Shown one piece after another: positions 1 to 64,000 of a stretch of 64,000 nt of DNA (position 1 is its first letter; the number at the start of each line of letters is the position of its first letter). The notes below the pieces were generated by a model. The model made no database searches and had not been told where the DNA came from. It saw only the letters and a program-made list of their open reading frames with translations. A program made the translations under genes and the position numbers. Source of the stretch: Sphingobium faniae (lineage in GTDB: Bacteria; Pseudomonadota; Alphaproteobacteria; Sphingomonadales; Sphingomonadaceae); assembly GCA_900100475.1 (NCBI GenBank), contig FMTU01000004.1, forward strand, positions 317,501 through 381,500. The letters are read 5' to 3'.

Positions 1-1328
1 GTCACGAAGATGGCGCTGTTGTCGGGCGCGACCGTGATCCATTCCGGGCGGTCCATGACGGTGCCGCCAGCCACGCGCGCGGCGGCCTGGCAGTTCACCA
101 GCACTTCGGCCTGGCTGCGGAAATCAATCGGCGCGGGGGCAGGCGGCGTCGTGCTCTGGGTGACCCTGCCCGGATCGGACGCGCCGAGATCGAGGCCGTT
201 CTGCCCCTTCACCAGCGCGCGCCATTCGCCCGTGCCGTCCGCGTTGAAGCGCGCGACATAGAGCGTGCCATAGTCCAGCATCCCGCTGTTCGCCCCGCGA
301 TTATTCTCGCTATAGGTATCGTCGCAGACGAACTTGTAGATGCAGCCCGGCGTCGTGTCGTCGCCCATGTAGAAAGCGATGCGGCGTTCGGCGTTCGTCA
401 TATAGGCGACATTTTCATGGCTGAAGCGTCCGAGCGCGGTTCGCTTGGTCGGCGGGGCCAGTTCCTGCAACGGGTCGATTTCGACCACCCAGCCGTAATT
501 TTCCTCCGGCTGCGTCGTGTCGAAATAATTGTCCGTCGTCTCTTCGCAGGTGAGATAAGTGCCCCAGGGCGTGCGGCCCGACGAACAGTTGTTGAGCATC
601 CCCTTGATCGTGCCCGACAGCAGGCCCGCGGCGGGGCCGCCGGCGCGATAGCTGCTGTTGCCGGTGTAGCGCTTGTTATATCTGGAGTCGCCCTTGACCG
701 CCCATTTGCCGTCCGATCCCTTGGCGATCTCGACCACGCCGATGCCGACGGAGGAAAGCACCAGCGCCTTCTGGGCGGCGGTTGCGGTCGCCTCGTCATA
801 GGGGCCGGACATCAGGATGTTGAGATCGGGATATTCGAAATTGATCGCCAGCAGGCCGCCCATGTTGGGATCGACGCCCGACAGTTCGAAATATTCCATG
901 CCGTCATGATTGCCGCCGGCCCATTTTTCGGCATCGGCCGGGGTCGGGAAGCTACCGGAATAGGCCGTGCCCGGCTCGATCGAATCGCCTGCTTTCAGCA
1001 GCACCTCGACGGTGTAGCCATTGGGCACCGTCACGGTGTCGTTCATGTTCGCCGCGACATGATCGAAGGTCACGTCATAGCTGGGCGCGGGGGTCGGGGT
1101 CGGCGTGGGGGTCGGCGTCGGCGTGGGGCTGGAAACGTCATCGTCGTCGTCGCAGGCGGCCAGGCCGCCCAGCATCGGCAGCGCGACCAGGCCCAGAAGG
1201 CCGTTCTTCAGAATGGAGCGGCGCGCGGGATTGGCCGCAACGATCGTTTCCAGGCTGTTTTCGCCGCCCGTGATGTTCGGCTGCGCGTCGCGATAAGATG
1301 CGCGCGCCTCGTCCGTCAGATGAGACAT
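1..1328 (-). CDS. phoX: PhoX-family alkaline phosphatase (DUF839), 3' end outside window
   Basis: Secreted Ca2+-dependent phosphatase that releases phosphate from organic esters. About 442 codons are inside the window and the C-terminus lies beyond position 1. The N-terminal 60 residues carry a twin-arginine-like stretch (ARRSILKNG) and a hydrophobic segment ending in a lipobox-like LAAC, followed by an acidic run (DDDDD) and a Thr-Pro repeat linker (TPTPTP) before the folded domain. Family hallmarks include the stretches SGTIKGMLNNCSSG and TPWGTYLTCEE and the downstream FSHENV region. The ATG at 1328 gives the natural Tat-type leader. The -1 side of the gene holds PhoB-box-like heptamers, which fits phosphate control. 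Tat export is inferred from the RR motif. The family call is firm. Whether this is PhoX itself or another DUF839 member is less certain. Confidence 0.88.
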   Translation of the reverse strand, partial: MSHLTDEARASYRDAQPNITGGENSLETIVAANPARRSILKNGLLGLVALPMLGGLAACDDDDDVSSPTPTPTPTPTPTPAPSYDVTFDHVAANMNDTVTVPNGYTVEVLLKAGDSIEPGTAYSGSFPTPADAEKWAGGNHDGMEYFELSGVDPNMGGLLAINFEYPDLNILMSGPYDEATATAAQKALVLSSVGIGVVEIAKGSDGKWAVKGDSRYNKRYTGNSSYRAGGPAAGLLSGTIKGMLNNCSSGRTPWGTYLTCEETTDNYFDTTQPEENYGWVVEIDPLQELAPPTKRTALGRFSHENVAYMTNAERRIAFYMGDDTTPGCIYKFVCDDTYSENNRGANSGMLDYGTLYVARFNADGTGEWRALVKGQNGLDLGASDPGRVTQSTTPPAPAPIDFRSQAEVLVNCQAAARVAGGTVMDRPEWITVAPDNSAIFV

Positions 1329-1401
1329 GGATATACCCCTGTGTTGTTCCGGAACGTCGGCCCTGCGCCGCGTCCCTTGAGCGGCGAGGTGGCAGACGGG
1401 A

Positions 1402-1452
1402 ATGACAGGAGCGCTTCGGGACGAAGGCGCAGGCATGACTGTCTGATGACGG
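1402..1452 (-). promoter_or_regulatory. Putative PhoB boxes upstream of phoX
   Basis: On the minus strand CCGTCAT (1446-1452) and CAGTCAT (1435-1441) lie 4 nt apart, giving the 11-nt repeat spacing of Pho boxes (CTGTCAT-N4-CTGTCAT). A third heptamer CTGTCAT (1402-1408) matches the consensus exactly but is out of phase. They lie 74-125 nt upstream of the phoX start. Binding by PhoB is inferred from motif and context only. Confidence 0.45.
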
Positions 1453-1477
1453 TTGTGCGACGGGTGGCGCGCGCCGG

Positions 1478-1840
1478 TTACAGCAGCGCGTTCACCTGCT
1501 CCACGAAGCGCAGCACGGAAATGGGTTTGGACACATAGGCATTGGCGCCCGCGGCGCGGATGCGTTCCTCGTCGCCCTTCCCGGCATAGGCGGTGACGGC
1601 CATGATCGGCACGACCGACAATTCCCGGTCGGCCTTCAACGATATGATGAGGTCGACGCCGCTCACATGGGGGAGGTGGATGTCCATGATGACCAGATCG
1701 GGGCGGAAATCCCGTGCCTGTCGCAGCACGTCGCGCCCGTCGCGCTGGGGCAGCACATCATGCCCGTGCGCGCGGAGAAGGTCGCAAAAAAGTTTGAGAT
1801 TAAGTTCGTTGTCCTCGACAACAAGCACGCGCTTTGCCAC
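1478..1840 (-). CDS. divK: Single-domain response regulator DivK
   Basis: A 120-residue stand-alone CheY-type receiver. Visible residues are the acidic pair E9-D10, the phospho-acceptor D53 in VIMDIHLP, the Thr in MAVTAYAGKG and the Lys in YVSKPIS. The starts VLVVEDNELN and GDEERIRAAG resemble Caulobacter DivK, which relays phosphate signals from DivJ/PleC to control the cell-cycle kinase pathway. There is no output domain, so it acts by protein contact. It is transcribed divergently from the DUF3572 gene 72 nt away, a neighbourhood I recall from other alphaproteobacteria. In Caulobacter pleD follows divK. Here phoX follows instead. Family certain, DivK identity likely. Confidence 0.88.
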   Translation of the reverse strand: MAKRVLVVEDNELNLKLFCDLLRAHGHDVLPQRDGRDVLRQARDFRPDLVIMDIHLPHVSGVDLIISLKADRELSVVPIMAVTAYAGKGDEERIRAAGANAYVSKPISVLRFVEQVNALL

Positions 1841-1912
1841 CAGTCACCCGCGTTTTCGAAAATTCTTGTAGGAAAAGCGTCATAGCCCCGAAAGCCCCGC
1901 AGAGAAACCGTC

Positions 1913-2197
1913 ATGCGACCCGATACCCATAATGGCAGGCAGGAAAGCCCCGATGCGCCGACGCTGGCGCTGATGGCGCTCGCCTGGACGGTGGAGGACG
2001 AGCGGCGGGCGGACCGGCTGCTGGCGCTGACCGGGCTGGACGCTGACGCGCTGCGCGCCGGGATCGGCGATCCCGGCGTGCTGGGCGCGGTGCTGGCCTT
2101 TCTGGCCGATCATGAGCCGGACCTGATCGCCTGCGCGCAGGCGCTGGAAACCATCCCTGAAGCCCTGATCGCCGCGAAGGAGGAACTCAGCCGATGA
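1913..2197 (+). CDS. DUF3572 family protein
   Basis: A 94-residue small, acidic, Ala/Leu-rich protein without signal peptide or membrane segment. Length, the central LALMALAWTVEDERRADRLL-like helix and the position beside divK fit the alphaproteobacterial DUF3572 family, whose function is unknown. It begins with ATG at 1913 and its stop overlaps the start of the following HAD gene by 4 nt (ATGA), so the two are probably translationally coupled. Nothing catalytic is visible. A cytoplasmic helical protein is all that can be said. Confidence 0.75.
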   Translation: MRPDTHNGRQESPDAPTLALMALAWTVEDERRADRLLALTGLDADALRAGIGDPGVLGAVLAFLADHEPDLIACAQALETIPEALIAAKEELSR

Positions 2198-2856
2198 CCC
2201 GTCCCCTTATCATCACCGACTGCGATGAGGTGCTGCTGCACATGCTCGTTCCGTTCCGGGAGTGGGCGGATGAGGTGCATGACCTGCATTTCGATTTCGA
2301 CCGGCTGAAATTCGCCGATGCGCTGCGCCACAAGGAAAGCGACGAGCCGGTGACGCGGGAACTGGTCTGGACGCTGCTCACCGCCTTTTTCGACGATGAG
2401 ATGCACCGGCAGACGCCGATCGACGGTTCCATGGAGGCGCTGGCCCGCCTGTCCGCCATGGCTGATATCGTCGTCCTCACCAATATCGACGAGCGGCACC
2501 GGCAGGGACGGGTGGAGCAGCTTGCCGGGCACGGCCTCACCGCGCCGGTCTTCTGCAATCATGGCGGAAAGGGGCCGCCGCTGGCGAAGATCGTCGCCGA
2601 CCGCAGCCCCAGCGTGGCGCTGTTCATCGACGATATCGCCGAACATCACGCTTCCGTCGCCGAACATGCGCCGGGGGTATGGCGGCTGCACATGGTGGGC
2701 GAGCCGGAACTGCACGACCGGATTCCCCCCGCCGACATGGCCCATGCCCGGATCGACCGTTGGGCGCAGGCCGAGGCGTGGATCGCCGCGCGGCTCGCGG
2801 AAGGCCCCGCGCCGGATGACAGTCCCCTAGCGATGGAGCCGAATGATGAGCATTGA
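2194..2856 (+). CDS. HAD-superfamily hydrolase
   Basis: A 220-residue cytoplasmic HAD-type phosphohydrolase of unknown substrate. Motif I is unusual: TDCDEV (residues 8-13) supplies the DxD nucleophile/acid pair but lacks the usual Thr/Gly after it. Motif II is VVLTNI around residue 90, motif III a Lys near GGKGPPLAKI, and motif IV the double Asp of LFIDDIAEH near residue 150. The insertion between motifs I and II is a short helical cap. It overlaps DUF3572 by 4 nt and the next gene by 14 nt, so it belongs to a tightly packed operon. The fold is certain, the substrate unknown. Confidence 0.8.
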   Translation: MTRPLIITDCDEVLLHMLVPFREWADEVHDLHFDFDRLKFADALRHKESDEPVTRELVWTLLTAFFDDEMHRQTPIDGSMEALARLSAMADIVVLTNIDERHRQGRVEQLAGHGLTAPVFCNHGGKGPPLAKIVADRSPSVALFIDDIAEHHASVAEHAPGVWRLHMVGEPELHDRIPPADMAHARIDRWAQAEAWIAARLAEGPAPDDSPLAMEPNDEH

Positions 2857-3310
2857 AGCCCGCCTCACCGAACTGGGCATCGTCCTGCCCGCGCCCGCCG
2901 CGCCGGTCGCCGCCTATGTCCCGGCGGTCGAAGCCAATGGCCTGCTGCATATTTCGGGGCAGATCGCGCTGGCCGACGGGCAACTCATGACCGGGCGGCT
3001 GGGCGATACCGTCAACCTCGACTATGGCGTCCGCGCGGCGCGCGCCTGCGGCCTCAACCTCATCGCCCAGATGAAGGCGGCGCTGGGCAGTCTCGACCGG
3101 GTCGAGCGGATCGTGAAGCTGGGCGTCTTCATCAGCAGCGCGCCGGATTTCAGCGACCAGCCCAAGGTCGCGAACGGCGCGTCCGAACTGATGGTCGATG
3201 TGTTCGGCGATGCGGGCCGCCATGCGCGCAGCGCGGTGGGCGTGCCGGTGCTGCCGCTCAATTCGGCGGTCGAAATCGACGCGGTCGTCCTTGTCCGGCC
3301 CGAAGCCTGA
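2843..3310 (+). CDS. RidA/YjgF/Rid family protein
   Basis: A 155-residue member of the Rid family (YjgF_endoribonc-like subgroup). Canonical RidA hydrolyses reactive enamines/imines. Conserved features are LLHISGQIA near residue 35, the Arg in HARSAVGV near residue 130 and the VEIDAVVLV end. These match a longer subgroup that carries an extra N-terminal segment (MSIEARLTELGI). Deaminase activity is plausible but not shown. Two in-frame ATGs (2843, 2846) make the exact start ambiguous. The gene overlaps its upstream HAD neighbour and the downstream phosphodiesterase, so it is mid-operon. Confidence 0.85.
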   Translation: MMSIEARLTELGIVLPAPAAPVAAYVPAVEANGLLHISGQIALADGQLMTGRLGDTVNLDYGVRAARACGLNLIAQMKAALGSLDRVERIVKLGVFISSAPDFSDQPKVANGASELMVDVFGDAGRHARSAVGVPVLPLNSAVEIDAVVLVRPEA

Positions 3311-4022
3311 GCGCGTCGCTTTCCTGACCGCCCGTCCTTTCGCCCATCGCGGGCTGCACGGGGCGGGGGCCAGCGAAAATGGCATGACGGCCTTTGACGC
3401 CGCCGTGGCGGGCGGCTTCGGCATCGAATGCGACGTGCGCCTCAGCCGCGACGGCGCGCCGATGGTGTTTCACGACGCGAAACTGGACCGGATGACGGCG
3501 GCGTCCGGCCCGGTGGCGGAACGCAGCGCGGCGGAACTGGAGAGCATCGCCCTGCCGGACAATGGCGGAGTGCCGCGCCTTCCCTCCCTGCTGGAGCGGT
3601 GCGCGGACGGCACGCCGCTGCTGGTCGAGATCAAGGTCGACCATGTGCGGGACATCGCGCCGCTCTGCGCGGCCGTGGCGCGGGCGCTGGCCCAATCCTC
3701 AGCGCCTTGCGTAGCGGTCATGTCCTTCCACCCGCTGGCGGCGCGGTGGTTCGCCCGGCACGCCCCTCATGTCGTGCGCGGACTGGTGGTGACGCAGCAG
3801 GACAAGCCGAAGATTCGCGGCTGGATCGAGCGAGCCCTTGCGCTGGCGCTCGCGCGTCCCGATTTCATCGCCTGTGATATTCGCGACCTGCCTTCGCCCT
3901 TCGCCGCCGCCTGCCGCCGCAGGGGCCTGCCCGTGCTGACATGGACCGTCCGCAGCGCCGGTGATCGCGCCCGCGCCGCCGCCCATGCCGACCAGATCAT
4001 CTTCGAGCGCGTCGATGACTGA
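3291..4022 (+). CDS. Glycerophosphodiester phosphodiesterase family protein
   Basis: About 243 residues forming a GDPD TIM barrel that would cleave glycerophosphodiesters to glycerol-3-phosphate and an alcohol. Key motifs: FAHRGLHG near the N-terminus with the catalytic His-Arg, IECDVRLSRDG supplying the metal-binding Glu/Asp, VFHDAKLDRMT with the second catalytic His, and LLVEIK with the metal Glu/Lys. No signal peptide is seen, so it is probably cytosolic. No ATG fits in the right place. TTG 3291, overlapping the RidA gene by 20 nt, is the best nearby start, but the exact 5' end is uncertain. It ends with an 8-nt overlap (ATGACTGA) with the next gene. Confidence 0.82.
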   Translation: MSGPKPERVAFLTARPFAHRGLHGAGASENGMTAFDAAVAGGFGIECDVRLSRDGAPMVFHDAKLDRMTAASGPVAERSAAELESIALPDNGGVPRLPSLLERCADGTPLLVEIKVDHVRDIAPLCAAVARALAQSSAPCVAVMSFHPLAARWFARHAPHVVRGLVVTQQDKPKIRGWIERALALALARPDFIACDIRDLPSPFAAACRRRGLPVLTWTVRSAGDRARAAAHADQIIFERVDD

Positions 4023-5148
4023 CATGGTCGCGCGCGTGGTGGAGGGGGTGGCGACGCTGCCCCGCGACGAATGGGACGCCTGCGCCGGGACGGCCAATCC
4101 CTTCATAAGCTGGGATTTCCTGTCCGCGCTGGAGGATTCCGGCAGCGTCGGGCCGGGGACGGGCTGGCAATCGCTGCCGCTGCTGATCGACGGAGCGGAC
4201 GGGCGCATCGCCGCCGCCGCGCCGGTCTATGCCAAATCGCACAGCCAGGGCGAATATGTGTTCGACCATGGCTGGGCCGAAGCGTGGCAGCGGGCGGGCG
4301 GGGACTATTATCCCAAGCTCCAGATCGCCTCGCCCTTCTCCCCCGTGCCCGGTCCGCGCCTGCTGCTGCGCGACGAGGCGCTCGCCCCCGCGCTGGTCGC
4401 CGGGATCGAGACGCTGGTGGAGCGCAACGGCCTGTCGTCGGCCCATGCGACCTTCATCGCGGCGGAACAGGTGCCGATGTTCGAGACGGCCGGGTGGCTG
4501 ATCCGGGAGGACAGCCAGTTCCACTGGACCAACCATGGCTATCGCGATTTCGGGGACTTCCTCGCCAGCCTGTCCAGCGCCAGACGGAAGAATATCCGCA
4601 AGGAACGCGAGCGCGCCGTGCGGGGGCTGGAGATCGTCCACCTGACCGGCGGTGAAATCCGCGAGGCGCATTGGGACATCTTCTGGGATTTCTATCAGGA
4701 TACCGGCGCGCGCAAATGGGGGCGGCCCTACCTCACCCGCGCCTTTTTCTCGCTGCTGGGGGAGAGGATGGCGGATCGCGTGCTGCTGATGCTGGCGCTG
4801 CGTGACGGGGCGCCGATCGCGGGCGCGCTCAACCTCATCGGTACAGATGCGCTGTACGGGCGCTATTGGGGTTGCATGGAGGAGGTGCCCAACCTCCATT
4901 TCGAGCTATGCTATTATCAGGCCATCGACGTGGCCATCGCGCGGGGCCTTGGCCGGGTGGAGGCGGGCGCGCAGGGCGGGCACAAGCTGGCGCGGGGCTA
5001 TGCGCCGCAGCCGACATTTTCCGCGCATTTCATCCCGAACGCCAGCTTTCGCCGCGCGGTGGCGGACTTTCTCGCCGCCGAACGCCACGCAGTGCAGCGC
5101 GACCGTCTCTGGCTGAACGAGCAGACGCCGTTCAGGAAAGAAGGCTGA
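4015..5148 (+). CDS. GNAT/FemAB-like N-acetyltransferase (DUF482, 'peptidogalycan biosysnthesis' family)
   Basis: A 377-residue cytoplasmic acyltransferase of the FemAB-like DUF482 family. Recognisable are NPFISWDFLSALE near residue 25, SSARRKNIRKERE near 185 (basic stretch typical of the family), and the C-terminal GRYWGC...LHFELCYYQ block with VEAGAQGGHK near 320. The family is annotated as an acetyltransferase without a proven substrate. The ATG at 4015 overlaps the phosphodiesterase stop by 8 nt, implying coupling. An upstream extension in the same frame is rejected because it would run 54 nt into the previous gene without homology. Confidence 0.83.
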   Translation: MTDMVARVVEGVATLPRDEWDACAGTANPFISWDFLSALEDSGSVGPGTGWQSLPLLIDGADGRIAAAAPVYAKSHSQGEYVFDHGWAEAWQRAGGDYYPKLQIASPFSPVPGPRLLLRDEALAPALVAGIETLVERNGLSSAHATFIAAEQVPMFETAGWLIREDSQFHWTNHGYRDFGDFLASLSSARRKNIRKERERAVRGLEIVHLTGGEIREAHWDIFWDFYQDTGARKWGRPYLTRAFFSLLGERMADRVLLMLALRDGAPIAGALNLIGTDALYGRYWGCMEEVPNLHFELCYYQAIDVAIARGLGRVEAGAQGGHKLARGYAPQPTFSAHFIPNASFRRAVADFLAAERHAVQRDRLWLNEQTPFRKEG

Positions 5149-5152
5149 AAGG

Positions 5153-5449
5153 TCAGGCGGCGCGAAGCTGGGTCGCGGCGATCCACGCGCGGGCCTGGCG
5201 CTGCGCTTCGGCGATTTCGCGCGCGGTCATTTCCTCGGCGATTTCGGCGCGCATCGTCTGCCCTTCCTCGCTGCCATTGAGCGCCGCGAGATTGAACCAT
5301 TTATGTGCTTCGATAAGGTCGATGCCCAGGCCGCCCGTGCCGCAGCTATAGGCGACGCCCAGTTCGAGACAATCGTCCGCCGATCCGCGCGCCGCATCGG
5401 CCAGACGGCTTTCCATAAGGAACTGCGCGCTCTTGATACTATTCGCCAT
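5153..5449 (-). CDS. Small Sel1-repeat protein
   Basis: A 98-residue helical protein with about one and a half Sel1/TPR-like repeats: the central segment LGVAYSCGTGGLGIDLIEAHKW and the following FNLAALNGSEEGQ match the Sel1 pattern of paired helices (A-x-KWF-LAA-x-G). There is no signal peptide. Such short Sel1 proteins probably mediate protein contacts. The partner is unknown. The gene stands alone, convergent with the acetyltransferase gene 4 nt away, with its promoter in the 204-nt space shared with the exporter gene. Confidence 0.75.
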   Translation of the reverse strand: MANSIKSAQFLMESRLADAARGSADDCLELGVAYSCGTGGLGIDLIEAHKWFNLAALNGSEEGQTMRAEIAEEMTAREIAEAQRQARAWIAATQLRAA

Positions 5450-5653
5450 AACCGACCTTCCCCCTCAAAGGATCTGATCTCATGTTTTGCAACGCGGGGC
5501 AGAGTGGACCGGCAAGGGATAAAAAATGGTTAACGTCTTTTTGGCGCTCTACTTCTTCTGTCCGACATCATCGCCTTTTTCACGGTTAACGGGCATTCCG
5601 CCCAGGGTAGATAAAGGTGGCGCGGCCATTCGATTGTCCCCATAGCCCCCCCC

Positions 5654-6916
5654 ATGACACAGACCCCCTCCGAACACGCGACTGCTCCTCCCGGGGGGAT
5701 GCATTTTCGCGAATTCGTGATGCTCTGCGCCTGCCTGATGGCGATGAACGCGCTCTCGATCGACCCGATGCTGCCCGCTTTGCCGGAAATCGGGCGCGAT
5801 CTGAACGTGCCTTATCCCAATGACCGGCAGTTGATCATCAGCATGTATTTTGTGGGGCTGGGCGTCGGTTCGCTGCTGTTCGGCATCCTGTCCGACCGTT
5901 TCGGGCGCAGGCGCGTGCTGGGCTGGGCCATGGCGCTGTTCATCCTCTCCTCCATCGCCTGCGCGGGCGCGCACAGTTTTACGATGCTGCTGATGGCGCG
6001 GGTGTGTGCGGGCTTCTTCGCCGGGGCGAGCAGGGTCATCACCATCGGCATCATCCGCGACCGCTTTCGCGGTGACGCCATGGCGCGGGTCATGTCGCTG
6101 ATCTTCGCGGTGTTCATCCTCGTCCCCGTGATGGCGCCGGGCATGGGGCAGGCGATCCTGTGGATCGCGCCATGGCGCTGGATATTCTGGACGCTGGCGA
6201 TATTGGCGGCGATGGTATGGCTGTGGATGCTGCTGCGGCTGCCCGAGACGCTCAAGCCGGAAAACCGCATCGCCATCAGCGTCCGCACCGTGCTTCGCGG
6301 GGTGGGCGCGGTCATCGCCCACCGCAGCGCGATCGGCTATATGCTGGCGAGCGGCGTGGCGATGGGCGGCCTCGTCGCCTTCATCCTGTCGGTGCAGCAG
6401 ATCATGTTCGACACGTTCGACGCGCGCCGGATCTTTCCCATCGTCTTCGCCGTCATCGCCGGCAGCATGGGAGTGGGCAGCCTCATCAACAGCCGTCTGG
6501 TGATGCGTTTTGGCGCGCGGCGGTTGAGCCAGAGCGCGCTGATCCTCCTCATCCTGACCTGTACGGTGCATGTCGGGATCATCCAGATGGGGTGGGAAAG
6601 CCTTCAGACCTTCATGGCGTTGCAATCGCTGACGATGCTGGCGATCTCCTTCACCGCGTCCAATTTCAGCTCCATTTCCATGGAGCCTTTTTCGAAAGGC
6701 GCGGGCATCGCCTCCTCCTTCCAGTCCTTTTTGACGACGGCGCTGTCGGCGACATTGGGCAGCGTGGTCGGCCGCGCCTATGACGGCACCGTGCTGCCGC
6801 TGGCGCTGGGCATGGCCTGTTTCGGCGGCGCGGCGTTCGCGATCATCGTCTGGGCGGAGCGGGGCCGGATGTTCACCCGCCCCGGCCATGGCGCGCTGCG
6901 CGAGGTGGAGTTCTGA
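5654..6916 (+). CDS. Bcr/CflA-family multidrug efflux MFS transporter
   Basis: A 420-residue inner-membrane H+ antiporter with about 12 hydrophobic helices. The N-terminus (EFVMLCACLMAMNALSIDPMLPALPEIG) is the drug:H+ Bcr/CflA type, and the loop between helices 2 and 3 carries the MFS motif SDRFGRRRV. Other family marks are MARVCAGFFAGASRVI (helix 4) and the MSLIFAVFILVPVMAPGMGQ stretch of helix 5. The substrate cannot be deduced. Translation starts at ATG 5654. It is convergent with the zinc-ribbon gene, only 9 nt separating the stops. No adjacent regulator is seen. Confidence 0.88.
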   Translation: MTQTPSEHATAPPGGMHFREFVMLCACLMAMNALSIDPMLPALPEIGRDLNVPYPNDRQLIISMYFVGLGVGSLLFGILSDRFGRRRVLGWAMALFILSSIACAGAHSFTMLLMARVCAGFFAGASRVITIGIIRDRFRGDAMARVMSLIFAVFILVPVMAPGMGQAILWIAPWRWIFWTLAILAAMVWLWMLLRLPETLKPENRIAISVRTVLRGVGAVIAHRSAIGYMLASGVAMGGLVAFILSVQQIMFDTFDARRIFPIVFAVIAGSMGVGSLINSRLVMRFGARRLSQSALILLILTCTVHVGIIQMGWESLQTFMALQSLTMLAISFTASNFSSISMEPFSKGAGIASSFQSFLTTALSATLGSVVGRAYDGTVLPLALGMACFGGAAFAIIVWAERGRMFTRPGHGALREVEF

Positions 6917-6925
6917 CCCTTCGCC

Positions 6926-7807
6926 TTATTGCACGAAGGTCAGCGACAGATTTTCCGCATTCTTGGGAATGTCGATCCGGCTTTCGTTGATCGACGCTTC
7001 CTCGCCGGGCTTGAGCTTCGCCTTGTCCGCCTTGGTCGTCCAGCTAAAGACGAGGCGGTTTTGCCGGTCGCGCAATTGCACCAGCACCGGGGGCACGGGC
7101 AGCGCCTGCTTGCCGCTGTTCACGATGCGCGCGCCAAAGGCGAAATATTCCTCGCCCGTGGGCAGCTTGCGCCGTTCGGCGGGCTTGGAGAGGTAGAAGA
7201 GCAGGTCGGGATCGCTCTCGTCCGGGGCAAGGCCAAGGCTGACGGCCCAACTCGGCGTGCCGAAATAATAAAGCGCGCCGCCCGCCGCCGCGACGATCAG
7301 GCAGAAGGTGACGGCGGCATAAGTCGCCAGCCGGAGCGGATTGCGGCGCGGTTTGAAGGGGGGAGCGGAATCGAACTGGCTCTGGTCGGCGGCTTCCGTG
7401 GGCGCGCCCTCATAGATGTTGTCGAACCGATTGCCGGGCGCGGCGGCGGCGGATTGCGGCGCAGCGGCCCGCGCATCCGCCATCGCGGTCTCGGCCATGT
7501 CCTCGGCCAAGGGCGGGGCGACGGGTTGCGGCCGCTCCACCACCACGGCAGGCGCGGGTTCCGGCTCGGGTGCGGCGGGAACCGGGATGGGCGGCGGCGG
7601 GGGAGGGGGCGGCGGAGCGGCGGCCGGCGGCTCCACGCGGGTCGCGGGTTCGGGCGCGGCGGGCGCTTCCTCGCGGGGCGAAAGGGCCGGCCCTTCCTGA
7701 AACCAGCTATGCTTGCAGGCGGCGCAGCGGACCTGGCGGCCGTTCGGGCCGACGGCGCTGTCCGGCACGATATAGCGCGTCGCGCAATGGGGGCACACCA
7801 GGATCAT
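6926..7807 (-). CDS. MJ0042-type zinc-ribbon membrane protein
   Basis: A 293-residue protein with an N-terminal zinc ribbon ([20 protein letters not shown], then [11 protein letters not shown]: paired CxxC ligands at residues 5-8 and 28-31), a long Pro/Ala/Glu-rich linker (residues 50-130), one membrane helix near residues 155-178 and a C-terminal extracytoplasmic domain of about 110 residues resembling the DUF3426-type beta domain. The family occurs widely in proteobacteria with no proven role. Orientation with the zinc ribbon in the cytoplasm is inferred. It is divergent from ftsE, separated by about 170 nt. Confidence 0.82.
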
Positions 7808-7978
7808 TTCGCTTCATAGACATGGCTTCGACTCGCGCGCAAGCGGTCAAAAATCGGCGGGTCGGCCAGAGCGCGACTCGCGCCGTCGGGCGGCGCGGGC
7901 TTTACGGCGGGCCGCCCGCTGTGCCATGGCTGCATGTCAGGGGCAGAAGGGAGCGCGCGAGCGCCGGTTTTTCAGATC

Positions 7979-8692
7979 ATGACGGCCATCGTCCAGTTCG
8001 AAAATGTCGGCCTGCGTTACGGGCTGGATAGCGAGACGCTGTCGGACGTCAGCTTCACGCTGCATGGCGGCGGCTTCTATTTCCTGACCGGCGCGTCGGG
8101 CGCGGGCAAGACGTCCTTGCTGAAACTGCTTTATCTGGCCCAGCGGCCCAATCGCGGCGTCATCCGCCTGTTCGGGGAGGATGTGGTGACGCTGCCCCGC
8201 AAGCGCCTGCCCGGTTTCCGCCGTCGCATCGGCGTCGTCTTTCAGGATTTCCGTCTCGTCCCGCATCTGTCGGCCTATGACAATATCGCCCTGCCGCTGC
8301 GCGTCGCGGGCATGGAGGAAAGCGAGGTCGATGCGCCGGTCAGCGAAATGTTGAACTGGGTGGGGCTGGGCGATCGGGGACAGGCGCGGCCCGCCACCCT
8401 TTCAGGCGGGGAGCAGCAGCGCGTCGCCATCGCCCGCGCCGTCATCGCGCGGCCCGAGATACTGGTGGCCGACGAACCGACCGGCAACGTCGATTCCGAC
8501 ATGGCGAGCCGCCTTTTGACGCTGTTCGAGGCGCTCAATCGCCTGGGCACGACCATCGTCGTCGCCACCCACGACCTGCCGCTGATGGGGCAGGTGACGG
8601 GCGCGCAGATGATGCGGCTGGACAAGGGGCGGCTGGCGGACCCGACCGGCGCGCTGCGCTATCCGCCCCGGCCGGCAGGTGGCGGCGGATGA
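7979..8692 (+). CDS. ftsE: Cell division ATP-binding protein FtsE
   Basis: A 237-residue ABC ATPase that pairs with FtsX and couples the divisome to septal peptidoglycan hydrolysis. Walker A is GASGAGKTS (residues 34-42), the Q-loop lies in VVFQDFRLV, the ABC signature is LSGGEQQR and Walker B is ILVADEPTG followed by the switch His in VVATHDLP. An in-frame ATG at 7934 would add 15 residues without homology. ATG 7979, giving the standard MTAIVQFENV start, is preferred. It overlaps ftsX by 4 nt (ATGA). Confidence 0.95.
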   Translation: MTAIVQFENVGLRYGLDSETLSDVSFTLHGGGFYFLTGASGAGKTSLLKLLYLAQRPNRGVIRLFGEDVVTLPRKRLPGFRRRIGVVFQDFRLVPHLSAYDNIALPLRVAGMEESEVDAPVSEMLNWVGLGDRGQARPATLSGGEQQRVAIARAVIARPEILVADEPTGNVDSDMASRLLTLFEALNRLGTTIVVATHDLPLMGQVTGAQMMRLDKGRLADPTGALRYPPRPAGGGG

Positions 8693-9594
8693 GCGGGCGG
8701 ACGGACCGGCGCGCTGCCGCCGCCGCGCGCCATCGCCTGCTGCCCGAAGGACGGGTGGCGGGGCCGATGCCGTGGATCATCGCGATCATGATGTTCCTCA
8801 CCGTGCTGGCCGCCGCCGCCGGGTTGGGACTGGGCGCGGCGGTGCGTTCGATGAGCGCGGACCTTGCCGGGCGGGCGACGGTGCAGATCGTGGAGGCCGA
8901 TGCGGAGGCGCGGGAACGCCTCGGCGCGCGCGCCGTGCAGGCTTTGCGCGGCGCGGCGGGCGTGGCGAGCGTCAAGGCTGTCGATCCCGCCGCACTGTCG
9001 GACCAGCTGCGTCCCTGGCTGGGCGAGGATGCGACGAGCGGCGACCTGCCTATTCCCGCCCTGATCGACGTCACGCTGACGGCGGGGGAGGCGGATGCGA
9101 AGGTGCGCCATCTCCGTCGCCTGCTGTCGGGCCTGTCGCCCAAGATCCGGGTCGAACCCCATGCCGCCTTCCTGCTGCCGCTGGCGGGGCTTTTGTCCGC
9201 GCTGGGATGGCTGGCGGTCGGGATCGTGCTGCTGATGGCGCTCGCCACTGGCGCGGTGGTCGTGCTGGCGGCGCGCGGCGCGCATGACAGCCATCGCGGC
9301 ACCATCGAAGTGCTGCATCTGATGGGCGCGACCGATGTGCAGATCGCCCGGCTGTTCCAGCGGCGCATCGCGCTCGACGCCATGCTGGGCAGCCTGTTGG
9401 GCTTTGTCGTGGCCGCCTGCGTCATCCTGTTGCTGGGCGCGCGGCTGATCGCGACCGGATCGGAACTGCTGGGCGCGGTCCATCTGCCATGGAGCGGTTG
9501 GGTGGTGCTGGTCGTGCTGCCGGTGGGCGGCGCGCTGCTCGCCATGCTGGCGGCGCGCTGGACCGTGCTGCGGTCGCTGGGGCGTCTGCTGTGA
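8689..9594 (+). CDS. ftsX: Cell division protein FtsX
   Basis: A 301-residue inner-membrane partner of FtsE with the expected topology: cytoplasmic N-terminus, membrane helix 1 (residues 28-48, WIIAIMMFLTVLAAAAGLG), an extracytoplasmic domain that in FtsX contacts peptidoglycan hydrolase activators (residues 50-160), and three further helices in the C-terminal half. The coupling-helix region EVLHLMGATDVQI is typical of FtsX. It starts with ATG overlapping the ftsE stop and ends in a GTGA overlap with the ydcF-like gene, so four envelope genes form one transcription unit. Confidence 0.94.
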   Translation: MSGRTDRRAAAAARHRLLPEGRVAGPMPWIIAIMMFLTVLAAAAGLGLGAAVRSMSADLAGRATVQIVEADAEARERLGARAVQALRGAAGVASVKAVDPAALSDQLRPWLGEDATSGDLPIPALIDVTLTAGEADAKVRHLRRLLSGLSPKIRVEPHAAFLLPLAGLLSALGWLAVGIVLLMALATGAVVVLAARGAHDSHRGTIEVLHLMGATDVQIARLFQRRIALDAMLGSLLGFVVAACVILLLGARLIATGSELLGAVHLPWSGWVVLVVLPVGGALLAMLAARWTVLRSLGRLL

Positions 9595-10121
9595 TCGTCC
9601 GGCTCATGGCCCTGTCGATCCTGGGGTGGATGCTGGGTTTCGCCTGGTTCGCGATCTTCCTGCCGCGCCCGCTCGACGGCCGGCCGACCGACGCCATCGT
9701 CGTGCTGACGGGCGGGGCGGGGCGGATCGACCGGGGGCTGGCGCTGTTGCAGGAAGGCGCGGCCAAGCGGATGCTGATCTCCGGCGTCGACCGTTCCGTC
9801 CGCGCGGCGGAACTGGCGGCGGAATACAAGGCGCCGGAACAGATCTTCACCTGCTGCATCACGCTGGGCCGCGAAGCCATCGACACGCGTTCCAACGCCA
9901 TCGAAACGGCCCGCTGGCTGGAGCGGCGGGATTATCGCACCGTGCGGCTCATCACGACCGACTGGCATATGCGCCGCTCCGCGCTCGAACTGCGGCAGGC
10001 ATTGCCGGGGCGCGTCACCATCGTCTACGACGCGGTGCCGAGCCGCCCCAGCCTTACCATGCTGGTGCGCGAGTATAATAAATATCTGCTGCGGCGCGCG
10101 GCGGCGCTGATCGGCATCTGA
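9591..10121 (+). CDS. YdcF-family (DUF218) membrane-anchored protein
   Basis: About 176 residues: an N-terminal membrane helix (MALSILGWMLGFAWFAIFL) followed by a DUF218 domain. Family features are the start of the domain AIVVLTGGAGRIDRG, SGVDRS, and the RSNAIETARWL/TTDWHMRRSA segments, which line a putative ligand pocket. DUF218 proteins include SanA/YdcF/ElyC, linked to envelope integrity. The enzymatic role is unproven. GTG 9591 forms a 4-nt GTGA overlap with the ftsX stop. ATG 9606 is an alternative start. A longer reading to 9489 lies inside ftsX and is not credible. Confidence 0.85.
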   Translation: MIVRLMALSILGWMLGFAWFAIFLPRPLDGRPTDAIVVLTGGAGRIDRGLALLQEGAAKRMLISGVDRSVRAAELAAEYKAPEQIFTCCITLGREAIDTRSNAIETARWLERRDYRTVRLITTDWHMRRSALELRQALPGRVTIVYDAVPSRPSLTMLVREYNKYLLRRAAALIGI

Positions 10122-10125
10122 CGTC

Positions 10126-10827
10126 ATGATAGCGATCACCGCCCTGCGTTCCCTGGCCTTTCTCTGCGTCTTTTACGGCGGATCGCTGCTGTTCGTGCTG
10201 ACTGCGATAGTCGCCCATTGGGTCGTGCCGCGCGCGGTGCTGCCCGTCGCGACGGCGTGGAGCCGCTTCCATCGCCGCTGCGCGCGCTGGCTGCTGGGGC
10301 AGAAGGTGCGGGTGGAAGGCGAACTGCCGGAGGGGCAATATCTCTACATCCTCAAGCATGAATCCATGTTCGAGACGATCGACCTCCTCTGCCTGTTCGA
10401 CCGGCCCGCCATCGCGGCGAAGCGGGAATTGCTCGACATCCCGCTCTGGGGCGGGCTGGCGCGCGACTATGGCCTGCTGCCGGTGGAACGCAGCGCCGGG
10501 GCAAGCGCCCTGCGCGCCCTGCGCGCCTCCGCGCGGAAAGCGAATGCGGAAGGCCGCCCGATCTGCCTCTTTCCCGAAGGCACCCGCGTCTCCCATGGCG
10601 AAGCGCCGCCGCTCCGTGCCGGTTTCGCGGGTCTTTACGTGCTATTGCGCCTGCCGGTCGTCCCGATCGCGGTGGACAGCGGACGGCTGTCCCCACGCGG
10701 GCGCTTCCTGAAACGCCCCGGCATCATTACCTACCGGATCGGCGAAACCGTGCCCCCCGGTCTCGACCGCAAGGAAGCCGAAGCGCGCGTCCATGCCGCG
10801 ATCAACGCTTTGAATGCGCAGCCCTAA
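10126..10827 (+). CDS. plsC: 1-acyl-sn-glycerol-3-phosphate acyltransferase (PlsC family)
   Basis: A 233-residue inner-membrane acyltransferase that makes phosphatidic acid from lysophosphatidic acid. An N-terminal hydrophobic segment (residues 5-35) precedes the acyltransferase motifs: block I is KHESMFETID, giving HX4E rather than the textbook HX4D (this E variant is familiar in alphaproteobacterial PlsC proteins), and block III is FPEGTR. The VPIAVDSG segment is block IV. It is the fourth gene of the ftsE operon (4-nt gap to ydcF) and its stop overlaps the convergent tyrA stop by 4 nt. Confidence 0.9.
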   Translation: MIAITALRSLAFLCVFYGGSLLFVLTAIVAHWVVPRAVLPVATAWSRFHRRCARWLLGQKVRVEGELPEGQYLYILKHESMFETIDLLCLFDRPAIAAKRELLDIPLWGGLARDYGLLPVERSAGASALRALRASARKANAEGRPICLFPEGTRVSHGEAPPLRAGFAGLYVLLRLPVVPIAVDSGRLSPRGRFLKRPGIITYRIGETVPPGLDRKEAEARVHAAINALNAQP

Positions 10828-11729
10828 TGCTTGCGCCCGAAATCGGGCTTGGGATCATCCTGCCCCTGTTCGATGATCGAGCGGCGGATGGCGCGGGTGC
10901 GGGTGAAGAGGTTGAACAGCGCGTCTCCGTCGTCCCAGCGGATCGCCCGCTGCAACGCCGACAAATCCTCTGAAAAGCGTTGCAGCATCTCCAGCACCGC
11001 GTCCTTGTTGGCGAGGAACACGTCGCGCCACATGGTCGGATCGGATGCCGCGATGCGGGTGAAGTCGCGAAAGCCGCCCGCCGAATATTTGATGACCTCC
11101 GACTGGGTCACATCCTCCAGATCGCTGGCGGTGCCGACAATGGTATAGGCGATCAGGTGCGGCAGATGGCTCGTCACCGCCAGCACCAGATCATGATGCG
11201 CCGGCTCCATCGTCTCGACGTCCGCGCCCACGCGCCGCCAGAACTCCGCCACGCGCTCGACCGCCGCCGGATCGGCGCCGGCAGGCGGCGTGACGATGCA
11301 CCAGCGGCCCTGGAACAGCGTGGCGAAGCCCGCTTCCGGCCCGCTATTTTCCGTGCCCGCGACCGGGTGCGCGGGAATGATCGCCCGCCCCGGCAAGGCG
11401 GCGCTGAGTTGCGCCAGCACATCGACCTTGCACGATCCCACGTCGCTGACGATGGCGTCGGCGGGCAGATCGTCGGCAAAGTCCGCCGCCGCGACGCCCA
11501 TCGCCCGCACCGGCACGCACAGCACCACCAGATCGGCGTCCGTCACCGCCGCGCCCGCCGTGTCGGCGATGTCGTCGCACAGGTCGATGGCGCGCCCGAT
11601 CTCCCGCACCTGCGGGTCGGCGTCATGTCCGGTCACGCGCACCGTCGGCATATATTGCCGGATCGAGCGCGCCAGCGACGATCCGATCAGGCCAAGGCCG
11701 ATGATGGTGACGCGCGAAAAAGGCAGCAT
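10824..11729 (-). CDS. tyrA: Prephenate/arogenate dehydrogenase
   Basis: A 301-residue NAD(P)-dependent dehydrogenase for tyrosine biosynthesis (prephenate or arogenate to 4-hydroxyphenylpyruvate or tyrosine). The Rossmann nucleotide motif is IIGLGLIGSSLA near residue 8, the catalytic His is in IPAHPVAGTENSG near 115, and SHLPHLIAY near 185 and the YSAGGFRDFTRIA stretch are typical of TyrA helices. There is no fused ACT or chorismate mutase domain. The ATG at 11729 lies 2 nt after the hisC stop, so hisC-tyrA is an operon. In alphaproteobacteria the HisC-type aminotransferase next to it may also serve Tyr/Phe synthesis. Confidence 0.92.
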   Translation of the reverse strand: MLPFSRVTIIGLGLIGSSLARSIRQYMPTVRVTGHDADPQVREIGRAIDLCDDIADTAGAAVTDADLVVLCVPVRAMGVAAADFADDLPADAIVSDVGSCKVDVLAQLSAALPGRAIIPAHPVAGTENSGPEAGFATLFQGRWCIVTPPAGADPAAVERVAEFWRRVGADVETMEPAHHDLVLAVTSHLPHLIAYTIVGTASDLEDVTQSEVIKYSAGGFRDFTRIAASDPTMWRDVFLANKDAVLEMLQRFSEDLSALQRAIRWDDGDALFNLFTRTRAIRRSIIEQGQDDPKPDFGRKH

Positions 11730-11731
11730 GG

Positions 11732-12826
11732 TCAGGCGGATTCCGCCATGGCGCGCAGCCGGGCCGCGACGGCGCGGACATGTTCTTCCGTGCCGATGGT
11801 GATCCGCAGGCCGTTCGTCATGCCCTGTCCGCCCAGAAAGCGCGTCGCGAAGCCTTCCTCCATCAGTCCCTTCATCGCCGCTTCGGCGGTCAGCCTGCCG
11901 TCGAACAGGATCAGCAGAAAGTTCGCCTTGCTCGGCACCGCGCGCAGGCCGTGATTGGAAAGCGCGGCGATTTCGCTCGCCAGCCATGCGCGCCATCGAC
12001 TGTTGTGCGCGCGGCTGGCCGCGACCCAATCGGGATCGCCCATCGCCGCCACCGCTGCCGCCTGTCCGGCGGTGGTCACGTTGAACGGCCCACGGATGCG
12101 GTGAAGAATATCGACCACATCGGCGCTGGCATAGCTCCAGCCGATGCGCTCCGCCGCCAGGCCGTATATCTTGGAGAAGGTGCGGGTGACGAGCACATTG
12201 GTCGCCGTTTTTGCAAGGTCCAGCCCGCCGTCATCCTCGTCCGGCTCGACATATTCGGCATAGGCCTGATCCAGCACCAGCAGGATGTCGGGGCGCAGGC
12301 CCGCATGCAGCCGCGCGATTTCGCCGCGAGCGGCCATGGTGCCGGTCGGGTTGTTGGGATTGGCGATGAAGACGATCTTTGTCCGTGTCGTGACGGCGGC
12401 GAGCAGCGCATCGACATCCGTCGCATAATCGGCGTCCGGCGCGATCACCGGGCTCGCGCCCACGCGCCGCGCCGCGATGTCGTAGACGGCGAAGGAACGG
12501 CGCGGAAACAGCACTTCGTCGCCCGGCCCGGCATAGCCGCTCGCGGCCAGATGGAGCAGTTCGTCGGAACCCGTGCCGCAGACGATCCGCGCCGGGTCCA
12601 GCCCATGCGCCGCCGCGATCGCCTCGCGCAGTTTCGTCGCGGCGGGATCGGGATAGGTGGCAAGGTCGACGGCCGCCGCCATGGCCTGTTTCGCCGCCTC
12701 GCTCGTCCCCAGCGGATTTTCATTGGCGGACAGCTTGATCAGCGGGCGGCCATCGTCGGATGCGGCCTTGCCCGGCACATAGGCCGAAATGCCGAGTATC
12801 CATTCCTTGGGAGCAGGTTTCGTCAT
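11732..12826 (-). CDS. hisC: Histidinol-phosphate aminotransferase (PLP-dependent)
   Basis: A 364-residue class I/II aminotransferase of the HisC type, exchanging the amino group between glutamate and imidazole-acetol phosphate. The start [14 protein letters not shown] and [10 protein letters not shown] near residue 30 are diagnostic. PLP contacts include [10 protein letters not shown] (phosphate), NPNNPTG near residue 155, DQAYAEY near 185 and the Schiff-base Lys in [16 protein letters not shown] near 215. It heads the hisC-tyrA operon, which suggests broader use on aromatic 2-oxo acids, as is known for some HisC proteins. The promoter element lies 7 nt before the ATG (see separate entry). 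Confidence 0.92.
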
Positions 12827-12832
12827 GGCCGC

Positions 12833-12861
12833 GCTTTAGCGTCCTTCGTGGCAAAGGCAAA
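12833..12861 (-). promoter_or_regulatory. hisC-tyrA promoter, -10 next to the start codon
   Basis: On the minus strand GCTAAAGC (12833-12840) matches the Caulobacter -10 consensus GCTANAWC. TTTGCCT (12855-12861), 14 nt upstream, is a partial -35. The -10 ends only 6 nt before the hisC ATG, so transcription would start at or within a base or two of the A of ATG. No Shine-Dalgarno sequence fits. A leaderless transcript is inferred. Confidence 0.45.
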
Positions 12862-12864
12862 GCA

Positions 12865-13815
12865 TCAGACGACCGGCGTGACCAAAGGCCGCCCCGCGAA
12901 CCATGCATCCAGATTGGCGAGCACCAGATCGGCCATCGCCTGCCGCGTTTCCACCGTGGCGCTGCCCTGATGGGGTTGCAGCACGACATGATCCATGGCG
13001 AACAGCGCTTGCGGTACATGCGGTTCATGGGCGAACACGTCCAGCCCCGCGCCCGCGATGCGCCGGTCCGCCAGCGCCGCGACCAGCGCATCCTCGTCGA
13101 TCACGCTGCCCCGGCTGATATTGACGATCACGCCTTGCGGTCCCAGCGCGCCCAGCATCTCCGCATCCACCAGCCTGCTCGCTTCCGCCCCGCCGGAGGT
13201 CGCGACCATGATGACATCGCTCTGCCGCGCAAAGTCGATCCGGTCGGCGACATAGCGATAGCCCGCATCCGCCTTTGGACCGCGATTATGATAGAGGATT
13301 TCGCCCGCCACCGGCTCCAGCCGCCTTGCGATGGCGCGACCGATGCGGCCGAGGCCCAATATGCCGATCCGCCGTCCGGTGACGCGGGACGACAGCGGCA
13401 CGCCTTCCCGCCGCGCCCAGGCGCCCGACCGCACCATCCGATCATGCGCGGCGATGTTCCGCATCGTCGCGAACAGCAGGCCCACGGCCAGATCCGCCAC
13501 ATCGTCGGTCAATACGTCGGGCGTGTTACTGACGCGGATGCCCTTCGCGCGGGCATGGTCCACGTCCACCTTGTCATAGCCCACGGAAAACAGCCCGATC
13601 ATCTCCAGCTTCGGCAGCGCGTCCATGATCGCCGCGCCCGCGCCCACCGCGCCGAAGCACACCAGCGCGCGCGCTTCCCTGGCGGCGGGATCGAGCGTCG
13701 CCGGATCGGCGTCGGCGCCGACCTCCAGCACATTAAAGCGGCTGGCAAGGCCCGCCCGCAGATAGTCGGAAAGCGGGCCATAGGCGATGACGGGGATGCT
13801 GGGCGTGTCGGTCAT
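12865..13815 (-). CDS. 2-hydroxyacid dehydrogenase (glyoxylate/hydroxypyruvate reductase-like)
   Basis: A 316-residue D-isomer-specific NAD(P)H dehydrogenase. The dinucleotide motif is GILGLGRIGRAIARRL near residue 150, the substrate Arg lies in NISRGSVIDEDAL near 235, the acid Glu in DVFAHEPHVP near 263, and the catalytic His in LQPHQGSATVETRQ near 283. These are the standard D-hydroxyacid residues. The SVGYDKVDV segment near residue 95 fits the hydroxypyruvate/glyoxylate reductase branch. The exact substrate is inferred only from family resemblance. It is divergent from metX with 91 nt between starts. Confidence 0.88.
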   Translation of the reverse strand: MTDTPSIPVIAYGPLSDYLRAGLASRFNVLEVGADADPATLDPAAREARALVCFGAVGAGAAIMDALPKLEMIGLFSVGYDKVDVDHARAKGIRVSNTPDVLTDDVADLAVGLLFATMRNIAAHDRMVRSGAWARREGVPLSSRVTGRRIGILGLGRIGRAIARRLEPVAGEILYHNRGPKADAGYRYVADRIDFARQSDVIMVATSGGAEASRLVDAEMLGALGPQGVIVNISRGSVIDEDALVAALADRRIAGAGLDVFAHEPHVPQALFAMDHVVLQPHQGSATVETRQAMADLVLANLDAWFAGRPLVTPVV

Positions 13816-13906
13816 GACGCTTCCTTTAGCGGCAGACGCGGCGGCTATCCAGCCGCGCCGCTTTACATTTGACAGCGGCGGGGCGGCGTCCTAGCCCGCC
13901 AAGGTC

Positions 13907-15058
13907 ATGGCGAGCATCCCCACGCATGAAGACAGTCGCTTCGGCCTGCGCCGTCAGGTGCGTCTGAACGGACCCCTGCGTCTGGACAGCGGCGCGATGC
14001 TGGGGCCGGTCGACATCGCCTATGAAACCTATGGCGCGATGAATGCGGATCGCTCCAACGTCATCCTGATCTGCCACGCGCTGACCGGTGATCAATATGT
14101 CGCGTCGGACCATCCGCTGACCGGCAAGCCGGGTTGGTGGTGGCGCATGGTGGGCGAGGGGAAGCCCGTCGATCCCGCGCGTCATTTCATCGTCTGCGCC
14201 AATGTCATCGGTTCCTGCCTCGGCTCCAGCGGTCCCGCCAGCGTCGATCCGGTGACCGGCGCGCCCCATGCGATGCGCTTTCCCGTCATCACCATCGCCG
14301 ACATGGTGCGGGCGCAGGCGATGCTGCTCGACCATCTGGGCGTGGATCGGCTTTGTGCCGTCATCGGCGGGTCGATGGGCGGGATGCAGGCGCTCACCTG
14401 GCCGACGCTGTTTCCCGATCGGGTCGAATCCTGCATCGTGATCGCCTCCACCGCGCGGCACAGCGCCCAGAATATCGCCTTCCACGAAGTCGGGCGGCAG
14501 GCGATCATGGCCGACCCCCACTGGCGCGGCGGCGATTATTATGCGGACGGCGTGGTGCCCAGCGCGGGCCTTGCCGTCGCGCGGATGGCGGCACACATCA
14601 CCTATCTCTCCGAAGCGGGCCTGACCGAGAAATTCGGACGGCGGCTGCAGGGACGCCCGGAAAACCCTAACGGGGCCAAGACCTTCGGCTTCGACGCCGA
14701 TTTCCAGGTGGAAAGCTATCTGCGCCATCAGGGACTGAGCTTCGTCGAGCGGTTCGACGCCAACAGCTATCTCTACATCACCCGCGCCATGGACTATTAT
14801 GACATTGCCGAGGATCATGGCGGATCGCTGGCTCGCGCCTTCACCGCCAGCAAGGCGCGCTTCTGCCTCGTCAGCTTCGATACGGACTGGCTTTATCCCA
14901 CGGCGGAATCGCGCGTGATCGTCCATGCGCTGAATGCTTCGGGCGCGCAGGCGAGCTTCGTGGAGCTGTCCAGCCCGTTCGGCCATGACGCTTTCCTGCT
15001 CGAATGCCCCGAACTCAACCGGGTGGTGGACGGCTTCCTGCGCGGAGGCCGCGCATGA
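13907..15058 (+). CDS. metX: Homoserine O-acetyltransferase (MetX type)
   Basis: A 383-residue alpha/beta hydrolase-fold acyltransferase that activates homoserine for methionine synthesis. The nucleophile Ser sits in [12 protein letters not shown] near residue 150. The Asp and His of the triad are in SFDTDWLYP near 325 and [10 protein letters not shown] near 362. CHALTGDQ near residue 63 and [12 protein letters not shown] near 105 are strong MetX marks. MetX members can use acetyl- or succinyl-CoA. The sequence alone does not settle this. The ATG overlaps nothing upstream, and its stop overlaps metW by 4 nt (ATGA). A short inverted repeat lies at 13848-13869 in the leader region. Confidence 0.92.
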
Positions 15059-15651
15059 GCAGCACGCCTTTGCGTCCCGACCTTGCCCTCATCGCCCGCA
15101 CCGTGGCGTCGGGCGCGCGGGTGCTGGACGTGGGCTGCGGCGACGGCGCGCTGATGGCCGCGTTGCGCGACGCGAAGCAGGTCGACGCGCGCGGGCTGGA
15201 GATCGACGCAGGCAATGTCGCGGCCGCCGTGAGCCGCGGCCTGTCGGTGGTGCAGGGCGACGCGGACATCGACCTTGCCTGGTATCCCGACCAGAGCTTC
15301 GACTATGCGATCCTCAGCCAGACGCTCCAGACGACCCTGCGTCCCGACCGCGTGGTGGAGGAACTGCTGCGGATCGGTCGGCAGGCCTTTGTCTCCTTCC
15401 CCAATTTCGCGCATTGGCGGGGACGGCTGTCGCTGATGTGGGGCGGGCGGATGCCGGTGACGCGCCTTTTGCCCGACACATGGTATGACACGCTCAACAT
15501 CCATCACGTCACGGTCGACGACTTCCGCGCGCTGGTGAAGGATCGGGGCTGGGTCATCGACGGGCAATGGTTCCTGAAGGGCGACAGGGAAACCACCCAT
15601 GCGAACGCCAATCTGTTCGCCGAACATGCGGTGTTCCTGCTGCGGCGTTAA
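15055..15651 (+). CDS. metW: Methionine biosynthesis protein MetW
   Basis: A 198-residue class I methyltransferase-fold protein. The SAM-type motif is [14 protein letters not shown] near residue 21, followed by the family signatures [25 protein letters not shown] and [13 protein letters not shown]. MetW is coupled to MetX and in some bacteria is required for its acyltransferase activity. The start ATG overlaps the metX stop (ATGA), supporting a two-protein unit. An in-frame ATG 51 nt upstream lies inside metX and is not used. It is convergent with prfC, 13 nt between stops. Confidence 0.93.
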
Positions 15652-15664
15652 TGCCCGCTGACGC

Positions 15665-17245
15665 TTATCGCTCCCGCGTCGCGCTGAACTTCACGTCCGG
15701 GTGCCGTTCCTGCTGATAGCCCACGTCCCACGCGCTTTTCGCCATGAAGACGAGGTTGCCGTCGCGGTCCCTCGCCATGTTCGCGCCATTGAAGGCCACC
15801 AGTTCGCTGATCGCCGAGTCGCTGCCTGAAATCCAGCGCGCCGTGTCGTAAGGCGAAGGCTCCAGCATCGCCGCGACCTTATATTCCGCTTCCAGCCGGG
15901 AAATCAGCACGTCGAGCTGCAACTGCCCCACCACGCCCACGCTCCAGGCGCTGCCGATTTCAGGATAGAAGACCTGGATCACGCCCTCTTCGGAAAGATC
16001 GTCCAGCGCCTTGCGAAGCTGCTTCGTCTTGGTCGGGTCTTTCAGTGCCACGCGCCGCAATATTTCCGGCGCGAAATTGGGCAAGCCGGTGAAGCGCACG
16101 CCCGCCTTCTCGCTCAGCGTATCGCCGACGCGCAGCGTGCCGTGGTTCGGAATCCCGATGATGTCGCCGGGAAAGGCCTCGTCCGCGATCTCGCGGTCCT
16201 GCGCGAAGAAGAGGATCGGCGAATGCACCGCGATCGGCTTGCCGCTGCCCGAAGGCGTCAGCTTCATGCCGCGCCGGAATTTGCCCGAACACAGCCGCAT
16301 GAAGGCGATGCGATCGCGATGCTGCGGGTCCATGTTCGCCTGCACCTTGAAGATGAAGCCGGTGACTTCGCCGTTCTCCGGCTCGACCGGCGCGGGTTCG
16401 GCGGGCTGGGCGCGGGGCGGCGGGGCGTGCTGGCTGAGCGCGTCGATCAGTTCATTGACCCCGAACAGTTTTAGCGCCGACCCGAAATAGACCGGCGTCA
16501 GGTCGCCATGCCGATAGGCTGCCAGATCGAAATCGGCATAGCCGCCCATCGCCAGTTCCGCTTCCTCGCGCAGCTTTTCCAGACCCTGTGCCGACAGATG
16601 CTCCGCCAGCGCGTCGTCTTGCAGCCCCCGCACATGGACTTCCTTGCCCTCAAACTCCTTGCGGGGACCAGTGGGCTGGCGCAGGCGGTTCTTCGAAAAG
16701 TCGTAAATCCCCTCGAACATCCCGCCCATGCCGACCGGCCAGCTCATCGGGCACACGTCCAGCGCCAGCGCGTCCGCCACCTCGTCCAGCAGGGCGAAGG
16801 GATCGCGCCCTTCCCGGTCCACCTTGTTGATGAAAGTGATGATCGGCACATTGCGCAACCGGCACACTTCGAACAGCTTGCGGGTCTGCGGCTCGATGCC
16901 CTTGGCCGCGTCGATCACCATCACCGCCGAATCCACCGCTGTCAGCGTGCGATAGGTGTCTTCCGAGAAATCTTCGTGCCCCGGCGTGTCGAGCAGGTTG
17001 AAGGTCACGATATTGCCGTCCCTGTCGGGCCGCTCGAACGTCATCACCGATGATGTGACGGAAATGCCGCGCTGCTGTTCGATCTTCATCCAGTCGGACC
17101 GGGCGCGCCGGTTCGCGCCGCGCGCCTTGACCTCGCCCGCCAGATGGATCGCGCCGCCTTCCAGCAGCAGCTTTTCGGTGAGGGTGGTCTTGCCCGCGTC
17201 GGGGTGGGAGATGATCGCGAAGGTACGGCGGGAAGGAGTCGTCAT
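15665..17245 (-). CDS. prfC: Peptide chain release factor 3
   Basis: A 526-residue translational GTPase that recycles RF1/RF2 from the ribosome. GTPase boxes: G1 SHPDAGKTTLTEK (residues 13-25), G2 around RGISVTSS, G3 DTPGHEDFSEDTYR, G4 NKVDREGRDP. Lengths and domain II/III order match RF3 rather than EF-G: there is no domain IV, and GAIHLAGEVKARG after G1 is RF3-typical. The protein is full length for the family. It is a single gene on the minus strand. The 44 nt between it and the epimerase-like gene hold no clear terminator. Confidence 0.95.
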   Translation of the reverse strand: MTTPSRRTFAIISHPDAGKTTLTEKLLLEGGAIHLAGEVKARGANRRARSDWMKIEQQRGISVTSSVMTFERPDRDGNIVTFNLLDTPGHEDFSEDTYRTLTAVDSAVMVIDAAKGIEPQTRKLFEVCRLRNVPIITFINKVDREGRDPFALLDEVADALALDVCPMSWPVGMGGMFEGIYDFSKNRLRQPTGPRKEFEGKEVHVRGLQDDALAEHLSAQGLEKLREEAELAMGGYADFDLAAYRHGDLTPVYFGSALKLFGVNELIDALSQHAPPPRAQPAEPAPVEPENGEVTGFIFKVQANMDPQHRDRIAFMRLCSGKFRRGMKLTPSGSGKPIAVHSPILFFAQDREIADEAFPGDIIGIPNHGTLRVGDTLSEKAGVRFTGLPNFAPEILRRVALKDPTKTKQLRKALDDLSEEGVIQVFYPEIGSAWSVGVVGQLQLDVLISRLEAEYKVAAMLEPSPYDTARWISGSDSAISELVAFNGANMARDRDGNLVFMAKSAWDVGYQQERHPDVKFSATRER

Positions 17246-17289
17246 GGCCAGCCCCTATAGCGATTATTGTCGCCCGCGCCAGCCGCCGC

Positions 17290-18171
17290 TCAATCGACCA
17301 GCGTCACGTCCATGCGGAAGCGGCGCGCCGCGCCGGGGGCAAGGCGCATGATGCCCTGCTTGTCCCAGACATCGCCGGTAAAGCCGACCGGATCGGCCAT
17401 CCCCGCCCATGGCTCGACGCAGAGATAATGCGCGCCCGGCTTCTGCCAGAGGCCCAGCCATGGCGTGTCGGGAAAGTCGATCTTCAGCCGCCTGACGCCC
17501 GGCACGCCCCAGATCAGGCTGCGGCTTTCCAGCCGGTCCCAGATCAGCGCGTCGCCCTCGAACATCGCATGGGTGGGGGCGAGCCTGTCGCCCTCCACCG
17601 GCGAGGCCACGCTGTCCCGCGCGATCAGGCCCGGTTCGTCCCCGACCTTGCGGACCGGCGCCGGCTCCGGCTGCTCGAAGACGATGCGATGCTCCTCCGC
17701 CGCCCCGCCATAGGGCAGCGGCCAGGCAAAGGCGGGATGATAGCCGAAGGAAAAGGGCATGTCCGCCTGACCCCGGTTCGTCACGGTCGCCGTCATGTGG
17801 AGCGCCTCTCCTTCCACCGCGAACGCCATGTCGAGCCGGAAATCGAACGGATAGACCCCTCGCGTCTTCGCATCCGCCTCCAGCCGGAAAGTGGCGCCAT
17901 CCTCCGTCCGCTCGATCAGCGCAAATTCTTCCCGCCGCGCAAAGCCATGCTGCGGCATCGGATATTCGCGCCCCTCCCACCGATAGACATCGCCCCGCGA
18001 CCGCCCGACAAAGGGAAAGAGCAATGGAGCATGGCCCGTCCACCAGCGCGGATCGGCGTCCGTCATCAACTCCCGCCCGTCCGCGTCCGTCAGCGACCAC
18101 AGCTCCGCGCCCAGGGGATGAATGGCGGCGCGCAGCCCGTCCGAACCGATCCCGATCAGTGGTTCCGTCAC
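17290..18171 (-). CDS. Aldose 1-epimerase family protein (YeaD/LacX-like)
   Basis: A 293-residue galactose-mutarotase-like beta-sandwich protein. Family marks are IHPLGAELWSLTDADGRE near residue 18, PLLFPFVGRSRGD near 50, the catalytic-region His in FSFGYHPAFAWPL near 150, and the C-terminal Glu in YLCVEPWAGMADP near 250. It would interconvert alpha and beta sugar anomers. The sugar is unknown. GTG 18171 is chosen because a good ribosome site (CAGGAGGACAAG) lies directly before it. A start 60 nt further upstream has none. Cytoplasmic. Confidence 0.85.
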   Translation of the reverse strand: MTEPLIGIGSDGLRAAIHPLGAELWSLTDADGRELMTDADPRWWTGHAPLLFPFVGRSRGDVYRWEGREYPMPQHGFARREEFALIERTEDGATFRLEADAKTRGVYPFDFRLDMAFAVEGEALHMTATVTNRGQADMPFSFGYHPAFAWPLPYGGAAEEHRIVFEQPEPAPVRKVGDEPGLIARDSVASPVEGDRLAPTHAMFEGDALIWDRLESRSLIWGVPGVRRLKIDFPDTPWLGLWQKPGAHYLCVEPWAGMADPVGFTGDVWDKQGIMRLAPGAARRFRMDVTLVD

Positions 18172-18296
18172 CTTGTCCTCCTGCACTATCCGCGTCCATA
18201 AGGGACGCAGACGCTGCTGTCTGCCCCGCATCGTTCGTTTCGATAAGGAACCGGCGCGGCCTTGTCCGGTTGTAAAAAATCAGGGAGAACAGATTG

Positions 18297-18827
18297 ATGA
18301 AGATGATTGCCACGACAGCGCTTTTCCTCGCCCTTTCGGTTCCCGCGCTCGCCCAGGAGGAGAAGAAAAAGGACGATACGCTGGACAAAGCGGGCCATAT
18401 CGCCACTCAGCCGGTTCGCGATGTCGGCCTCGACAAGGACAAGATTCCCGAAGTGCTGCAAAAGGCGGTCGAAAATCCCTATGCGCCGCCGCCCTCGCGC
18501 ACCTGCAAGGCGCTGAATGCCGACATGACCGAACTGAACGGCATTCTGGGAGCCGATTTCATCGCCAACCGGCAGGAAAATGAGAATCGCGCGGGCAAGA
18601 TCGCCGAAGCGGTCGGCAAGACCATCGTCAACGCGCTGATCCCTTTCCGGGGGCTGGTCCGCGAAGTCAGCGGCGCGGCCCCGGCCGAACGGCGTCTGGA
18701 GGCGGCGGTCGCGGCGGGCCTGGCGCGGCGCGGTTATCTGCGCGGGCTGGCGGTCGGGAAAGGATGCAAGATCACCGCCACCGCGCCTCCCCCGCCGCCC
18801 AGGGAAGGGAAAAAGGACGCGAAATAG
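18297..18827 (+). CDS. Hypothetical exported protein
   Basis: A 176-residue protein of unknown function. A clear signal peptide (MKMIATTALFLALSVPALAQ, predicted cut after ALA-Q) directs it to the periplasm. The mature part begins with a charged EEKKKDD run, contains a region PYAPPPSRTCKALNADM and a Gly/Ala-rich helix (VNALIPFRGLVREVSG), and ends in a Pro/Lys tail. Two Cys residues (in SRTCKAL and GKGCKI) could form a disulfide. No domain is recognised, although similar proteins seem common in sphingomonads. ATG 18297 is preferred, with AGGGAGAAC upstream. Confidence 0.72.
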   Translation: MKMIATTALFLALSVPALAQEEKKKDDTLDKAGHIATQPVRDVGLDKDKIPEVLQKAVENPYAPPPSRTCKALNADMTELNGILGADFIANRQENENRAGKIAEAVGKTIVNALIPFRGLVREVSGAAPAERRLEAAVAAGLARRGYLRGLAVGKGCKITATAPPPPPREGKKDAK

Positions 18828-18978
18828 CGGCCTTTCTTCCCGGTTCATGGGCGGAAAACTTATCATAGGGGGGAGAGGCGCGCGCAGCCTTTGGGACAGC
18901 GCCGAACCTCGCCCCCACCCTCATCCCATTGCGCAAACATCTTCTTCCAGACCGAGCCAGCCGGAAACGCCAACCCTG

Positions 18979-19674
18979 TCAGGCTGTCAGGACATCCCGT
19001 TCTTCCTCCAGCCGCCCTTCATGCAGCCGCACGACCCGGTCCATCTTCTCCGCCAGCCGCTCATTATGCGTGGCGACCAGCGCTGCCGATCCTTCCTCCC
19101 GCACCAGCCGCAGGAATTCGGCCAGCACCACATCGGCGGTGCGCTCGTCCAGATTGCCGGTCGGTTCGTCCGCCAGCACCAGGGCAGGCCGGTTCGCCAA
19201 AGCCCGCGCCACCGCCACCCGCTGCTGCTCGCCGCCCGAAAGCTGGCTCGGCCGATGTTCCAGCCGGTGTCCCAGCCCCAGCGATGTCAGCAGCGATTCG
19301 GCCCGCGCCCGCGCCGCGTCCATCTCCACGTCGCGGATCACTTGCGGCAGGATCACATTCTCCGCCGCGTTGAAGTCGGGCAGCAGATGGTGGAACTGAT
19401 AGACGAAACCCAACGCATCGCGCCGCAGCCGCGTCCGCCCGTCATTGTCCAGCCTCGCCGCTTCCTCGCCACCGATGCGGATGGAGCCATCGAACCCGCC
19501 CTCCAGCAGACCGACCGCCTGCAACAGCGTCGACTTGCCCGATCCCGAAGGCCCCAGCAGCGCCACGATCTCTCCTTGCCCGACGTTCAGATCCACGCCG
19601 CGCAGCACTTCGATGGTGACGCCGCCCTGCGTGAAGCTGCGCGTCAGCCCGGCGACTTTCAGAACGTCATTCAT
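18979..19674 (-). CDS. lolD: Lipoprotein-releasing ABC transporter ATPase LolD
   Basis: A 231-residue ABC ATPase that powers release of lipoproteins from the inner membrane to LolA. Walker A is [11 protein letters not shown], the Q-loop [12 protein letters not shown] is specific to the LolD branch, the signature is LSGGEQQR and Walker B is [12 protein letters not shown], followed by [11 protein letters not shown]. The start is ATG 19674. The open frame runs 20 codons further but without homology. It overlaps the permease gene by 8 nt, so both are translated from one mRNA led by the permease. Confidence 0.93.
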
Positions 19675-20917
19675 AGCGCAGCACCTGCACGGGATCGGTA
19701 TTGGCGGCCTTGAACGCAGGATAAAGCGTCGCAAGGAAACTGAAGATGAGCGCCATCAGGCAGATGATCGTGATCTCCACCGGATCGGGCTTGGAGGGCA
19801 ATTCGGTGAGGAAGCGAATCGAAGGGTCCCACAGATTCTGCCCCGTCATGAACTGGATCGCGTTGACCAGGCTTTGCCGGAAAAACAGGAAGGTGAAGCC
19901 CAGCACCATGCCCGCCGCCATGCCCAGCGTGCCGATGGTGACGCCCACCGTCATGAAGATTTTCACCAGCCCGCCCCGGCTCGCCCCCATGGTCCGCAAT
20001 ATCGCGATGTCCCGCGTCTTCGCGCGCACCAGCATGATCAGCGAGGACAGGATGTTGAACACCGCCACCAGCACGATGATCGACAGCACCACGAACATCG
20101 CCACCCGCTCGACCGCCAACGCCTCGAACAGGGACGCGTTCATCTGCCGCCAGTCGGTGATGACCGCGCGACCCGCGACCTTGGCCGCCAGTGGCTCCAG
20201 GATCGTGCCCACCTTGTCGGGGTTCACTGTCTCCACCTCGATCATGCCGACCACGTCGCCCAGCAGCAACAGCGTCTGCGCGTCCTCGATCGGCATGACC
20301 ACGAAGGCCTTGTCATAGTCATAAACCCCGACCTCGAAGATCGCGGCGACCTGATAGGAAACCTGTCGGGGCACGGTGCCGAAAGGCGTGGACCGGCCGG
20401 CCGGGTTGATGATGGTGATGCTGTCGCCTTTCTGGATGCCCAGATTTTCCGCCAGCCGCGACCCGATCGCTACCTTGTCGCTGCCGGCGGTCAGGTCGTT
20501 AAGGCTTCCCGCCAGGACCTTGCCCTTGAGCGTCGCATTATTGCGGATGTCGGGCACGGTCATGCCGCGCACCAGCACCGCCTCCACCCGCCCCTGAAAG
20601 GTCGACAGCAGCGGCTGTTCGATCAGCGGCGTGGCGTTGGTGACGCCCGGCGTCTCTCTCGCCTGCTTCAATATGCTCTGCCAGTCCGGCAGTCGCCCGC
20701 CATAGCCCTGCACGACCGCATGGCCGTTCAGCCCGACGATCTTGTCGAACAGTTCCGCGCGGAAGCCGTTCATGACGCTCATCACGATGATGAGCGCGGC
20801 GACTCCCAGCATCACGGCGGCCAGGCTGATCCCGGCGACAAGGAAGATGAACCCCTCCCCCTTGCCGGGCAGCAGATAACGCTTGGCGATCATGCGTTCG
20901 TAACGGGATAATATCAT
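19667..20917 (-). CDS. lolC: Lipoprotein-releasing ABC transporter permease (LolC/LolE family)
   Basis: A 416-residue four-helix permease: helix 1 near residues 25-47, a large periplasmic domain (50-270) and three C-terminal helices in the FtsX/MacB-like domain. The N-terminus ([21 protein letters not shown]) and the [25 protein letters not shown] segment are typical of LolC/E. Alphaproteobacteria often have a single permease (LolF-like) forming a homodimer with LolD. With only one such gene here, that is a reasonable alternative name. It is the first gene of the operon with lolD and is preceded by a consensus-like promoter at 20958-20984. Confidence 0.9.
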
Positions 20918-20957
20918 GATGGCGCGAACGGCCTCTTGGAAATGGCTATGTCTGTTC

Positions 20958-20984
20958 GTCTAGCAGGCTATGGGCAGACGGCAA
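20958..20984 (-). promoter_or_regulatory. lolC-lolD promoter
   Basis: Minus-strand TTGCCGT (20978-20984), 12 nt, GCTAGACG (20958-20965) fits the Caulobacter housekeeping pattern TTGACGS-N10-14-GCTANAWC. The inferred start near 20951 gives a leader of about 34 nt before the lolC ATG at 20917. Confidence 0.5.
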
Positions 20985-21052
20985 GCATCCTGGCATTGTT
21001 GCAGCGCGGCCACAGGGCGCAACATAAAATCACTGCGGTGCAGAAATAGGCC

Positions 21053-21079
21053 GTGACAGGTCCGTCCAAGCGCCATAGC
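21053..21079 (+). promoter_or_regulatory. Candidate promoter of the small RNA
   Basis: GTGACAG (21053-21059), 12 nt, GCCATAGC (21072-21079) resembles TTGACGS-N12-GCTANAWC on the plus strand. The inferred start is near 21086. A second possibility is TTGCAG (20999-21004) with CATAAA (21023-21028) about 50 nt upstream. Confidence 0.35.
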
Positions 21080-21085
21080 AAAGCA

Positions 21086-21237
21086 ATCGAAGCACAGGTA
21101 AAAAGGCCGTGGTTCAGGGATACTGCTTCCCGTTTTCGAGCTTAGGGGGCTGAGAAAACAGGTTGAGGCAGACCAAGGGGGAGACGAGAAATCGTCCATC
21201 AGTGCCCGGATCGCGGAAACGCGATCCGGGCACTTTT
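21086..21237 (+). ncRNA. Candidate structured small RNA between lolC and hsp20
   Basis: No open frame on the plus strand fits this stretch, yet it ends in a textbook terminator and folds well by eye. A long hairpin pairs 21123-21137 with 21154-21171 (CTGCTTC/GAGGCAG, CC/GG, GTTTTC/GAAAAC, with small bulges), enclosed by TGGT/ACCA (21110-21113/21172-21175) and capped by AGC/GCT. A second hairpin is GACGA-GAAA-TCGTC (21183-21196), and the terminator hairpin follows at 21201. Two tandem GAAA tetraloops are notable. It is not at the usual 6S (zapA/fau) locus and does not show SRP, RNase P or tmRNA core motifs. The identity is unknown. The 5' end is inferred from a candidate promoter. Confidence 0.5.
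21201..21237 (+). terminator. Strong rho-independent terminator
   Basis: A perfect 14-bp stem GTGCCCGGATCGCG (21202-21215) / CGCGATCCGGGCAC (21220-21233) with a GAAA tetraloop, extended by A21201-T21234 and followed by TTTT. The U-tract lies only on the plus-strand side, so it ends a rightward transcript although no gene lies upstream on that strand. Confidence 0.85.
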
Positions 21238-21267
21238 GCTATAGCGCTATGCCGTCCTCCTCCTCCT

Positions 21268-21295
21268 CTTGAAACCCCGCCTTGCCGAACCATAT
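21268..21295 (+). promoter_or_regulatory. RpoH (sigma-32) type promoter of hsp20
   Basis: CTTGAAA (21268-21274) and CCATAT (21290-21295), with 18 nt between CTTG and CCATAT, match the heat-shock promoter pattern of alphaproteobacteria (CTTG, 17-18 nt, CYTATNT). The inferred start near 21303 gives a leader of about 90 nt. Confidence 0.55.
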
Positions 21296-21302
21296 CGCTC
21301 CT

Positions 21303-21393
21303 GTCCGGCCGCCATCAGGGGCCGGGCGCAGTATCGCCGGATGCCATGTTCCGGGTCCGGCATGTTCATTTTGCTCTTTGGGAGATGATGACA
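21303..21393 (+). promoter_or_regulatory. ROSE-like RNA thermometer in the hsp20 leader
   Basis: Three successive hairpins: CCGGCC (21305-21310)/GGCCGG (21320-21325), GCCGGA (21336-21341)/TCCGGC (21356-21361), and a 3' hairpin in which CATTTTGCTC (21366-21375) pairs with GAGATGATG (21382-21390). The last covers the Shine-Dalgarno GGGAG (21380-21384) and contains the TTGCT motif with a bulged G and a U-U mismatch, the hallmark of ROSE elements, which melt on heating to expose the ribosome site. The assignment is by eye from motif and position. Confidence 0.6.
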
Positions 21394-21858
21394 ATGCGTG
21401 GTTTCGACCTTACCCCCTATCGCCGCTCGACCGTCGGCTTCGATCGTCTGTTCGACCTCATCGAAAACAATGCCCGGTTGCAGCAGGGCGACAATTACCC
21501 GCCCTTCAACATCGAACGCCTTTCCGAAGACCGTTATCGCGTGACGCTCGCCGTCGCCGGCTTCCGTTCCGACGAACTGGAAATCACCGCGCAGCAGAAC
21601 CTGCTCCAGGTGTCCGGCCGCAAGGAGGAAACGCAGGCGACCGACCGCGCCAAGTTCGTCCATGTCGGCATCGCCAACCGCAGCTTCGAGCGCCGCTTCG
21701 AACTCGCCGATTTCGTGCGGGTGGAAAAAGCGGACCTTGCCGATGGCCTGTTGATCATCGAACTAGTCCGCGAAATCCCCGAAGCCATGAAGCCCAAGAA
21801 GATCGCCATCAACGGCGGTCAGCTCGTGGAAATCGGCAAGGATCGCGACGCCGCCTGA
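21394..21858 (+). CDS. Hsp20 family small heat-shock protein
   Basis: A 154-residue alpha-crystallin-type holdase chaperone that binds unfolding proteins during heat stress. The N-terminus FDLTPYRRSTVGFDRLFDLIE is typical of the IbpA-like class in proteobacteria, the alpha-crystallin domain spans about residues 35-125 (NYPPFNIERLSEDRYRVTL, VSGRKEE, FERRFELADFVRV), and the tail carries KKIAINGG. Three in-frame ATGs lie at 21385, 21388 and 21394. Only 21394 has proper spacing (9 nt) from GGGAG. Expression is likely double-controlled by an RpoH promoter and a ROSE-like leader, and ends at the terminator at 21881. Confidence 0.92.
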   Translation: MRGFDLTPYRRSTVGFDRLFDLIENNARLQQGDNYPPFNIERLSEDRYRVTLAVAGFRSDELEITAQQNLLQVSGRKEETQATDRAKFVHVGIANRSFERRFELADFVRVEKADLADGLLIIELVREIPEAMKPKKIAINGGQLVEIGKDRDAA

Positions 21859-21880
21859 CCGGCATTCGATAGACATCATG

Positions 21881-21910
21881 GGGCGCGGCCATATCGGTCG
21901 CGCCCTTTTT
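21881..21910 (+). terminator. hsp20 rho-independent terminator
   Basis: GGGCGCGGCC (21881-21890), loop ATATC, GGTCGCGCCC (21896-21905), with one G-U pair in a 10-bp stem, followed by TTTTT. Located 22 nt after the hsp20 stop. Confidence 0.85.
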
Positions 21911-21937
21911 CATGAACGGGATGCGAAAGCCGGTGGG

Positions 21938-24328
21938 CTATCCCCGCAATGTCCCGCCCAGCTTTTCCGCCGCCTTCACCACCGCGCCGCTGATCGCGTC
22001 CAGTTCCTCTTGCGAGAAGCTCTTTTCGCCCGGTTGCAACGTTACTTCGATGGCGAGGGATTTACATCCCTGCTCCACGCCCGGCCCGGCGAAGACATCG
22101 AACAGCCGCGCCTCGACAATGGCCTTCTTGTCCGCGTTCCGCACCGCGCGGACGAGCGTGTCGGCCTCCATCGCTTCGGGCACGAGGAAGGCGAAGTCCC
22201 GCTTCACCGCCTGCAAGGCGGGCGGCGCATAAGGCGCGCGCATGAAGCCGGTCCTGCGCTTCGCCGGGATGGCATCGAGGAAGATTTCACCCGCGACCAC
22301 CGCGCCGGTCAGGCCGAACTGCCTGGCAAGGCCCGGATGCAGCACGCCATATTCGGCCAGCACCGTCTTGGGGCCAAGCCGCAACGTCCCCGACTGGCCG
22401 GGATGATAGGCGCCCGACGCCTCGCCGAAGTTTTGCAGATTCGCAACCGGCGCGCCCGCCGCGGCGAGCAGGGCGGTGACTTCGGCCTTCGCGTCATGCG
22501 CGGCGAAAGGCTGCGCCTTGCCGCTCTGCCAGCCGCGCGGCGTCTTCTCGCCCGCCAGCACGAAGCCGACTGTGGCGCGCTCCCAACTCCCCTCTTTCTG
22601 GCCGGCGAAATAACGCCGCCCCAGTTCGAACAGCCGCACCGAAGCCGCGCCGCGATCCATGTTGCGCCGCGTGGCCGACAGCAGCCCCGGCAGCAGCGAG
22701 GGCCGCATCACCTTCAGATCCTCGGAAATGGGATTGGCGAGCGTCCAGTCGCCCCCGCCCACGCTCGCGGCCTCCTTTTCGGAGAGAAAGGACCAGTTGA
22801 TCGCCTCGGCCAGCCCCCGCGCGGCGGCGGTGCGGCGCACCCGGCGCTCGACCATCTGCTCGGCCGTCGCGGTCGGCCGCGCCACGCCCGGCGCGCGGGG
22901 CAGCGGCGTCGAAGGAACCTTGTCCAGCCCCACGATCCGCACGACTTCTTCGACGATGTCGGGCCAGCCGTCCACGTCGCGCCGCCATGTCGGCACGGTG
23001 ATCGTCCACGCGCCCGCGTCTCCGGCCACGCCGAAGCCCAGGCTTGCGAGAATGCGTTTCTGTTCGTCCGCCGCGACCTCCACGCCCGCCAGCGCAAGGC
23101 ATTGCGCCGGATCGTAGCGCAGCGTCCGGGGCGCGAGCGGAGGCTCGCCCGCGCGGGTCGGCTCGCTCGGCGTGCCACCGCACAGCTTCACCACCAGATC
23201 GGTCGCGATGGACAGGCCATCGTCCAGAAACGCCGGGTCCACCCCCCGCTCGAACCGCCCGCGAGCATCTGAGGTCAGTTGAAGCTTCTGCCCGGTGATG
23301 GCGATCCGCTCCGGCGTGAACCAGGCGCATTCGATCAGCACGTCGGTCGTGGCATCGGTGGCGCCCGAATGTTCGCCGCCCATGATGCCGCCAATATCAT
23401 GCACCGCCGCATCGTCGGCGATGACGGTCATCGTCTCATCGACGGCATAGGTCTTGCCGTTGAGCGCCAGCACCTCTTCGCCGGACCGGCCCTTGCGCGC
23501 GACAAGGCCGCCCTTCAACGCCGCCATGTCATAGACGTGCAGGGGGCGGCCGAGGTCGATCATGAGATAATTGGTGATGTCGACCAGCGTGCTGATCGGC
23601 TTCTGCCCGATGGCCTTCAACCGCCGCGCCATCCATTCGGGCGACTGGCCGTTGGTGACGCCCCGGACGGTCCGCGCGAAGAAAGCGGGGCATCCCTGCA
23701 TGTCATCCGTCCGCACATCCGGCCCCGGTCCGGTCCCCTCGATCACCGGAATGGCGAGCGGCTTCAATGTTCCCAGTCCCGCCGCCGCCAGATCGCGCGC
23801 GATCCCGCGAACGCCCATGCAATCCTGCCGGTTGGGCGTGATGCTGACGTCGATGACCGGATCGTCGAGGCCCGCCCACGCCGCATAGACCTGCCCCACC
23901 GGCGCGTCTTCGGCCAGTTCGATGATGCCGTCATGATCCTCGCCCAGTTCCAGTTCGCGGGCGGAGCACATCATGCCGTTGGATTCGACGCCGCGGATGG
24001 CGGTCTTCTTCAGCACCATGCCGTTGGCCGGCACCACCGCGCCTTCCGTGCCGAACACGCCGACGAGGCCCGCCCGCGCATTGGGCGCGCCGCAGACCAC
24101 CTGCAAGGGCTGTCCGTCGCCGGGGTCCACGGTCAGCACCTGCAACTTGTCCGCCTGCGGATGACGCTCGGCGGTCAGCACCCTGGCGATGCGGAACGCG
24201 GCCAGCTTCTCCGCCGGATTCTCCACATCCTCCACCTCAAGGCCGATGTCGTTGAGCGTCTTGAGGATGGTGGCAAGATCGGCATCGGTATCCAGATGAT
24301 CCTTGAGCCAGCTCAGGGTGAACTTCAT
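21938..24328 (-). CDS. pheT: Phenylalanine--tRNA ligase beta subunit
   Basis: A 796-residue subunit of the (alpha-beta)2 enzyme charging tRNA-Phe. Domain order is standard: N-terminal [18 protein letters not shown], the EMAP-like tRNA-binding domain (about 40-150, with [20 protein letters not shown]), the B3/B4 editing domain (about 210-390, [20 protein letters not shown]-like), B5 (400-475), the catalytic-like domain (490-690) and the C-terminal ferredoxin-fold anticodon-binding domain ([19 protein letters not shown]-like to the end). The ATG at 24328 overlaps the pheS stop by 4 nt. An upstream in-frame extension lies inside pheS and is rejected. Confidence 0.96.
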
Positions 24329-25416
24329 GCGCCGATCCCTCCGCTGAGCGTGGGAACATCCAGCGCCGAAAAGCCATAATGCCGCAGCCAGCGCAGGTCG
24401 CCGTCGAAGAAAGCGCGCAAGTCGTTCATCCCATATTTGAGCATCGCCAGCCGGTCGACGCCCGTGCCGAAAGCGAAGCCCTGCCATTCATCGGGATCAA
24501 GCCCGCAGGCTTCGATCACCCGGCGGTTCACCATGCCGCTGCCCAGCACCTCCAGCCAGCCGCCATCGGGCGCATCGCCGTCGCCGCCGATCACCCGCTG
24601 TCCGTTGACAAGGGTGTAGCCGACATCGACCTCGACCGACGGTTCGGTGAAGGGGAAGTAGCTCGGCCGCAATCGCAGCACGATATCCTCCCGCTCGAAA
24701 AAGGCTTTCAGGAATGTCTCCAGCGTCCACTTCAGATGACCGAGCGTAATGCCCTTGTCGATCACCAGCCCTTCGATCTGGTGGAACATCGGCGTGTGCG
24801 TCGCATCGCTGTCGCTGCGATAGACGCGGCCCGGCGCGATGATGCGGATCGGCGGAGGGGCCGCCGTCATCGTGCGGATTTGCACTGGCGAAGTGTGGGT
24901 GCGCAGCAGCATCTTTTTCCCGTCGTCCGCGTCGGGGAAATAGAAGGTGTCGTGCATTGCCCGCGCCGGATGCGTCTCCGGGATGTTGAGCGCGGTGAAG
25001 TTGTGCCAGTCGTCCTCGATCTCCGGCCCGGTCGCGACGGAAAAGCCCAGATCCGCGAAAATCTCCGCCAGTTCGTCCATCACCTGGCTGACCGGGTGCA
25101 CCGATCCCTGCGGTCCGATATCGGCGGGCAGCGTCATGTCGATCCGTTCCGAAGCCAGCCGCGCGTCGAGCGCCGCCTGCTCCAGCGCGGCCTTCTTTTC
25201 CGCCAGCGCGGCCGTCACGGATTCGCGCAAATCCTGGATCGGGGGGCCTTTTGCCAGTCGCTCCTCCGGACTCATGGAGCCAAGCGTCTTGAGCAGGCCC
25301 GTCACCACGCCATTCTTGCCCATGGCGCCCACGCGCAGCGCTTCGACGGCGTCCAGCGTGTCGGCATTGTCGATATCGGCCAGCAGGCCTGCTTTGAGTG
25401 CGCTGATTTCGGTCAT
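24325..25416 (-). CDS. pheS: Phenylalanine--tRNA ligase alpha subunit
   Basis: A 363-residue catalytic class II synthetase subunit. An N-terminal coiled-coil (residues 1-90) precedes the catalytic core with motif 2 [20 protein letters not shown] near residue 205 and motif 3 [18 protein letters not shown] near 320. The [12 protein letters not shown] stretch near 145 is a strong PheS mark. It is the first gene of pheS-pheT, with a plausible promoter about 40-60 nt upstream. No threonine/phenylalanine-rich attenuator leader peptide was seen in the 165 nt upstream. Confidence 0.96.
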
Positions 25417-25452
25417 GATCTTCCCATAGCCATCATGGCTTCACGTGCCCGC

Positions 25453-25477
25453 GCTTTAGCCGGGCTGGCGCGCCAAG
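25453..25477 (-). promoter_or_regulatory. pheS-pheT promoter
   Basis: Minus-strand GCTAAAGC (25453-25460) is a good GCTANAWC -10. TTGGCGC lies about 9 nt upstream as the likely -35. The inferred start is about 30 nt before the pheS ATG. Confidence 0.45.
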
Positions 25478-25514
25478 AAAAGGGTGAGGCGCGCGCGAGA
25501 TATGGATCGGACCG

Positions 25515-25554
25515 GAAAACCAGAAGGGCGCCGGAAGCATCTGCCCCGGCGCCC
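25515..25554 (-). terminator. Terminator after rpmI-rplT
   Basis: GGGCGCCGG (25526-25534) pairs with CCGGCGCCC (25546-25554). Read on the minus strand the stem is followed by a T-rich run (TTCTGGTTTTC). It lies 28 nt after the rplT stop, insulating pheS downstream. Confidence 0.75.
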
Positions 25555-25581
25555 CTTGGACGATCTTGCGACCGGTCCGGC

Positions 25582-25944
25582 TCAGGCTGCGGGCAGCGCG
25601 GCCTTCGCCTGGGCGATGATGGCGCTGAACGCCTCGCCTTCGTGCATCGCGATGTCGGCCAGAACCTTGCGGTCCAGCTCCACGCCGGCCAGCCTCAGGC
25701 CGTGCATGAACTGCGAATAGGTCAGGCCCTCAGCCCGGACGCCGGCGTTGATGCGCTGGATCCACAGGCCACGGAAAGTCCGCTTCTTGACCTTGCGGTC
25801 GCGATAGGCGTACTGGCCGGCCTTTTCGACAGCCTGGCGGGCGATGCGGATCGTGTTCTTGCGACGGCCATAATAGCCCTTCGCCTGATCCAGCAGCCTC
25901 TTATGCTTCGCCCGGGTGGTCGTGCCACGTTTTACGCGTGCCAT
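25582..25944 (-). CDS. rplT: 50S ribosomal protein L20
   Basis: A 120-residue ribosomal protein that binds 23S rRNA early in 50S assembly. The sequence is classic: [41 protein letters not shown], and [21 protein letters not shown]. The length is normal for the family. It follows rpmI by 13 nt, giving the usual L35-L20 pair. infC, often the first gene of this cluster, is not adjacent here. Confidence 0.97.
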
Positions 25945-25957
25945 GTGCCTCTACTCC

Positions 25958-26161
25958 TTACTTCAGGCCGTAGGGCGCCCAGAGGCGCACATGAGCCACG
26001 TCGGCGTCGGACAGGACCGATGTGCCGCGATTCTGGCGAATATATTTCGCATTGTGGCTGATCAGGCGGTGCCGCTTGCCAGCGACGCCGTGCTTGACCT
26101 TGCCGGAAGCGGTGAACTTGAAGCGCTTCTTCACACCGCTCTTGGTCTTGAGCTTGGGCAT
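25958..26161 (-). CDS. rpmI: 50S ribosomal protein L35
   Basis: A 67-residue ribosomal protein, entirely typical ([21 protein letters not shown], then [17 protein letters not shown]). It is preceded by a strong ribosome site (AAAAGGAGACGAAA) and a consensus-like promoter, and is co-transcribed with rplT. The leader of about 40 nt is too short for the elaborate L20 autoregulatory leaders known from other groups. Confidence 0.97.
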
Positions 26162-26209
26162 TTTCGTCTCCTTTTTCAGCGCGACGATTACGGACAGCCA
26201 CGGCAGCCC

Positions 26210-26236
26210 TTTTTAGCCGGGCAGTCCTTCCTTCAA
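26210..26236 (-). promoter_or_regulatory. rpmI-rplT promoter
   Basis: Minus-strand TTGAAGG (26230-26236), 12 nt, GCTAAAAA (26210-26217): a close match to TTGACGS-N12-GCTANAWC, as expected for a highly expressed ribosomal operon. The inferred start near 26203 leaves about 42 nt of leader. Confidence 0.6.
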
Positions 26237-26339
26237 TATCGCGAAGGGCGCGCCATAATGACAAGCTGGCGGGAAGGCAAGGCGATTCGCTGCCGAGGAC
26301 CCGATCCGCAGCCATGGCGGTCAAGGAAAGGAGCCGCGG

Positions 26340-26903
26340 ATGCCGGAAGAAAACAGGCATATCCATATGGTCGGCTGGACACGCTGGAGCGTCCTGACCG
26401 GCGACATCACCCATGTTGAGGCGGACGCCATCGTTCATGTGGCGAGCGGCAGCCTGCTGGGCGGCGGCGGCATCGACGGCGCGGTCCATCGCGCGGCGGG
26501 GCCGGATTTGCTCGCCGAATGCCGGGCCCTGGGCGAATGCCCGGTCGGAGAGGCCCGAATCACCGGCGGTTATCGCCTGCCCGTTCGGCATGTGATCCAT
26601 GCGGTCGGCCCGGTGTGGCAGGGCGGTGGCCAGGGCGAGGCGCGCCTGCTTGCCTCCTGCTATCGCGCGGCTTTCCATCTGGCGCGCGAGCATGGGCTGC
26701 GTTCGCTCGCCTTTCCGGCGATGGCGACGAGCGCGCATGGCTTCCCCGGCGAGGAGGCCGCGATGGTCGCGGCCCGAACGGTGCGTGAGGAGTTGCAGGC
26801 GACGCCCGATTCCTTCCGGCACATCATGTTCGTCTGTTTCGACGAGCCGACAGCCGAACTCTTCGACGCGGCGGTACGGGGGGTGACGGCGGATCGGGGC
26901 TGA
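26340..26903 (+). CDS. Macro-domain protein (ADP-ribose binding/deacetylase-like), divergent
   Basis: A 187-residue stand-alone macro domain. MacroD/YmdB-type members bind ADP-ribose and hydrolyse O-acetyl-ADP-ribose or mono-ADP-ribose. The fold marks are LTGDITHVEADAIV near residue 20, LLGGGGIDGAVHRAAGP near 38, RHVIHAVGP near 77 and LAFPAMATSAHGFP near 120. The usual NAAN after DAIV reads HVAS, so the catalytic-site Asn is replaced, and the substrate loop normally reading STGVYGYP is ATSAHGFP. The Asp of GGGGIDG is kept. Activity may be altered or lost, with binding still possible. A single gene, divergent from rpmI. Confidence 0.85.
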   Translation: MPEENRHIHMVGWTRWSVLTGDITHVEADAIVHVASGSLLGGGGIDGAVHRAAGPDLLAECRALGECPVGEARITGGYRLPVRHVIHAVGPVWQGGGQGEARLLASCYRAAFHLAREHGLRSLAFPAMATSAHGFPGEEAAMVAARTVREELQATPDSFRHIMFVCFDEPTAELFDAAVRGVTADRG

Positions 26904-26907
26904 CGGT

Positions 26908-27693
26908 TCAGTGCCCGTCATGCCCCTGCGCGAGGGCCTCGATGATATCGTCCACGCGCGCGGGATCGCCCACCGCGATCACGCGACCGTCGCCATGGAC
27001 GTCGATCGGTTCGCCCGTCCAGTCGCACATGCGCCCGCCCGCACCCTCCACCACGGGGATGAGCGCGGCGATGTCGTGCAGCTTGAGGCCCGCCTCGACC
27101 ACGATATCGACATGCCCCGCCGCGACGAGGGCGTAATTATAGCAGTCGCCGCCCCACAGCGTAACGCGGCATTGTCCGGCGAGGCGGGAGAAATGCTCGC
27201 CCGTGCAGCCGGGGAAATATTGCGGCCCGGTGCTGGCGACCATGGCTTCCTCCAGCGAGCGGCAGGCGCGCGTCTTGACCGCTTTGCCGTTGAATGTCGT
27301 GGGTTGCCCCACCATCCCGGCCCAGCGTTCCTGCGCGATGGGCTGGTCGATGATGCCCACCGTTGGCCATCCCGCCTGCGTCAGCGCGATCAGCGTGCCG
27401 AAGATCGGCCGCCCCGCCATGAAGCTGTGCGTGCCGTCGATGGGATCGAGAATCCACACCCGTTCGGCGTCCTCGCGGGTCGCGCCATATTCCTCGCCGA
27501 TGATGCCGTCGCCGGGGCGTTCCTTTTCCAATATGGCGCGGATGGCGGCTTCGGCGGCCTTGTCGGCTTCCGTCACGGGCGATTTGTCCGACTTGAACTC
27601 CAGGTCGAAGCGGGCGCGGTAGAAGGGGCGGATCGCGGCGGCGGCGGCGTCGGCGAGGCGGTGGGCGAGGGTCAGGTCGTCGCGTGTCGTCAT
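26908..27693 (-). CDS. hisN: Inositol monophosphatase family, histidinol-phosphatase (HisN)-like
   Basis: A 261-residue Mg2+-dependent phosphatase. Metal ligands are visible as EEYGATREDAERVW near residue 66, DPIDGTHSFMAGRP near 85-98 (the IMPase signature) and the distal GAGGRMCDWTG near 220 with KLHDIAALIPVVEG. The sequence DPIDGTHSF and length resemble the HisN branch that dephosphorylates histidinol phosphate, the last phosphatase step of histidine synthesis in actinobacteria and alphaproteobacteria. A more general sugar-phosphate role cannot be excluded. The start ATG 27693 has a -10-like GCTAGGCG only 7 nt upstream. Confidence 0.82.
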   Translation of the reverse strand: MTTRDDLTLAHRLADAAAAAIRPFYRARFDLEFKSDKSPVTEADKAAEAAIRAILEKERPGDGIIGEEYGATREDAERVWILDPIDGTHSFMAGRPIFGTLIALTQAGWPTVGIIDQPIAQERWAGMVGQPTTFNGKAVKTRACRSLEEAMVASTGPQYFPGCTGEHFSRLAGQCRVTLWGGDCYNYALVAAGHVDIVVEAGLKLHDIAALIPVVEGAGGRMCDWTGEPIDVHGDGRVIAVGDPARVDDIIEALAQGHDGH

Positions 27694-27767
27694 GCGCTCC
27701 CGCCTAGCCGCAAAGCCGCCTTCGCGCTAGGCTGATGCGACCCCGAGTCCTGTCAAAGGAGGACAAG

Positions 27768-28196
27768 ATGCCCGGCTCCCCCGTCATTCCGTGCCTGCGC
27801 TACGCCGACGCGCCCGCCGCGATCGAATTTCTGTGCGACGCCTTCTCCTTCGACCGGCAGGCCGTCTATGAGGATGCGGACGATCCCGCCATCATCCATC
27901 ACGCTCAACTGGTGCTGAACGGCGGCATGGTCATGCTGGGCAGCGTCAAGGATATGGAAGGAGAATCGCTCTACACCTGGTCCACCGCGCGCGATCTGGG
28001 CGGGGTGACGGGCTGCGTCCATGTGGTGGTGCCCGATCCCGACGCCCATTGCCTTCATGCCCGCAATGCCGGAGCGGTGGTGGTGCAGGAACCGCAGGAC
28101 AATGACGGCTATCCGGGGCGCGGCTATACCGCTCTCGACCCGGAGGGCAATGTGTGGAGTTTCGGCAGCTACGATCCCTGGGCGGGGGCGGCTTAA
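27768..28196 (+). CDS. VOC superfamily (glyoxalase/bleomycin-resistance-like) protein
   Basis: A 142-residue protein of two betaalphabetabetabeta modules, the vicinal oxygen chelate fold. Segments VIPCLRYADAPAAIEFL at the start, HAQLVLNGGMVML near residue 45 and GYTALDPEGNVWSFGSY near 125 fit the YdeM/PhnB-like group. Metal ligands may be His45 and Glu at the second module, but this is uncertain. The substrate is unknown. ATG 27768 is selected because AAAGGAGG lies 6 nt upstream, whereas the earlier in-frame ATG at 27735 has no such site. Confidence 0.82.
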   Translation: MPGSPVIPCLRYADAPAAIEFLCDAFSFDRQAVYEDADDPAIIHHAQLVLNGGMVMLGSVKDMEGESLYTWSTARDLGGVTGCVHVVVPDPDAHCLHARNAGAVVVQEPQDNDGYPGRGYTALDPEGNVWSFGSYDPWAGAA

Positions 28197-28254
28197 GCCT
28201 TCCGCAACCTGACGCCGCTATTCTGCCGCTTCCATCGCAGAGGGGGGAGCGCGG

Positions 28255-28494
28255 GTGGCGTTGATCGGCTGGATATTGAGTGGCATCGGCCTGTTCGCGG
28301 GACTGGCGCTGCGGCAGGACATGCCGGTGGGCGGTTCGGCCATGCTGTCCACGCTGCTGCTGGCGATGGCGCTGCTCGCCTGCCCGATGCTGTGGCGGGG
28401 CAGGCCGTTCGGCATTTCGCGTGGCCAGCGGATCGTGGCCGCGCTCGTGATGATTCTCAGCCTTCCGTTGATCCTGCTGCCTGTTGCCCCGTAA
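28255..28494 (+). CDS. Small hydrophobic membrane protein, unknown
   Basis: A 79-residue protein predicted to hold three short membrane segments (residues 3-20, 28-46 and 58-77) joined by Arg/Gly-containing loops (WRGRPFGISRGQR). No family is recognised. It begins with GTG at 28255 after GAGGGGGGAGCGCG, a possible ribosome site. The next gene is convergent prs. The TAA stop is itself part of the left arm of a bidirectional terminator. Codon use looks like its neighbours, so it is likely real, though nothing is known of its role. Confidence 0.55.
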   Translation: MALIGWILSGIGLFAGLALRQDMPVGGSAMLSTLLLAMALLACPMLWRGRPFGISRGQRIVAALVMILSLPLILLPVAP

Positions 28495-28515
28495 AAGTCG
28501 CGCCGCGCGACTTTT
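28493..28515. terminator. Bidirectional terminator between the membrane-protein gene and prs
   Basis: AAAAGTCGCGC (28493-28503), centre C, GCGCGACTTTT (28505-28515): a perfect 11-bp inverted repeat whose A- and T-runs give U-tracts in both directions. It overlaps the stop codon of the plus-strand gene and ends 3 nt before the prs stop. Confidence 0.8.
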
Positions 28516-28518
28516 CGA

Positions 28519-29454
28519 TCAATCGAACAGGCTGGAAACCGAGCTTTCGTCCGCGATACGCTTGATCGCTTCGCCCAGCAGCGGGGCGATGGGCAGGTGG
28601 CGGATGCGGCCGGCGTCGCACACGGCGTCCGTGCCCTGAATCGAATCGGTGATGACCAGTTCCCTGAGCGCCGAGGCTTCCACCCGCGCCACCGCGCCGC
28701 CCGACAGCACGCCATGGGTCACATAGGCGGCGACTTCCCCCGCGCCCGCTTCCTTGAGCGCGGTGGCGGCGTTGCAGAGCGTGCCCGCCGAATCGACGAT
28801 GTCGTCGACCAGTACGCAGAAGCGGTCCTTCACATCGCCGATGATGTTCATGACTTCCGATTCGCCCGCCCGCTCGCGCCGCTTGTCGACGATGGCGAGG
28901 GGGGCGTTGTCCAGCCGCTTGGCGAGCGCGCGGGCGCGCACCACGCCGCCCACGTCCGGCGACACGACCATCAGGTTGCGGTCGCCGAAGCGGGCCTGGA
29001 TGTCCGCCGACATGACGGGCGCGCCGAAGAGGTTGTCGGTCGGGATGTCGAAAAAGCCCTGGATCTGCCCGGCATGCAAATCGACGGAAAGAACGCGGTT
29101 CGCGCCCGCCGTGGTAATGAGGTTCGCGACCAGCTTGGCCGAGATCGGGGTGCGCGGGCCGGGCTTGCGGTCCTGCCGCCCATAACCGAAATAGGGGATG
29201 ACCGCCGTGATTCGCTTGGCCGACGCGCGTTTCAGCGCGTCGATCATGATCAGCAGCTCCATCAGATTATCGTTGGTCGGATAGCTGGTGGATTGCAGCA
29301 CGAACACGTCCTCGCCCCGGACATTCTCGTGGATTTCCACGAAAACCTCCTCGTCGGCGAAGCGACGGACGCTGGCGTCGGTCAGCGGAATCTCGACATA
29401 GTCGGCGATGGCGGCTGCCAGCGGCTTATTGGAATTGCCGGACATCAGCTTCAT
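28519..29454 (-). CDS. prs: Ribose-phosphate pyrophosphokinase
   Basis: A 311-residue enzyme making PRPP from ribose-5-phosphate and ATP, feeding purine, pyrimidine, His, Trp and NAD synthesis (purH, hisN and nadE lie in this window). Conserved blocks are [18 protein letters not shown] near residue 30, [11 protein letters not shown] near 95, [14 protein letters not shown] near 130 and the PRPP loop [12 protein letters not shown] near 215. It is full length. A consensus-like promoter lies just upstream. The gene ends at a bidirectional terminator. Confidence 0.96.
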
Positions 29455-29480
29455 GGCGAAAACCCCGTGACGGAATAATG

Positions 29481-29508
29481 ACGATAGCGGAAATCGAGGC
29501 CCCTTTAA
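29481..29508 (-). promoter_or_regulatory. prs promoter
   Basis: Minus-strand TTAAAGG (29502-29508), 13 nt, GCTATCGT (29481-29488), a moderate match to TTGACGS-N10-14-GCTANAWC. The inferred start is about 20 nt before the prs ATG. Confidence 0.4.
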
Positions 29509-29537
29509 CGGCGCATGTCGCGGGTGGGAAGGCGCTT

Positions 29538-29564
29538 TTGCGCGTGGCGGAAAAATGCTCTAGG
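29538..29564 (+). promoter_or_regulatory. nadE promoter, -10 abutting the ATG
   Basis: TTGCGCG (29538-29544), 12 nt, GCTCTAGG (29557-29564). The -10 ends 8 nt before ATG 29573, which predicts a leaderless or near-leaderless mRNA. GCTTTTGCGC (29534-29543) and AAAATGCTCTAG (29552-29563) also recur upstream of rsmB. Confidence 0.45.
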
Positions 29565-29572
29565 GCCGGGGC

Positions 29573-31228
29573 ATGACCGACAAACTCGTGATTGCCCTGG
29601 CCCAGATGACGCAGTCCGTGGGCGACCTGGCCGCCAATGCCGATGCGATGCTGGAATGGCGGGGCAGGGCGGCGGGCGCGGACCTGATCGTTTATCCCGA
29701 ATTGCAGTTGATCGGCTATCCGCCCGAGGATCTGGTGCTCAAGCCCGCTCTGGTCGATCGCGCCAATCATGAACTGGACCGGCTGGCGCGCGCGACGGCG
29801 GACGGCGGACCCGCGATGCTGGTCGGCACGGTGGTCGCGTCGCAGGGCGTGCTCTTCAATGTCGTCGCGCTGCTCGAAAATGGCGCGGTGACGGCGATCC
29901 GGCAAAAGCGCGAATTGCCCAATTACGGGACATTCGACGAAAAGCGCCTGTTCGCGCCCGGACCGCTGCCCGCGCCGGTCGAGTTTCGCGGCGTGAAGCT
30001 GGGCCTGCCCATCTGCGAGGATATCTGGTTCCCCTTCGTCACCGCGCATCTGCGGGCGGAGGGCGCGGAAATTCTCATCAGCCCCAATGGCAGCCCCTAT
30101 GAGGTGGACAAGGATGACCGCCGCATCAACGCCGTCGCGGGGACGCGGGTGCGGGAAACCGGCCTGCCGCTCGTCTATCTGAACCGCGTGGGCGGGCAGG
30201 ATGAACTGGCATTCGACGGCGCATCCTTCGTCATGAACGGCGACCTGTCCATCGCGCAGCAGCTTCCGGACTGGGAGGAAGCGCTCGTCCTCACCACATG
30301 GGAGAAGTGGGATGGCCAGTGGGTCTGCCTGCCCGGCGAGCGGCATGAACTGGATGTGCATCCGGCCGATATCTACAATGCGATGGTGCTGGCCTTACGC
30401 GACTATGTCGATCGCAACCGCTTTCCCGGCGTGGTGCTGGGACTGTCGGGCGGGATCGACTCCGCGCTTTCCGCCGCCGTCGCCGTCGATGCGCTGGGCG
30501 CGGATCGGGTGTGGTGCGTGATGATGCCGTCGCGCTTCACCGGGCAGGAAAGTCTGGACGACGGCCGGGAATGCGCCCGCCTGCTGGGCGTGCGTTACGA
30601 CAGCATCCCCATCGAACCGGCGGTGGAAGCGTTCGATGCGATGCTCGGCGACGCTTTCGCCGGCCGCCCACGCGATCTGGCCGAAGAAAATATCCAGTCG
30701 CGCATCCGCGGCGTCACGTTGATGGCGCTTTCCAACAAATTCGGCCACATGCTGCTCACCACCGGCAACAAGAGCGAGATGTCGGTCGGCTATGCCACCA
30801 TCTATGGCGACATGGCGGGCGGCTATTCGGTGTTGAAGGACGCCTACAAGACCACCGTGTTCGACCTGTCGCGCTGGAGGAACGCCAATATGCCATCGCT
30901 CGGCCTCGGCCCATCCGGCCCGGTGATGCCCGAGCGCGTCATTTCCAAGCCGCCGACCGCCGAACTGCGCGAAAATCAGAAGGACGAAGACAGCCTGCCT
31001 CCTTATGAAGTGCTGGACCCGATCCTCTATGGCCTGATCGAAGAGGAATTGTCGGTCGAACAACTGGTCGCGCGCGGTTTCGATCGCGACACCGTCGCCC
31101 GGATCGAGCGGCTGCTCTACATCGCCGAATATAAGCGCCGTCAGGCCCCGCCCGGCGTGAAGCTCGGCATCCGCAATTTCGGCCGCGACCGCCGCTATCC
31201 GATCACCAACGCTTTCCGCACCCTGTAA
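29573..31228 (+). CDS. nadE: Glutamine-dependent NAD+ synthase
   Basis: A 551-residue two-domain enzyme for the last step of NAD synthesis. The N-terminal nitrilase-like glutaminase (1-265) has the catalytic Glu in VYPELQLIGYPPEDL, Lys in RQKRELPNYGTFDEKR and Cys in LPICEDIWFP. The C-terminal synthetase (280-551) has the PP-loop LGLSGGIDSALSAAVAVDAL, AEENIQSRIRG and TTGNKSEMSVGY. The internal ammonia channel arrangement is thus complete and no separate glutaminase is needed. The ATG has no Shine-Dalgarno sequence and lies 8 nt after a -10-like element. Confidence 0.95.
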   Translation: MTDKLVIALAQMTQSVGDLAANADAMLEWRGRAAGADLIVYPELQLIGYPPEDLVLKPALVDRANHELDRLARATADGGPAMLVGTVVASQGVLFNVVALLENGAVTAIRQKRELPNYGTFDEKRLFAPGPLPAPVEFRGVKLGLPICEDIWFPFVTAHLRAEGAEILISPNGSPYEVDKDDRRINAVAGTRVRETGLPLVYLNRVGGQDELAFDGASFVMNGDLSIAQQLPDWEEALVLTTWEKWDGQWVCLPGERHELDVHPADIYNAMVLALRDYVDRNRFPGVVLGLSGGIDSALSAAVAVDALGADRVWCVMMPSRFTGQESLDDGRECARLLGVRYDSIPIEPAVEAFDAMLGDAFAGRPRDLAEENIQSRIRGVTLMALSNKFGHMLLTTGNKSEMSVGYATIYGDMAGGYSVLKDAYKTTVFDLSRWRNANMPSLGLGPSGPVMPERVISKPPTAELRENQKDEDSLPPYEVLDPILYGLIEEELSVEQLVARGFDRDTVARIERLLYIAEYKRRQAPPGVKLGIRNFGRDRRYPITNAFRTL

Positions 31229-31305
31229 CAATCTCCGCTCGCTTCGAGCCAAGCCGGGAAGCGGTTCTCGACAGGCTCGAACGGAACGGAGCATAGAGTA
31301 GCCCG

Positions 31306-32640
31306 ATGACCGTCATCACCCGTTTCGCGCCGTCGCCGACCGGCCATCTCCATGTCGGCAATATCCGCGCGGCGCTCCACAACTGGCTGTGGGCGCGCAA
31401 GAGCGGAGGGCGGTTCCTGCTGCGGCTGGACGACACCGACCTCGAACGCTCGCGCCCGGAATATGCGGACGCGATCCGCGCCGACCTCGCATGGCTGGGG
31501 CTGACATGGGATGACGAAGCGCGGCAGTCCGACCGCTTCGCCCTTTATGAAGAAAAGTTCGAGGCGCTCAGGGCGTCGGGTCATGTCTATCCGGCCTATG
31601 AAACGCAGCAGGAACTGGAGCTTCGCCGCAAGGTCCTGTTGGGGCGCGGCCTGCCGCCGGTCTATGATCGCGCGGCGCTGGCCCTGACGGGGGACCAGAT
31701 CGCGGGTTTTGAGGCGGAAGGGCGCAAACCGCATTGGCGTTTCAAACTGGACCACGGCCAGCCGATCCTCTGGACCGACCTGATCCGGGGCGATCAGCGG
31801 TTCGATCCCAAGCTGCTGTCCGATCCCGTCATCCGCAGGGCCGACGGGTCATGGCTCTACATGCTGCCTTCGGTGATCGACGATAGCGCCATGGGCGTCA
31901 CCCATGTGCTGCGCGGCGAGGATCATGTGTCCAACACCGCGACCCAGATCCAGATGTTCGCGGCCCTCGGCGCGCCGCTCCCGGCCTTTGCGCATGAAGC
32001 GTTGCTGACGGGCAGCGAGGGCAAGCTTTCCAAGCGGCTCGGGTCGCTCGGCGTCGCGCATTTCCGCGAGGCGGGGCTGGAGCCGATGGCGGTGCTGTCG
32101 CTGCTCGCCCGTCTTGGTAGCAGCATGGCCATCGAGCCGTTCACCGATGTGCGGCCGCTGATCGACAGCTTCGATTTCGCCCATTTCGGCCGCGCCCCGG
32201 CGCGCTTCGATGAAGGGGAATTGGCGACCCTCAACCAGAAGATCGTCCATATGCTGCCCCATGCGGCGGTGGCGGATCGCCTGCCCGAGGGCATGGACGA
32301 AACCGCATGGGACGCGATCCGCCCCAATCTGGAAACGCTCGCGCAGGCGGCCGACTGGTGGCGCATCGTCACCGGGCCGTTGGACGCGCCCGCACCTGTG
32401 GAGGAAGATCGCGATTTCCTCTCCGCCGCTCATCGCCTGCTGGCGGGCATGGCCTTTGACGGCAGCGAATGGCGCGCCCTTACCGATGCGCTCAAGAGCG
32501 AGACCGGGCGCAAGGGCAAGGCACTGTTCCTGCCCTTGCGCCGTGCGCTCACCGGCATGGATCACGGCCCGGACATGGGCCAGCTTCTCTCGCTGATCGG
32601 GAAGGAAGAGGCTCTGGCGCGGCTCAGTTCGCGCGCATAG
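31306..32640 (+). CDS. gltX: Glutamate--tRNA ligase
   Basis: A 444-residue class I synthetase. The HIGH-equivalent is PSPTGHLHVGNIRAALHN (residues 10-27), the KMSKS-equivalent GKLSKRLGS near residue 240, and LRLDDTDLERSRPEY near 45 is typical. Alphaproteobacteria often have two GluRS paralogues. This shorter form resembles the GltX2 type, which may charge tRNA-Gln or tRNA-Glu selectively. It lies 77 nt after nadE. Between them is an imperfect repeat TTCGAGCC/GGCTCGAA (31243-31250/31274-31281). Its 3' end overlaps the convergent hydrolase by 17 nt. Confidence 0.93.
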   Translation: MTVITRFAPSPTGHLHVGNIRAALHNWLWARKSGGRFLLRLDDTDLERSRPEYADAIRADLAWLGLTWDDEARQSDRFALYEEKFEALRASGHVYPAYETQQELELRRKVLLGRGLPPVYDRAALALTGDQIAGFEAEGRKPHWRFKLDHGQPILWTDLIRGDQRFDPKLLSDPVIRRADGSWLYMLPSVIDDSAMGVTHVLRGEDHVSNTATQIQMFAALGAPLPAFAHEALLTGSEGKLSKRLGSLGVAHFREAGLEPMAVLSLLARLGSSMAIEPFTDVRPLIDSFDFAHFGRAPARFDEGELATLNQKIVHMLPHAAVADRLPEGMDETAWDAIRPNLETLAQAADWWRIVTGPLDAPAPVEEDRDFLSAAHRLLAGMAFDGSEWRALTDALKSETGRKGKALFLPLRRALTGMDHGPDMGQLLSLIGKEEALARLSSRA

Positions 32641-33415
32641 TCTCCAACGCGCGGCCCACCGCCAATATGCCTTCGGGCGCGGCGGCAAAGCCCATATGGG
32701 TGCAGTCGACCTCGATCGCGCGGTCGCGTTCGCCTTTGCGTCCCCGCGCGCATTCGGGCAGGATCACGCCGTCGCGCGCCGACCACAGCGCCACGGTCGG
32801 CATCGGCGGCTTTTCCTCGCGGCGGCAGGCGAAGGGCGGGGCGTCCACGGGATGCCCGGCCACGAACTGATAGAGCCGCCAGGCATGGTTGGCGCGCGGA
32901 TCGCCGGAAAAGGGCGTGCCCATCGTCACGACGCCAGCGACCTTATGCGTCGCGAATTTGGCATATTCGCGCGCGAACAGCCCGCCAAGGCTCCATCCCA
33001 CCAGCGTCACCGGCGCGCCGCTCAATCGGCGGATCGCGTCGACGCGCCGGTCGATCTGTTCCAGGCTGTCGATTTTCGGTCCCAGATTGCGGCCCAGACC
33101 CCAGCCATGGGCGTCGAAACCGGCGGCGTTCAGCACATCGCGCAGCGGCTCCATCCGCCCCTCTCCCGCCATCAGGCCGGGAATCAGCAATATATGCCGG
33201 CCATCGCCCCGGATGGCGCGCGTCAGTTCGGGCAGGCTCTTGCGGGTCCGCACCAGATCGAAGGGCAGCGCCACATTGCCCAGCAGATGCGGGAGCGGCG
33301 GGCGCGCCACGGCCTTGGGCTCACCGACGAAACGGCCCTTCCAGAAATTCGCGATGGCATCCGCATAGGGAGGCACGACAATGTGATCCTTCTCAGCTTG
33401 GTGAAAAGGTGACAT
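32624..33415 (-). CDS. Alpha/beta hydrolase (lipase-like)
   Basis: A 263-residue alpha/beta-hydrolase. Residues 85-100 (GRHILLIPGLMAGEGRM) form the oxyanion-hole strand, the nucleophile elbow is LVGWSLGGLFAREYA near residue 150, an Asp is in LWSARDGVILPE near 215, and the catalytic His is probably in VDCTHMGF near 240. No signal peptide is seen. The PGLMAGEG segment resembles the PGAP1/lipase-type class. ATG 33415 is the first start with sensible homology. The frame continues upstream without it. The substrate is unknown. Confidence 0.8.
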   Translation of the reverse strand: MSPFHQAEKDHIVVPPYADAIANFWKGRFVGEPKAVARPPLPHLLGNVALPFDLVRTRKSLPELTRAIRGDGRHILLIPGLMAGEGRMEPLRDVLNAAGFDAHGWGLGRNLGPKIDSLEQIDRRVDAIRRLSGAPVTLVGWSLGGLFAREYAKFATHKVAGVVTMGTPFSGDPRANHAWRLYQFVAGHPVDAPPFACRREEKPPMPTVALWSARDGVILPECARGRKGERDRAIEVDCTHMGFAAAPEGILAVGRALETMRAN

Positions 33416-33488
33416 TCTCGTGACAAAGGCGGCGGCCGTCCACAGGTTTCGCCGTCGCGGTGGCTCGGTTCGTCGTTTGTGACAGCCC

Positions 33489-34385
33489 TTAAGGGGCCGG
33501 AGCGGGCGCCGGAGGTACGGGCTGGCTGTCCGCCCCACGCAACTGGCGCGGTTCCAATATGGCGGCGGTTTCAATAAGGTCGAGCGCCCGCCGCGCTTCC
33601 AGATAGCGTCGCGCCATCTGCATCCAGCGGTCCGCCGCCGCCCGGTCGGGCATGCGCTGCATTTCCTGCAACGCGGCGTCGACCTGCCCTGCATCCATGT
33701 CGCGAAGGGCGCGGTCCATCGCCGCCTGCGGACGGGGGGAGGGGGTGGACGCCTTGCGGATGGTGATCAGTTCGCGCGCTTCATGCTCCAGCGCTTTCCA
33801 CCAGCTCGCATCGCGGGGCGGCGACGTCACCTGCGCGGCGATCCGGGTGAGGCCGCCGCGCAGGTCGCCCAGCGTCACCGGCTCGCGCGCGGCATTGATG
33901 ATGGTGGCGACGGCGCGCGGCTGCGCCTGTCCGAAGCGCAGCCGCAACTGCCCTTCGATATAGCCGAGCGCCACCCCGTTATCGAGCGCCCGGCGCGCCG
34001 CGAAGGCGACCAGCATGCCCTCCGCGCGGGTCGCGTTGCCGGAAGCGGCCTGCGCCTCCACGGTGATGCGGCTCAGCCTTTCTTCCAGTTGGGCCACGCG
34101 GCTGTCGAGTATCTCGGCGGCATCGGCGGTGAGGGGCCGCAGGGCCGTTGCGGAAGCGCCCGGCCGGCCCTGTAGCGAAGCGGCGGCCTGAATCTGCGGC
34201 GCCGGCGTCATCCAGCGTTTCTGGATCTGCGGCATCGCCCAGATCGTCAGCGCCACGCCAATGGCGAAAGCCAGCAGCAGCAGGATCAGCATCGGCCATG
34301 GCGTCCGGCCTCGCTCGGCCGCCGCTGGGGGGGGCGGGTCGATCGAGGCGCTTTCCTGTTCGCTCATCGGCGGCTTTTCTTCCAT
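33489..34385 (-). CDS. COG4223-type membrane protein behind hemD (mitofilin/HemX-like)
   Basis: A 298-residue protein with a cytoplasmic acidic N-terminus, one membrane helix (near residues 33-52, PMLILLLLAFAIGVALTIW) and a long helical, probably coiled-coil periplasmic region (residues 70-270, SRVAQLEERLSRITVEAQ and later helices) ending in a Pro/Ala tail. This arrangement and position after hemC-hemD match the alphaproteobacterial COG4223 family, which has been compared with mitofilin. HemX is another name used for the locus. Function is unproven. ATG 34385 is chosen over a TTG 33 nt upstream. ATG 34367 is a second option. Confidence 0.7.
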   Translation of the reverse strand: MEEKPPMSEQESASIDPPPPAAAERGRTPWPMLILLLLAFAIGVALTIWAMPQIQKRWMTPAPQIQAAASLQGRPGASATALRPLTADAAEILDSRVAQLEERLSRITVEAQAASGNATRAEGMLVAFAARRALDNGVALGYIEGQLRLRFGQAQPRAVATIINAAREPVTLGDLRGGLTRIAAQVTSPPRDASWWKALEHEARELITIRKASTPSPRPQAAMDRALRDMDAGQVDAALQEMQRMPDRAAADRWMQMARRYLEARRALDLIETAAILEPRQLRGADSQPVPPAPAPAP

Positions 34386-34395
34386 TGCGGGCAGT

Positions 34396-35061
34396 TCATT
34401 CGCACAATCGGCGGGCAAGAGCCAGCATCCTCTCGTCCTCGGGTCTTTCGACCGCCTGAACGCTGGCCCAGCCCCCGCCGCACGCGGCCTGAGCCGCCGC
34501 GCTGATGGCGACGATGTGCAGCCTCCTGCGCCGTTCCTGCGAGACCAGCGCGGCCAGCCGCCGCCCCGCGCGCGGGGAATGGACCATCAGAACCGCCTCT
34601 TTCCGGACAAGGGCGTCCAGTCCGGCCGCGTCCGTCTCTACCATGGCATAGACGGCGATCCGGTGCAGGGTCAGCGGCCCCGCCTCGATTTGCGCGGTAT
34701 CGGCGCCGCCCGGAAGGAAGACGCTGCGATGGCCGTCCGCCGCGATCCGGGCGGCGATGGCGGTGCCGTCGGTCTCGCCCGCGATCACCGCGCTAAAGCC
34801 CGCCGCCATCGCTCCCGCCGTCGCCTGGCCCACGGCATAAGCGGGCAGGGCGCGATACAGGTCCAGTTGCGGTCCCGCCAGCCGCACGGTCTGCGCGCTC
34901 GTGATGAGGAGAGCGTCGAAGCGGTCGGGCGATGGCGCTTGCCAATCCAGCGCCCGCCCCTCGAAAAGCGGGCAGAGGCCGGTGGTCAGCCCCATTTGCG
35001 CGGCCCGTTGCCCCGTCCGGCCCGCTCCCGGTTCGGGCCGCAGGATGATGAGCGGCCTCAT
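34396..35061 (-). CDS. hemD: Uroporphyrinogen-III synthase
   Basis: A 221-residue enzyme that closes and flips ring D of hydroxymethylbilane. The sequence is poorly conserved as always for this family. Support comes from the start PLIILRPEPGAGRTGQRAAQMG, DALLITSAQTVRL near residue 50 (the common 'TS-N/A-V' region), VFLPGGADTAQIEA near 115 and the location directly after hemC with a 4-nt overlap. It feeds siroheme, heme and possibly cobalamin synthesis. Its stop is 11 nt before the COG4223 protein's start codon. Confidence 0.85.
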   Translation of the reverse strand: MRPLIILRPEPGAGRTGQRAAQMGLTTGLCPLFEGRALDWQAPSPDRFDALLITSAQTVRLAGPQLDLYRALPAYAVGQATAGAMAAGFSAVIAGETDGTAIAARIAADGHRSVFLPGGADTAQIEAGPLTLHRIAVYAMVETDAAGLDALVRKEAVLMVHSPRAGRRLAALVSQERRRRLHIVAISAAAQAACGGGWASVQAVERPEDERMLALARRLCE

Positions 35062-35984
35062 GCCTCGAACAGGGCGCGCAGGGCAGGGCTGGCGCGATCC
35101 AGCAGTCCCCGGCCCAGCGTCTCCCCCGCGTCGATATCGCCGCGTGCGATCCGCGCTGCATCGGCGACCGCTTCCAGTCCGTCCGCGCTCAATATCTCGG
35201 CGCGCAGGTGGATCGCGTCTCCCTCCAGCACGGCGAGCGCGGCGATGGGCGAATGGCAGGTGCCGCCCAGCCCCTTGAGTACCGCCCGCTCCGCCATCAC
35301 GCAGTCGAACGTGTCCACATCGTTGATCTGGCCGAGCAGGTCCAGCATCGGCGCATTGTCGGTGAGCGTCTCGATCCCGACCGCGCCCTGCGACGGCGCG
35401 GGCAGCATCACGTCCAGCGGAATGAGCGCGCCCACCCCGCTCTGGTCCAGCCGATCCAGCCCGGCGGCGGCGAGCAGCGTGGCATGCGCCTCCCCGGCGG
35501 CCAGTTTGCCAAGCCGCGTGGCGACATTGCCGCGAAACAGGATGATGTTCGCATCGGGCCGCAGCCGCCGGACCTGCGCGGCGCGGCGCGGGGAACTGGT
35601 GCCGATGACCGGATCGGCGGGCAGGGCGTCAAAACTCTCCGCGCCGATCAGCTTGTCGCGCACGTCCGCGCGGGGCAGCATCGCGGCGATGCGGATGGCG
35701 TCCGGGCGGATCGTCTCCACATCCTTCATCGAATGGACGGCGAAGTCGATTTCGCCTTCCGCCAGCGCGCGGTCCAGTTCCTTGGTCCACAGCGCCTTGC
35801 CGCCGATCTCGGCCAGCGCGCGGTCCTGAATCCGATCGCCGCTGGTCTGGACGACGATCGTTTCGATCGCCTCCATCGGCCAGCCGAAGCGGGCGCGCAG
35901 GGCCTGCGCGGTCATCTGCGCCTGTGCCAGCGCCAGCGGAGAGCCTCTGGTGCCGAGGCGCAACGGTCGATCACTTCCTGTCAT
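35058..35984 (-). CDS. hemC: Porphobilinogen deaminase (hydroxymethylbilane synthase)
   Basis: A 308-residue enzyme that polymerises four porphobilinogens on a dipyrromethane cofactor. Conserved blocks are RLGTRGSPLALAQAQ near residue 8, VQTSGDRIQDRAL near 45, KALWTKELDRALAEGEIDFAVHSMKD near 65-90, ADVRDKL near 110, TSSPRRAAQVRRL near 132 and the cofactor Cys in LGGTCHSPIAAL near 240. It is the first gene of hemC-hemD-COG4223 and is divergent from tsaD (44 nt). Confidence 0.95.
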   Translation of the reverse strand: MTGSDRPLRLGTRGSPLALAQAQMTAQALRARFGWPMEAIETIVVQTSGDRIQDRALAEIGGKALWTKELDRALAEGEIDFAVHSMKDVETIRPDAIRIAAMLPRADVRDKLIGAESFDALPADPVIGTSSPRRAAQVRRLRPDANIILFRGNVATRLGKLAAGEAHATLLAAAGLDRLDQSGVGALIPLDVMLPAPSQGAVGIETLTDNAPMLDLLGQINDVDTFDCVMAERAVLKGLGGTCHSPIAALAVLEGDAIHLRAEILSADGLEAVADAARIARGDIDAGETLGRGLLDRASPALRALFEA

Positions 35985-36028
35985 ATGCAGCTTGCTCTAA
36001 TGGCCGGGCGCATTAGATGGAAGCGGCA

Positions 36029-37063
36029 ATGACGATCATCCTCGGTCTGGAATCAAGCTGCGACGAAACGGCGGCGGCGCTGGTGACGGCGGAGGGAAGG
36101 ATTCTCGCCCATCGCCTCGCCACGCAGGAAGACGCGCACCGCCCCTATGGCGGCGTCGTGCCGGAAATCGCCGCGCGCGCCCATGTCGAGGCGCTGGCCC
36201 CTCTGGTGGAGGCCGCGCTGGCCGACGCGGAACTGACGCTGGACGATGTGGACGTGATCGCCGCGACCGCCGGGCCGGGCCTGATCGGCGGGGTCATGGT
36301 CGGCCTCGTCACCGGCAAGGCGCTCGCCCATGCGACGGGCAAGCCGCTGGTGGCGGTCAACCATCTGGAAGGCCATGCGCTGTCCCCGCGCCTGGCCGAC
36401 CCGTCGCTGCAATTCCCCTATCTGCTGCTGCTGGTATCGGGCGGCCATTGCCAGCTTCTGCATGTGCGCGGCCCCGGCGACTATGCGCGGCTCGCCACCA
36501 CCATCGACGATGCGGCGGGCGAAGCCTTCGACAAGACGGCGAAGCTGCTCGGCCTCGGCTTTCCCGGCGGTCCGGCGGTGGAGAAGGCGGCGGCCAGGGG
36601 CAATTCCCGCGCCGTGCGGCTGCCGCGCCCGCTGCTCGGCACCGACGATCCGCATTTCTCCTTCGCGGGCCTCAAGAGCGCCGTCATGCGCGCGGCCCAG
36701 TCGGGTCAGCATAGCGCACAGGACATCGCCGCCAGTTTCCAGCAGGCCGTGGTCGATTGCCTGATCGACCGCACCCGCCGCGCGCTTGCCGCCAGTCCCG
36801 GCGTCACCGCTCTGGTCGTCGCGGGCGGGGTCGCCGCCAATCAGGCGGTGCGCGGCGCGCTGATGACGCTGGCGACGGAAGCGGAACTGCCCTTCGTCGC
36901 GCCGCCGCTCTGGCTTTGCACCGATAATGCGGCGATGATCGCCTGGGCCGGGGCGGAGCGTCACGCGGCGGGTCTGGTGGACGATCTCTCCATCCCGGCC
37001 CGGCCGCGCTGGCCGCTCGATCCGGATGCGGAAAAAGCGCGGGGAGCCGGAGTCAAGGCATGA
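36029..37063 (+). CDS. tsaD: tRNA N6-adenosine threonylcarbamoyltransferase TsaD
   Basis: A 344-residue ASKHA-fold protein transferring the threonylcarbamoyl group to A37 of ANN-decoding tRNAs together with TsaB/TsaE. Marks are [16 protein letters not shown] at the start, [12 protein letters not shown] near 40, the metal-binding [11 protein letters not shown] near 112 (HxEGH), [11 protein letters not shown] near 135, and [10 protein letters not shown] near 270. ATG 36029 is used. An in-frame ATG 12 nt upstream is also possible. It precedes gpsA by 13 nt, so they are probably co-transcribed. Confidence 0.95.
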
Positions 37064-37076
37064 AGAGCGTGAAGCC

Positions 37077-38048
37077 ATGAAGGCAGGGGTCATCGGCGCG
37101 GGCGCATGGGGCACGGCGCTGGCGCAATTGCTGGCGGCCGATGGCGCGCCAGTGCGGCTCTGGGCGCTGGAGCCGGAAGTGGTGGATGCGGTGAACCGCG
37201 ACCATGCCAACCCGCTTTACCTGCCCGATATTCCGCTCAGCGCCGGCATCGAGGCGACCGGCGCCATGGCCGCCATGGCCGACCGCGACCTGCTGCTGGT
37301 TGTCTGCCCCGCCCAGCATCTGCGGAGCGTCGTGGCGCAGGCGCCTGCGGGCGTGCCGCTGATCCTCTGTTCCAAGGGGATCGAGGCAGGCTCCCATCTG
37401 CTGATGTCGCAGGTCGCGCAGCAGGTCCAGCCGCAATCGCCCATCGCCGTGCTGTCCGGCCCGACCTTCGCCAGCGAGGTGGCGCAGGGCCTGCCCACCG
37501 CCATCACGCTCGCCTGCGCCGATGCCGATCTCGCCGCCCGCATCGCCGCCCGGATCGCGCGCCCGGCTTTCCGCCCCTATCTGTCGGACGACGTGATCGG
37601 CGCGGAAATCGGCGGCGCGGTCAAGAATGTCCTCGCCATCGCCTGCGGCGTCGCGGAGGGAGCGGGCCTCGGCCTCAACGCCCGCGCCGCGCTGATCAGC
37701 CGGGGTTTTGCCGAAATGACCCGCTTTGGCCTTGCGCGCGGGGCGCGGGCCGAAACGCTGGGGGGGCTTTCGGGCCTGGGCGATCTGGTCCTCACCTGTT
37801 CTTCCACCAACTCGCGCAACTTCTCGCTGGGCAAGGGATTGGGGGAGGGGCATTCCGCCGCTTCCCTGCTCGCCCATCGGCGCACCGTGGCGGAAGGGGC
37901 GTTCACCGCGCCCGTGCTGCGCGAAGCCGCGCGCGCGTCGGGCGTCGAAATGCCGGTGGTCGAGGCGGTCTGCGCGCTGCTGGAGGATGCAGCCCCTCTG
38001 TCGCAGGTGATCGACGCGCTGCTCGCCCGGCCGATCCGCGCGGAATAA
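37077..38048 (+). CDS. gpsA: Glycerol-3-phosphate dehydrogenase [NAD(P)+]
   Basis: A 323-residue cytoplasmic enzyme reducing dihydroxyacetone phosphate to sn-glycerol-3-phosphate for membrane lipids. The Rossmann motif is GVIGAGAWGTALAQLLA at the N-terminus, PCSKGIE-type loop LILCSKGIEAGS near residue 100, SGPTFASEVAQGLPTA near 135 and the catalytic Lys in GAVKNVLAIACGVAEGAGLG near 182. ATG 37077 is chosen. An upstream in-frame reading overlaps tsaD. Functionally it links to plsC elsewhere in the window. Confidence 0.95.
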   Translation: MKAGVIGAGAWGTALAQLLAADGAPVRLWALEPEVVDAVNRDHANPLYLPDIPLSAGIEATGAMAAMADRDLLLVVCPAQHLRSVVAQAPAGVPLILCSKGIEAGSHLLMSQVAQQVQPQSPIAVLSGPTFASEVAQGLPTAITLACADADLAARIAARIARPAFRPYLSDDVIGAEIGGAVKNVLAIACGVAEGAGLGLNARAALISRGFAEMTRFGLARGARAETLGGLSGLGDLVLTCSSTNSRNFSLGKGLGEGHSAASLLAHRRTVAEGAFTAPVLREAARASGVEMPVVEAVCALLEDAAPLSQVIDALLARPIRAE

Positions 38049-38090
38049 GTTCGCCGCGCGGCATTTTATCTTTTATATCCGGCACCCATC

Positions 38091-39617
38091 ATGACGCGAC
38101 AGGGGGATGACAGTAGTTTGGCGGCCGACGCAGCCCCTTCCGCATCGCAGGACGATATTGCAGCGCTGGCCAGGGGCGGGCGCACCAATATTTTCGGCTT
38201 TCTGCTCCGTCTGGCCGCGCGCCTGCCCTTCCTGTTCATCGCGGGACGCTGGTATGGCGCGGAGGCGCTGGGCCGCTTCGCCTATGCCGTGCTGGTGGTG
38301 GAGTTCGTCGCGCAGCTTGCGACGCTGGGGCTGAAACGCGGCCTGGCGGGCGCGCTGGCCCAGACGAAGCGGCCCCATGCCCATGTCGTGACCGACGCCA
38401 TGGCGGTGACGCTGATCGCGTCCATGCTGGGGGCGGCCTTGCTGATCGCCGTTCCGCAGGCGATGTTCCCCAATAGCGGCATCAACGGCATGGACCGGCT
38501 GCTGGCCCTGATTGTGATCGCGGTCGCGGGATCGGACGTGGCGCTCGCCGCCTGCGCCTATCGCTTCGACATTGGCGCGACGGTGCGCGCGCGTTCGATC
38601 ATAGAACCGTGGGTGATCAGCATCGGCGCGTTCGCCTTCGCCTTTTATTCGACGCGCGACGGCCTCATCCTTTCCTATGTCGTGTCGATGATCGCCGCGC
38701 TGGTCGCCTCGATCATCCCGATGACGCGTCATTACGGCATCCCCTATGGCTGGCGGCCCGATTTCGGGCGCCTGTGGCGGCTGGCGCGGCGCAACCTGCC
38801 GCTGGCGGCGGCGGATGGCGTGGAGTGGGGATCGCGGCGGCTCGACATGGCGATCCTCGGCCTTTTCGTCAGTCCGGCGGTGATCGGCATCTATTATGTC
38901 GCGCAGCAGGTGGCGTCCCTGCCGCAAAAGCTCAAGACCAGCTTCGATCCGATCCTCGGCCCTGTCATCACCCGCAACCTCAAGGAGGGAAATCTCTCCG
39001 CCATCGCGAAGCAGGTGAGCCAGGTCGGTTTCTGGATCATCGCCGCGCAGGCGGGGATCGCGCTGGCGCTCGGCCTCCCCGGCGAAGCGGTCATGGGTCT
39101 GGTCGGCCCGCATTTCGTCGGCGGCACCGGCGCGCTCGCCTTCCTGCTGCTGGCCGAAGTCGTCGCCGCGACCGCGGTGGTCAGCGAATCCGCGCTGGTC
39201 TATATCGCGCGGCACCGGAATCTCATGATCTCGCTCTTCATGATCGGGCTTCAGACGGCGCTCAGCTTCGTCCTGATCCTTTTCGCCCGGCAAATGGGCT
39301 GGACCGACATGGTGGTGGCGGCGGCTCCGGCATTGGCGCTGACCATCGCGCTGGGCGTCGGCGCGCTGGTCAAGGCGCGGCTGCTCTCGCACCTGCTGGG
39401 CGCTCCCATCAATGCATGGCGCTGGGCGCTGCTGGGCGCGTCCGGCATCGCCTGCATCGTGGGCGGCGCGTTCGTCGCGCTGCCCCGCCAGTTCGAATGG
39501 GTCGAGCTGGTCTTCGGCATCCCCGCGATATTAGGCGTCTACGGCCTCGTCATCTGGCGCTGGGGTTTCGGTTCGGATGATCGCGCCCTGTTCCGGCGCG
39601 AAAAGGCCGCAGCGTAG
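38091..39617 (+). CDS. Polysaccharide/lipopolysaccharide flippase-like membrane protein
   Basis: A 508-residue integral membrane protein with about 12-14 helices, resembling Wzx/MOP-superfamily exporters (Polysacc_synt family). The N-terminal cytoplasmic extension (about 35 residues) precedes TNIFGFLLRLAARLPFLFIAGRWYGAEALGRFAYAV-like helices 1-2, and the middle VEWGSRRLDMAILGLFVSPAVIGIYYVAQQ-like stretch is typical of the family. It would flip a lipid-linked sugar across the inner membrane. No glycosyltransferases are adjacent, so the substrate is open. It starts 42 nt after gpsA and ends directly at a hairpin. Confidence 0.82.
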   Translation: MTRQGDDSSLAADAAPSASQDDIAALARGGRTNIFGFLLRLAARLPFLFIAGRWYGAEALGRFAYAVLVVEFVAQLATLGLKRGLAGALAQTKRPHAHVVTDAMAVTLIASMLGAALLIAVPQAMFPNSGINGMDRLLALIVIAVAGSDVALAACAYRFDIGATVRARSIIEPWVISIGAFAFAFYSTRDGLILSYVVSMIAALVASIIPMTRHYGIPYGWRPDFGRLWRLARRNLPLAAADGVEWGSRRLDMAILGLFVSPAVIGIYYVAQQVASLPQKLKTSFDPILGPVITRNLKEGNLSAIAKQVSQVGFWIIAAQAGIALALGLPGEAVMGLVGPHFVGGTGALAFLLLAEVVAATAVVSESALVYIARHRNLMISLFMIGLQTALSFVLILFARQMGWTDMVVAAAPALALTIALGVGALVKARLLSHLLGAPINAWRWALLGASGIACIVGGAFVALPRQFEWVELVFGIPAILGVYGLVIWRWGFGSDDRALFRREKAAA

Positions 39618-39648
39618 AGCGGCGATCTGACGGGATCAGATCGCCGCT
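39618..39648 (+). terminator. 13-bp hairpin between convergent flippase and kinase genes
   Basis: AGCGGCGATCTGA (39618-39630), loop CGGGA, TCAGATCGCCGCT (39636-39648), perfect. It starts right after the flippase stop. The following sequence (CCATATCTCCTTGTTT) is only moderately T-rich, so termination is likely but may be incomplete. Confidence 0.65.
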
Positions 39649-39695
39649 CCATATCTCCTTGTTTGCCGCGATTTCTTAGCCAGCGATCAATCGCT

Positions 39696-40697
39696 TTAGC
39701 CGAACAGCTTCGCGCGGACCCGTTTCAGGTCTTCCTCCGGCCGCGCGCCCCAGTGCGAGATTACTTCGGCCGCCGCCGCCGCGCCCAGACGCAGGCAATG
39801 CTCCACATCCATGCCGTCGATATGCGCGGCGAGGAAACCGGCGGCGAACAGGTCGCCCGCGCCGGTCGTGTCCACGATCTGCGCCACCGGCTCGGCGGAC
39901 ACTTCGTAACGCATGCCGCCCGCCACCGCGATCGCGCCCTTTTCGCTGCGGGTCGACACCAGCACAGGCACCCTGGGCGCGATGGCGGCGACCGCCTTCT
40001 CGAAATCGTCGATCTGCGCGAGCGATTGGATCTCGCCCTCATTGGAAAAGAGGATGTCGATCTGCCCCGCGTCGATCAGCTCGATGAAATCGGCGCGATG
40101 CCGGTCGATCACGAAATTGTCGGACAGGGTGAAGGCGACCTTGCGCCCCGCGCCCCGCGCCGCGTCGATGGCCGCCCGCATCGCCTTGCGCGGCTGCTCC
40201 GGGTCCCAGAGATAGCCTTCCAGATAGAGGATGCCCGCCGACCGGATGAGGTCCAGGTCCAGCGCTTCCTCCGGCAAAAACTGCGACGCGCCCAGGAAGG
40301 TGTTCATCGTCCGCTGCGCGTCGGGCGTCACCAGGATCAGGCAGCGCGCGGTCGGCACGTCGCCCTTCGCCGGCGGCGTATCGTAACGGATGCCGAGCGC
40401 GCGCACGTCATGCGCGAAGACCGCGCCGAGTTGATCATCGCACACCTGTCCGATGAAGGCGCATTTCTTGCCGAGCGCGGCGATGCCCGCAAGCGTGTTG
40501 GCGGCTGACCCGCCGCTGATTTCCTTGCCCGCCTCCATGTCGGCATAGAGCCGCTCGGCCATTTCCGCGTCGATCAACTGCATCGCGCCCTTGTTGAGGC
40601 TGCGTTCGGCAAGAAAGCCGTCGTCGCTGCGGGCGAGTACGTCGACGATCGCATTGCCGATGGCGACAATATCAAGCGCGGGGGCGGAAGCGGTCAC
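39696..40697 (-). CDS. PfkB-family carbohydrate/nucleoside kinase (adenosine kinase-like)
   Basis: A 333-residue ribokinase-fold kinase. N-terminal DIVAIGNAIVDVLAR and GGSAANTLAGIAALG near residue 63 bind the sugar/nucleoside, DNFVIDRHRADF near 200 and FSNEGEI near 222 are typical of the adenosine-kinase-like group, and the ATP/catalytic signature DTTGAGDLFAAGFL lies near 278 with the base Asp. Similar alphaproteobacterial genes are annotated as adenosine kinase. The substrate is inferred. The start is GTG 40697, preceded by AAGGA. It is convergent with the flippase. Confidence 0.82.
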   Translation of the reverse strand: MTASAPALDIVAIGNAIVDVLARSDDGFLAERSLNKGAMQLIDAEMAERLYADMEAGKEISGGSAANTLAGIAALGKKCAFIGQVCDDQLGAVFAHDVRALGIRYDTPPAKGDVPTARCLILVTPDAQRTMNTFLGASQFLPEEALDLDLIRSAGILYLEGYLWDPEQPRKAMRAAIDAARGAGRKVAFTLSDNFVIDRHRADFIELIDAGQIDILFSNEGEIQSLAQIDDFEKAVAAIAPRVPVLVSTRSEKGAIAVAGGMRYEVSAEPVAQIVDTTGAGDLFAAGFLAAHIDGMDVEHCLRLGAAAAAEVISHWGARPEEDLKRVRAKLFG

Positions 40698-40812
40698 GCG
40701 GAATCCTTATGCTAAATAGGAGGAGGGTGGTTGCGCCTGTCTCTACCGATGCCGCCGCCTGCGCGCAACGGCGCTGATTGACGCCGCGGGCGGAGCGGAG
40801 GATAGCTGGGCC

Positions 40813-41481
40813 ATGGTCATAGCCGCCGCCCTGCGCGCCTTCCCGATCCTGTTCCACGCCGCGACCCGGCGGCTGCTCGTCAAATCGCTGCTGCTGACGC
40901 TGCTGATCTTCGCGGCGTTGGCCGTGACGCTGTGGGCCGCGTTTCATGCGCTGCGGCTGCATTTCGCCTGGGGGGGCGGGGGACTGGCGGAAGCGGCGGC
41001 CACCGCCATCGCCGTGGTCGCGGCGGGATGGCTGCTGTTCCGCGCCATCGCCATGGCGATCATGGGCTTTTACGCCGACGACATCATCCTCGCCGTGGAG
41101 CGGGACAGCTATCCGCAGGCCGCGCGCGAAGCGCGCCCCGTCGGGGCCGCCCAAAGCCTGCGTTTCGCGCTCGCCTCGCTCGGCCGGACGCTGGGCTGGA
41201 ACCTGATCGCCCTGCCTGCCTATCTGGTCCTGCTGGTGACGGGCGTGGGCAGTGTCGGACTGTTCCTTGTCGTCAACGCCACTCTGCTGGGCCGCGATCT
41301 TGCCGATATGGTGCAGCCGCGCCATCCCTCTCTGCCGCCGATCCCGCGCGGCAGCCGGTGGCTGATGGGTCTCGTTTCGGCGCTTCTCTTCCTCATCCCC
41401 TTCGTCAACCTGCTTGCGCCGGTCTGGAGCGCGGCTATGGCGGTGCATATGCTGCATGGCGTCAGAAGGAAAAGCGCATGA
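40813..41481 (+). CDS. EI24-domain (CysZ-like) membrane protein
   Basis: A 222-residue inner-membrane protein of the EI24/DUF540 family, related to the sulfate transporter CysZ. Four to six hydrophobic segments are visible (about residues 22-45, 58-82, 135-160, 185-205), and the family-like regions FYADDIILAVERDSYP and NLIALPAYLVLLVTGVGSVGL are present. Sulfate transport cannot be claimed from resemblance. It is co-transcribed with the lipoprotein gene, whose ATG overlaps its stop by 4 nt. It begins with ATG 40813, 115 nt from the divergent kinase. Confidence 0.75.
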   Translation: MVIAAALRAFPILFHAATRRLLVKSLLLTLLIFAALAVTLWAAFHALRLHFAWGGGGLAEAAATAIAVVAAGWLLFRAIAMAIMGFYADDIILAVERDSYPQAAREARPVGAAQSLRFALASLGRTLGWNLIALPAYLVLLVTGVGSVGLFLVVNATLLGRDLADMVQPRHPSLPPIPRGSRWLMGLVSALLFLIPFVNLLAPVWSAAMAVHMLHGVRRKSA

Positions 41482-41849
41482 ACCTGCCCCGCCTGTTGCT
41501 CGTCGGCCTGTTGTCGCTGCCTCTGGCCGCCTGCGGAGCCGGGACCATAGTGCCCCAGACGCGCCAGCCCCCACCCGCCGGTCCGCCGGCCAGCGCCTTC
41601 CTGAAGACCGGCCCGCTCATGGGCATGGACGCGCGGCATCTGACGCAGATGCTGGGCGCGCCGCGCCTGGATATTCGCGAAAGCACGATGCGGAAGCTGC
41701 AATTCGCCAATGGCCGCTGCGTGCTCGACGCCTATCTCTATCCGCCGGGACGCGGGAAGGAGCCGGTCGTGACCCATGTCGACGCCCGCGCGCCTTCGGG
41801 CGCCGATGTCGATCCGGCCGGTTGCGCCACATCCTTGCAGGGACGTTAG
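41478..41849 (+). CDS. Small outer-membrane lipoprotein, unknown
   Basis: A 123-residue lipoprotein: signal MNLPRLLLVGLLSLPLAAC with lipobox LAAC (Cys19), followed by a Pro-rich linker and a small domain with MGMDARHLTQMLGAPRLD, LQFANGRCVLDAYLYPP and a second Cys (DPAGCATSL). The G-x-x-L-G-x-P pattern resembles a small beta domain seen in SmpA/OmlA-like proteins, but I would not assign it there. No Asp follows the lipobox Cys, so outer-membrane sorting by Lol is expected. It overlaps EI24 by 4 nt and the convergent queG by 4 nt. Confidence 0.7.
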   Translation: MNLPRLLLVGLLSLPLAACGAGTIVPQTRQPPPAGPPASAFLKTGPLMGMDARHLTQMLGAPRLDIRESTMRKLQFANGRCVLDAYLYPPGRGKEPVVTHVDARAPSGADVDPAGCATSLQGR

Positions 41850-42892
41850 ACGGAAAGCCGCTTCATCGCCCATATCGCCGCCTCCGCGACGACGGGATCG
41901 GGATCGCCCGCCAGCGGCCGCAGCTTTTCCAACAGGCGCGGCTCCCCGCTGTTCCCCGCCGCGATGGCGGCATTGCGGACCATCCGGTCCCGCCCGATCC
42001 GCTTGATCGGAGAGCCGGAAAATATCTCCCGGAAAGCCGCGTCGTCCAGCGCCAGCAAATCCTCGATCGCCGGAGCCGCCAGTTCCGCCCGCCCGACAAA
42101 GGCGCGATGGGCGGCGGCCCTGTCGGCGAACTTGTTCCACGGACATACCGCCAGGCAATCGTCGCAGCCGTAGACGCGATTGCCGATGGCGGCGCGGAAT
42201 TCCTCCGGGATCGGCCCCTTATGCTCGATGGTGAGGTAGGAAATGCACCGCCGCGCGTCGACCACATAGGGTGAGGGGAAAGCGTCGGTCGGGCAGGCGC
42301 TCTGGCAGGCGGTGCAACTGCCGCAATGATCCTGCTCTCCTGCATCGGGCGTCAGCGCGATCTCGCTATAGATCGCGCCCAGGAACAGCCAGCTTCCATG
42401 GGCGCGGCTGACGAGGTTGCTGTGCTTGCCCTGCCAGCCCAGGCCCGCCGCCATCGCCAGCGGCTTTTCCATCACCGGCGCGGTATCGACGAAGACCTTG
42501 AGCGCGCTGTCCTGCTGTTCCACCAGCCATCGGGCCAGCGCCTTCAGCCCTTTCTTGACGATATCGTGATAATCCTTGCCCTGCGCATAGACCGAAATCC
42601 GCGCCCGGTCCCCCACCTCCGCCAGCGCCAGCGGATCGCGCGCGGGGGCATAGCTCATCCCCAGCATGACGACGCTGCGGACCTCCGGCCACAACCCCTG
42701 CGGCGATCCGCGCTGTTCCGCCCGCTCCTCCATCCACAGCATGTCGCCATGATGTCCAGCGCCCAGCCATTCGCGCAGCCGTCGCCCGGCCTTTGGCGCG
42801 GCGTCGGCGCGCGCGATGGCGCAGGCGGCAAAACCGAGTTGCGCGGCCTGCGCTTTCAGGCGCTGTTCCAAGGTTTCGATTTGCACTGGCAT
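41846..42892 (-). CDS. queG: Epoxyqueuosine reductase QueG
   Basis: A 348-residue cobalamin-dependent iron-sulfur enzyme performing the last step of queuosine formation at tRNA position 34. Two 4Fe-4S clusters are bound by CGSCTACQSACPTDAF near residue 195 and CDDCLAVCPWN near 245, with the additional Cys in CISYLTIEHKGPIP near 215. The N-terminal DUF1730-type domain (1-150, WLGAGHHGDMLWM) and C-terminal HEAT-like helices (ending AIWAMKRLSV) match the full-length enzyme. It is divergent from the ABC transporter, 22 nt apart. Confidence 0.94.
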   Translation of the reverse strand: MPVQIETLEQRLKAQAAQLGFAACAIARADAAPKAGRRLREWLGAGHHGDMLWMEERAEQRGSPQGLWPEVRSVVMLGMSYAPARDPLALAEVGDRARISVYAQGKDYHDIVKKGLKALARWLVEQQDSALKVFVDTAPVMEKPLAMAAGLGWQGKHSNLVSRAHGSWLFLGAIYSEIALTPDAGEQDHCGSCTACQSACPTDAFPSPYVVDARRCISYLTIEHKGPIPEEFRAAIGNRVYGCDDCLAVCPWNKFADRAAAHRAFVGRAELAAPAIEDLLALDDAAFREIFSGSPIKRIGRDRMVRNAAIAAGNSGEPRLLEKLRPLAGDPDPVVAEAAIWAMKRLSV

Positions 42893-42914
42893 CGGCTGTC
42901 ATTATTGGGGTCAT

Positions 42915-43880
42915 ATGATCGGCGAAATATCGACCCCGCGCCCTGCCTATGCCGTCGAAGCCCAGGGGCTTGTCAAGGCATTCGGCGACTTCCACGCGGT
43001 GAACGGCATCGACATCGCCGTGCCCGCCGGGTCGATCTATGGCGTACTCGGCCCCAACGGCGCGGGCAAGACCACGTTGCTGCGGACCTTGCTGGGCATT
43101 ATCGACCCGGATGAAGGGTGGCGCACCCTGCTCGGCGATCCGCAACCGCTGCGCCAGTCGCATCATGTCGGTTATCTCCCTGAAGAGCGCGGCCTTTACC
43201 CTTCGATGAAGGCGTTCGACGCCATCGCCTTCATGGGCGCGCTGCGCGGATTGCCGCTCAGGATCGGGCGGGAACGCGCCCGCGCCATGCTGGAGGCGCA
43301 TGGCATGGGCGCGTCGGCCGACAAGCCCATCCGCCAGCTTTCCAAGGGCATGGCCCAGACGGTGCAGCTTTTCGGCACCATCGTCCACCAGCCGCGCCTG
43401 ATCGTGCTGGACGAACCTTTTTCCGGTCTCGACGCCATCAATCAGGGCAAGCTGGAGGCCCTGATTCGCGAGCAGGCGCGGTCCGGGGTGACGGTGCTTT
43501 TCTCCACCCATGTCATCGCCCATGCCGAACGATTGTGCGAGCGCATCGCCATCGTCGCGGGCGGGCGCATCAATTTTGAGGGATCGGTCGCCACCGCGCG
43601 CGGCCGGCTGCGGCCGCAGGTGATGCTGCGGACCCGGGCGAGCGACGGGCCATGGCGCCACGCCCTGCCCGCCGAAACATTGGCGCAGGACGGAGCCTGG
43701 CATTTCGCGCTGCCCGATGGCGGGATAGAGCCGTTGTTGCGCGCCCTGCTGGATGGCGAGGCCGGGATCGAAAGCCTCTCGATCGAACGGCCCGGCCTGC
43801 ACGACGCCTTCGTCGCCATCGCCGGGGAAGCGGTCGCCCGCCAGATGGAGGAAGACCGGGCGCGGGAGGATGCGGCATGA
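42915..43880 (+). CDS. ABC exporter ATP-binding protein (DUF4162/NatA-like)
   Basis: A 321-residue ABC ATPase. Walker A is LGPNGAGKTTLLRTLLG near residue 45, signature LSKGMAQTVQLFG near 140 (LSKGM instead of LSGGQ, characteristic of the NatA/bacitracin-type subfamily), Walker B LIVLDEPFSGLD near 162, switch His in LFSTHVIAHAERL near 195. After residue 220 comes a DUF4162-like C-terminal domain. ATG 42915 is chosen. Its stop overlaps the permease gene start by 4 nt (ATGA). Together they form an efflux system of the Na+/drug or polyketide type. Substrate unknown. Confidence 0.87.
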   Translation: MIGEISTPRPAYAVEAQGLVKAFGDFHAVNGIDIAVPAGSIYGVLGPNGAGKTTLLRTLLGIIDPDEGWRTLLGDPQPLRQSHHVGYLPEERGLYPSMKAFDAIAFMGALRGLPLRIGRERARAMLEAHGMGASADKPIRQLSKGMAQTVQLFGTIVHQPRLIVLDEPFSGLDAINQGKLEALIREQARSGVTVLFSTHVIAHAERLCERIAIVAGGRINFEGSVATARGRLRPQVMLRTRASDGPWRHALPAETLAQDGAWHFALPDGGIEPLLRALLDGEAGIESLSIERPGLHDAFVAIAGEAVARQMEEDRAREDAA

Positions 43881-45070
43881 AGGATATGTTGCGCGCCGCC
43901 TTCGTCATCGCGCGGCGGGATTTTACGGCGGTCATCCTGACCCGGACCTTCCTGTTCTTCCTGCTGGGACCGCTTTTCCCGATCATGATCGGCATGGCGT
44001 TCGGCGGCCTTGGAGAAAAGATCAGCCAGGACAGCCTGCGCCCGGCGGCGGGCCTGTCCATGCCGCCCGCAGAAACCGCCCGAATGCTCGAAGCGCGGGA
44101 AGGTATTGCCCGCCGAATCGGCGCGGATCATATCTCCGCCCTGAAAGCGGCATCATGGCCCGCCGATCCGCGCCGCCTGCTGGCCGATAGCGACGCGGGC
44201 TATGTCGCGGTCGTTTCCGGAACGGTCGACCGGCCGGTCCTGACCGGGCCGCCCGCCGATATCGCCCGGCTGGAAGGCGATATCCGGCTGATCGCCAGTG
44301 CCGCCAAGACCCGCGCCATCCTGATCGAGGTGCATGTCGAACGGCATCCGGTCATGCAAAGCGCCAGCGGTCAGGCGCAGGCCCGCCTCACCACCGGGCG
44401 CGGGGCGCAGATCCTGATATTCCTCCTCACCATGCTGCTGGCGGGCATGGTCCTGTCCAACATGGTCGAGGAAAAGAACAACAAGGTGATCGAGATTCTG
44501 GCCGCCGCCGTGCCGATCGACGCCGTGTTTCTGGGCAAGTTGATGGCGATGCTGTCGATGAGCTTCATCGGCATCCTGTTCTGGGGCGGGTGCGCCATGG
44601 CGGCCATGGGGGCGCTGGTCGGACCCGGCTTCACCCTGCCCGCGCCGGCCGTGGGCTGGCCGGTCTTCATCCTGCTCGCGGTGCTCTATTTCGCCATGGC
44701 CTATTGCCTGCTCGGTTCGCTGTTCCTCAGCATCGGGGCGCAGGCCGCGACGGTGCGGGAGGTGCAGACGCTCAACATGCCCGTTACCATGGCGCAGATG
44801 GCGGTGTTCTTCTTCGCGACCTATGCGGTCGATCATATGGGGTCCGCGCCGGAAATCGCGGCGGTCCTTTTCCCCTTGTCCTCGCCCTTCGCGATGATCG
44901 CGCGGGCGGCTCAGGATGGGGCGATCTGGCCGCATGTGCTGGCGCTGTTGTGGCAGGCGATGTGGGTTGGCCTCATCATCCGCATGGGCGTGTGGCTGTT
45001 CCGCCGCCATGTGCTCAATTCGGGAGCGAGGCGCTCCCTGTTCCGGCGGCGGGCCACGCCGCCGGTTTGA
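43877..45070 (+). CDS. ABC-2-type exporter permease (NatB-like)
   Basis: A 397-residue permease of the ABC-2 class: helix 1 near residues 20-40 (VILTRTFLFFLLGPLFPIM), a large extracytoplasmic loop (45-175), then about five more helices starting at LIFLLTMLLAGMVLSNMVEEKNNKVIEIL near 178. The EEKNNKVIEIL segment is a signature of NatB-type permeases. It partners the ATPase encoded just upstream. The stop lies 28 nt before the convergent purH stop. Confidence 0.85.
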   Translation: MKDMLRAAFVIARRDFTAVILTRTFLFFLLGPLFPIMIGMAFGGLGEKISQDSLRPAAGLSMPPAETARMLEAREGIARRIGADHISALKAASWPADPRRLLADSDAGYVAVVSGTVDRPVLTGPPADIARLEGDIRLIASAAKTRAILIEVHVERHPVMQSASGQAQARLTTGRGAQILIFLLTMLLAGMVLSNMVEEKNNKVIEILAAAVPIDAVFLGKLMAMLSMSFIGILFWGGCAMAAMGALVGPGFTLPAPAVGWPVFILLAVLYFAMAYCLLGSLFLSIGAQAATVREVQTLNMPVTMAQMAVFFFATYAVDHMGSAPEIAAVLFPLSSPFAMIARAAQDGAIWPHVLALLWQAMWVGLIIRMGVWLFRRHVLNSGARRSLFRRRATPPV

Positions 45071-45098
45071 CAGGACCAGCGCCCAATGACGCCGATCG

Positions 45099-46688
45099 TC
45101 AATGACGGAAGTGGCGCATCCCGGTGAAGACCATCGCCAGTCCCGCTTCGTCCGCCGCCGCGATCACTTCCTCGTCGCGGATGGACCCGCCCGGCTGGAT
45201 CACCGCGCTCGCGCCCGCCTCGACCGCGGTCAGCAGTCCGTCGGCAAAGGGGAAGAAGGCGTCCGACGCCACCGCCGACCCGATGGTGCGCGGATCGCTC
45301 CAACCGGCCTTGTCCGCGGCGTCCTTCGCCTTCCACGCGGCGATGCGCGCGGATTCGAGGCGGTTCATCTGCCCTGCGCCGATGCCCGCCGTGCTGCCGC
45401 CTTTGGCATAGACGATGGCGTTCGACTTCACATGCTTGGCGACGGTCCAGGCGAACAGGCAGTCGGTCAGTTCCTGTTCGGTTGGCGCGCGCTTGGTGAC
45501 GACCTTCAGCATGTCGCGCGTCACCCGGCCATTGTCCCGGCCCTGCACCAGCAGGCCGCCCGCGATGCTTTTCATCGTCAGCCCTTCGCGCGCCGGATCG
45601 GGTAGCGCGCCCGTCAACAGCAGGCGCAGATTCTTCTTCTTCGCGAAGATCGCCTTCGCCTCCTCATCCGCGTCCGGCGCGGCGACGACTTCGGTGAAGA
45701 TGCCGCTGATCGCTTCGGCCGTCGGCCCATCCAGCGGCCGGTTGACCGCGATGATCCCGCCGAAAGCCGACACGCTGTCGCAGGCCAGCGCCGCCTCATA
45801 GGCTTCGATCAGCGTTGCGCCGGTCGCCACGCCGCAGGGATTGGCGTGCTTCACGATCACCACGGTCGGCGGCCCGTCGCGGAACTCGCTCACCAGTTCC
45901 AGCGCGGCGTCGGCATCATTGTAATTATTATAGGACAGTTCCTTGCCCTGCACCTGCTTCGCCTGCGCGATGCCGTTCGCTGTCGGCCCGACCGGCAGGT
46001 AAAGCGCCGCCGACTGGTGCGGATTTTCGCCGTAGCGCAGCGTCGCGCCCAGCTTGCTCGATACCGCCAGCGTGTCGGGGAGCTGCTGCCCCTGATCGGC
46101 GAAGGCGAACCAGCTTGCGATCATCGAATCATAAGCCGCCGTCGCCGCATAGGCTTTCGCCGCCAGCATCCGCCGGAAATCATAGCTGGTCGCGCCGTCC
46201 TTCTCCGCCATCTCCGCGATCAGCCGGGCATAGTCGGCCGGATCGGTGACGATGGCCACGCTTTCATGATTCTTCGCGGCGGAACGCACCATGGACGGCC
46301 CGCCAATGTCGATATTCTCGATGATCTCGTCCCGATCCGCGCCCCGCGCCACCGTCGCGGCAAAGGGATAGAGGTTCACCACCACCAGGTCGATCGCGCC
46401 GATTGCATGCTCCTGCATCGACGCCACATGCTCGGCATTGCCGCGCACCGCCAGCAGCCCGCCATGCACCTTGGGATGCAGCGTCTTGACGCGCCCGTCC
46501 ATCATTTCGGGAAAGCCGGTAAGGTCGGAAATATCCTTCATTTCCAGCCCCGCCTCGCGCAGCGCCCTGGCCGTGCCGCCGGTCGACACCAGCTCCACGC
46601 CATGCTGCCCCAGCGCCTGCCCCAGTTCAATAAGGCCCGCCTTGTCGGACACGGACAAAAGGGCGCGCTTGATGGTGACGTCAGTCAT
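45099..46688 (-). CDS. purH: Bifunctional AICAR formyltransferase / IMP cyclohydrolase
   Basis: A 529-residue enzyme for the last two steps of IMP synthesis. The N-terminal IMP cyclohydrolase/MGS-like domain (1-195) shows [37 protein letters not shown] and NLYPF. The C-terminal AICAR transformylase (200-529) shows [14 protein letters not shown], the catalytic KHANPCGVA near 268, [13 protein letters not shown] near 300, and the terminal [19 protein letters not shown] 46688 is used. An upstream in-frame extension of 13 codons lacks homology. Confidence 0.96.
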
Positions 46689-46838
46689 GGATTTCCCTGC
46701 TTTTCGGATTCGCCAGAAGGATTTCACCCAGCCCTTAGTGCCCCATGCGGGAAAAATACAGCCTTGCGATGGAGCGAGGGGGAGCGGATGGGATGGGTGG
46801 GGCGGATATTACCCAAAAGCGACATTCGCCCGCAGCAC

Positions 46839-48617
46839 TCACCCCACCCGCTTGAACAACCACCCGATGCTCGACCCGCCGGGCAACGCCTCGCCCGTCA
46901 CGACAAGCTGTTGCGTGGGATAGGGGCGGCCGTCGGCGTCCACCCACAGGCTTTCCTCGACCGATAGCTTCCCCGCGCTCGCCCGGAACTGCCACAGCGC
47001 GCCCATGTCGATCCGCAGCAGCGCCCCCATGCCGTCCGCCGTGCTGGTCGGCTCGACGCCGGGCGCCAGATGGAAACGCAATTGCATCGGCAGCCGGGCG
47101 GGCTTCTTGCGCCGCTCCGCCGGGGTCAGCATGTCCTCGCCCCGGATTTCCTTGCCGTCGCCGCTCATCAGCAACAGGCGGCGGTGGACATAGCCCATGC
47201 GCCGGACATAGCCGTCATGGCTCAAATCCACGCGGCTGCCATTTTCCAGCTCCTGCCGGCTAAGCTCCACCTCCGTCACGCCGCGTCCCAGCGTTCCGTC
47301 GGGCAGCAGTGCGGTCGAATTGCAGTCGTTCAGGACCAGCGTGCTGTGCGCCGCCGTGGTCCGCAGCCCCTGCGCCAGATCGCGGGGAATCCATTGGCCC
47401 TCCAGCGCCGCGCCGCCGCAATTGACGATCAGGCGGTGGGGACCGTCGCTGATCTCGATCGCGCCGGTCGATCCGCAACCTGCCTCGGCCAGTTGCGCGA
47501 CGGGCGGGGGCGCGGCGTCGATCTGCGCCACGGTCGCGCCCGCCGCCAGCCGCTGATAGCCCCATTCGCGTGCCTGCCGCAGCGGGCGGGTCCGCACGCG
47601 GCTGGCCTGCACCACGGCCTGCACCCGATCGGGCGGAATCGCGCCCGCGCCCTGCCAGTTGCCAAGGCCCCCATCGCCATGGGTCAGCCCCAGCAGCGCG
47701 GGAACCGCCCGCGCCATGCCTTCATGCAGGAAAGCGGGCGCCTGTTCGCGCCGCGCATCATAGACCGCCGCCACCATCGACAGCAGCATGATGCCGTCAA
47801 GCTGGTCGATGGGGGATCGGGACACGATGCCGCCATCGCCATGAAAGGCGCTGTCGATGGCCCGTTTCAGGCCCGCTTCGCCGAACATCTTGCGTGCCGC
47901 GCCGCCAGGGATCAGCATGGAGGCCGCGACGATGGCTCCCCATGCGACCAGGCGCGGCAGGCCCATGGGCGTCTTGTCCGCGATCTGGTCCAGATGCCGC
48001 GCCGTCCGCGCGATGCAATTGAGCACCAGCGAGCGATAGACCAGATCGCTCGACGACAGGATCAGCGGCGCATGGGCCGTCCAGAACAACAGCCGCCAGC
48101 CCGCATTGTCCGCCCGCCACGCCGGTTCGCTCGGCACTTCGGCATGGGCGGCCAGCCATTTGCGCATCACGCTTTCGGCGACCGGCGCGCCCTGTTCGCG
48201 CGTGGCGACGCTCGACAGGTCGCGCAGCCAGCGGAAGCTGTGGACATGATCGGTAAAGCCCGGCGTCAGGTCCAGCCTGCCGAAATCCAGCTTGCCGATG
48301 GGTTGCTTCATGCCCCGGAACAGGAAATATCCCGCCCGGACCGCCTGCCCCGCCGGCAGGTTGCCGGGAATCTCATCCTCCGGCACGGCCAGCAGTTTCA
48401 GCGGATATTTGCCTTTCAGGCGGCGGCCGTGGAGCGGCGTCTTCCAACTGAGCAGATAGAAGCGGTTGGCGATCCGCTGGGCCAGCGACAGCCCCTTGTC
48501 ATCGGCCAGGCGGATGAGCCGCTTGCCCTGCTCGATCCCGTTATCCTGCTGGCCGGCCTCGAAATCCTCGGCTCCGGCCGGATCGGTAGAGGGAGGAAGG
48601 CGCTTGCGGTCCCTCAC
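46839..48617 (-). CDS. Heparinase II/III family protein
   Basis: A 592-residue protein with an alpha/alpha-barrel N-terminal half and a beta-sandwich C-terminal half (about 390-590, including [12 protein letters not shown]-like core and IGWLFKRVG end). Sphingomonads and other alphaproteobacteria carry such proteins near purH-rpe-rsmB. The [12 protein letters not shown] segment near residue 255 and [13 protein letters not shown] near 410 mark the heparinase II/III family. No signal peptide is seen, which is unlike secreted polysaccharide lyases, so its role may be in cell-wall or capsule handling. Function is uncertain. It overlaps rpe by 4 nt. Confidence 0.8.
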
Positions 48618-49276
48618 CCGCCTCTGAGCTTTCGGATATTGGCGGCATAGGCCTCCGGTCCGCCGCGGAAGGTCGCCGTGCCCGCCACCAGCACGTCCGC
48701 GCCCGCCGCGATGGCGCGCGGCGCGGTGGTGAAATCAATGCCGCCATCGACCTGCAGGCGGATGTCGCGCCCGATCTTGTCGATCATCTTGCGGATGGCT
48801 TCGATCTTGCGAAGCTGGTTTTCGATGAAGCTTTGCCCGCCAAACCCCGGATTGACGCTCATGACCAGGATCAGGTCGACGTCGTCGATCAGATAGTCGA
48901 GCATCTTGGCCGGGGTGCCGGGATTGAGCACCACGCCGGCCTTCACGCCCAGCGACCTGATATGCTGGACCGAGCGGTGGATATGCGGCCCCGCTTCGGG
49001 ATGGACGGTGATGATGTCCGCGCCCGCCTGCGCGAAGGCGTCCAGATACAGGTCCACCGGAGAGATCATCAGATGCACGTCGAACGGCTTTTGCGTGTGC
49101 GGGCGCAGCGCTTTCACCACGCCGGGACCGATGGTGATGTTGGGCACGAAATGGCCGTCCATCACGTCGATATGGACCCAGTCGCACCCCGCTTCGTCAA
49201 TCGCGCGGACCTCCTCGCCCAGACGGGCGAAGTCGGCGGAAAGGATGGAGGGCGAAATGAGGATCGGGCTGGTCAT
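48614..49276 (-). CDS. rpe: Ribulose-phosphate 3-epimerase
   Basis: A 220-residue TIM-barrel enzyme interconverting ribulose-5-P and xylulose-5-P. Conserved blocks are [34 protein letters not shown] with metal-binding His/Asp near residue 35, DVHLMI near 68, [12 protein letters not shown] near 140 and QVDGGID near 175 with the catalytic Asp. It overlaps the heparinase-like gene by 4 nt, and the pair is probably co-transcribed. Confidence 0.95.
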
Positions 49277-49349
49277 TGACCGACCGCATTAGCGGCGGAA
49301 AAAGGTGGGGGCAACGCATCATTTCGTCCCGCTGCAGCGGCGGCGCGCT

Positions 49350-49841
49350 TTACCGCGTCGTTGCCCCGGAAGCGGATTGAAAATCATAGCAAATCGCCGC
49401 TGCGCCCTCTGGCAGCCTCTGTTTCGCGCCGCGCAGGCCGATCATGACACCCTCGACGATCAGGGGCGCGGCGATCAGGCGCATCGTGCATCGCCCGCAC
49501 GTCGTCCGGTCGATATCGACATCCAGCGTGAAGCCGCGCCGATAGCGGATCGCGTAAGCCCGCAATCTTTCCATCGCCTCCCGCGAATCAGGCGTATAGA
49601 ATGACAGGCTATGGGCGCGCGTGATCTGGCTGTTTCGTTCCAGCCCGAAAATGTCGAAAACCCCGGCGGTCCAGCTCAGCTTTTCGGTCGCAAGATCGCA
49701 ATGCCACAGGCCAATCCCGCGCTCTGCCAGCGCCGCGTCGCTGCGCAGGATGTCCCGATCCAGCGTCAGCGGCGCCAGATGCTCCCGCCATTCATAGAGC
49801 GGCCAGCTATGATTCAGGGGAAGTGGCTCGATCGGACGCAT
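49350..49841 (-). CDS. PAS-domain protein
   Basis: A 163-residue protein consisting mainly of one PAS fold (about residues 35-130; DAALAERGIGLWHCDLATEKL, FDIFGLERNSQITRAHSL, YRRGFTLDVDID). No histidine kinase, GGDEF or DNA-binding part is attached, so it is either a stand-alone sensor or an adaptor. The C-terminal part has CGRCTMRLIAAPL and IGLRGAKQRLP. Cys pairs could bind a ligand or cofactor, but no cofactor motif is clear. Similar short PAS proteins are frequent in sphingomonads. Start ATG 49841 follows a CTAGG motif by about 12 nt. Confidence 0.72.
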   Translation of the reverse strand: MRPIEPLPLNHSWPLYEWREHLAPLTLDRDILRSDAALAERGIGLWHCDLATEKLSWTAGVFDIFGLERNSQITRAHSLSFYTPDSREAMERLRAYAIRYRRGFTLDVDIDRTTCGRCTMRLIAAPLIVEGVMIGLRGAKQRLPEGAAAICYDFQSASGATTR

Positions 49842-49864
49842 GGGAAAAGCCTAGCGGTTGAGGG

Positions 49865-51157
49865 TTAAGCTCCGGTTGCCGTCCGGACCAGCCTGGCGAC
49901 GAAAAAGCCGTCCGCGCCGCCTTGCGCGGCGAGGGCGTCGGGCAGGGTGCGGACCCATCCGTCCGGCGTCGGCACGATCCCGGCAGGCAGTTCGTCCGCC
50001 CGCACAGGGCAGGGCGTGAAATCCGGCCGCTTTGCAAGGAAGGCGGCGATCTGCTCCTCCCCCTCCGCCCGTTCCAGCGAGCAGGTGGCATATACCATCG
50101 TCCCGCCCGGTTTCACCCAATCGGCGGCGCGGCCCAGCAATTCCGTCTGCAACTCCGCCAGTTCCGCGATCTGGCGCGAGCCGATGCGGTGCAGCACATC
50201 GGGGTGGCGGCGATAAATGCCGGTCGCGCTGCACGGCGCGTCGAGCAGAACCGCGTCCACTGGCGCATCAGGCGACCATGTCCGCACATCACCTTGCGCG
50301 ATCTGGGCGGAAAGGGTCGTGCGCGCCAGATTTTCGCGCAACCGTTCCAGCCGTTTCTTCGACTGGTCCACCGCCGTCACGCGCCAGCCAGCGGCGGCAA
50401 GCTGCATGGTCTTGCCGCCTGGCGCGGCGCACAGGTCCAGCACGGCACGCCCTTCGCCAGGCCCCAGCAATCGCGCGGGGCAGGAAGCCGCGATATCCTG
50501 GACCCACCACGCGCCTTCGGCAAAGCCGGGAAGTTCCGGGATCGCCGCGTTTTCGGCCAGACGGACATGGCCCGGCGCGAAGCTGGTTCCGCCCAGCCGC
50601 TTCGCCCAGATGGCCGTTTCCGCCGCATCGCGCAGGCCGACATCGACCGGAGGCCGCGCGCCATAGGCTTGTGCCGCCGCGTCCGGCATCGCCTCGCCCC
50701 ATTGCCCGGCCCAGCGTGCCGCGACCTCCTGTGGCAAGGTCGGCGGATCGGGCAGCGTCGGTCCGTTCCGCGTCACCGTGCCGAACACGCCATGGACCAG
50801 CTTGCGTGGCCCGCCATCGACCAGCGGCAGCGCTGTCGCGATGGCCGCGTGGGGGGCGGTGCCGAGCGCCAACACCTGAGCCAGCGCGATCCGCAGCACC
50901 ATCCGCGCCTTGGCGTCATCCGGCAGCGGCTGGCGGGTGGCCCCGTCGATCAGCGCGTCGAGATCGGCCAGATGGCGCAGCGTTTCCGCCGCGATCGCGT
51001 GGACCAGCGCCCGGTCGGCGGCGGGCAGCCCCTGAGCCGCGCCATGCAGCGCCAGTTCCAGCGGGTCGCCCCGCCGCAAGACGGCATCGAGCAGCCGGAG
51101 CGCCGCGCGCCGCGCGGGCAGGCCGGGAACATCGTCAGGTCGGGGGACTCTTGTCAT
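49865..51157 (-). CDS. rsmB: 16S rRNA (cytosine-C5)-methyltransferase, RsmB/NOP family
   Basis: A 430-residue SAM-dependent methyltransferase. The N-terminal NusB-like RNA-binding helices (1-140, ARRAALRLLDAVLRRGDPLELAL) precede the catalytic domain with SAM motif LDLCAAPGGKTMQLA near residue 240, DAPCSATGIYRRHPD near 310 (first catalytic Cys) and VYATCSLERAEGE near 355 (second Cys). This layout is RsmB (m5C967). Alphaproteobacteria also have other NOP-family members, so the exact site is inferred. ATG 51157 lies 8 nt after a GCTCTAGG -10-like element. Confidence 0.9.
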   Translation of the reverse strand: MTRVPRPDDVPGLPARRAALRLLDAVLRRGDPLELALHGAAQGLPAADRALVHAIAAETLRHLADLDALIDGATRQPLPDDAKARMVLRIALAQVLALGTAPHAAIATALPLVDGGPRKLVHGVFGTVTRNGPTLPDPPTLPQEVAARWAGQWGEAMPDAAAQAYGARPPVDVGLRDAAETAIWAKRLGGTSFAPGHVRLAENAAIPELPGFAEGAWWVQDIAASCPARLLGPGEGRAVLDLCAAPGGKTMQLAAAGWRVTAVDQSKKRLERLRENLARTTLSAQIAQGDVRTWSPDAPVDAVLLDAPCSATGIYRRHPDVLHRIGSRQIAELAELQTELLGRAADWVKPGGTMVYATCSLERAEGEEQIAAFLAKRPDFTPCPVRADELPAGIVPTPDGWVRTLPDALAAQGGADGFFVARLVRTATGA

Positions 51158-51165
51158 CGCTTGCG

Positions 51166-51230
51166 CCTAGAGCATTTTCAGGGCGGGTGGAATGACCTGC
51201 CGCCCCGGAAAAGGCGGAAAGCGCAAAAGC
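51166..51230 (-). repeat. Dispersed motif pair upstream of rsmB (second copy upstream of nadE)
   Basis: On the minus strand GCTTTTGCGC (51221-51230) and AAAATGCTCTAG (51167-51178) flank a 42-nt GC-rich insert. The same two blocks lie 8 nt apart before nadE (29534-29563). In both places CTAG is 9 nt before the ATG. The GCTCTAGG part may be the -10 of the promoter. Confidence 0.5.
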
Positions 51231-51260
51231 TGTTTTCCGGCCCCGGCGCAAAGCCGCGCT

Positions 51261-52196
51261 TCAATCCCGCCGCAACGGATCGAGCGCGCTCGACCGGCGA
51301 CGCGCCGGCGCGGGAGTGGGCGACAGCGCCGAGGCGCGGGGAGGCGCTGCGCGCACCGCGGGCGGCCCCATCTGCGCGGCCATGTCGTGCAGGGCCGCGA
51401 TCCGCTTTTCCGTCGCGGGGTGGGTGGAAAACAGCTCGCTCACATGCGTCGGAACGATGTAAAGCTGCGCGGCGGCGGGATTGCGCTGTGCCACCGGATT
51501 GGGAATCCGCGCCGCCTGTCCCGAGATTTTCGCCAGAGCGGAAGCCAGCGCGCGCGGATCGCCGCTGATCTGCGCGCCCGCCGCGTCCGCGCCATATTCG
51601 CGGGTGCGGCTGATCGCCATCTGCACGATCATCGCCGCGAAGGGCGCGACGATCACCGCCAGAATCCCGGCGAGCATGTTGCCCTGCCCGTTCCCGTTCC
51701 CGCCGCGAAAGAACAGGCCGAAATTCGCCAGCATCGAAATCGCGCCCGCGATGGTCGCCACCATCGTCATGATCAGCGTGTCCCTGTTCTTCACATGGCC
51801 CAGTTCATGCGCCATCACGCCCGCCACTTCCTCGCGCGTCAGCATGGAAAGCAGCCCCGTGGTCGCCGCCACCGCCGCATTGTCCGGGTTGCGCCCGGTG
51901 GCGAAGGCATTGGGATGCTGCTCGTCGATCAGGTAGACGCGCGGCATCGGCAATCCCGCCCTTTGCGCCAACTCCTGCACCAGCCCGTAAAATTCCGGCG
52001 CGCTTGCCTGATCCACTTCGCGCGCATGATGCATGGAAAGGACGATCCTGTCCGCATTCCAGAAGGTGAACAGGTTCATGCCCGCCGCCACTAGCAGCGC
52101 GATCACCGCGCCGCCGCTGCCGCCCAGCGTGTAACCCAACGCCATGAACAGCGCGGTCAGCGCCGACATCAGCATCACCGTCTTGAAACCGCTCAC
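51261..52196 (-). CDS. htpX: Zinc metalloprotease HtpX
   Basis: A 311-residue inner-membrane M48 peptidase for membrane-protein quality control. Two N-terminal helices (residues 8-45) precede the zinc motif [15 protein letters not shown] near 130 (HExxH). Further helices around 150-200 and the third ligand Glu in [11 protein letters not shown] near 215 complete the site. The start codon is GTG 52196 (9 nt after GGAGG) rather than GTG 52202, which would leave only 3 nt. It is a single gene, divergent from the DUF1674 gene. Confidence 0.92.
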
Positions 52197-52282
52197 TTGC
52201 ACGATCCTCCTTTGCCGCCCAGAATACGGCCATGACATGAATATGGGGTGACGCCAGCGTCCCCGCAATCGAAAGGCCCGCC

Positions 52283-52456
52283 ATGGGACATTATGACGGC
52301 AAGCGCCCCGCGCATGTAAAGGCGCCCGCGCATCTCTCCAAAAGCCCGCCGGTGCCCCGGCCCGACCCCCTCGACAAGGTGGCGGAGCAGACCGAGGAGC
52401 TCAGCCCCACCCGCTATGGTGATTGGGAGAAAAAGGGCATCGCCATCGACTTCTGA
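52283..52456 (+). CDS. DUF1674 protein (SDHAF4-like succinate dehydrogenase assembly factor)
   Basis: A 57-residue basic/acidic small protein ending in the family signature [17 protein letters not shown], which is nearly invariant in DUF1674/SDHAF4 proteins from bacteria to mitochondria. SDHAF4 binds the flavoprotein subunit of succinate dehydrogenase after FAD insertion. The N-terminal half ([18 protein letters not shown]) is low-complexity, as usual. It lies between htpX and an unknown small gene rather than next to sdh genes. Confidence 0.85.
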
Positions 52457-52607
52457 CAGGGCGGCCGCGCACGGTCCGCCGACGATTCAGCACGGTTAAC
52501 GTCGATCCGTGCCCGTGGCGCGAGGGAGCGCCTGTCCGCACTCTAGCCATGCCCGCCTGCTTCCGTGCAGGGTTTCCCTTGCAAATCAAGGGTTGCGGGG
52601 TCGCGAG

Positions 52608-53069
52608 TTGAATCTGGTTGCGGACATTCAGGTGAAGACGGTTTCGGAATATGCGCCCGAGGACGCGGCGCTTCTGTGCGGGGTGGGGCGCCTGGTCTGC
52701 GCCTGGACCATGATGGAACAGAGCCTGGAGAAAAAGATCGCGATGATGCGGCAGGCGATGGGCGATGTCCGGACCGTGGGAACCCGCAACCGGCCCGGCA
52801 TGGCCAAGCTGATGACCGAATTGCGCACCATGGTCACGATGCGCGACCGCCGCAACGCGACCGCGCTCAACGAAATCTCGGCGATCGAACGCGACATGCA
52901 GCGCGTCGATCGCTTCCGCGCGCTGATCATCGGCGGCTTTCAGGAACCCGCCCCCGGCGGCTTCACCTGCCGCGACCCCCGTAACCAGCAGGTGCATGTG
53001 ACGCTGGAGCAACTGGACGCGGAAACCACCGCGCTGGAACAGATGGCGCAGCGGCTGCTGGACGTCTGA
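52608..53069 (+). CDS. Hypothetical protein, probably helical
   Basis: About 153 residues of unknown function. The sequence is rich in Met, Arg and Leu helices (TMMEQSLEKKIAMMRQAMGD, TELRTMVTMRDRRNATAL) with two Cys (LLCGVGRLVCAW) near the N-terminus and one in FTCRDPRN. No signal peptide, membrane segment or domain is recognised. Codon use matches the neighbours. The 5' end is uncertain: TTG 52608 (after GGGG) or GTG 52632. No ATG fits. It lies between the DUF1674 gene and galU. Confidence 0.5.
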   Translation: MNLVADIQVKTVSEYAPEDAALLCGVGRLVCAWTMMEQSLEKKIAMMRQAMGDVRTVGTRNRPGMAKLMTELRTMVTMRDRRNATALNEISAIERDMQRVDRFRALIIGGFQEPAPGGFTCRDPRNQQVHVTLEQLDAETTALEQMAQRLLDV

Positions 53070-53161
53070 TACCCCTGAATAGTTCAGGAGAGGGATGCTT
53101 GACCTTTTCCGCGCGCGCGGCGATGCAAAGCCGTGCGGGTCGATAGCGAGAATGGAGAGTC

Positions 53162-54061
53162 ATGTCGAACAAGCCTATTCGCAAAGCCGTCTTCCCCGTC
53201 GCGGGGCTGGGCACGCGCTTCCTTCCCGCCACCAAGGCCGTTCCCAAGGAACTGCTGCCCATCGTCGACCGTCCCCTGATCCAATATGCGGTGGACGAAG
53301 CGCGGGAAGCGGGCATCGAGCAGATGATCTTCGTCACCGGGCGCGGCAAGGGCGCGATCGAGGATTATTTCGACATCGCCTTTGAATGCGAAATCACCCA
53401 GCGCGCGCGCGGCAAGGATCTGTCCGCGCTGGAAGGGACGCGGCTCGATCCCGGCAATGCGGTGTTCCTGCGCCAGCAGGAGCCGCTGGGCCTGGGCCAC
53501 GCGATCTGGTGCGCGCGCGATATCGTGGGCGACGAGCCTTTCGCCATCCTGCTGCCCGACGAGTTCATGAAGGGCGCTCCGGGGAAGGGCTGCATGAAGC
53601 AGATGGTCGACGCCTATGAAAAGGTCGGCGGCAACCTCATCTGCGCGCTCGAAGTGCCGATGGAGCAGACGCCCAGCTATGGTGTTATTGATCCGGGCGC
53701 GCGCGATGGCGCGCTGACGGAGGTGAAGGGACTGGTCGAAAAGCCCGCGCCGGGCGCCGCGCCCTCCAATCTGATCCTGCCGGGCCGCTACATCCTCCAG
53801 CCCGAGGTGATGAAGATTCTCGAAACGCAGGAAAAGGGCGCGGGCGGCGAAATCCAGCTCACCGACGCCATGGCGTCAATGATCGGAGGGCAGCCTTTCC
53901 ATGGCGTGACCTTCGACGGCCGCCGCTTCGATTGCGGGTCCAAGGCGGGCTATATCGAAGCCAATCTGGCGCTGGCGCTGGAGCGCGACGACCTCGGCGA
54001 CCACATCCGCGCCTTCGCGACCGCCGAACTGGGCCTGAACAAGGTCGCGGCGGCGGCCTGA
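53162..54061 (+). CDS. galU: UTP--glucose-1-phosphate uridylyltransferase
   Basis: A 299-residue nucleotidyltransferase that makes UDP-glucose for exopolysaccharide and envelope sugars. The nucleotide loop FPVAGLGTRFLPATKAVPKE is at the N-terminus, the sugar-phosphate/PP region LLPIVDRPLIQYAVDEA near 35, LPDEFMKGAPG near 135 and VEKPAPGAAPSN near 195. Its length and motif order are standard for GalU. Its output could feed the flippase-linked pathway suggested at 38-39 kb. Confidence 0.95.
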   Translation: MSNKPIRKAVFPVAGLGTRFLPATKAVPKELLPIVDRPLIQYAVDEAREAGIEQMIFVTGRGKGAIEDYFDIAFECEITQRARGKDLSALEGTRLDPGNAVFLRQQEPLGLGHAIWCARDIVGDEPFAILLPDEFMKGAPGKGCMKQMVDAYEKVGGNLICALEVPMEQTPSYGVIDPGARDGALTEVKGLVEKPAPGAAPSNLILPGRYILQPEVMKILETQEKGAGGEIQLTDAMASMIGGQPFHGVTFDGRRFDCGSKAGYIEANLALALERDDLGDHIRAFATAELGLNKVAAAA

Positions 54062-54191
54062 TCTGGCCCCTCCTCTTTGGGGGGAGAGAGTTCGCCGCTG
54101 CGCCGATGGAAGTCAATGCCCGCCCATCCCAAGGCGAAGGCTTTGCCAGCCGCCGGCCTAAACGAAATGGACTGGCAGGCGTCACGGCGCG

Positions 54192-54695
54192 TCAGGCGGA
54201 CTGGACGATCTCGATCAGCAGGCCGTCCGCATTGCGTAGATAGGCCGTGTGCAGAACCGCGCCCGAAGGCAGGTGGACGTCCGGCGTCTTGTTGAGTGGG
54301 GTGAAGCCATATTCCGCCATCTTCGCCAGCGCCGCATCGAAATCATCGACGCGAAACGCCATGTGCGATGCGCCGGTATCGCAGGGTCGCGGGATATAGC
54401 GCTCGCGATCCTGGGGTGCGAGATACTGGAACAGTTCGATCTGATGCCCGCCCGGACAGTTGACGATGGCGACCTTCACCCGCGCGCGCGGCACGCCCGT
54501 GATATTCTCCATATATGTGCCGCCCGGATCGCTGGCGGTCCGGATATCGAAACCCAGGCAGTCGCGATAAAAGGCGATGGTCGCGTCCAGATCCGTAACC
54601 GTGTAGCTGGTGTGAATCGTCGCAACGACATGGAAGCTGCGTTCCGTCATACGCACCGCACCGGATGGAGCGATGCCGCGATCGTCTTTGAGCAT
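54192..54695 (-). CDS. VOC superfamily dioxygenase/glyoxalase-like protein
   Basis: A 167-residue vicinal oxygen chelate protein. The first module contains TIHTSYTVTDLDATIAFYRD with a His metal ligand, the middle has QIELFQYL with a Glu ligand, and the second module MAFRVDDFDAALAKMAEYGF with GLLIEIVQ at the end. These ligand positions match type I VOC enzymes, and the sequence looks like a lyase/isomerase or methylmalonyl-CoA epimerase-like relative. The substrate is unknown. ATG 54695 (after GGAGAGG) is preferred over ATG 54650. It opens the accessory region and is divergent from the SDR gene. Confidence 0.78.
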   Translation of the reverse strand: MLKDDRGIAPSGAVRMTERSFHVVATIHTSYTVTDLDATIAFYRDCLGFDIRTASDPGGTYMENITGVPRARVKVAIVNCPGGHQIELFQYLAPQDRERYIPRPCDTGASHMAFRVDDFDAALAKMAEYGFTPLNKTPDVHLPSGAVLHTAYLRNADGLLIEIVQSA

Positions 54696-54748
54696 GTCCT
54701 GTCCTCTCCGCCGCATCGGCCCCCAGATAAGATATTAAATATAGATAG

Positions 54749-54931
54749 CTAGGTAATCGTTATTTTAACATCGGGCCATTGCGATCTGGCGCGAGCACCG
54801 CAGGTGGATAGGCAGGCTGCGGATTTCGGTCGATAGCGCCGCGTGCGCCGGGCGGCGGTTGCGCCCTCGCTACGCCCTGATGCTGTCCATCGTGCGTCTG
54901 CCTTGCTTCAAGATAGGAACCTAAGTAAGCG
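54749..54931. promoter_or_regulatory. AT-rich divergent control region with a repeated motif
   Basis: CTAGGTAATCG (54749-54759) lies near the VOC gene start and CTAAGTAAGCG (54921-54931) near the SDR start. They match at 9 of 11 positions and both follow AGATAG within a few bases. Placement at both ends of a divergent region suggests operator half-sites for one regulator. This is inferred from repetition only. Confidence 0.3.
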
Positions 54932-54979
54932 ATGTTTTGGCGTCGGCGCGCTAGTCGGCGGCATCATGGGAGAGTCGAA

Positions 54980-55771
54980 ATGCTGCTGAAGGATCAGGTG
55001 GTTCTTTTGTCCGGCGTGGGCGAGGGCCTTGGTCGGGACACGGCGCTGCTGTTCGCGCGGGAGGGGGCTGACATCGCCATCACCGCGCGCCGCGCCGATT
55101 TTATCGAGCCGATCGCGGAAGAAGTGCGCGCGCTCGGGCGCAAATGCCTGCCGATGCTGTGCGATGTCGGCAATCTGGAGGATTGCCAGCGGGTGACCCG
55201 CGACGCTCTGGCGGAATATGGCCACATCGATACACTGGTCAATATCGCCTATAAGGGCGCCTGGCCCAATATCACGCCACTGCTCGACTGCGCGCCCGAC
55301 GTGTCGGACTGGCGCGACTGTTTCGAGGTCAATGTATGGGGCACGCTGCAGATGACCCGCACCGTCGCGCCGCATATGGCAGAGCGTAAATCCGGGCGGA
55401 TCATCATGATCAACACCATGACCGCCGAGAAGGTCTATGAAGGATCGGAAGCCTATTCCGGGTCCAAGATCGCGCTTCAGCGCATGACCCGGTCGATCGC
55501 GATGGAATTGGGGCCGGTGGGCATTCGGGTCAATTCCATGCATCCCGGCTTCATGTGGGGACCGCAGGTTGAAAAGGTGATGGCGCAGCGGGCCGCCGAA
55601 AACGGCACATCGGTCGAGGAGGAAACCGCCAAGGTCGCGGAGGGCGCCGCGCTGCGCTATATTCCGCCGACCGAAGAATATGCCCGCGTGCTGCTGTTCT
55701 TCGCGTCGGCGCTGTCCGACGGCGTCACCGGCCAGTCGCTGCACGTCAATGGCGGCCTCTATATGCAATGA
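54980..55771 (+). CDS. Short-chain dehydrogenase/reductase (SDR)
   Basis: A 263-residue classical SDR using NAD(P)H. The cofactor motif is SGVGEGLGRDTALLFAREG near residue 12, NVWG (active-site Asn region) near 115, and the catalytic Tyr-Lys is in EGSEAYSGSKIALQ near 155-160. The residue at the usual catalytic Ser position, 13 before Tyr, is Thr (in INTMTAEKVYEG). It begins with ATG 54980 after GGGAGAG. The position between VOC and P450 genes suggests alcohol oxidation in a degradative pathway. Confidence 0.85.
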   Translation: MLLKDQVVLLSGVGEGLGRDTALLFAREGADIAITARRADFIEPIAEEVRALGRKCLPMLCDVGNLEDCQRVTRDALAEYGHIDTLVNIAYKGAWPNITPLLDCAPDVSDWRDCFEVNVWGTLQMTRTVAPHMAERKSGRIIMINTMTAEKVYEGSEAYSGSKIALQRMTRSIAMELGPVGIRVNSMHPGFMWGPQVEKVMAQRAAENGTSVEEETAKVAEGAALRYIPPTEEYARVLLFFASALSDGVTGQSLHVNGGLYMQ

Positions 55772-55810
55772 CGGCTGACGGGGACGCGACGCTGGGTCCC
55801 CGTCTTTTTC

Positions 55811-55963
55811 CTATCGCGGATCGAACCGGATCGGCAGCTATTGCATGCCCTGGCTGAAGAAGGCTGCCGCTGGCAGGCAGAAATGAAGGCCGGTCCCAAA
55901 CGCCATATGCTTGCTGATATTGGGCCGTTCGAGATCGACCGGCTGAAGGGCACTCTGCCGATT
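55811..55963 (-). pseudogene. Remnant of a cytochrome P450 3' end
   Basis: Minus-strand translation shows LERPNISKHMAFGTG followed by LHFCLP: the heme-ligand motif FGxGxHxCxG with the Cys kept and the final Gly changed to Pro. Shortly after, an in-frame TAG (55838-55840) is followed in the same frame by LPIRFDPR and a stop (55811), a typical P450 C-terminus. About 50 residues between the heme loop and the C-terminus are missing. No intact upstream part exists. The plus-strand open frame over this region is not a gene. Confidence 0.7.
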
Positions 55964-56109
55964 ATTGCCGATAGGGAGAGCGGGAAGTTTGACTCTTATC
56001 CCGACTTGTTTTCGTCTGAGACACCCGAACAATTCTACATCGGGGGAAAAATGAGGTCGCTATACAAATTGTATTTAACATTTCATAATGTCAATATGAA
56101 CGGGCAAGA

Positions 56110-56790
56110 ATGCATCGAATGAATGGGGGAAGCGCATCACTCGAAACGCCCATGACGCGCGGCAGCAGGGCGCAGATCCTGGCCGCCGCTCTCTCCTGTC
56201 TGGAGGCGACCGGCCTGCGCGGAACGCGCGTGGAGGACGTGCTGCGCGAAGCGAAGGTCTCACGCGCCACCTTCTACCGTCATTTTCCGAATATCGACGC
56301 CGTCATCATCGAACTGGCGGTTGCCGCCGCGCGCAATGCGCTGGCACGTGCGGTGGCAGACAGCCAGGCGCCGGGGGTCGACAGCGCTACCCGCATCGCT
56401 CGCGTCATCGCCGGCATGGCGGGCCGGATCAGCGACCCGCCGATCCTGGCGATGCTGGCGAGCAGTGATCAGTTGCTGCGCATTTCCAACCTGATCATGG
56501 GAACCGACCATGCGATGGCGATATTGTCGGCGCCGATCGTCCCTCTGCTGGATGCCGGTCGCGCGGACGGAACGTTGCGGGCGGATATCGACAATGCGCA
56601 GATGGTCGAATGGCTGACCCGCAACGCCACTTCGATCCGCAGCCGGCTGCCGCCGCATGCGCGCACGCCAGCGCAACTGGAAGCCTATGTCACCCGTTTC
56701 GTCATGCCCGGCCTGTTGGCGCAGCAACCAGCCGGGCTGGACGTCGTCCTCGATCGACTGGACGCGATTGAGCGGCGCCTGGGCGGCTGA
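56110..56790 (+). CDS. TetR/AcrR-family transcriptional regulator
   Basis: A 226-residue regulator: N-terminal HTH (residues 18-65) with RAQILAAALSCLEATGLRGTRVEDVLREAKVSRATFYRHF-type layout and a C-terminal ligand-binding domain (75-226). Two other ATGs follow (56119, 56152). The first is in the expected place. It is preceded by an AT-rich leader with ACATTTCATAATGT (56078-56091) and the motif GTCAATATGAA (56090-56100). It could control the SDR/P450 genes or its own promoter. Ligand unknown. Confidence 0.85.
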   Translation: MHRMNGGSASLETPMTRGSRAQILAAALSCLEATGLRGTRVEDVLREAKVSRATFYRHFPNIDAVIIELAVAAARNALARAVADSQAPGVDSATRIARVIAGMAGRISDPPILAMLASSDQLLRISNLIMGTDHAMAILSAPIVPLLDAGRADGTLRADIDNAQMVEWLTRNATSIRSRLPPHARTPAQLEAYVTRFVMPGLLAQQPAGLDVVLDRLDAIERRLGG

Positions 56791-56947
56791 CATATGTGGT
56801 GGGCGGGTTCAGCCTGCCCTGTCGAAGCGCAAGTCGATCCGCGCGACCTCCTGATTGAAGCAGGAGGGTGGGAGTGCGCGCGCATCGGGTTCGTCGGCAA
56901 GGCGCACATTGTCGATCTGGCGCGTGATTTCGGGCCACGAACGTCAG

Positions 56948-57070
56948 ATGCCTGGTGAGGTTGGGGCCGCCCGCACCCACGCCGTCGCCAGCGCGGGCAC
57001 CGTCCGCTTGGTCGTGGCGGGCCAGCCGCGCATGTATGGCGTGGGCCTGCGCTACCGCTTCGGCGACTGA
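56948..57070 (+). pseudogene. Fragment of a TonB-dependent receptor C-terminus
   Basis: The open frame ends with GQPRMYGVGLRYRFGD and a stop at 57070, the standard C-terminal beta strand of TonB receptors (aromatic residue near the end). Upstream residues (VAGTVRLVV-like) lose similarity within about 25 codons, and no receptor body is present. It lies 6 nt before the stop of the convergent LysR gene. An intact receptor starts at 62822, so this piece belongs to a lost copy. Confidence 0.6.
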
Positions 57071-57076
57071 CGCGGG

Positions 57077-58021
57077 TCAGACGCTGGCGCGGACCGCGTC
57101 GGGCGTCACGGATGTGACAACAGGGGCCTGCGCGACGCGGCAGGCCAGCCGCCACATCCGCCGCGCGGCGGTCGACGCGGCGGCCCCCGGCTCGATCAGG
57201 TGAAGTGTCGACCGGAATGGGTTGCCCTCTAGCGGCCGGGCGATCAGGCTGTCGCCGGCAAAGCTCGCCATGCTGTCTACGGTCAACGCGCAAATGCGCC
57301 GGCGCCGCGCGAAATTCTGGAGCGTGATGAAATTCGCCTCGGGGATTTCCAGCAGGCTCGCGCCATGGTCGCGCAGCAGGCGGTAGACGTCCAGGCACAG
57401 TTCGGGGTGGCTGATCGCCGGGAACACAGCGATCGTCTGGCCCTGCAACGCCGCCAACGGAATGACCTCATGATCGCGCAGCGGCGATTCCCGCGGCACG
57501 AACAACATGCCATATTGTTCGCACAGGATGATGTTGCGCCGCGTGGCTATTCCCTCCGGCAGCGGCGCGCCGATCATCAGCAGGTCGATCTCCGCGCGCC
57601 AATAGGCTTCCAGCAGCGGCTTTGGCTCCATCGACTGGATGCGCACCGACACATCGGGTTCGCGCCGCATGAACTCGTCGACCAGTCGGTCGCGCTCGGG
57701 CGCCGACGTACTGGCGCTGGAACAGCCGATGACGATGCGGGCATGATCCTGTCCGCCGATCTGCCGGGCGGACGCATGCAGCCGGTCCATTTCCACGACA
57801 CAGCGCAGCGCGATCTCCAGAAACGCCTTGCCCTCGGCCGTCAGCGTGATCTGGCGGTGCGAACGGTCGAACAGCAGATAGCCAAGCTCCGCCTCCAGTT
57901 GCTTGACCTTTTCCGAAACGGAAGGCTGGGCCAGGCCCAGCCGGCTTGCTGCGCCGCTGAAGGATCGGGCCTCGACGACCGCCACGAAATAGCGCACCGC
58001 TTTCAGGTCGAGCCCTCGCAC
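57077..58021 (-). CDS. LysR-family transcriptional regulator
   Basis: A 314-residue regulator: winged HTH at residues 4-62 (LKAVRYFVAVVEARSFSGAASRLGLAQPSVSEKVKQLEAELGYLLFDR-type layout) and a two-lobe effector domain (90-300). The start is GTG 58021, 7 nt after AGGAGG. A longer ATG reading adds 7 residues before that site and is rejected. It is divergent from the P450 gene, the usual LysR layout for regulating the neighbouring catabolic operon. An inverted repeat GCATC-N8-GATGC (58087-58104) lies between them. Confidence 0.88.
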   Translation of the reverse strand: MRGLDLKAVRYFVAVVEARSFSGAASRLGLAQPSVSEKVKQLEAELGYLLFDRSHRQITLTAEGKAFLEIALRCVVEMDRLHASARQIGGQDHARIVIGCSSASTSAPERDRLVDEFMRREPDVSVRIQSMEPKPLLEAYWRAEIDLLMIGAPLPEGIATRRNIILCEQYGMLFVPRESPLRDHEVIPLAALQGQTIAVFPAISHPELCLDVYRLLRDHGASLLEIPEANFITLQNFARRRRICALTVDSMASFAGDSLIARPLEGNPFRSTLHLIEPGAAASTAARRMWRLACRVAQAPVVTSVTPDAVRASV

Positions 58022-58086
58022 CCTGCTCCCTCCTATAGGCATATCCGATTATCGTCGTTGATGTTCCTATTAGACCTGCGGCCACC

Positions 58087-58104
58087 GCATCGCAATAATG
58101 ATGC
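58087..58104. promoter_or_regulatory. Inverted repeat in the LysR/P450 divergent region
   Basis: GCATC (58087-58091), 8 nt, GATGC (58100-58104). ATC-N8-GAT resembles a LysR/NodD-type ATC-N9-GAT site but is one base short. It lies 62 nt before the P450 start codon. Candidate regulator site only. Confidence 0.3.
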
Positions 58105-58165
58105 CGACAGGGCAGGCGGGTCCGCAAGACAGACGGACGGCGGCAGATCGGGAGAGGAAATTTTC

Positions 58166-59458
58166 ATGGATTCGGTCGATATCGGCCGGGCGACCGAACA
58201 GGCGCCCGAATGTCCCAACGGCTTTCATCCGCTGGACTGGGACGAAGTGCATGATCCCTTCCCGAAGCTCGCCGAACTGCGCGCGCAATGTCCGGTGTCG
58301 ACGGTGCGGCGCGATCCCATTCCGCCGATGAAGCTTTTCACCAAATTCGCCGATATTTCCCAAATCTATCGCGATTGGGAAAGTTTTGGGAACATGGGCA
58401 TCATCGTCAATCCGGTTGAACATGCCGGCATGGCGGCTGAACAACGCGCCATCATTTCCACCGATCCGCCGCGTCACGGCGCGATGCGGCGCTTCGCTCT
58501 TCAGGCGCTCTCGCCCGCGCAGATCGACGCGCATATGGACGGCATCGCCGCCTATGCGCAGGCGGAAACGGCGAAGCTGCCGATGGGCGAGGATGTCGAG
58601 ATGATGGACGCCTGGGCGGGGCCGATCCCATCGGTGGCGACCGCCCGCGCGCTCGGTCTGCCGGACGCGGACGCGCTGTCCTTTCGCCGCTGGGTTCGCA
58701 TGGGCATAGAGGCCAATGCGCGTCGCATGTCGCCATCCTCGACCGAATTCCGCTGGGCGGACGGCGCCGACGCCTATGGCGCGGGCATGTTTCCCGAATC
58801 CGCGGACTTCGTGGGTAAATGGGTCCGGGCGCGCCGCGCGGCGGGTAATCCGCAGACCGGCGACGTCCTGTCGAAGATGCTGGACTATGTCGATGAGGAA
58901 AGCGGCATTTCCTTCACCGATCAGGAAGTGGTGGACCAACTGGTCACGATCATCGCGGCGGGCAACGACACCACCGGCGGCCTGATCGGCAATTTCCTCT
59001 ATCGGCTGGCGACGACACCCGGCCTGTTCGACATGCTCAAGCAGGATCGGTCGAAACTCATCATCGCGATCGAGGAATCGCTGCGGCTCGATCCGCCGCA
59101 AATGATGTTTCCGCGCCTCTGCCTGAAGGACGCCAACGTCGGCGGCGTCAATGTGAAGGCGGGCGAGGTCATCATCATGTCCATGGCGTCGGGCAATCGC
59201 GACGAGGAATTTTATGGGCCGGATTCCGATCAGTTCCGGCTCGACCGCAAATATCCCAACCCCCGCCATCTTTCGATGGGCCGTGGCATCCACACCTGCA
59301 TCGGCGCCTATCTGGCGCGCAAGGTGGCGAAGGTCGCCATCGACGCGTTGCTTGAACGTTTTTCAGGCGTCCGGCTTGCGGACGGCTATAGCTATGAGAA
59401 GGTTCTGTTCCATCATTTCCGCGCGCCCGAAACGCTGCGCATCGTGCTGGAGGCGTAA
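58166..59458 (+). CDS. Cytochrome P450 monooxygenase (class I type)
   Basis: A 430-residue soluble P450 that would hydroxylate an organic substrate with electrons from a ferredoxin. The I-helix oxygen motif is AAGNDTTGG near residue 275, ExxR is IEESLRLDPP near 308, and the heme loop SMGRGIHTCIG near 375 carries the Cys ligand. The usual Phe two residues before the first Gly-x-Gly is Met. The protein has no membrane anchor, is full length and has a good ribosome site (GGGAGAGGAAA). The ferredoxin gene follows after 1 nt. CYP family and substrate cannot be assigned. Confidence 0.92.
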   Translation: MDSVDIGRATEQAPECPNGFHPLDWDEVHDPFPKLAELRAQCPVSTVRRDPIPPMKLFTKFADISQIYRDWESFGNMGIIVNPVEHAGMAAEQRAIISTDPPRHGAMRRFALQALSPAQIDAHMDGIAAYAQAETAKLPMGEDVEMMDAWAGPIPSVATARALGLPDADALSFRRWVRMGIEANARRMSPSSTEFRWADGADAYGAGMFPESADFVGKWVRARRAAGNPQTGDVLSKMLDYVDEESGISFTDQEVVDQLVTIIAAGNDTTGGLIGNFLYRLATTPGLFDMLKQDRSKLIIAIEESLRLDPPQMMFPRLCLKDANVGGVNVKAGEVIIMSMASGNRDEEFYGPDSDQFRLDRKYPNPRHLSMGRGIHTCIGAYLARKVAKVAIDALLERFSGVRLADGYSYEKVLFHHFRAPETLRIVLEA

Positions 59459-59459
59459 C

Positions 59460-59660
59460 ATGGCGAACCAGGTGAGCGTGAACCGCAATCTGTGCATGGG
59501 CGCGGGCGAATGCGTCTGGACGGCGCCGAAGGTGTTCGAAATGGACGATGAGGGCAAGGCGGTGGTCGTCAATCCAGACGGTGCCGACGACGCCGCGTTG
59601 AAAATGGCGATGAACGGCTGTCCCAATTTCGCGATCCGCTATCGCGCCGGTACTGATTGA
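59460..59660 (+). CDS. [3Fe-4S]-type ferredoxin partner of the P450
   Basis: A 66-residue ferredoxin. Cys12 and Cys18 (NLCMGAGEC) with Cys54 (NGCPNF) supply three ligands, and the position that would be the fourth Cys (C-x2-C-x2-C) is Ala15, so a [3Fe-4S] cluster is expected, as in other P450-linked ferredoxins. The gene starts 1 nt after the P450 stop, implying co-translation and electron delivery to that P450. The required ferredoxin reductase is not in the window. Confidence 0.9.
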   Translation: MANQVSVNRNLCMGAGECVWTAPKVFEMDDEGKAVVVNPDGADDAALKMAMNGCPNFAIRYRAGTD

Positions 59661-59723
59661 AGGCGGGCACGGACGCCGGATCTGCGCGTAAAACGGTGCT
59701 GGGCCTGGCTAACTGGCGCGCTC

Positions 59724-59832
59724 CGCCTCGACCCGAACGAACAGTTGAAGATCATCCTGCGCGCTGTGGGGCGCGTCCAACGTGCCCAACATGCCCGCGT
59801 TCACCGCCCTTGGCCTCACTCCGGCGACCGCC
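59724..59832 (+). pseudogene. Degraded internal fragment of a TonB-dependent receptor
   Basis: Two patches resemble the receptor at 62822 in different frames: LDPNEQLKIILRA (59727-59765) versus TDPTDRLNVVLRA, and PNMPAFTALGLTPATA (59785-59832) versus PNLPALTARGLTPTTA. In the intact receptor these are about 50 residues apart. Here they are 20 nt apart, so a deletion with frameshift occurred. The second frame stays open to 60108 but shows no further clear similarity. Confidence 0.6.
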
Positions 59833-60065
59833 TCTATTCAAAGCGGTACGCGCTCGCTCGCCAACCGTCACGAACAGATCGCCAGCCTGTTCGGCGTGCC
59901 GCGCAGCAGGGCGCTTTGGATCGCACAGACGGCCGAATATATGAACATCACCGTTGGAGTGGCGCGTGATTATGCCATGACACGCTATGCTGGCATGGGC
60001 GCGCCGGGGCAGTCCGGCTTCATGCGCTATACAGACCAGCGTGGCGGAACTCGCGTGACGCGCGA

Positions 60066-60908
60066 TCAGCGCGGCAGTGGCGTCAGGAAATGCGCTGGCT
60101 CGCGATAGTCCGGGTCGGCCGATCCCTGCATCGCGCTCAGCATCAGATCGCGGTCCGACCGGATGGAATCAGCATAGTCGTCATGCGTGAACACGAAAAA
60201 GGCGTCCGCCGCAATCGCCTCCACCACCGCCCGGCCCACATGATCCGGGGCCATTCCCTGACTGGTCGACAACTGAGCCGGCGGCCTGATCCCGCCTTTC
60301 AGCGCGTTGGGTCGCGCATCCTCCGCATTGGCGCGAAGGTCGGTGCTGACGATGCCGGGGCAGACGGCGGACACGCCGATCGCGGTCCCCGCCAGTTCCT
60401 GCTTCAGCACCGTCGCGAAATTCAGCAGCGCTGCCTTGCTGGTCGTATAGGCGCCCTGCGTGGCGAAGGGGTGCAGCGCGGTGATCGAACACATCATCGC
60501 CACATGGCCCTCCTGTCCGCGCGCCTTCATGCCGGGCAGGAATGTCCGCACTGCGTGTAGCGCTCCCATGATATTGACCTCATAGACCCAGCGCCAGGCG
60601 TCCAGGTCGATCGCGTCGAGCGCGCCGGTATAGGCGACGCCAGCATTGCTGATCAGGACATCGACGGGGCCGAGTTGCGCCTCCACTGCCTCGCGCGCGG
60701 TGATCCAACTGTCCGCATCGGTCACATCCAGCGGCACGGCGATCGCGCTGCCCGCGCCCAGGTCGGCGGCGATCCGCTCCGCGCGCGGAAGATCGCGATC
60801 GGCCAGCGCCACGCGTGCGCCCGCCGCGATCAGATGCCGGGCGATCGCCGACCCGATGCCGCCTGCGCCGCCGCTGATGAGGGCGATGCGACCCTCGAAA
60901 TCCTTCAT
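60066..60908 (-). CDS. Short-chain dehydrogenase/reductase (SDR)
   Basis: A 280-residue classical SDR. Cofactor motif LISGGAGGIGSAIARHL near residue 12, Asp after beta-2 in ALADRD (favouring NAD+), Asn in YEVNIMGAL near 115, Ser in MMCSITALHP near 140 and the catalytic YxxxK in GAYTTSKAALLN near 155. The tail is somewhat longer than usual (FFVFTHDDYADSIR near 250). An alcohol/hydroxysteroid-type dehydrogenase is plausible from the setting. No substrate can be named. It runs against the P450 operon and follows the gutted SDR below. Confidence 0.88.
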   Translation of the reverse strand: MKDFEGRIALISGGAGGIGSAIARHLIAAGARVALADRDLPRAERIAADLGAGSAIAVPLDVTDADSWITAREAVEAQLGPVDVLISNAGVAYTGALDAIDLDAWRWVYEVNIMGALHAVRTFLPGMKARGQEGHVAMMCSITALHPFATQGAYTTSKAALLNFATVLKQELAGTAIGVSAVCPGIVSTDLRANAEDARPNALKGGIRPPAQLSTSQGMAPDHVGRAVVEAIAADAFFVFTHDDYADSIRSDRDLMLSAMQGSADPDYREPAHFLTPLPR

Positions 60909-60925
60909 GCCGGTTCGTCCTTTCG

Positions 60926-61294
60926 TCAGCGTTTCCGGGTGGCGACCGACGCCGCCTTGAAACCGGGCGTGCCGGTCCAGGCGGTCGCCGCTCCGTCCGC
61001 CACGATCGCCGCGCCCGATACGAAGGACGCCTTGTCCGACGCCAGGAACAGCACGACATGGGCGATGTCTTCAGGCCGGCCGAAACGGCCCGATATCCGG
61101 GGCGCCGCCATCACCTCGATCAGTTCGGGATACTGCGCTTTCATCTTTTCGAACGGCGCGGTGAAGACGGTGCCGGGGCACACCGCGTTGCAACGGATAT
61201 TGTAGCGCGCATAATCCACCGCGGCGCGGTGGGTCATGTTGATGATCGCGACAACGAAACCCGCGCCCACGATTGCCACATTGCCCTCTCCCAT
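60926..61294 (-). pseudogene. SDR with large internal deletion
   Basis: A 122-codon reading whose first residues (EGNVAIVGAGF) look like an SDR nucleotide strand and whose remainder (NMTHRAAVDYARYNIRCN, AVCPGTVFTAPFEKM, GRFGRPEDIAHVVLFLASD, FVSGAAIVADGA) matches the C-terminal third of an SDR. The middle, with the Asn, Ser and YxxxK catalytic residues, is absent. It is 122 residues against about 250. The frame is intact, so it might be transcribed, but it cannot be an active dehydrogenase. Confidence 0.7.
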
Positions 61295-61327
61295 ATCGAC
61301 GCATCGCGTCGTTATGGATACAGATGG

Positions 61328-61375
61328 ACATATTAGTTCCACGTGGTCAATATGAATGGTAATATATGTATCACG
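61328..61375. promoter_or_regulatory. AT-rich operator-like stretch before the truncated SDR
   Basis: ACATATTA (61328-61335) is mirrored by TAATATATGT (61360-61369), and between them lies GTCAATATGAA (61346-61356), an 11-mer also found just before the TetR gene (56090-56100). A common regulator is suggested but not shown. Confidence 0.3.
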
Positions 61376-61379
61376 CAGT

Positions 61380-61640
61380 CTGATAATTGAGGGGGGAACG
61401 CCCAATGGCTGCAAACGCTATCGTCCATCCGGCGCGCTCGACCTCTTTCTGGAGGAGGATATGGATATGCCCGCCGCCTGACCCGCGCCGGCATCGCGCC
61501 GGAAAGCTGGACCGATACGGTCAGCGACCGCGATCCCAAACGGGGGCTTGGGCGTATACTCGCGCAGCGGCGTGGTGCATGATCGGCGGCGGCGGATTCG
61601 GGCGATGGGCAACCGGCGGCGCGGTGGGACACTGTATTAA
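61380..61640. other. Stretch without a recognisable gene
   Basis: Between the truncated SDR and the next LysR gene I see only short frames. One plus-strand piece reads RRLTRAGIAPESWTDTVSD and then continues for about 17 codons to a stop. It looks like the tail of a coding sequence, but no family is recognised. Probably another remnant. Confidence 0.4.
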
Positions 61641-62618
61641 GTGAGAACGGACCTCAATCTTCTCCGGATATTCCTCTATCTTTTCGATGAACGCAGCGCC
61701 AGCAAGGCGGCCGGCCGCGCCGGCCTGACGCAACCGGCGATGAGCCACGCGCTCAATCGGCTGCGTGGGGCGCTTGGCGACCGGCTGTTCACGCGCGGGG
61801 CGGGCGGCATGATGCCGACCCAGTTCGCGCTGGAAATCGAACCGGCCGTGCGCGCGGCCATGGGTCAGTTGATCAAGGTGCTCGAAAGGCCGGCCTTCGA
61901 TCCCGCGCGCACCCGCCGCCGCTTCACCATCGCCATCGGTCCCTATCTGTCGGAACTTCTGGGCCTTCCCCTTCTCAGCGCGCTGGCGCAGGGCGCGCCC
62001 CATTGTCAGTTCAATCTGTTCAAGAATTTCGAACGTCTCGTCGAACATATCGACCGGGGCTTCATTGATGCCGCCATCGCCGGCTTTGATGCGATTCCGG
62101 CGCATCTGGCTTTCGAAACCCTGTTTTACGAGGACATGGCGTGGGTCGGCGGCAGTCAGTGCCCGCTCGCCGATGCCGCCCCGCTCGACGATCTGCTCAA
62201 ACAACCGCGCGTCGCCATTACCACGTCCCGCTCGCCGATTCCCGAAACGGATGTCGAAAGCGAAAGCGGGCTGCACCACAGGGTAGCCATCCGGCCCGGC
62301 GGGCCGGCCGACGGAACCGGCGGGGGCGCATCGCCAGCCCGCCTTTCGGTGTTCGACAATATCCTGGCGCTGCGCCTCATCGCGACGACGCCTTTCGTCG
62401 CCATCATGCCGCGCCGGTTGATCGAAAATCATCGTGAACATCTGGCGCTTCGCATCTTTTCCGCCCCGACCGGCCTGGATGCGATGCCCATGTATATGGT
62501 CTGGGGTCGCGATCGCGAAAATGATCCCGGCCTCCTGTGGCTATGCGACATGATCCGTCGATGCGCGGCCATGGCCACCGACGAGGTGGGACGAACGCCT
62601 TCAGGTATACGCGCATAG
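61641..62618 (+). CDS. LysR-family regulator (NodD/aromatic-catabolism type)
   Basis: A 325-residue regulator. The N-terminal RTDLNLLRIFLYLFDERSASKAAGRAGLTQPAMSHALNRLR-type HTH (residues 1-60) with DLNLLRIF is typical of the NodD/LinR/PcpR branch that controls aromatic or chlorinated-compound catabolism in sphingomonads. The C-terminal effector domain spans 95-300. It starts with GTG 61641 with little leader. The TonB receptor starts 203 nt downstream in the same orientation, a likely target. Confidence 0.83.
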   Translation: MRTDLNLLRIFLYLFDERSASKAAGRAGLTQPAMSHALNRLRGALGDRLFTRGAGGMMPTQFALEIEPAVRAAMGQLIKVLERPAFDPARTRRRFTIAIGPYLSELLGLPLLSALAQGAPHCQFNLFKNFERLVEHIDRGFIDAAIAGFDAIPAHLAFETLFYEDMAWVGGSQCPLADAAPLDDLLKQPRVAITTSRSPIPETDVESESGLHHRVAIRPGGPADGTGGGASPARLSVFDNILALRLIATTPFVAIMPRRLIENHREHLALRIFSAPTGLDAMPMYMVWGRDRENDPGLLWLCDMIRRCAAMATDEVGRTPSGIRA

Positions 62619-62821
62619 TTTATTCATGCTGCGCATCTGCGGATGAAAACAGTTCATTTGACCGAAATCGGCGGCGATCCAATACTGGCCACCTCAAAAA
62701 AGTCGCGGATCGCCGTTGATCGTGGTTTGTCGGCCATTGCCAGAATCCCTCAAAAGGAGAGGTTCGGGAAAGGCTCTCATCTTCGATAGCGATACCGCGA
62801 TAAAATCGGAGAGGAGAGAAT

Positions 62822-64000
62822 ATGCCTGAATTCAAGACGCGGGTTTCCCGCCAGCGATTTCTGCGCGGTGTTTCCGCGACGGCGGCAGTGGCCGCCTGTT
62901 TCAGCCCCTTGTTCGCCGGATCGGCCATCGCGCAACAGGCTGGCGCGCGCTCTGTTTCTGAAGGAGGCATCCAGGATATCGTCGTGACCGCGCGCAAACG
63001 CGCCGAAGCGTCGCAGACGGTGCCGCTCGCGATCACCGCCGTATCGGCCCAGGATCTGGAGCTTCGCCGCGTCACGCAGGTCGCCGACGTCAAGGCGCTC
63101 GCGCCCAGCATCTCGATGCAGAGCGACTCCTACACCAATTTCGGCGTCAAGATCGGCATTCGCGGCCAGCAGTCGACGGACTCGCTGCTTCAGGCGCAGA
63201 CGTCGGTGGGCATCTATATGGACGGCGTCTATGTCGCCAACTCCGCTGGCCTGTTGCTCTCCAATCTGATGGACGTCCAGCAGGTCGAAGTTCTCAAGGG
63301 GCCGCAAGGCACGCTGTTCGGCCGCAACACGACTGGCGGCGCGATGGTGGTGACAACCAACCTGCCCAGCTACGACAAGATCTCCAACCGCTTCAGCGTC
63401 GGCGCGGGCAATTTCGATCGTTTCGAAATCTCCAATACGTTGAACATCCCGCTCGCTGACAATGTGGCGATCCGCCTGTCGGGCCAATATTCGGGCAATC
63501 ACGGCTATGCGCGCAACATCGGCAGAGGCTCATCGCGCCCGATGGCCGACCAGAAGGCCTATGCCTTCCGCGCCGCGCTGATGACCGATCCGACTGATCG
63601 GCTGAACGTGGTCCTGCGCGCCGATTATTCGCACGGCGAATCCCACGGTCGGCACCAGAAGGTCGCCTATGTCAATCCGAACGGCGCGGCCACGCTCGCC
63701 ACGCTCGTCTATCTTGGCCTGTGGAATGCGCCCACGGCCGCCGCGCCCGGTGGCACGCCCAATCTGCCAGCGCTCACCGCGCGTGGCCTCACCCCGACGA
63801 CGGCTTTCCCGTTCGCGGCCGACTATATACTGGGGACCCAGCCTGACGACCTGTTCACGATGAACACCAACATCTACGGCCAGGCGAATATCAAGGAATA
63901 TGGGTTCAGCGGCACGCTGACCTATGATTTGAACGATGACGTCTCGCTCAAATCGATCACCGCCTATCGCCACATGAACTATAATTCGGTGCAGGATTCC
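62822..64000 (+). CDS. TonB-dependent receptor, 5' part (continues beyond window)
   Basis: The first 393 codons of an outer-membrane active transporter. A signal-type N-terminus (FLRGVSATAAVAACFSPL, ending AIAQQ) is followed by a TonB-box-like DIVVTARKRAE, the plug domain (about 60-180) with SISMQSDSYTNFG, QTSVGIYMDGVYVAN, VEVLKGPQGTLFGRNTTGGA, and the first beta strands of the barrel (VSLKSITAYRHMNYN). The iron- or substrate-loaded ligand cannot be deduced, but in sphingomonads such genes often sit with P450/dioxygenase clusters. ATG 62822 follows GGAGAGGAG. Fragments of related receptors are at 56948 and 59724. Confidence 0.92.
   Translation, partial: MPEFKTRVSRQRFLRGVSATAAVAACFSPLFAGSAIAQQAGARSVSEGGIQDIVVTARKRAEASQTVPLAITAVSAQDLELRRVTQVADVKALAPSISMQSDSYTNFGVKIGIRGQQSTDSLLQAQTSVGIYMDGVYVANSAGLLLSNLMDVQQVEVLKGPQGTLFGRNTTGGAMVVTTNLPSYDKISNRFSVGAGNFDRFEISNTLNIPLADNVAIRLSGQYSGNHGYARNIGRGSSRPMADQKAYAFRAALMTDPTDRLNVVLRADYSHGESHGRHQKVAYVNPNGAATLATLVYLGLWNAPTAAAPGGTPNLPALTARGLTPTTAFPFAADYILGTQPDDLFTMNTNIYGQANIKEYGFSGTLTYDLNDDVSLKSITAYRHMNYNSVQDS

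Follow-up and report, generated by a model that had tools for sequence, protein, structure and literature searches.

To our knowledge, few small RNAs (sRNAs) have been characterised in the sphingomonad group. The closest described systems include the Zms sRNAs of Zymomonas mobilis, which come from the same bacterial family as the RNA presented here, and SuhB of Sphingopyxis granuli TFA, a sphingomonad sRNA that the available part of its report describes as a 61-nt, Hfq-dependent regulator (PMC6563040). The RNA presented here is likewise from a sphingomonad, is predicted to be ~150 nt long against the 61 nt of SuhB, and lies in a 64,000-nucleotide stretch of Sphingobium faniae DNA (hereafter the window, meaning the whole stretch that was analysed). 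Neither in the window nor in 20 homologue loci does any family of Rfam 15 reach its curated cut-off, which for the window includes the suhB model. A homologue of the RNA occurs in two Zymomonas-like genomes and may already be known under a Zms name; no coordinate match was found between the homologue's place and the Z. mobilis ZM4 sRNAs of Table 2 in PMC6970203. 6S RNA (RF00013) is also a structured RNA of similar length, but the RNA here has no RF00013 match and a different fold, and the genome's 6S RNA was found on another contig (C90, 50.3 bits); identity with 6S was therefore rejected. An earlier prediction made from this DNA (hereafter the original prediction) had recognised no known core RNA motif at the site, and the Rfam searches and the separate 6S gene agree with it.

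When the Rfam threshold was made lax, the sole match to the RNA around the site was to ncS01, a Burkholderia sRNA (RF02865), which covers H3 and the terminator at a chance-level 21.4 bits against a cut-off of 58; in homologue loci L101 and L102, several unrelated families gave weak matches. A prior description was not found in the open-access papers searched, including the available parts of PMC6563040, PMC6970203, PMC7064620, PMC7566282 and PMC8632094, and PMC2864571 holds none of the relevant terms. On sequence evidence, the RNA forms a new family, without a match in Rfam 15, of a kind already known: the small non-coding RNAs.

We propose that the locus is probably a stand-alone gene for an sRNA of ~150 nt, that it has its own intrinsic terminator and a promoter of the housekeeping type, and that it founds a family in the Sphingomonadaceae; that it encodes a conserved stand-alone non-coding RNA is, in our judgement, very probable. 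Comparison among homologues supports the four hairpins, with many compensatory changes in H2 and H4, and identifies the strand; it also shows that the promoter recurs, that the terminator stem is retained, that the RNA occurs once and at a constant place, and that two blocks hardly vary. The 155-nt stretch 21086-21240 (plus strand) lies between lolC, on the minus strand, and hsp20, on the plus strand. Its predicted fold contains four hairpins (H1-H4) and has an energy of -72.1 kcal/mol, compared with -47.25 +/- 3.86 for 200 shuffles (z -6.44), none of which was as good. The features of the locus are:

19667..20917, minus strand: lolC, the divergent neighbour, outside the RNA (MacB_PCD and FtsX Pfam domains)
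21053..21058, plus strand: -35 element GTGACA of the predicted sRNA promoter, conserved in homologue loci
21076..21081, plus strand: -10 element TAGCAA, at a spacer of 17 from the -35 element, placed by aligned columns; predicted start at about 21088
21088..21238, plus strand: predicted sRNA transcript, ~150 nt, ends approximate (promoter, terminator, conservation block with a sharp 3' edge, covariance-model matches)
21089..21115, plus strand: H1, 5' hairpin GAA.CAC.GG / CC.GUG.UUC (fold and homologue pairing)
21105..21120, plus strand: near-invariant block GGCCGUGGUUCAGGGA, the 3' arm of H1 plus AGGGA (alignments; columns conserved in 50 or more of the 51 rows)
21118..21174, plus strand: H2, long bulged hairpin with a G-rich apical loop, main stem 21123-21171 (fold and covariation)
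21175..21182, plus strand: linker AAGGGGGA, mostly unpaired and without variation among the genus rows (identity and unpaired probability)
21183..21196, plus strand: H3, hairpin GACGA-GAAA-UCGUC (fold and homologue pairing)
21201..21238, plus strand: H4, intrinsic terminator with a 15-bp stem, GAAA loop and short U-run (terminator scan and covariation)

The original prediction rested on a 14-bp GAAA-loop terminator on the plus strand, with no gene ahead of it. A strong terminator is present at 21201-21234, with 15 pairs and a GAAA loop followed by TTTGCTATAG (TTTGC), and the preceding gene, lolC, is a minus-strand gene with its start at 20917. The long bulged hairpin predicted at 21123-21171 reappears in the fold as the main stem of H2, and the second predicted GAAA hairpin as H3 (21183-21196); H1 (21089-21115) is an additional 5' hairpin that the prediction did not contain. 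The linker, 21175-21182, is unpaired in the predicted fold of the window sequence.

DNA searches found homologues in 88 of 94 genomes of the same genus (E<=0.001), and in only 12 of 298 genomes of a family sample. Two covariance models were built, R1 from 23 sequences (alignment A1) and R2 from 51 sequences (alignment A3, comprising 53 loci less L046 and L085). R1 matches 115 of the 298 family genomes (E<=0.01) and 91 of 296 genomes in an order sample, all of the latter in Sphingomonadaceae. At E<=0.001, R2 matches 193 of the 298 family genomes, of which a hand count puts 100 at or above 40 bits and 93 at or above 45 bits; under strict filters the other 105 have no match at this threshold. In a class sample, 20 of 337 genomes match R2 at E<=0.01, with a best score outside the family of 31.5 bits; the matches outside the family (<=31.5 bits) were rejected as noise, the flanks of L242-L247 being without lolC or proS by tblastn. 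Low-scoring matches within the family are doubtful where L117 (42.4 bits), L240 (36.5), L120 (32.9) and L241 (32.4) are concerned, these having neither lolC nor proS in their 1-1.5 kb flanks; L116 (52.6 bits) and L119 (39.6) have lolC or proS in theirs.

Eighteen family genomes without an R2 match were examined, and all 18 carry lolC; upstream of it, 15 are without a match and three have weak matches only (29.7, 26.3 and 20.6 bits), at the expected place and orientation. From these genomes and the R2 counts we conclude that the RNA is widespread in Sphingomonadaceae and, as judged by model matches, strongly diverged or lost in some lineages. Weak syntenic matches at L307:1897-2007, L296:3182-3347 and L303:1987-2121, upstream of proS or lolC, look like shrunken versions, and L307 has lost most of the middle hairpin and of the G-tract.

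A core-pattern scan of named genomes yielded at least 119 loci, among which 115 match R2, 110 of them at more than 60 bits; the four pattern loci without an R2 match belong to Streptomyces, a gammaproteobacterium, a Deltaproteobacteria MAG and a Mycobacterium MAG. The loci L174 (Proteobacteria bacterium, 112.3 bits) and L239 (Bacillus sp. 2B10, 91.5 bits) hold the full RNA beside lolC, and because lolC adjoins the RNA, both are probably sphingomonad DNA under other names. Some loci share one genome (for example, L071 and L141), so locus counts are not counts of independent genomes. This genome has a single copy of the RNA; the match that ranks next, by DNA or by model, is the antisense of the palindromic terminator.

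Pairing is well conserved in A3, an alignment made to the model's own structure and thus leaning towards it: 90.4% of cells are paired, compared with 79.3% in shuffled and 30.5-45.1% in slid controls. Changes on both sides occur in 35 of 49 pairs (272 cells, 51 homologues; shuffled mean 20.4, slid controls 9-16), or in 30 of 49 when the shifted row L080 is left out (a count for which the shuffles were not rerun), and the covariation score is 0.336 (shuffled 0.172; slid 0.046-0.073). Unconstrained folds of single sequences give the same broad layout in most of those listed, with exceptions such as L023 and L075. H2 (helices 3-8) varies in length and sequence with its pairing retained, showing both-side changes in 17 of 18 pairs and 76-85% of cells paired; the corresponding values are 11 of 15 pairs and 95.9% for H4, and 2 of 9 pairs and 98.2% (51 homologues) for H1. 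H3 is nearly invariant (99.6% of cells paired), and its five both-side pairs come from L080, in which the stem is shifted by one base. As these changes stem from L080 alone, H3 is supported by invariance and not by covariation, apart from L102, which has a true H3 change (GACGC/GCGUC). The compensatory changes expected if the predicted stems were real are found, the 21123-21171 hairpin included, and together with the lack of an Rfam match at cut-off they favour the reading of the original prediction, namely, an undescribed structured sphingomonad sRNA with its own terminator.

Could the terminator instead have arisen by chance in intergenic DNA, with no sRNA at all? Such sites do occur, as shuffles of 20000-22500 contain a mean of 1.9 against three in the actual sequence, where the other two have 11 and 5 pairs; yet wide conservation and covariation make the probability of a chance terminator close to negligible. 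The U-run is short (1-5 U in the last 6 model columns of the 51 homologues) and nearly absent in the distant homologues L020 and L015-L017, which retain the terminator stem; given this near-disappearance in L015, L016, L017 and L020, the hairpin may serve stability, or termination may need a factor.

Conservation is uneven along the RNA. Over 31 genus rows, including the window, identity to the window is 0.92 in H1, 0.98 in GGGAU, 0.85 in H2, 1.00 in the linker, 0.94 in H3, 0.81 in the spacer and 0.85 in H4, and outside the RNA it is 0.64 upstream and 0.29 downstream. The most conserved parts run from the 3' arm of H1 into NGGGA and from the GGGGG linker into H3, and across homologues the near-invariant blocks are GGCCGUGGUUCNGGGA and the GGGGG ahead of H3. 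The identity of 1.00 at the linker extends over 21174-21182 in the 31 genus rows, and GGGGG is present in 51 of 51 rows of A3. The linker has a mean unpaired probability of 0.73 (above 0.5 in 90% of 49 homologues), and the GGGA segment an intermediate one of 0.52. By eye, a conserved CCC in the 5' arm of H2 (21116-21132 and homologues) could instead pair with the upstream GGGA or with the linker GGGGG, an alternative that suggests two conformations.

The strand can be read from the pairs themselves: G-U pairs number 154 and A-C pairs 4 (H1, H3 and H4), and the plus strand is the more stable in 51 of 51 homologues, indicating that the RNA is read from the plus strand. A minus-strand functional element that forms a long leader for lolC or proS would suit the constant divergent position (in 37 of 40 loci, lolC starts 132-205 nt away from the RNA), but it is extremely improbable given this asymmetry, with the U-run and the promoter also on the plus strand.

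Upstream of the RNA, an element consisting of RTGACA, 17 nt and TAGC recurs among homologues. TGAC and TA motifs 15-24 nt apart stand upstream in 73 of 83 loci (two-core regular expression), compared with 7.0% of shuffled stretches, and the spacing is mostly constant (21 in 62 and 22 in 9 of the 73). From the 50 loci L051-L100, a truncated locus (L068) was left out of the promoter, neighbour and identity counts and of single-sequence folding, leaving 49; in these 49 homologue loci, an A follows the TG(A/G)C anchor of the -35 element in 42, and the aligned columns of the -10 element have T in 43, A in 42, G in 39 and C in 39. The predicted promoter fits the sigma-A model of Z. mobilis, which the available part of PMC7566282 gives as -35 TTGNNN, a spacer of 17, -10 TANNNN without T-7, and a discriminator of 6. 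A scan with E. coli rules did not report the sRNA promoter of the original prediction, which had described a promoter-like element with a start near 21086; the recurrence among homologues speaks for such an element, and the spacer of 17 with a discriminator of 6 puts the predicted start near 21088. As far as sequence can tell, the sRNA has the promoter of its own that a stand-alone gene calls for.

Neighbouring genes were counted with tblastn at 137 loci, of which R1 searches supplied 49, the pattern scan 80 and retrieval by place 8; in many of them the flanks were limited to 1-1.5 kb. Divergently upstream, lolC or proS is present in 132 of the 137 loci (lolC in 115/137, proS in 30/137), or in 132 of 135 when the unrelated pattern hits are set aside; the five without them comprise two unrelated pattern hits (L130 and L189), two loci cut at the locus edge (L166 and L178), and L075, which has proS downstream. 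Downstream, both gene and strand vary among the homologue loci, and many have a minus-strand ORF next. Two 2.1 Mb genomes with loci of 45-46% GC, which we take for Zymomonas, have the homologue between proS-like and pyrG-like genes (a class-II tRNA synthetase gene, and a minus-strand glutamine amidotransferase gene next). Downstream on the same strand, hsp20 is found in 47/137 loci, and within 400 nt in 26/137; a riboswitch or mRNA leader was rejected, because no same-strand downstream gene is constant. In the window, hsp20 and its control elements are:

21268..21295, plus strand: CTTGAAA-N15-CCATAT, read by eye, which we take to be an RpoH-like promoter of hsp20, a separate unit
21305..21400, plus strand: ROSE-like leader of hsp20, a separate unit; its RF00435 score of 32.2 bits falls short of the cut-off (45), and it is probably a sphingomonad ROSE element (RNA thermometer) that has diverged
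21394..21858, plus strand: hsp20, a separate unit (PF00011, 61.9 bits)

These elements bear on whether the RNA might be a cis-acting leader or attenuator of hsp20, whose terminator would control read-through into the heat-shock gene. Here, hsp20 is on the same strand and within 160 bases of the terminator, a closeness to which the 26 loci above add, but it has its own RpoH-like promoter and ROSE-like leader; elsewhere it is farther away or not found, the next ORF is often on the minus strand, and in the Zymomonas-like genomes the minus-strand pyrG-like gene follows. We consider such a leader very unlikely. The stress role that the original prediction derived from the hsp20 neighbour likewise finds no support, since hsp20 is seldom close downstream and has its own promoter and leader.

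We also considered whether the RNA is an mRNA for a small peptide, or has a dual function, with translation from the GUG in GCCGUGGUUC. An ORF of at least 10 codons runs from the GUG column in 33 of 51 homologues, but the GUG is within a near-invariant hairpin, the frame is not conserved past four codons (by eye), the differences in RNA length are not divisible by three, and both Zymomonas-like versions are without the GUG, all of which make a coding function highly improbable. By ORF count and by eye, there is no conserved coding frame among the homologues.

What the RNA does can be approached through its conserved parts. The mostly unpaired linker and the GGGA segment, intermediate in exposure, look like a contact site, likely for RNA or protein, in the predicted folds. 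Two Sm/Hfq domains are found in one chain in the Hfq of this genome (PF17209, 195.8 bits, two stretches; L314:1477-1953, G000:C34:144972-145400), so its ring may differ from the usual homohexamer; a search of open-access papers yielded nothing relevant on a tandem Hfq in Novosphingobium. For CsrA, the genome has no PF02599 match, and a CsrA-titrating RNA was rejected accordingly. The tandem-domain Hfq and the missing CsrA match make Hfq-aided base pairing the leading guess and protein binding its main rival, base pairing through the G-rich linker having, in our estimate, somewhat less than an even chance. The predicted sRNA would then be a trans-acting regulator, in which H1 and the terminator would protect the RNA ends and H2 would act as a scaffold of variable length; the exposed GGGGG linker, together with AGGGA and the loop of H2, would pair with C-rich sites in target mRNAs or sRNAs, probably assisted by the tandem-domain Hfq. 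One 9-mer of the linker complement, CTCCCCCTT, shows no enrichment: the genome has 47 sites for it, including the antisense of the RNA itself, and 46 for the reversed control, so this count supports no target.

A housekeeping non-coding RNA that binds polymerase, ribosome or an RNA-binding protein would account for the same conservation differently, the near-invariant GGUUCNGGGA and GGGGG being contacts; it would be 6S-like in principle, with a different fold. The housekeeping-type promoter, the single copy here and near-invariant blocks larger than a usual seed agree with it, as does the invariance of GGGGG over all 51 rows, by which the linker is not simply a Shine-Dalgarno copy. Set against these points are that no protein partner is known, that 6S is separately present and that CsrA was not found in the genome, and we regard a protein-binding RNA as rather unlikely. 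More doubtful is a family-wide housekeeping RNA of a new functional type, which would act without seed pairing as a structured decoy or scaffold. Its conserved G-tracts (GGUUCNGGGA and GGGGG) would bind a core protein, the 30S ribosome or other C-rich RNAs, and the C-rich 5' arm of H2 might pair alternatively with these tracts.

Whichever the function, the RNA is conserved in a large family of bacteria from soil, water and plants and is present once in this genome; since it has no matching entry in Rfam 15, it would escape pipelines that depend on Rfam. A new Rfam family could be seeded with alignments A1 and A3, and the mostly unpaired, conserved G-tract offers a testable handle on post-transcriptional control in sphingomonads.

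Like trans-encoded bacterial sRNAs, the RNA is intergenic and has a predicted promoter of its own, an intrinsic terminator and hairpins with exposed segments, in a genome that encodes Hfq; it differs from them in having no known target, in its G-rich exposed motif, and in its strong sequence conservation over much of the family.
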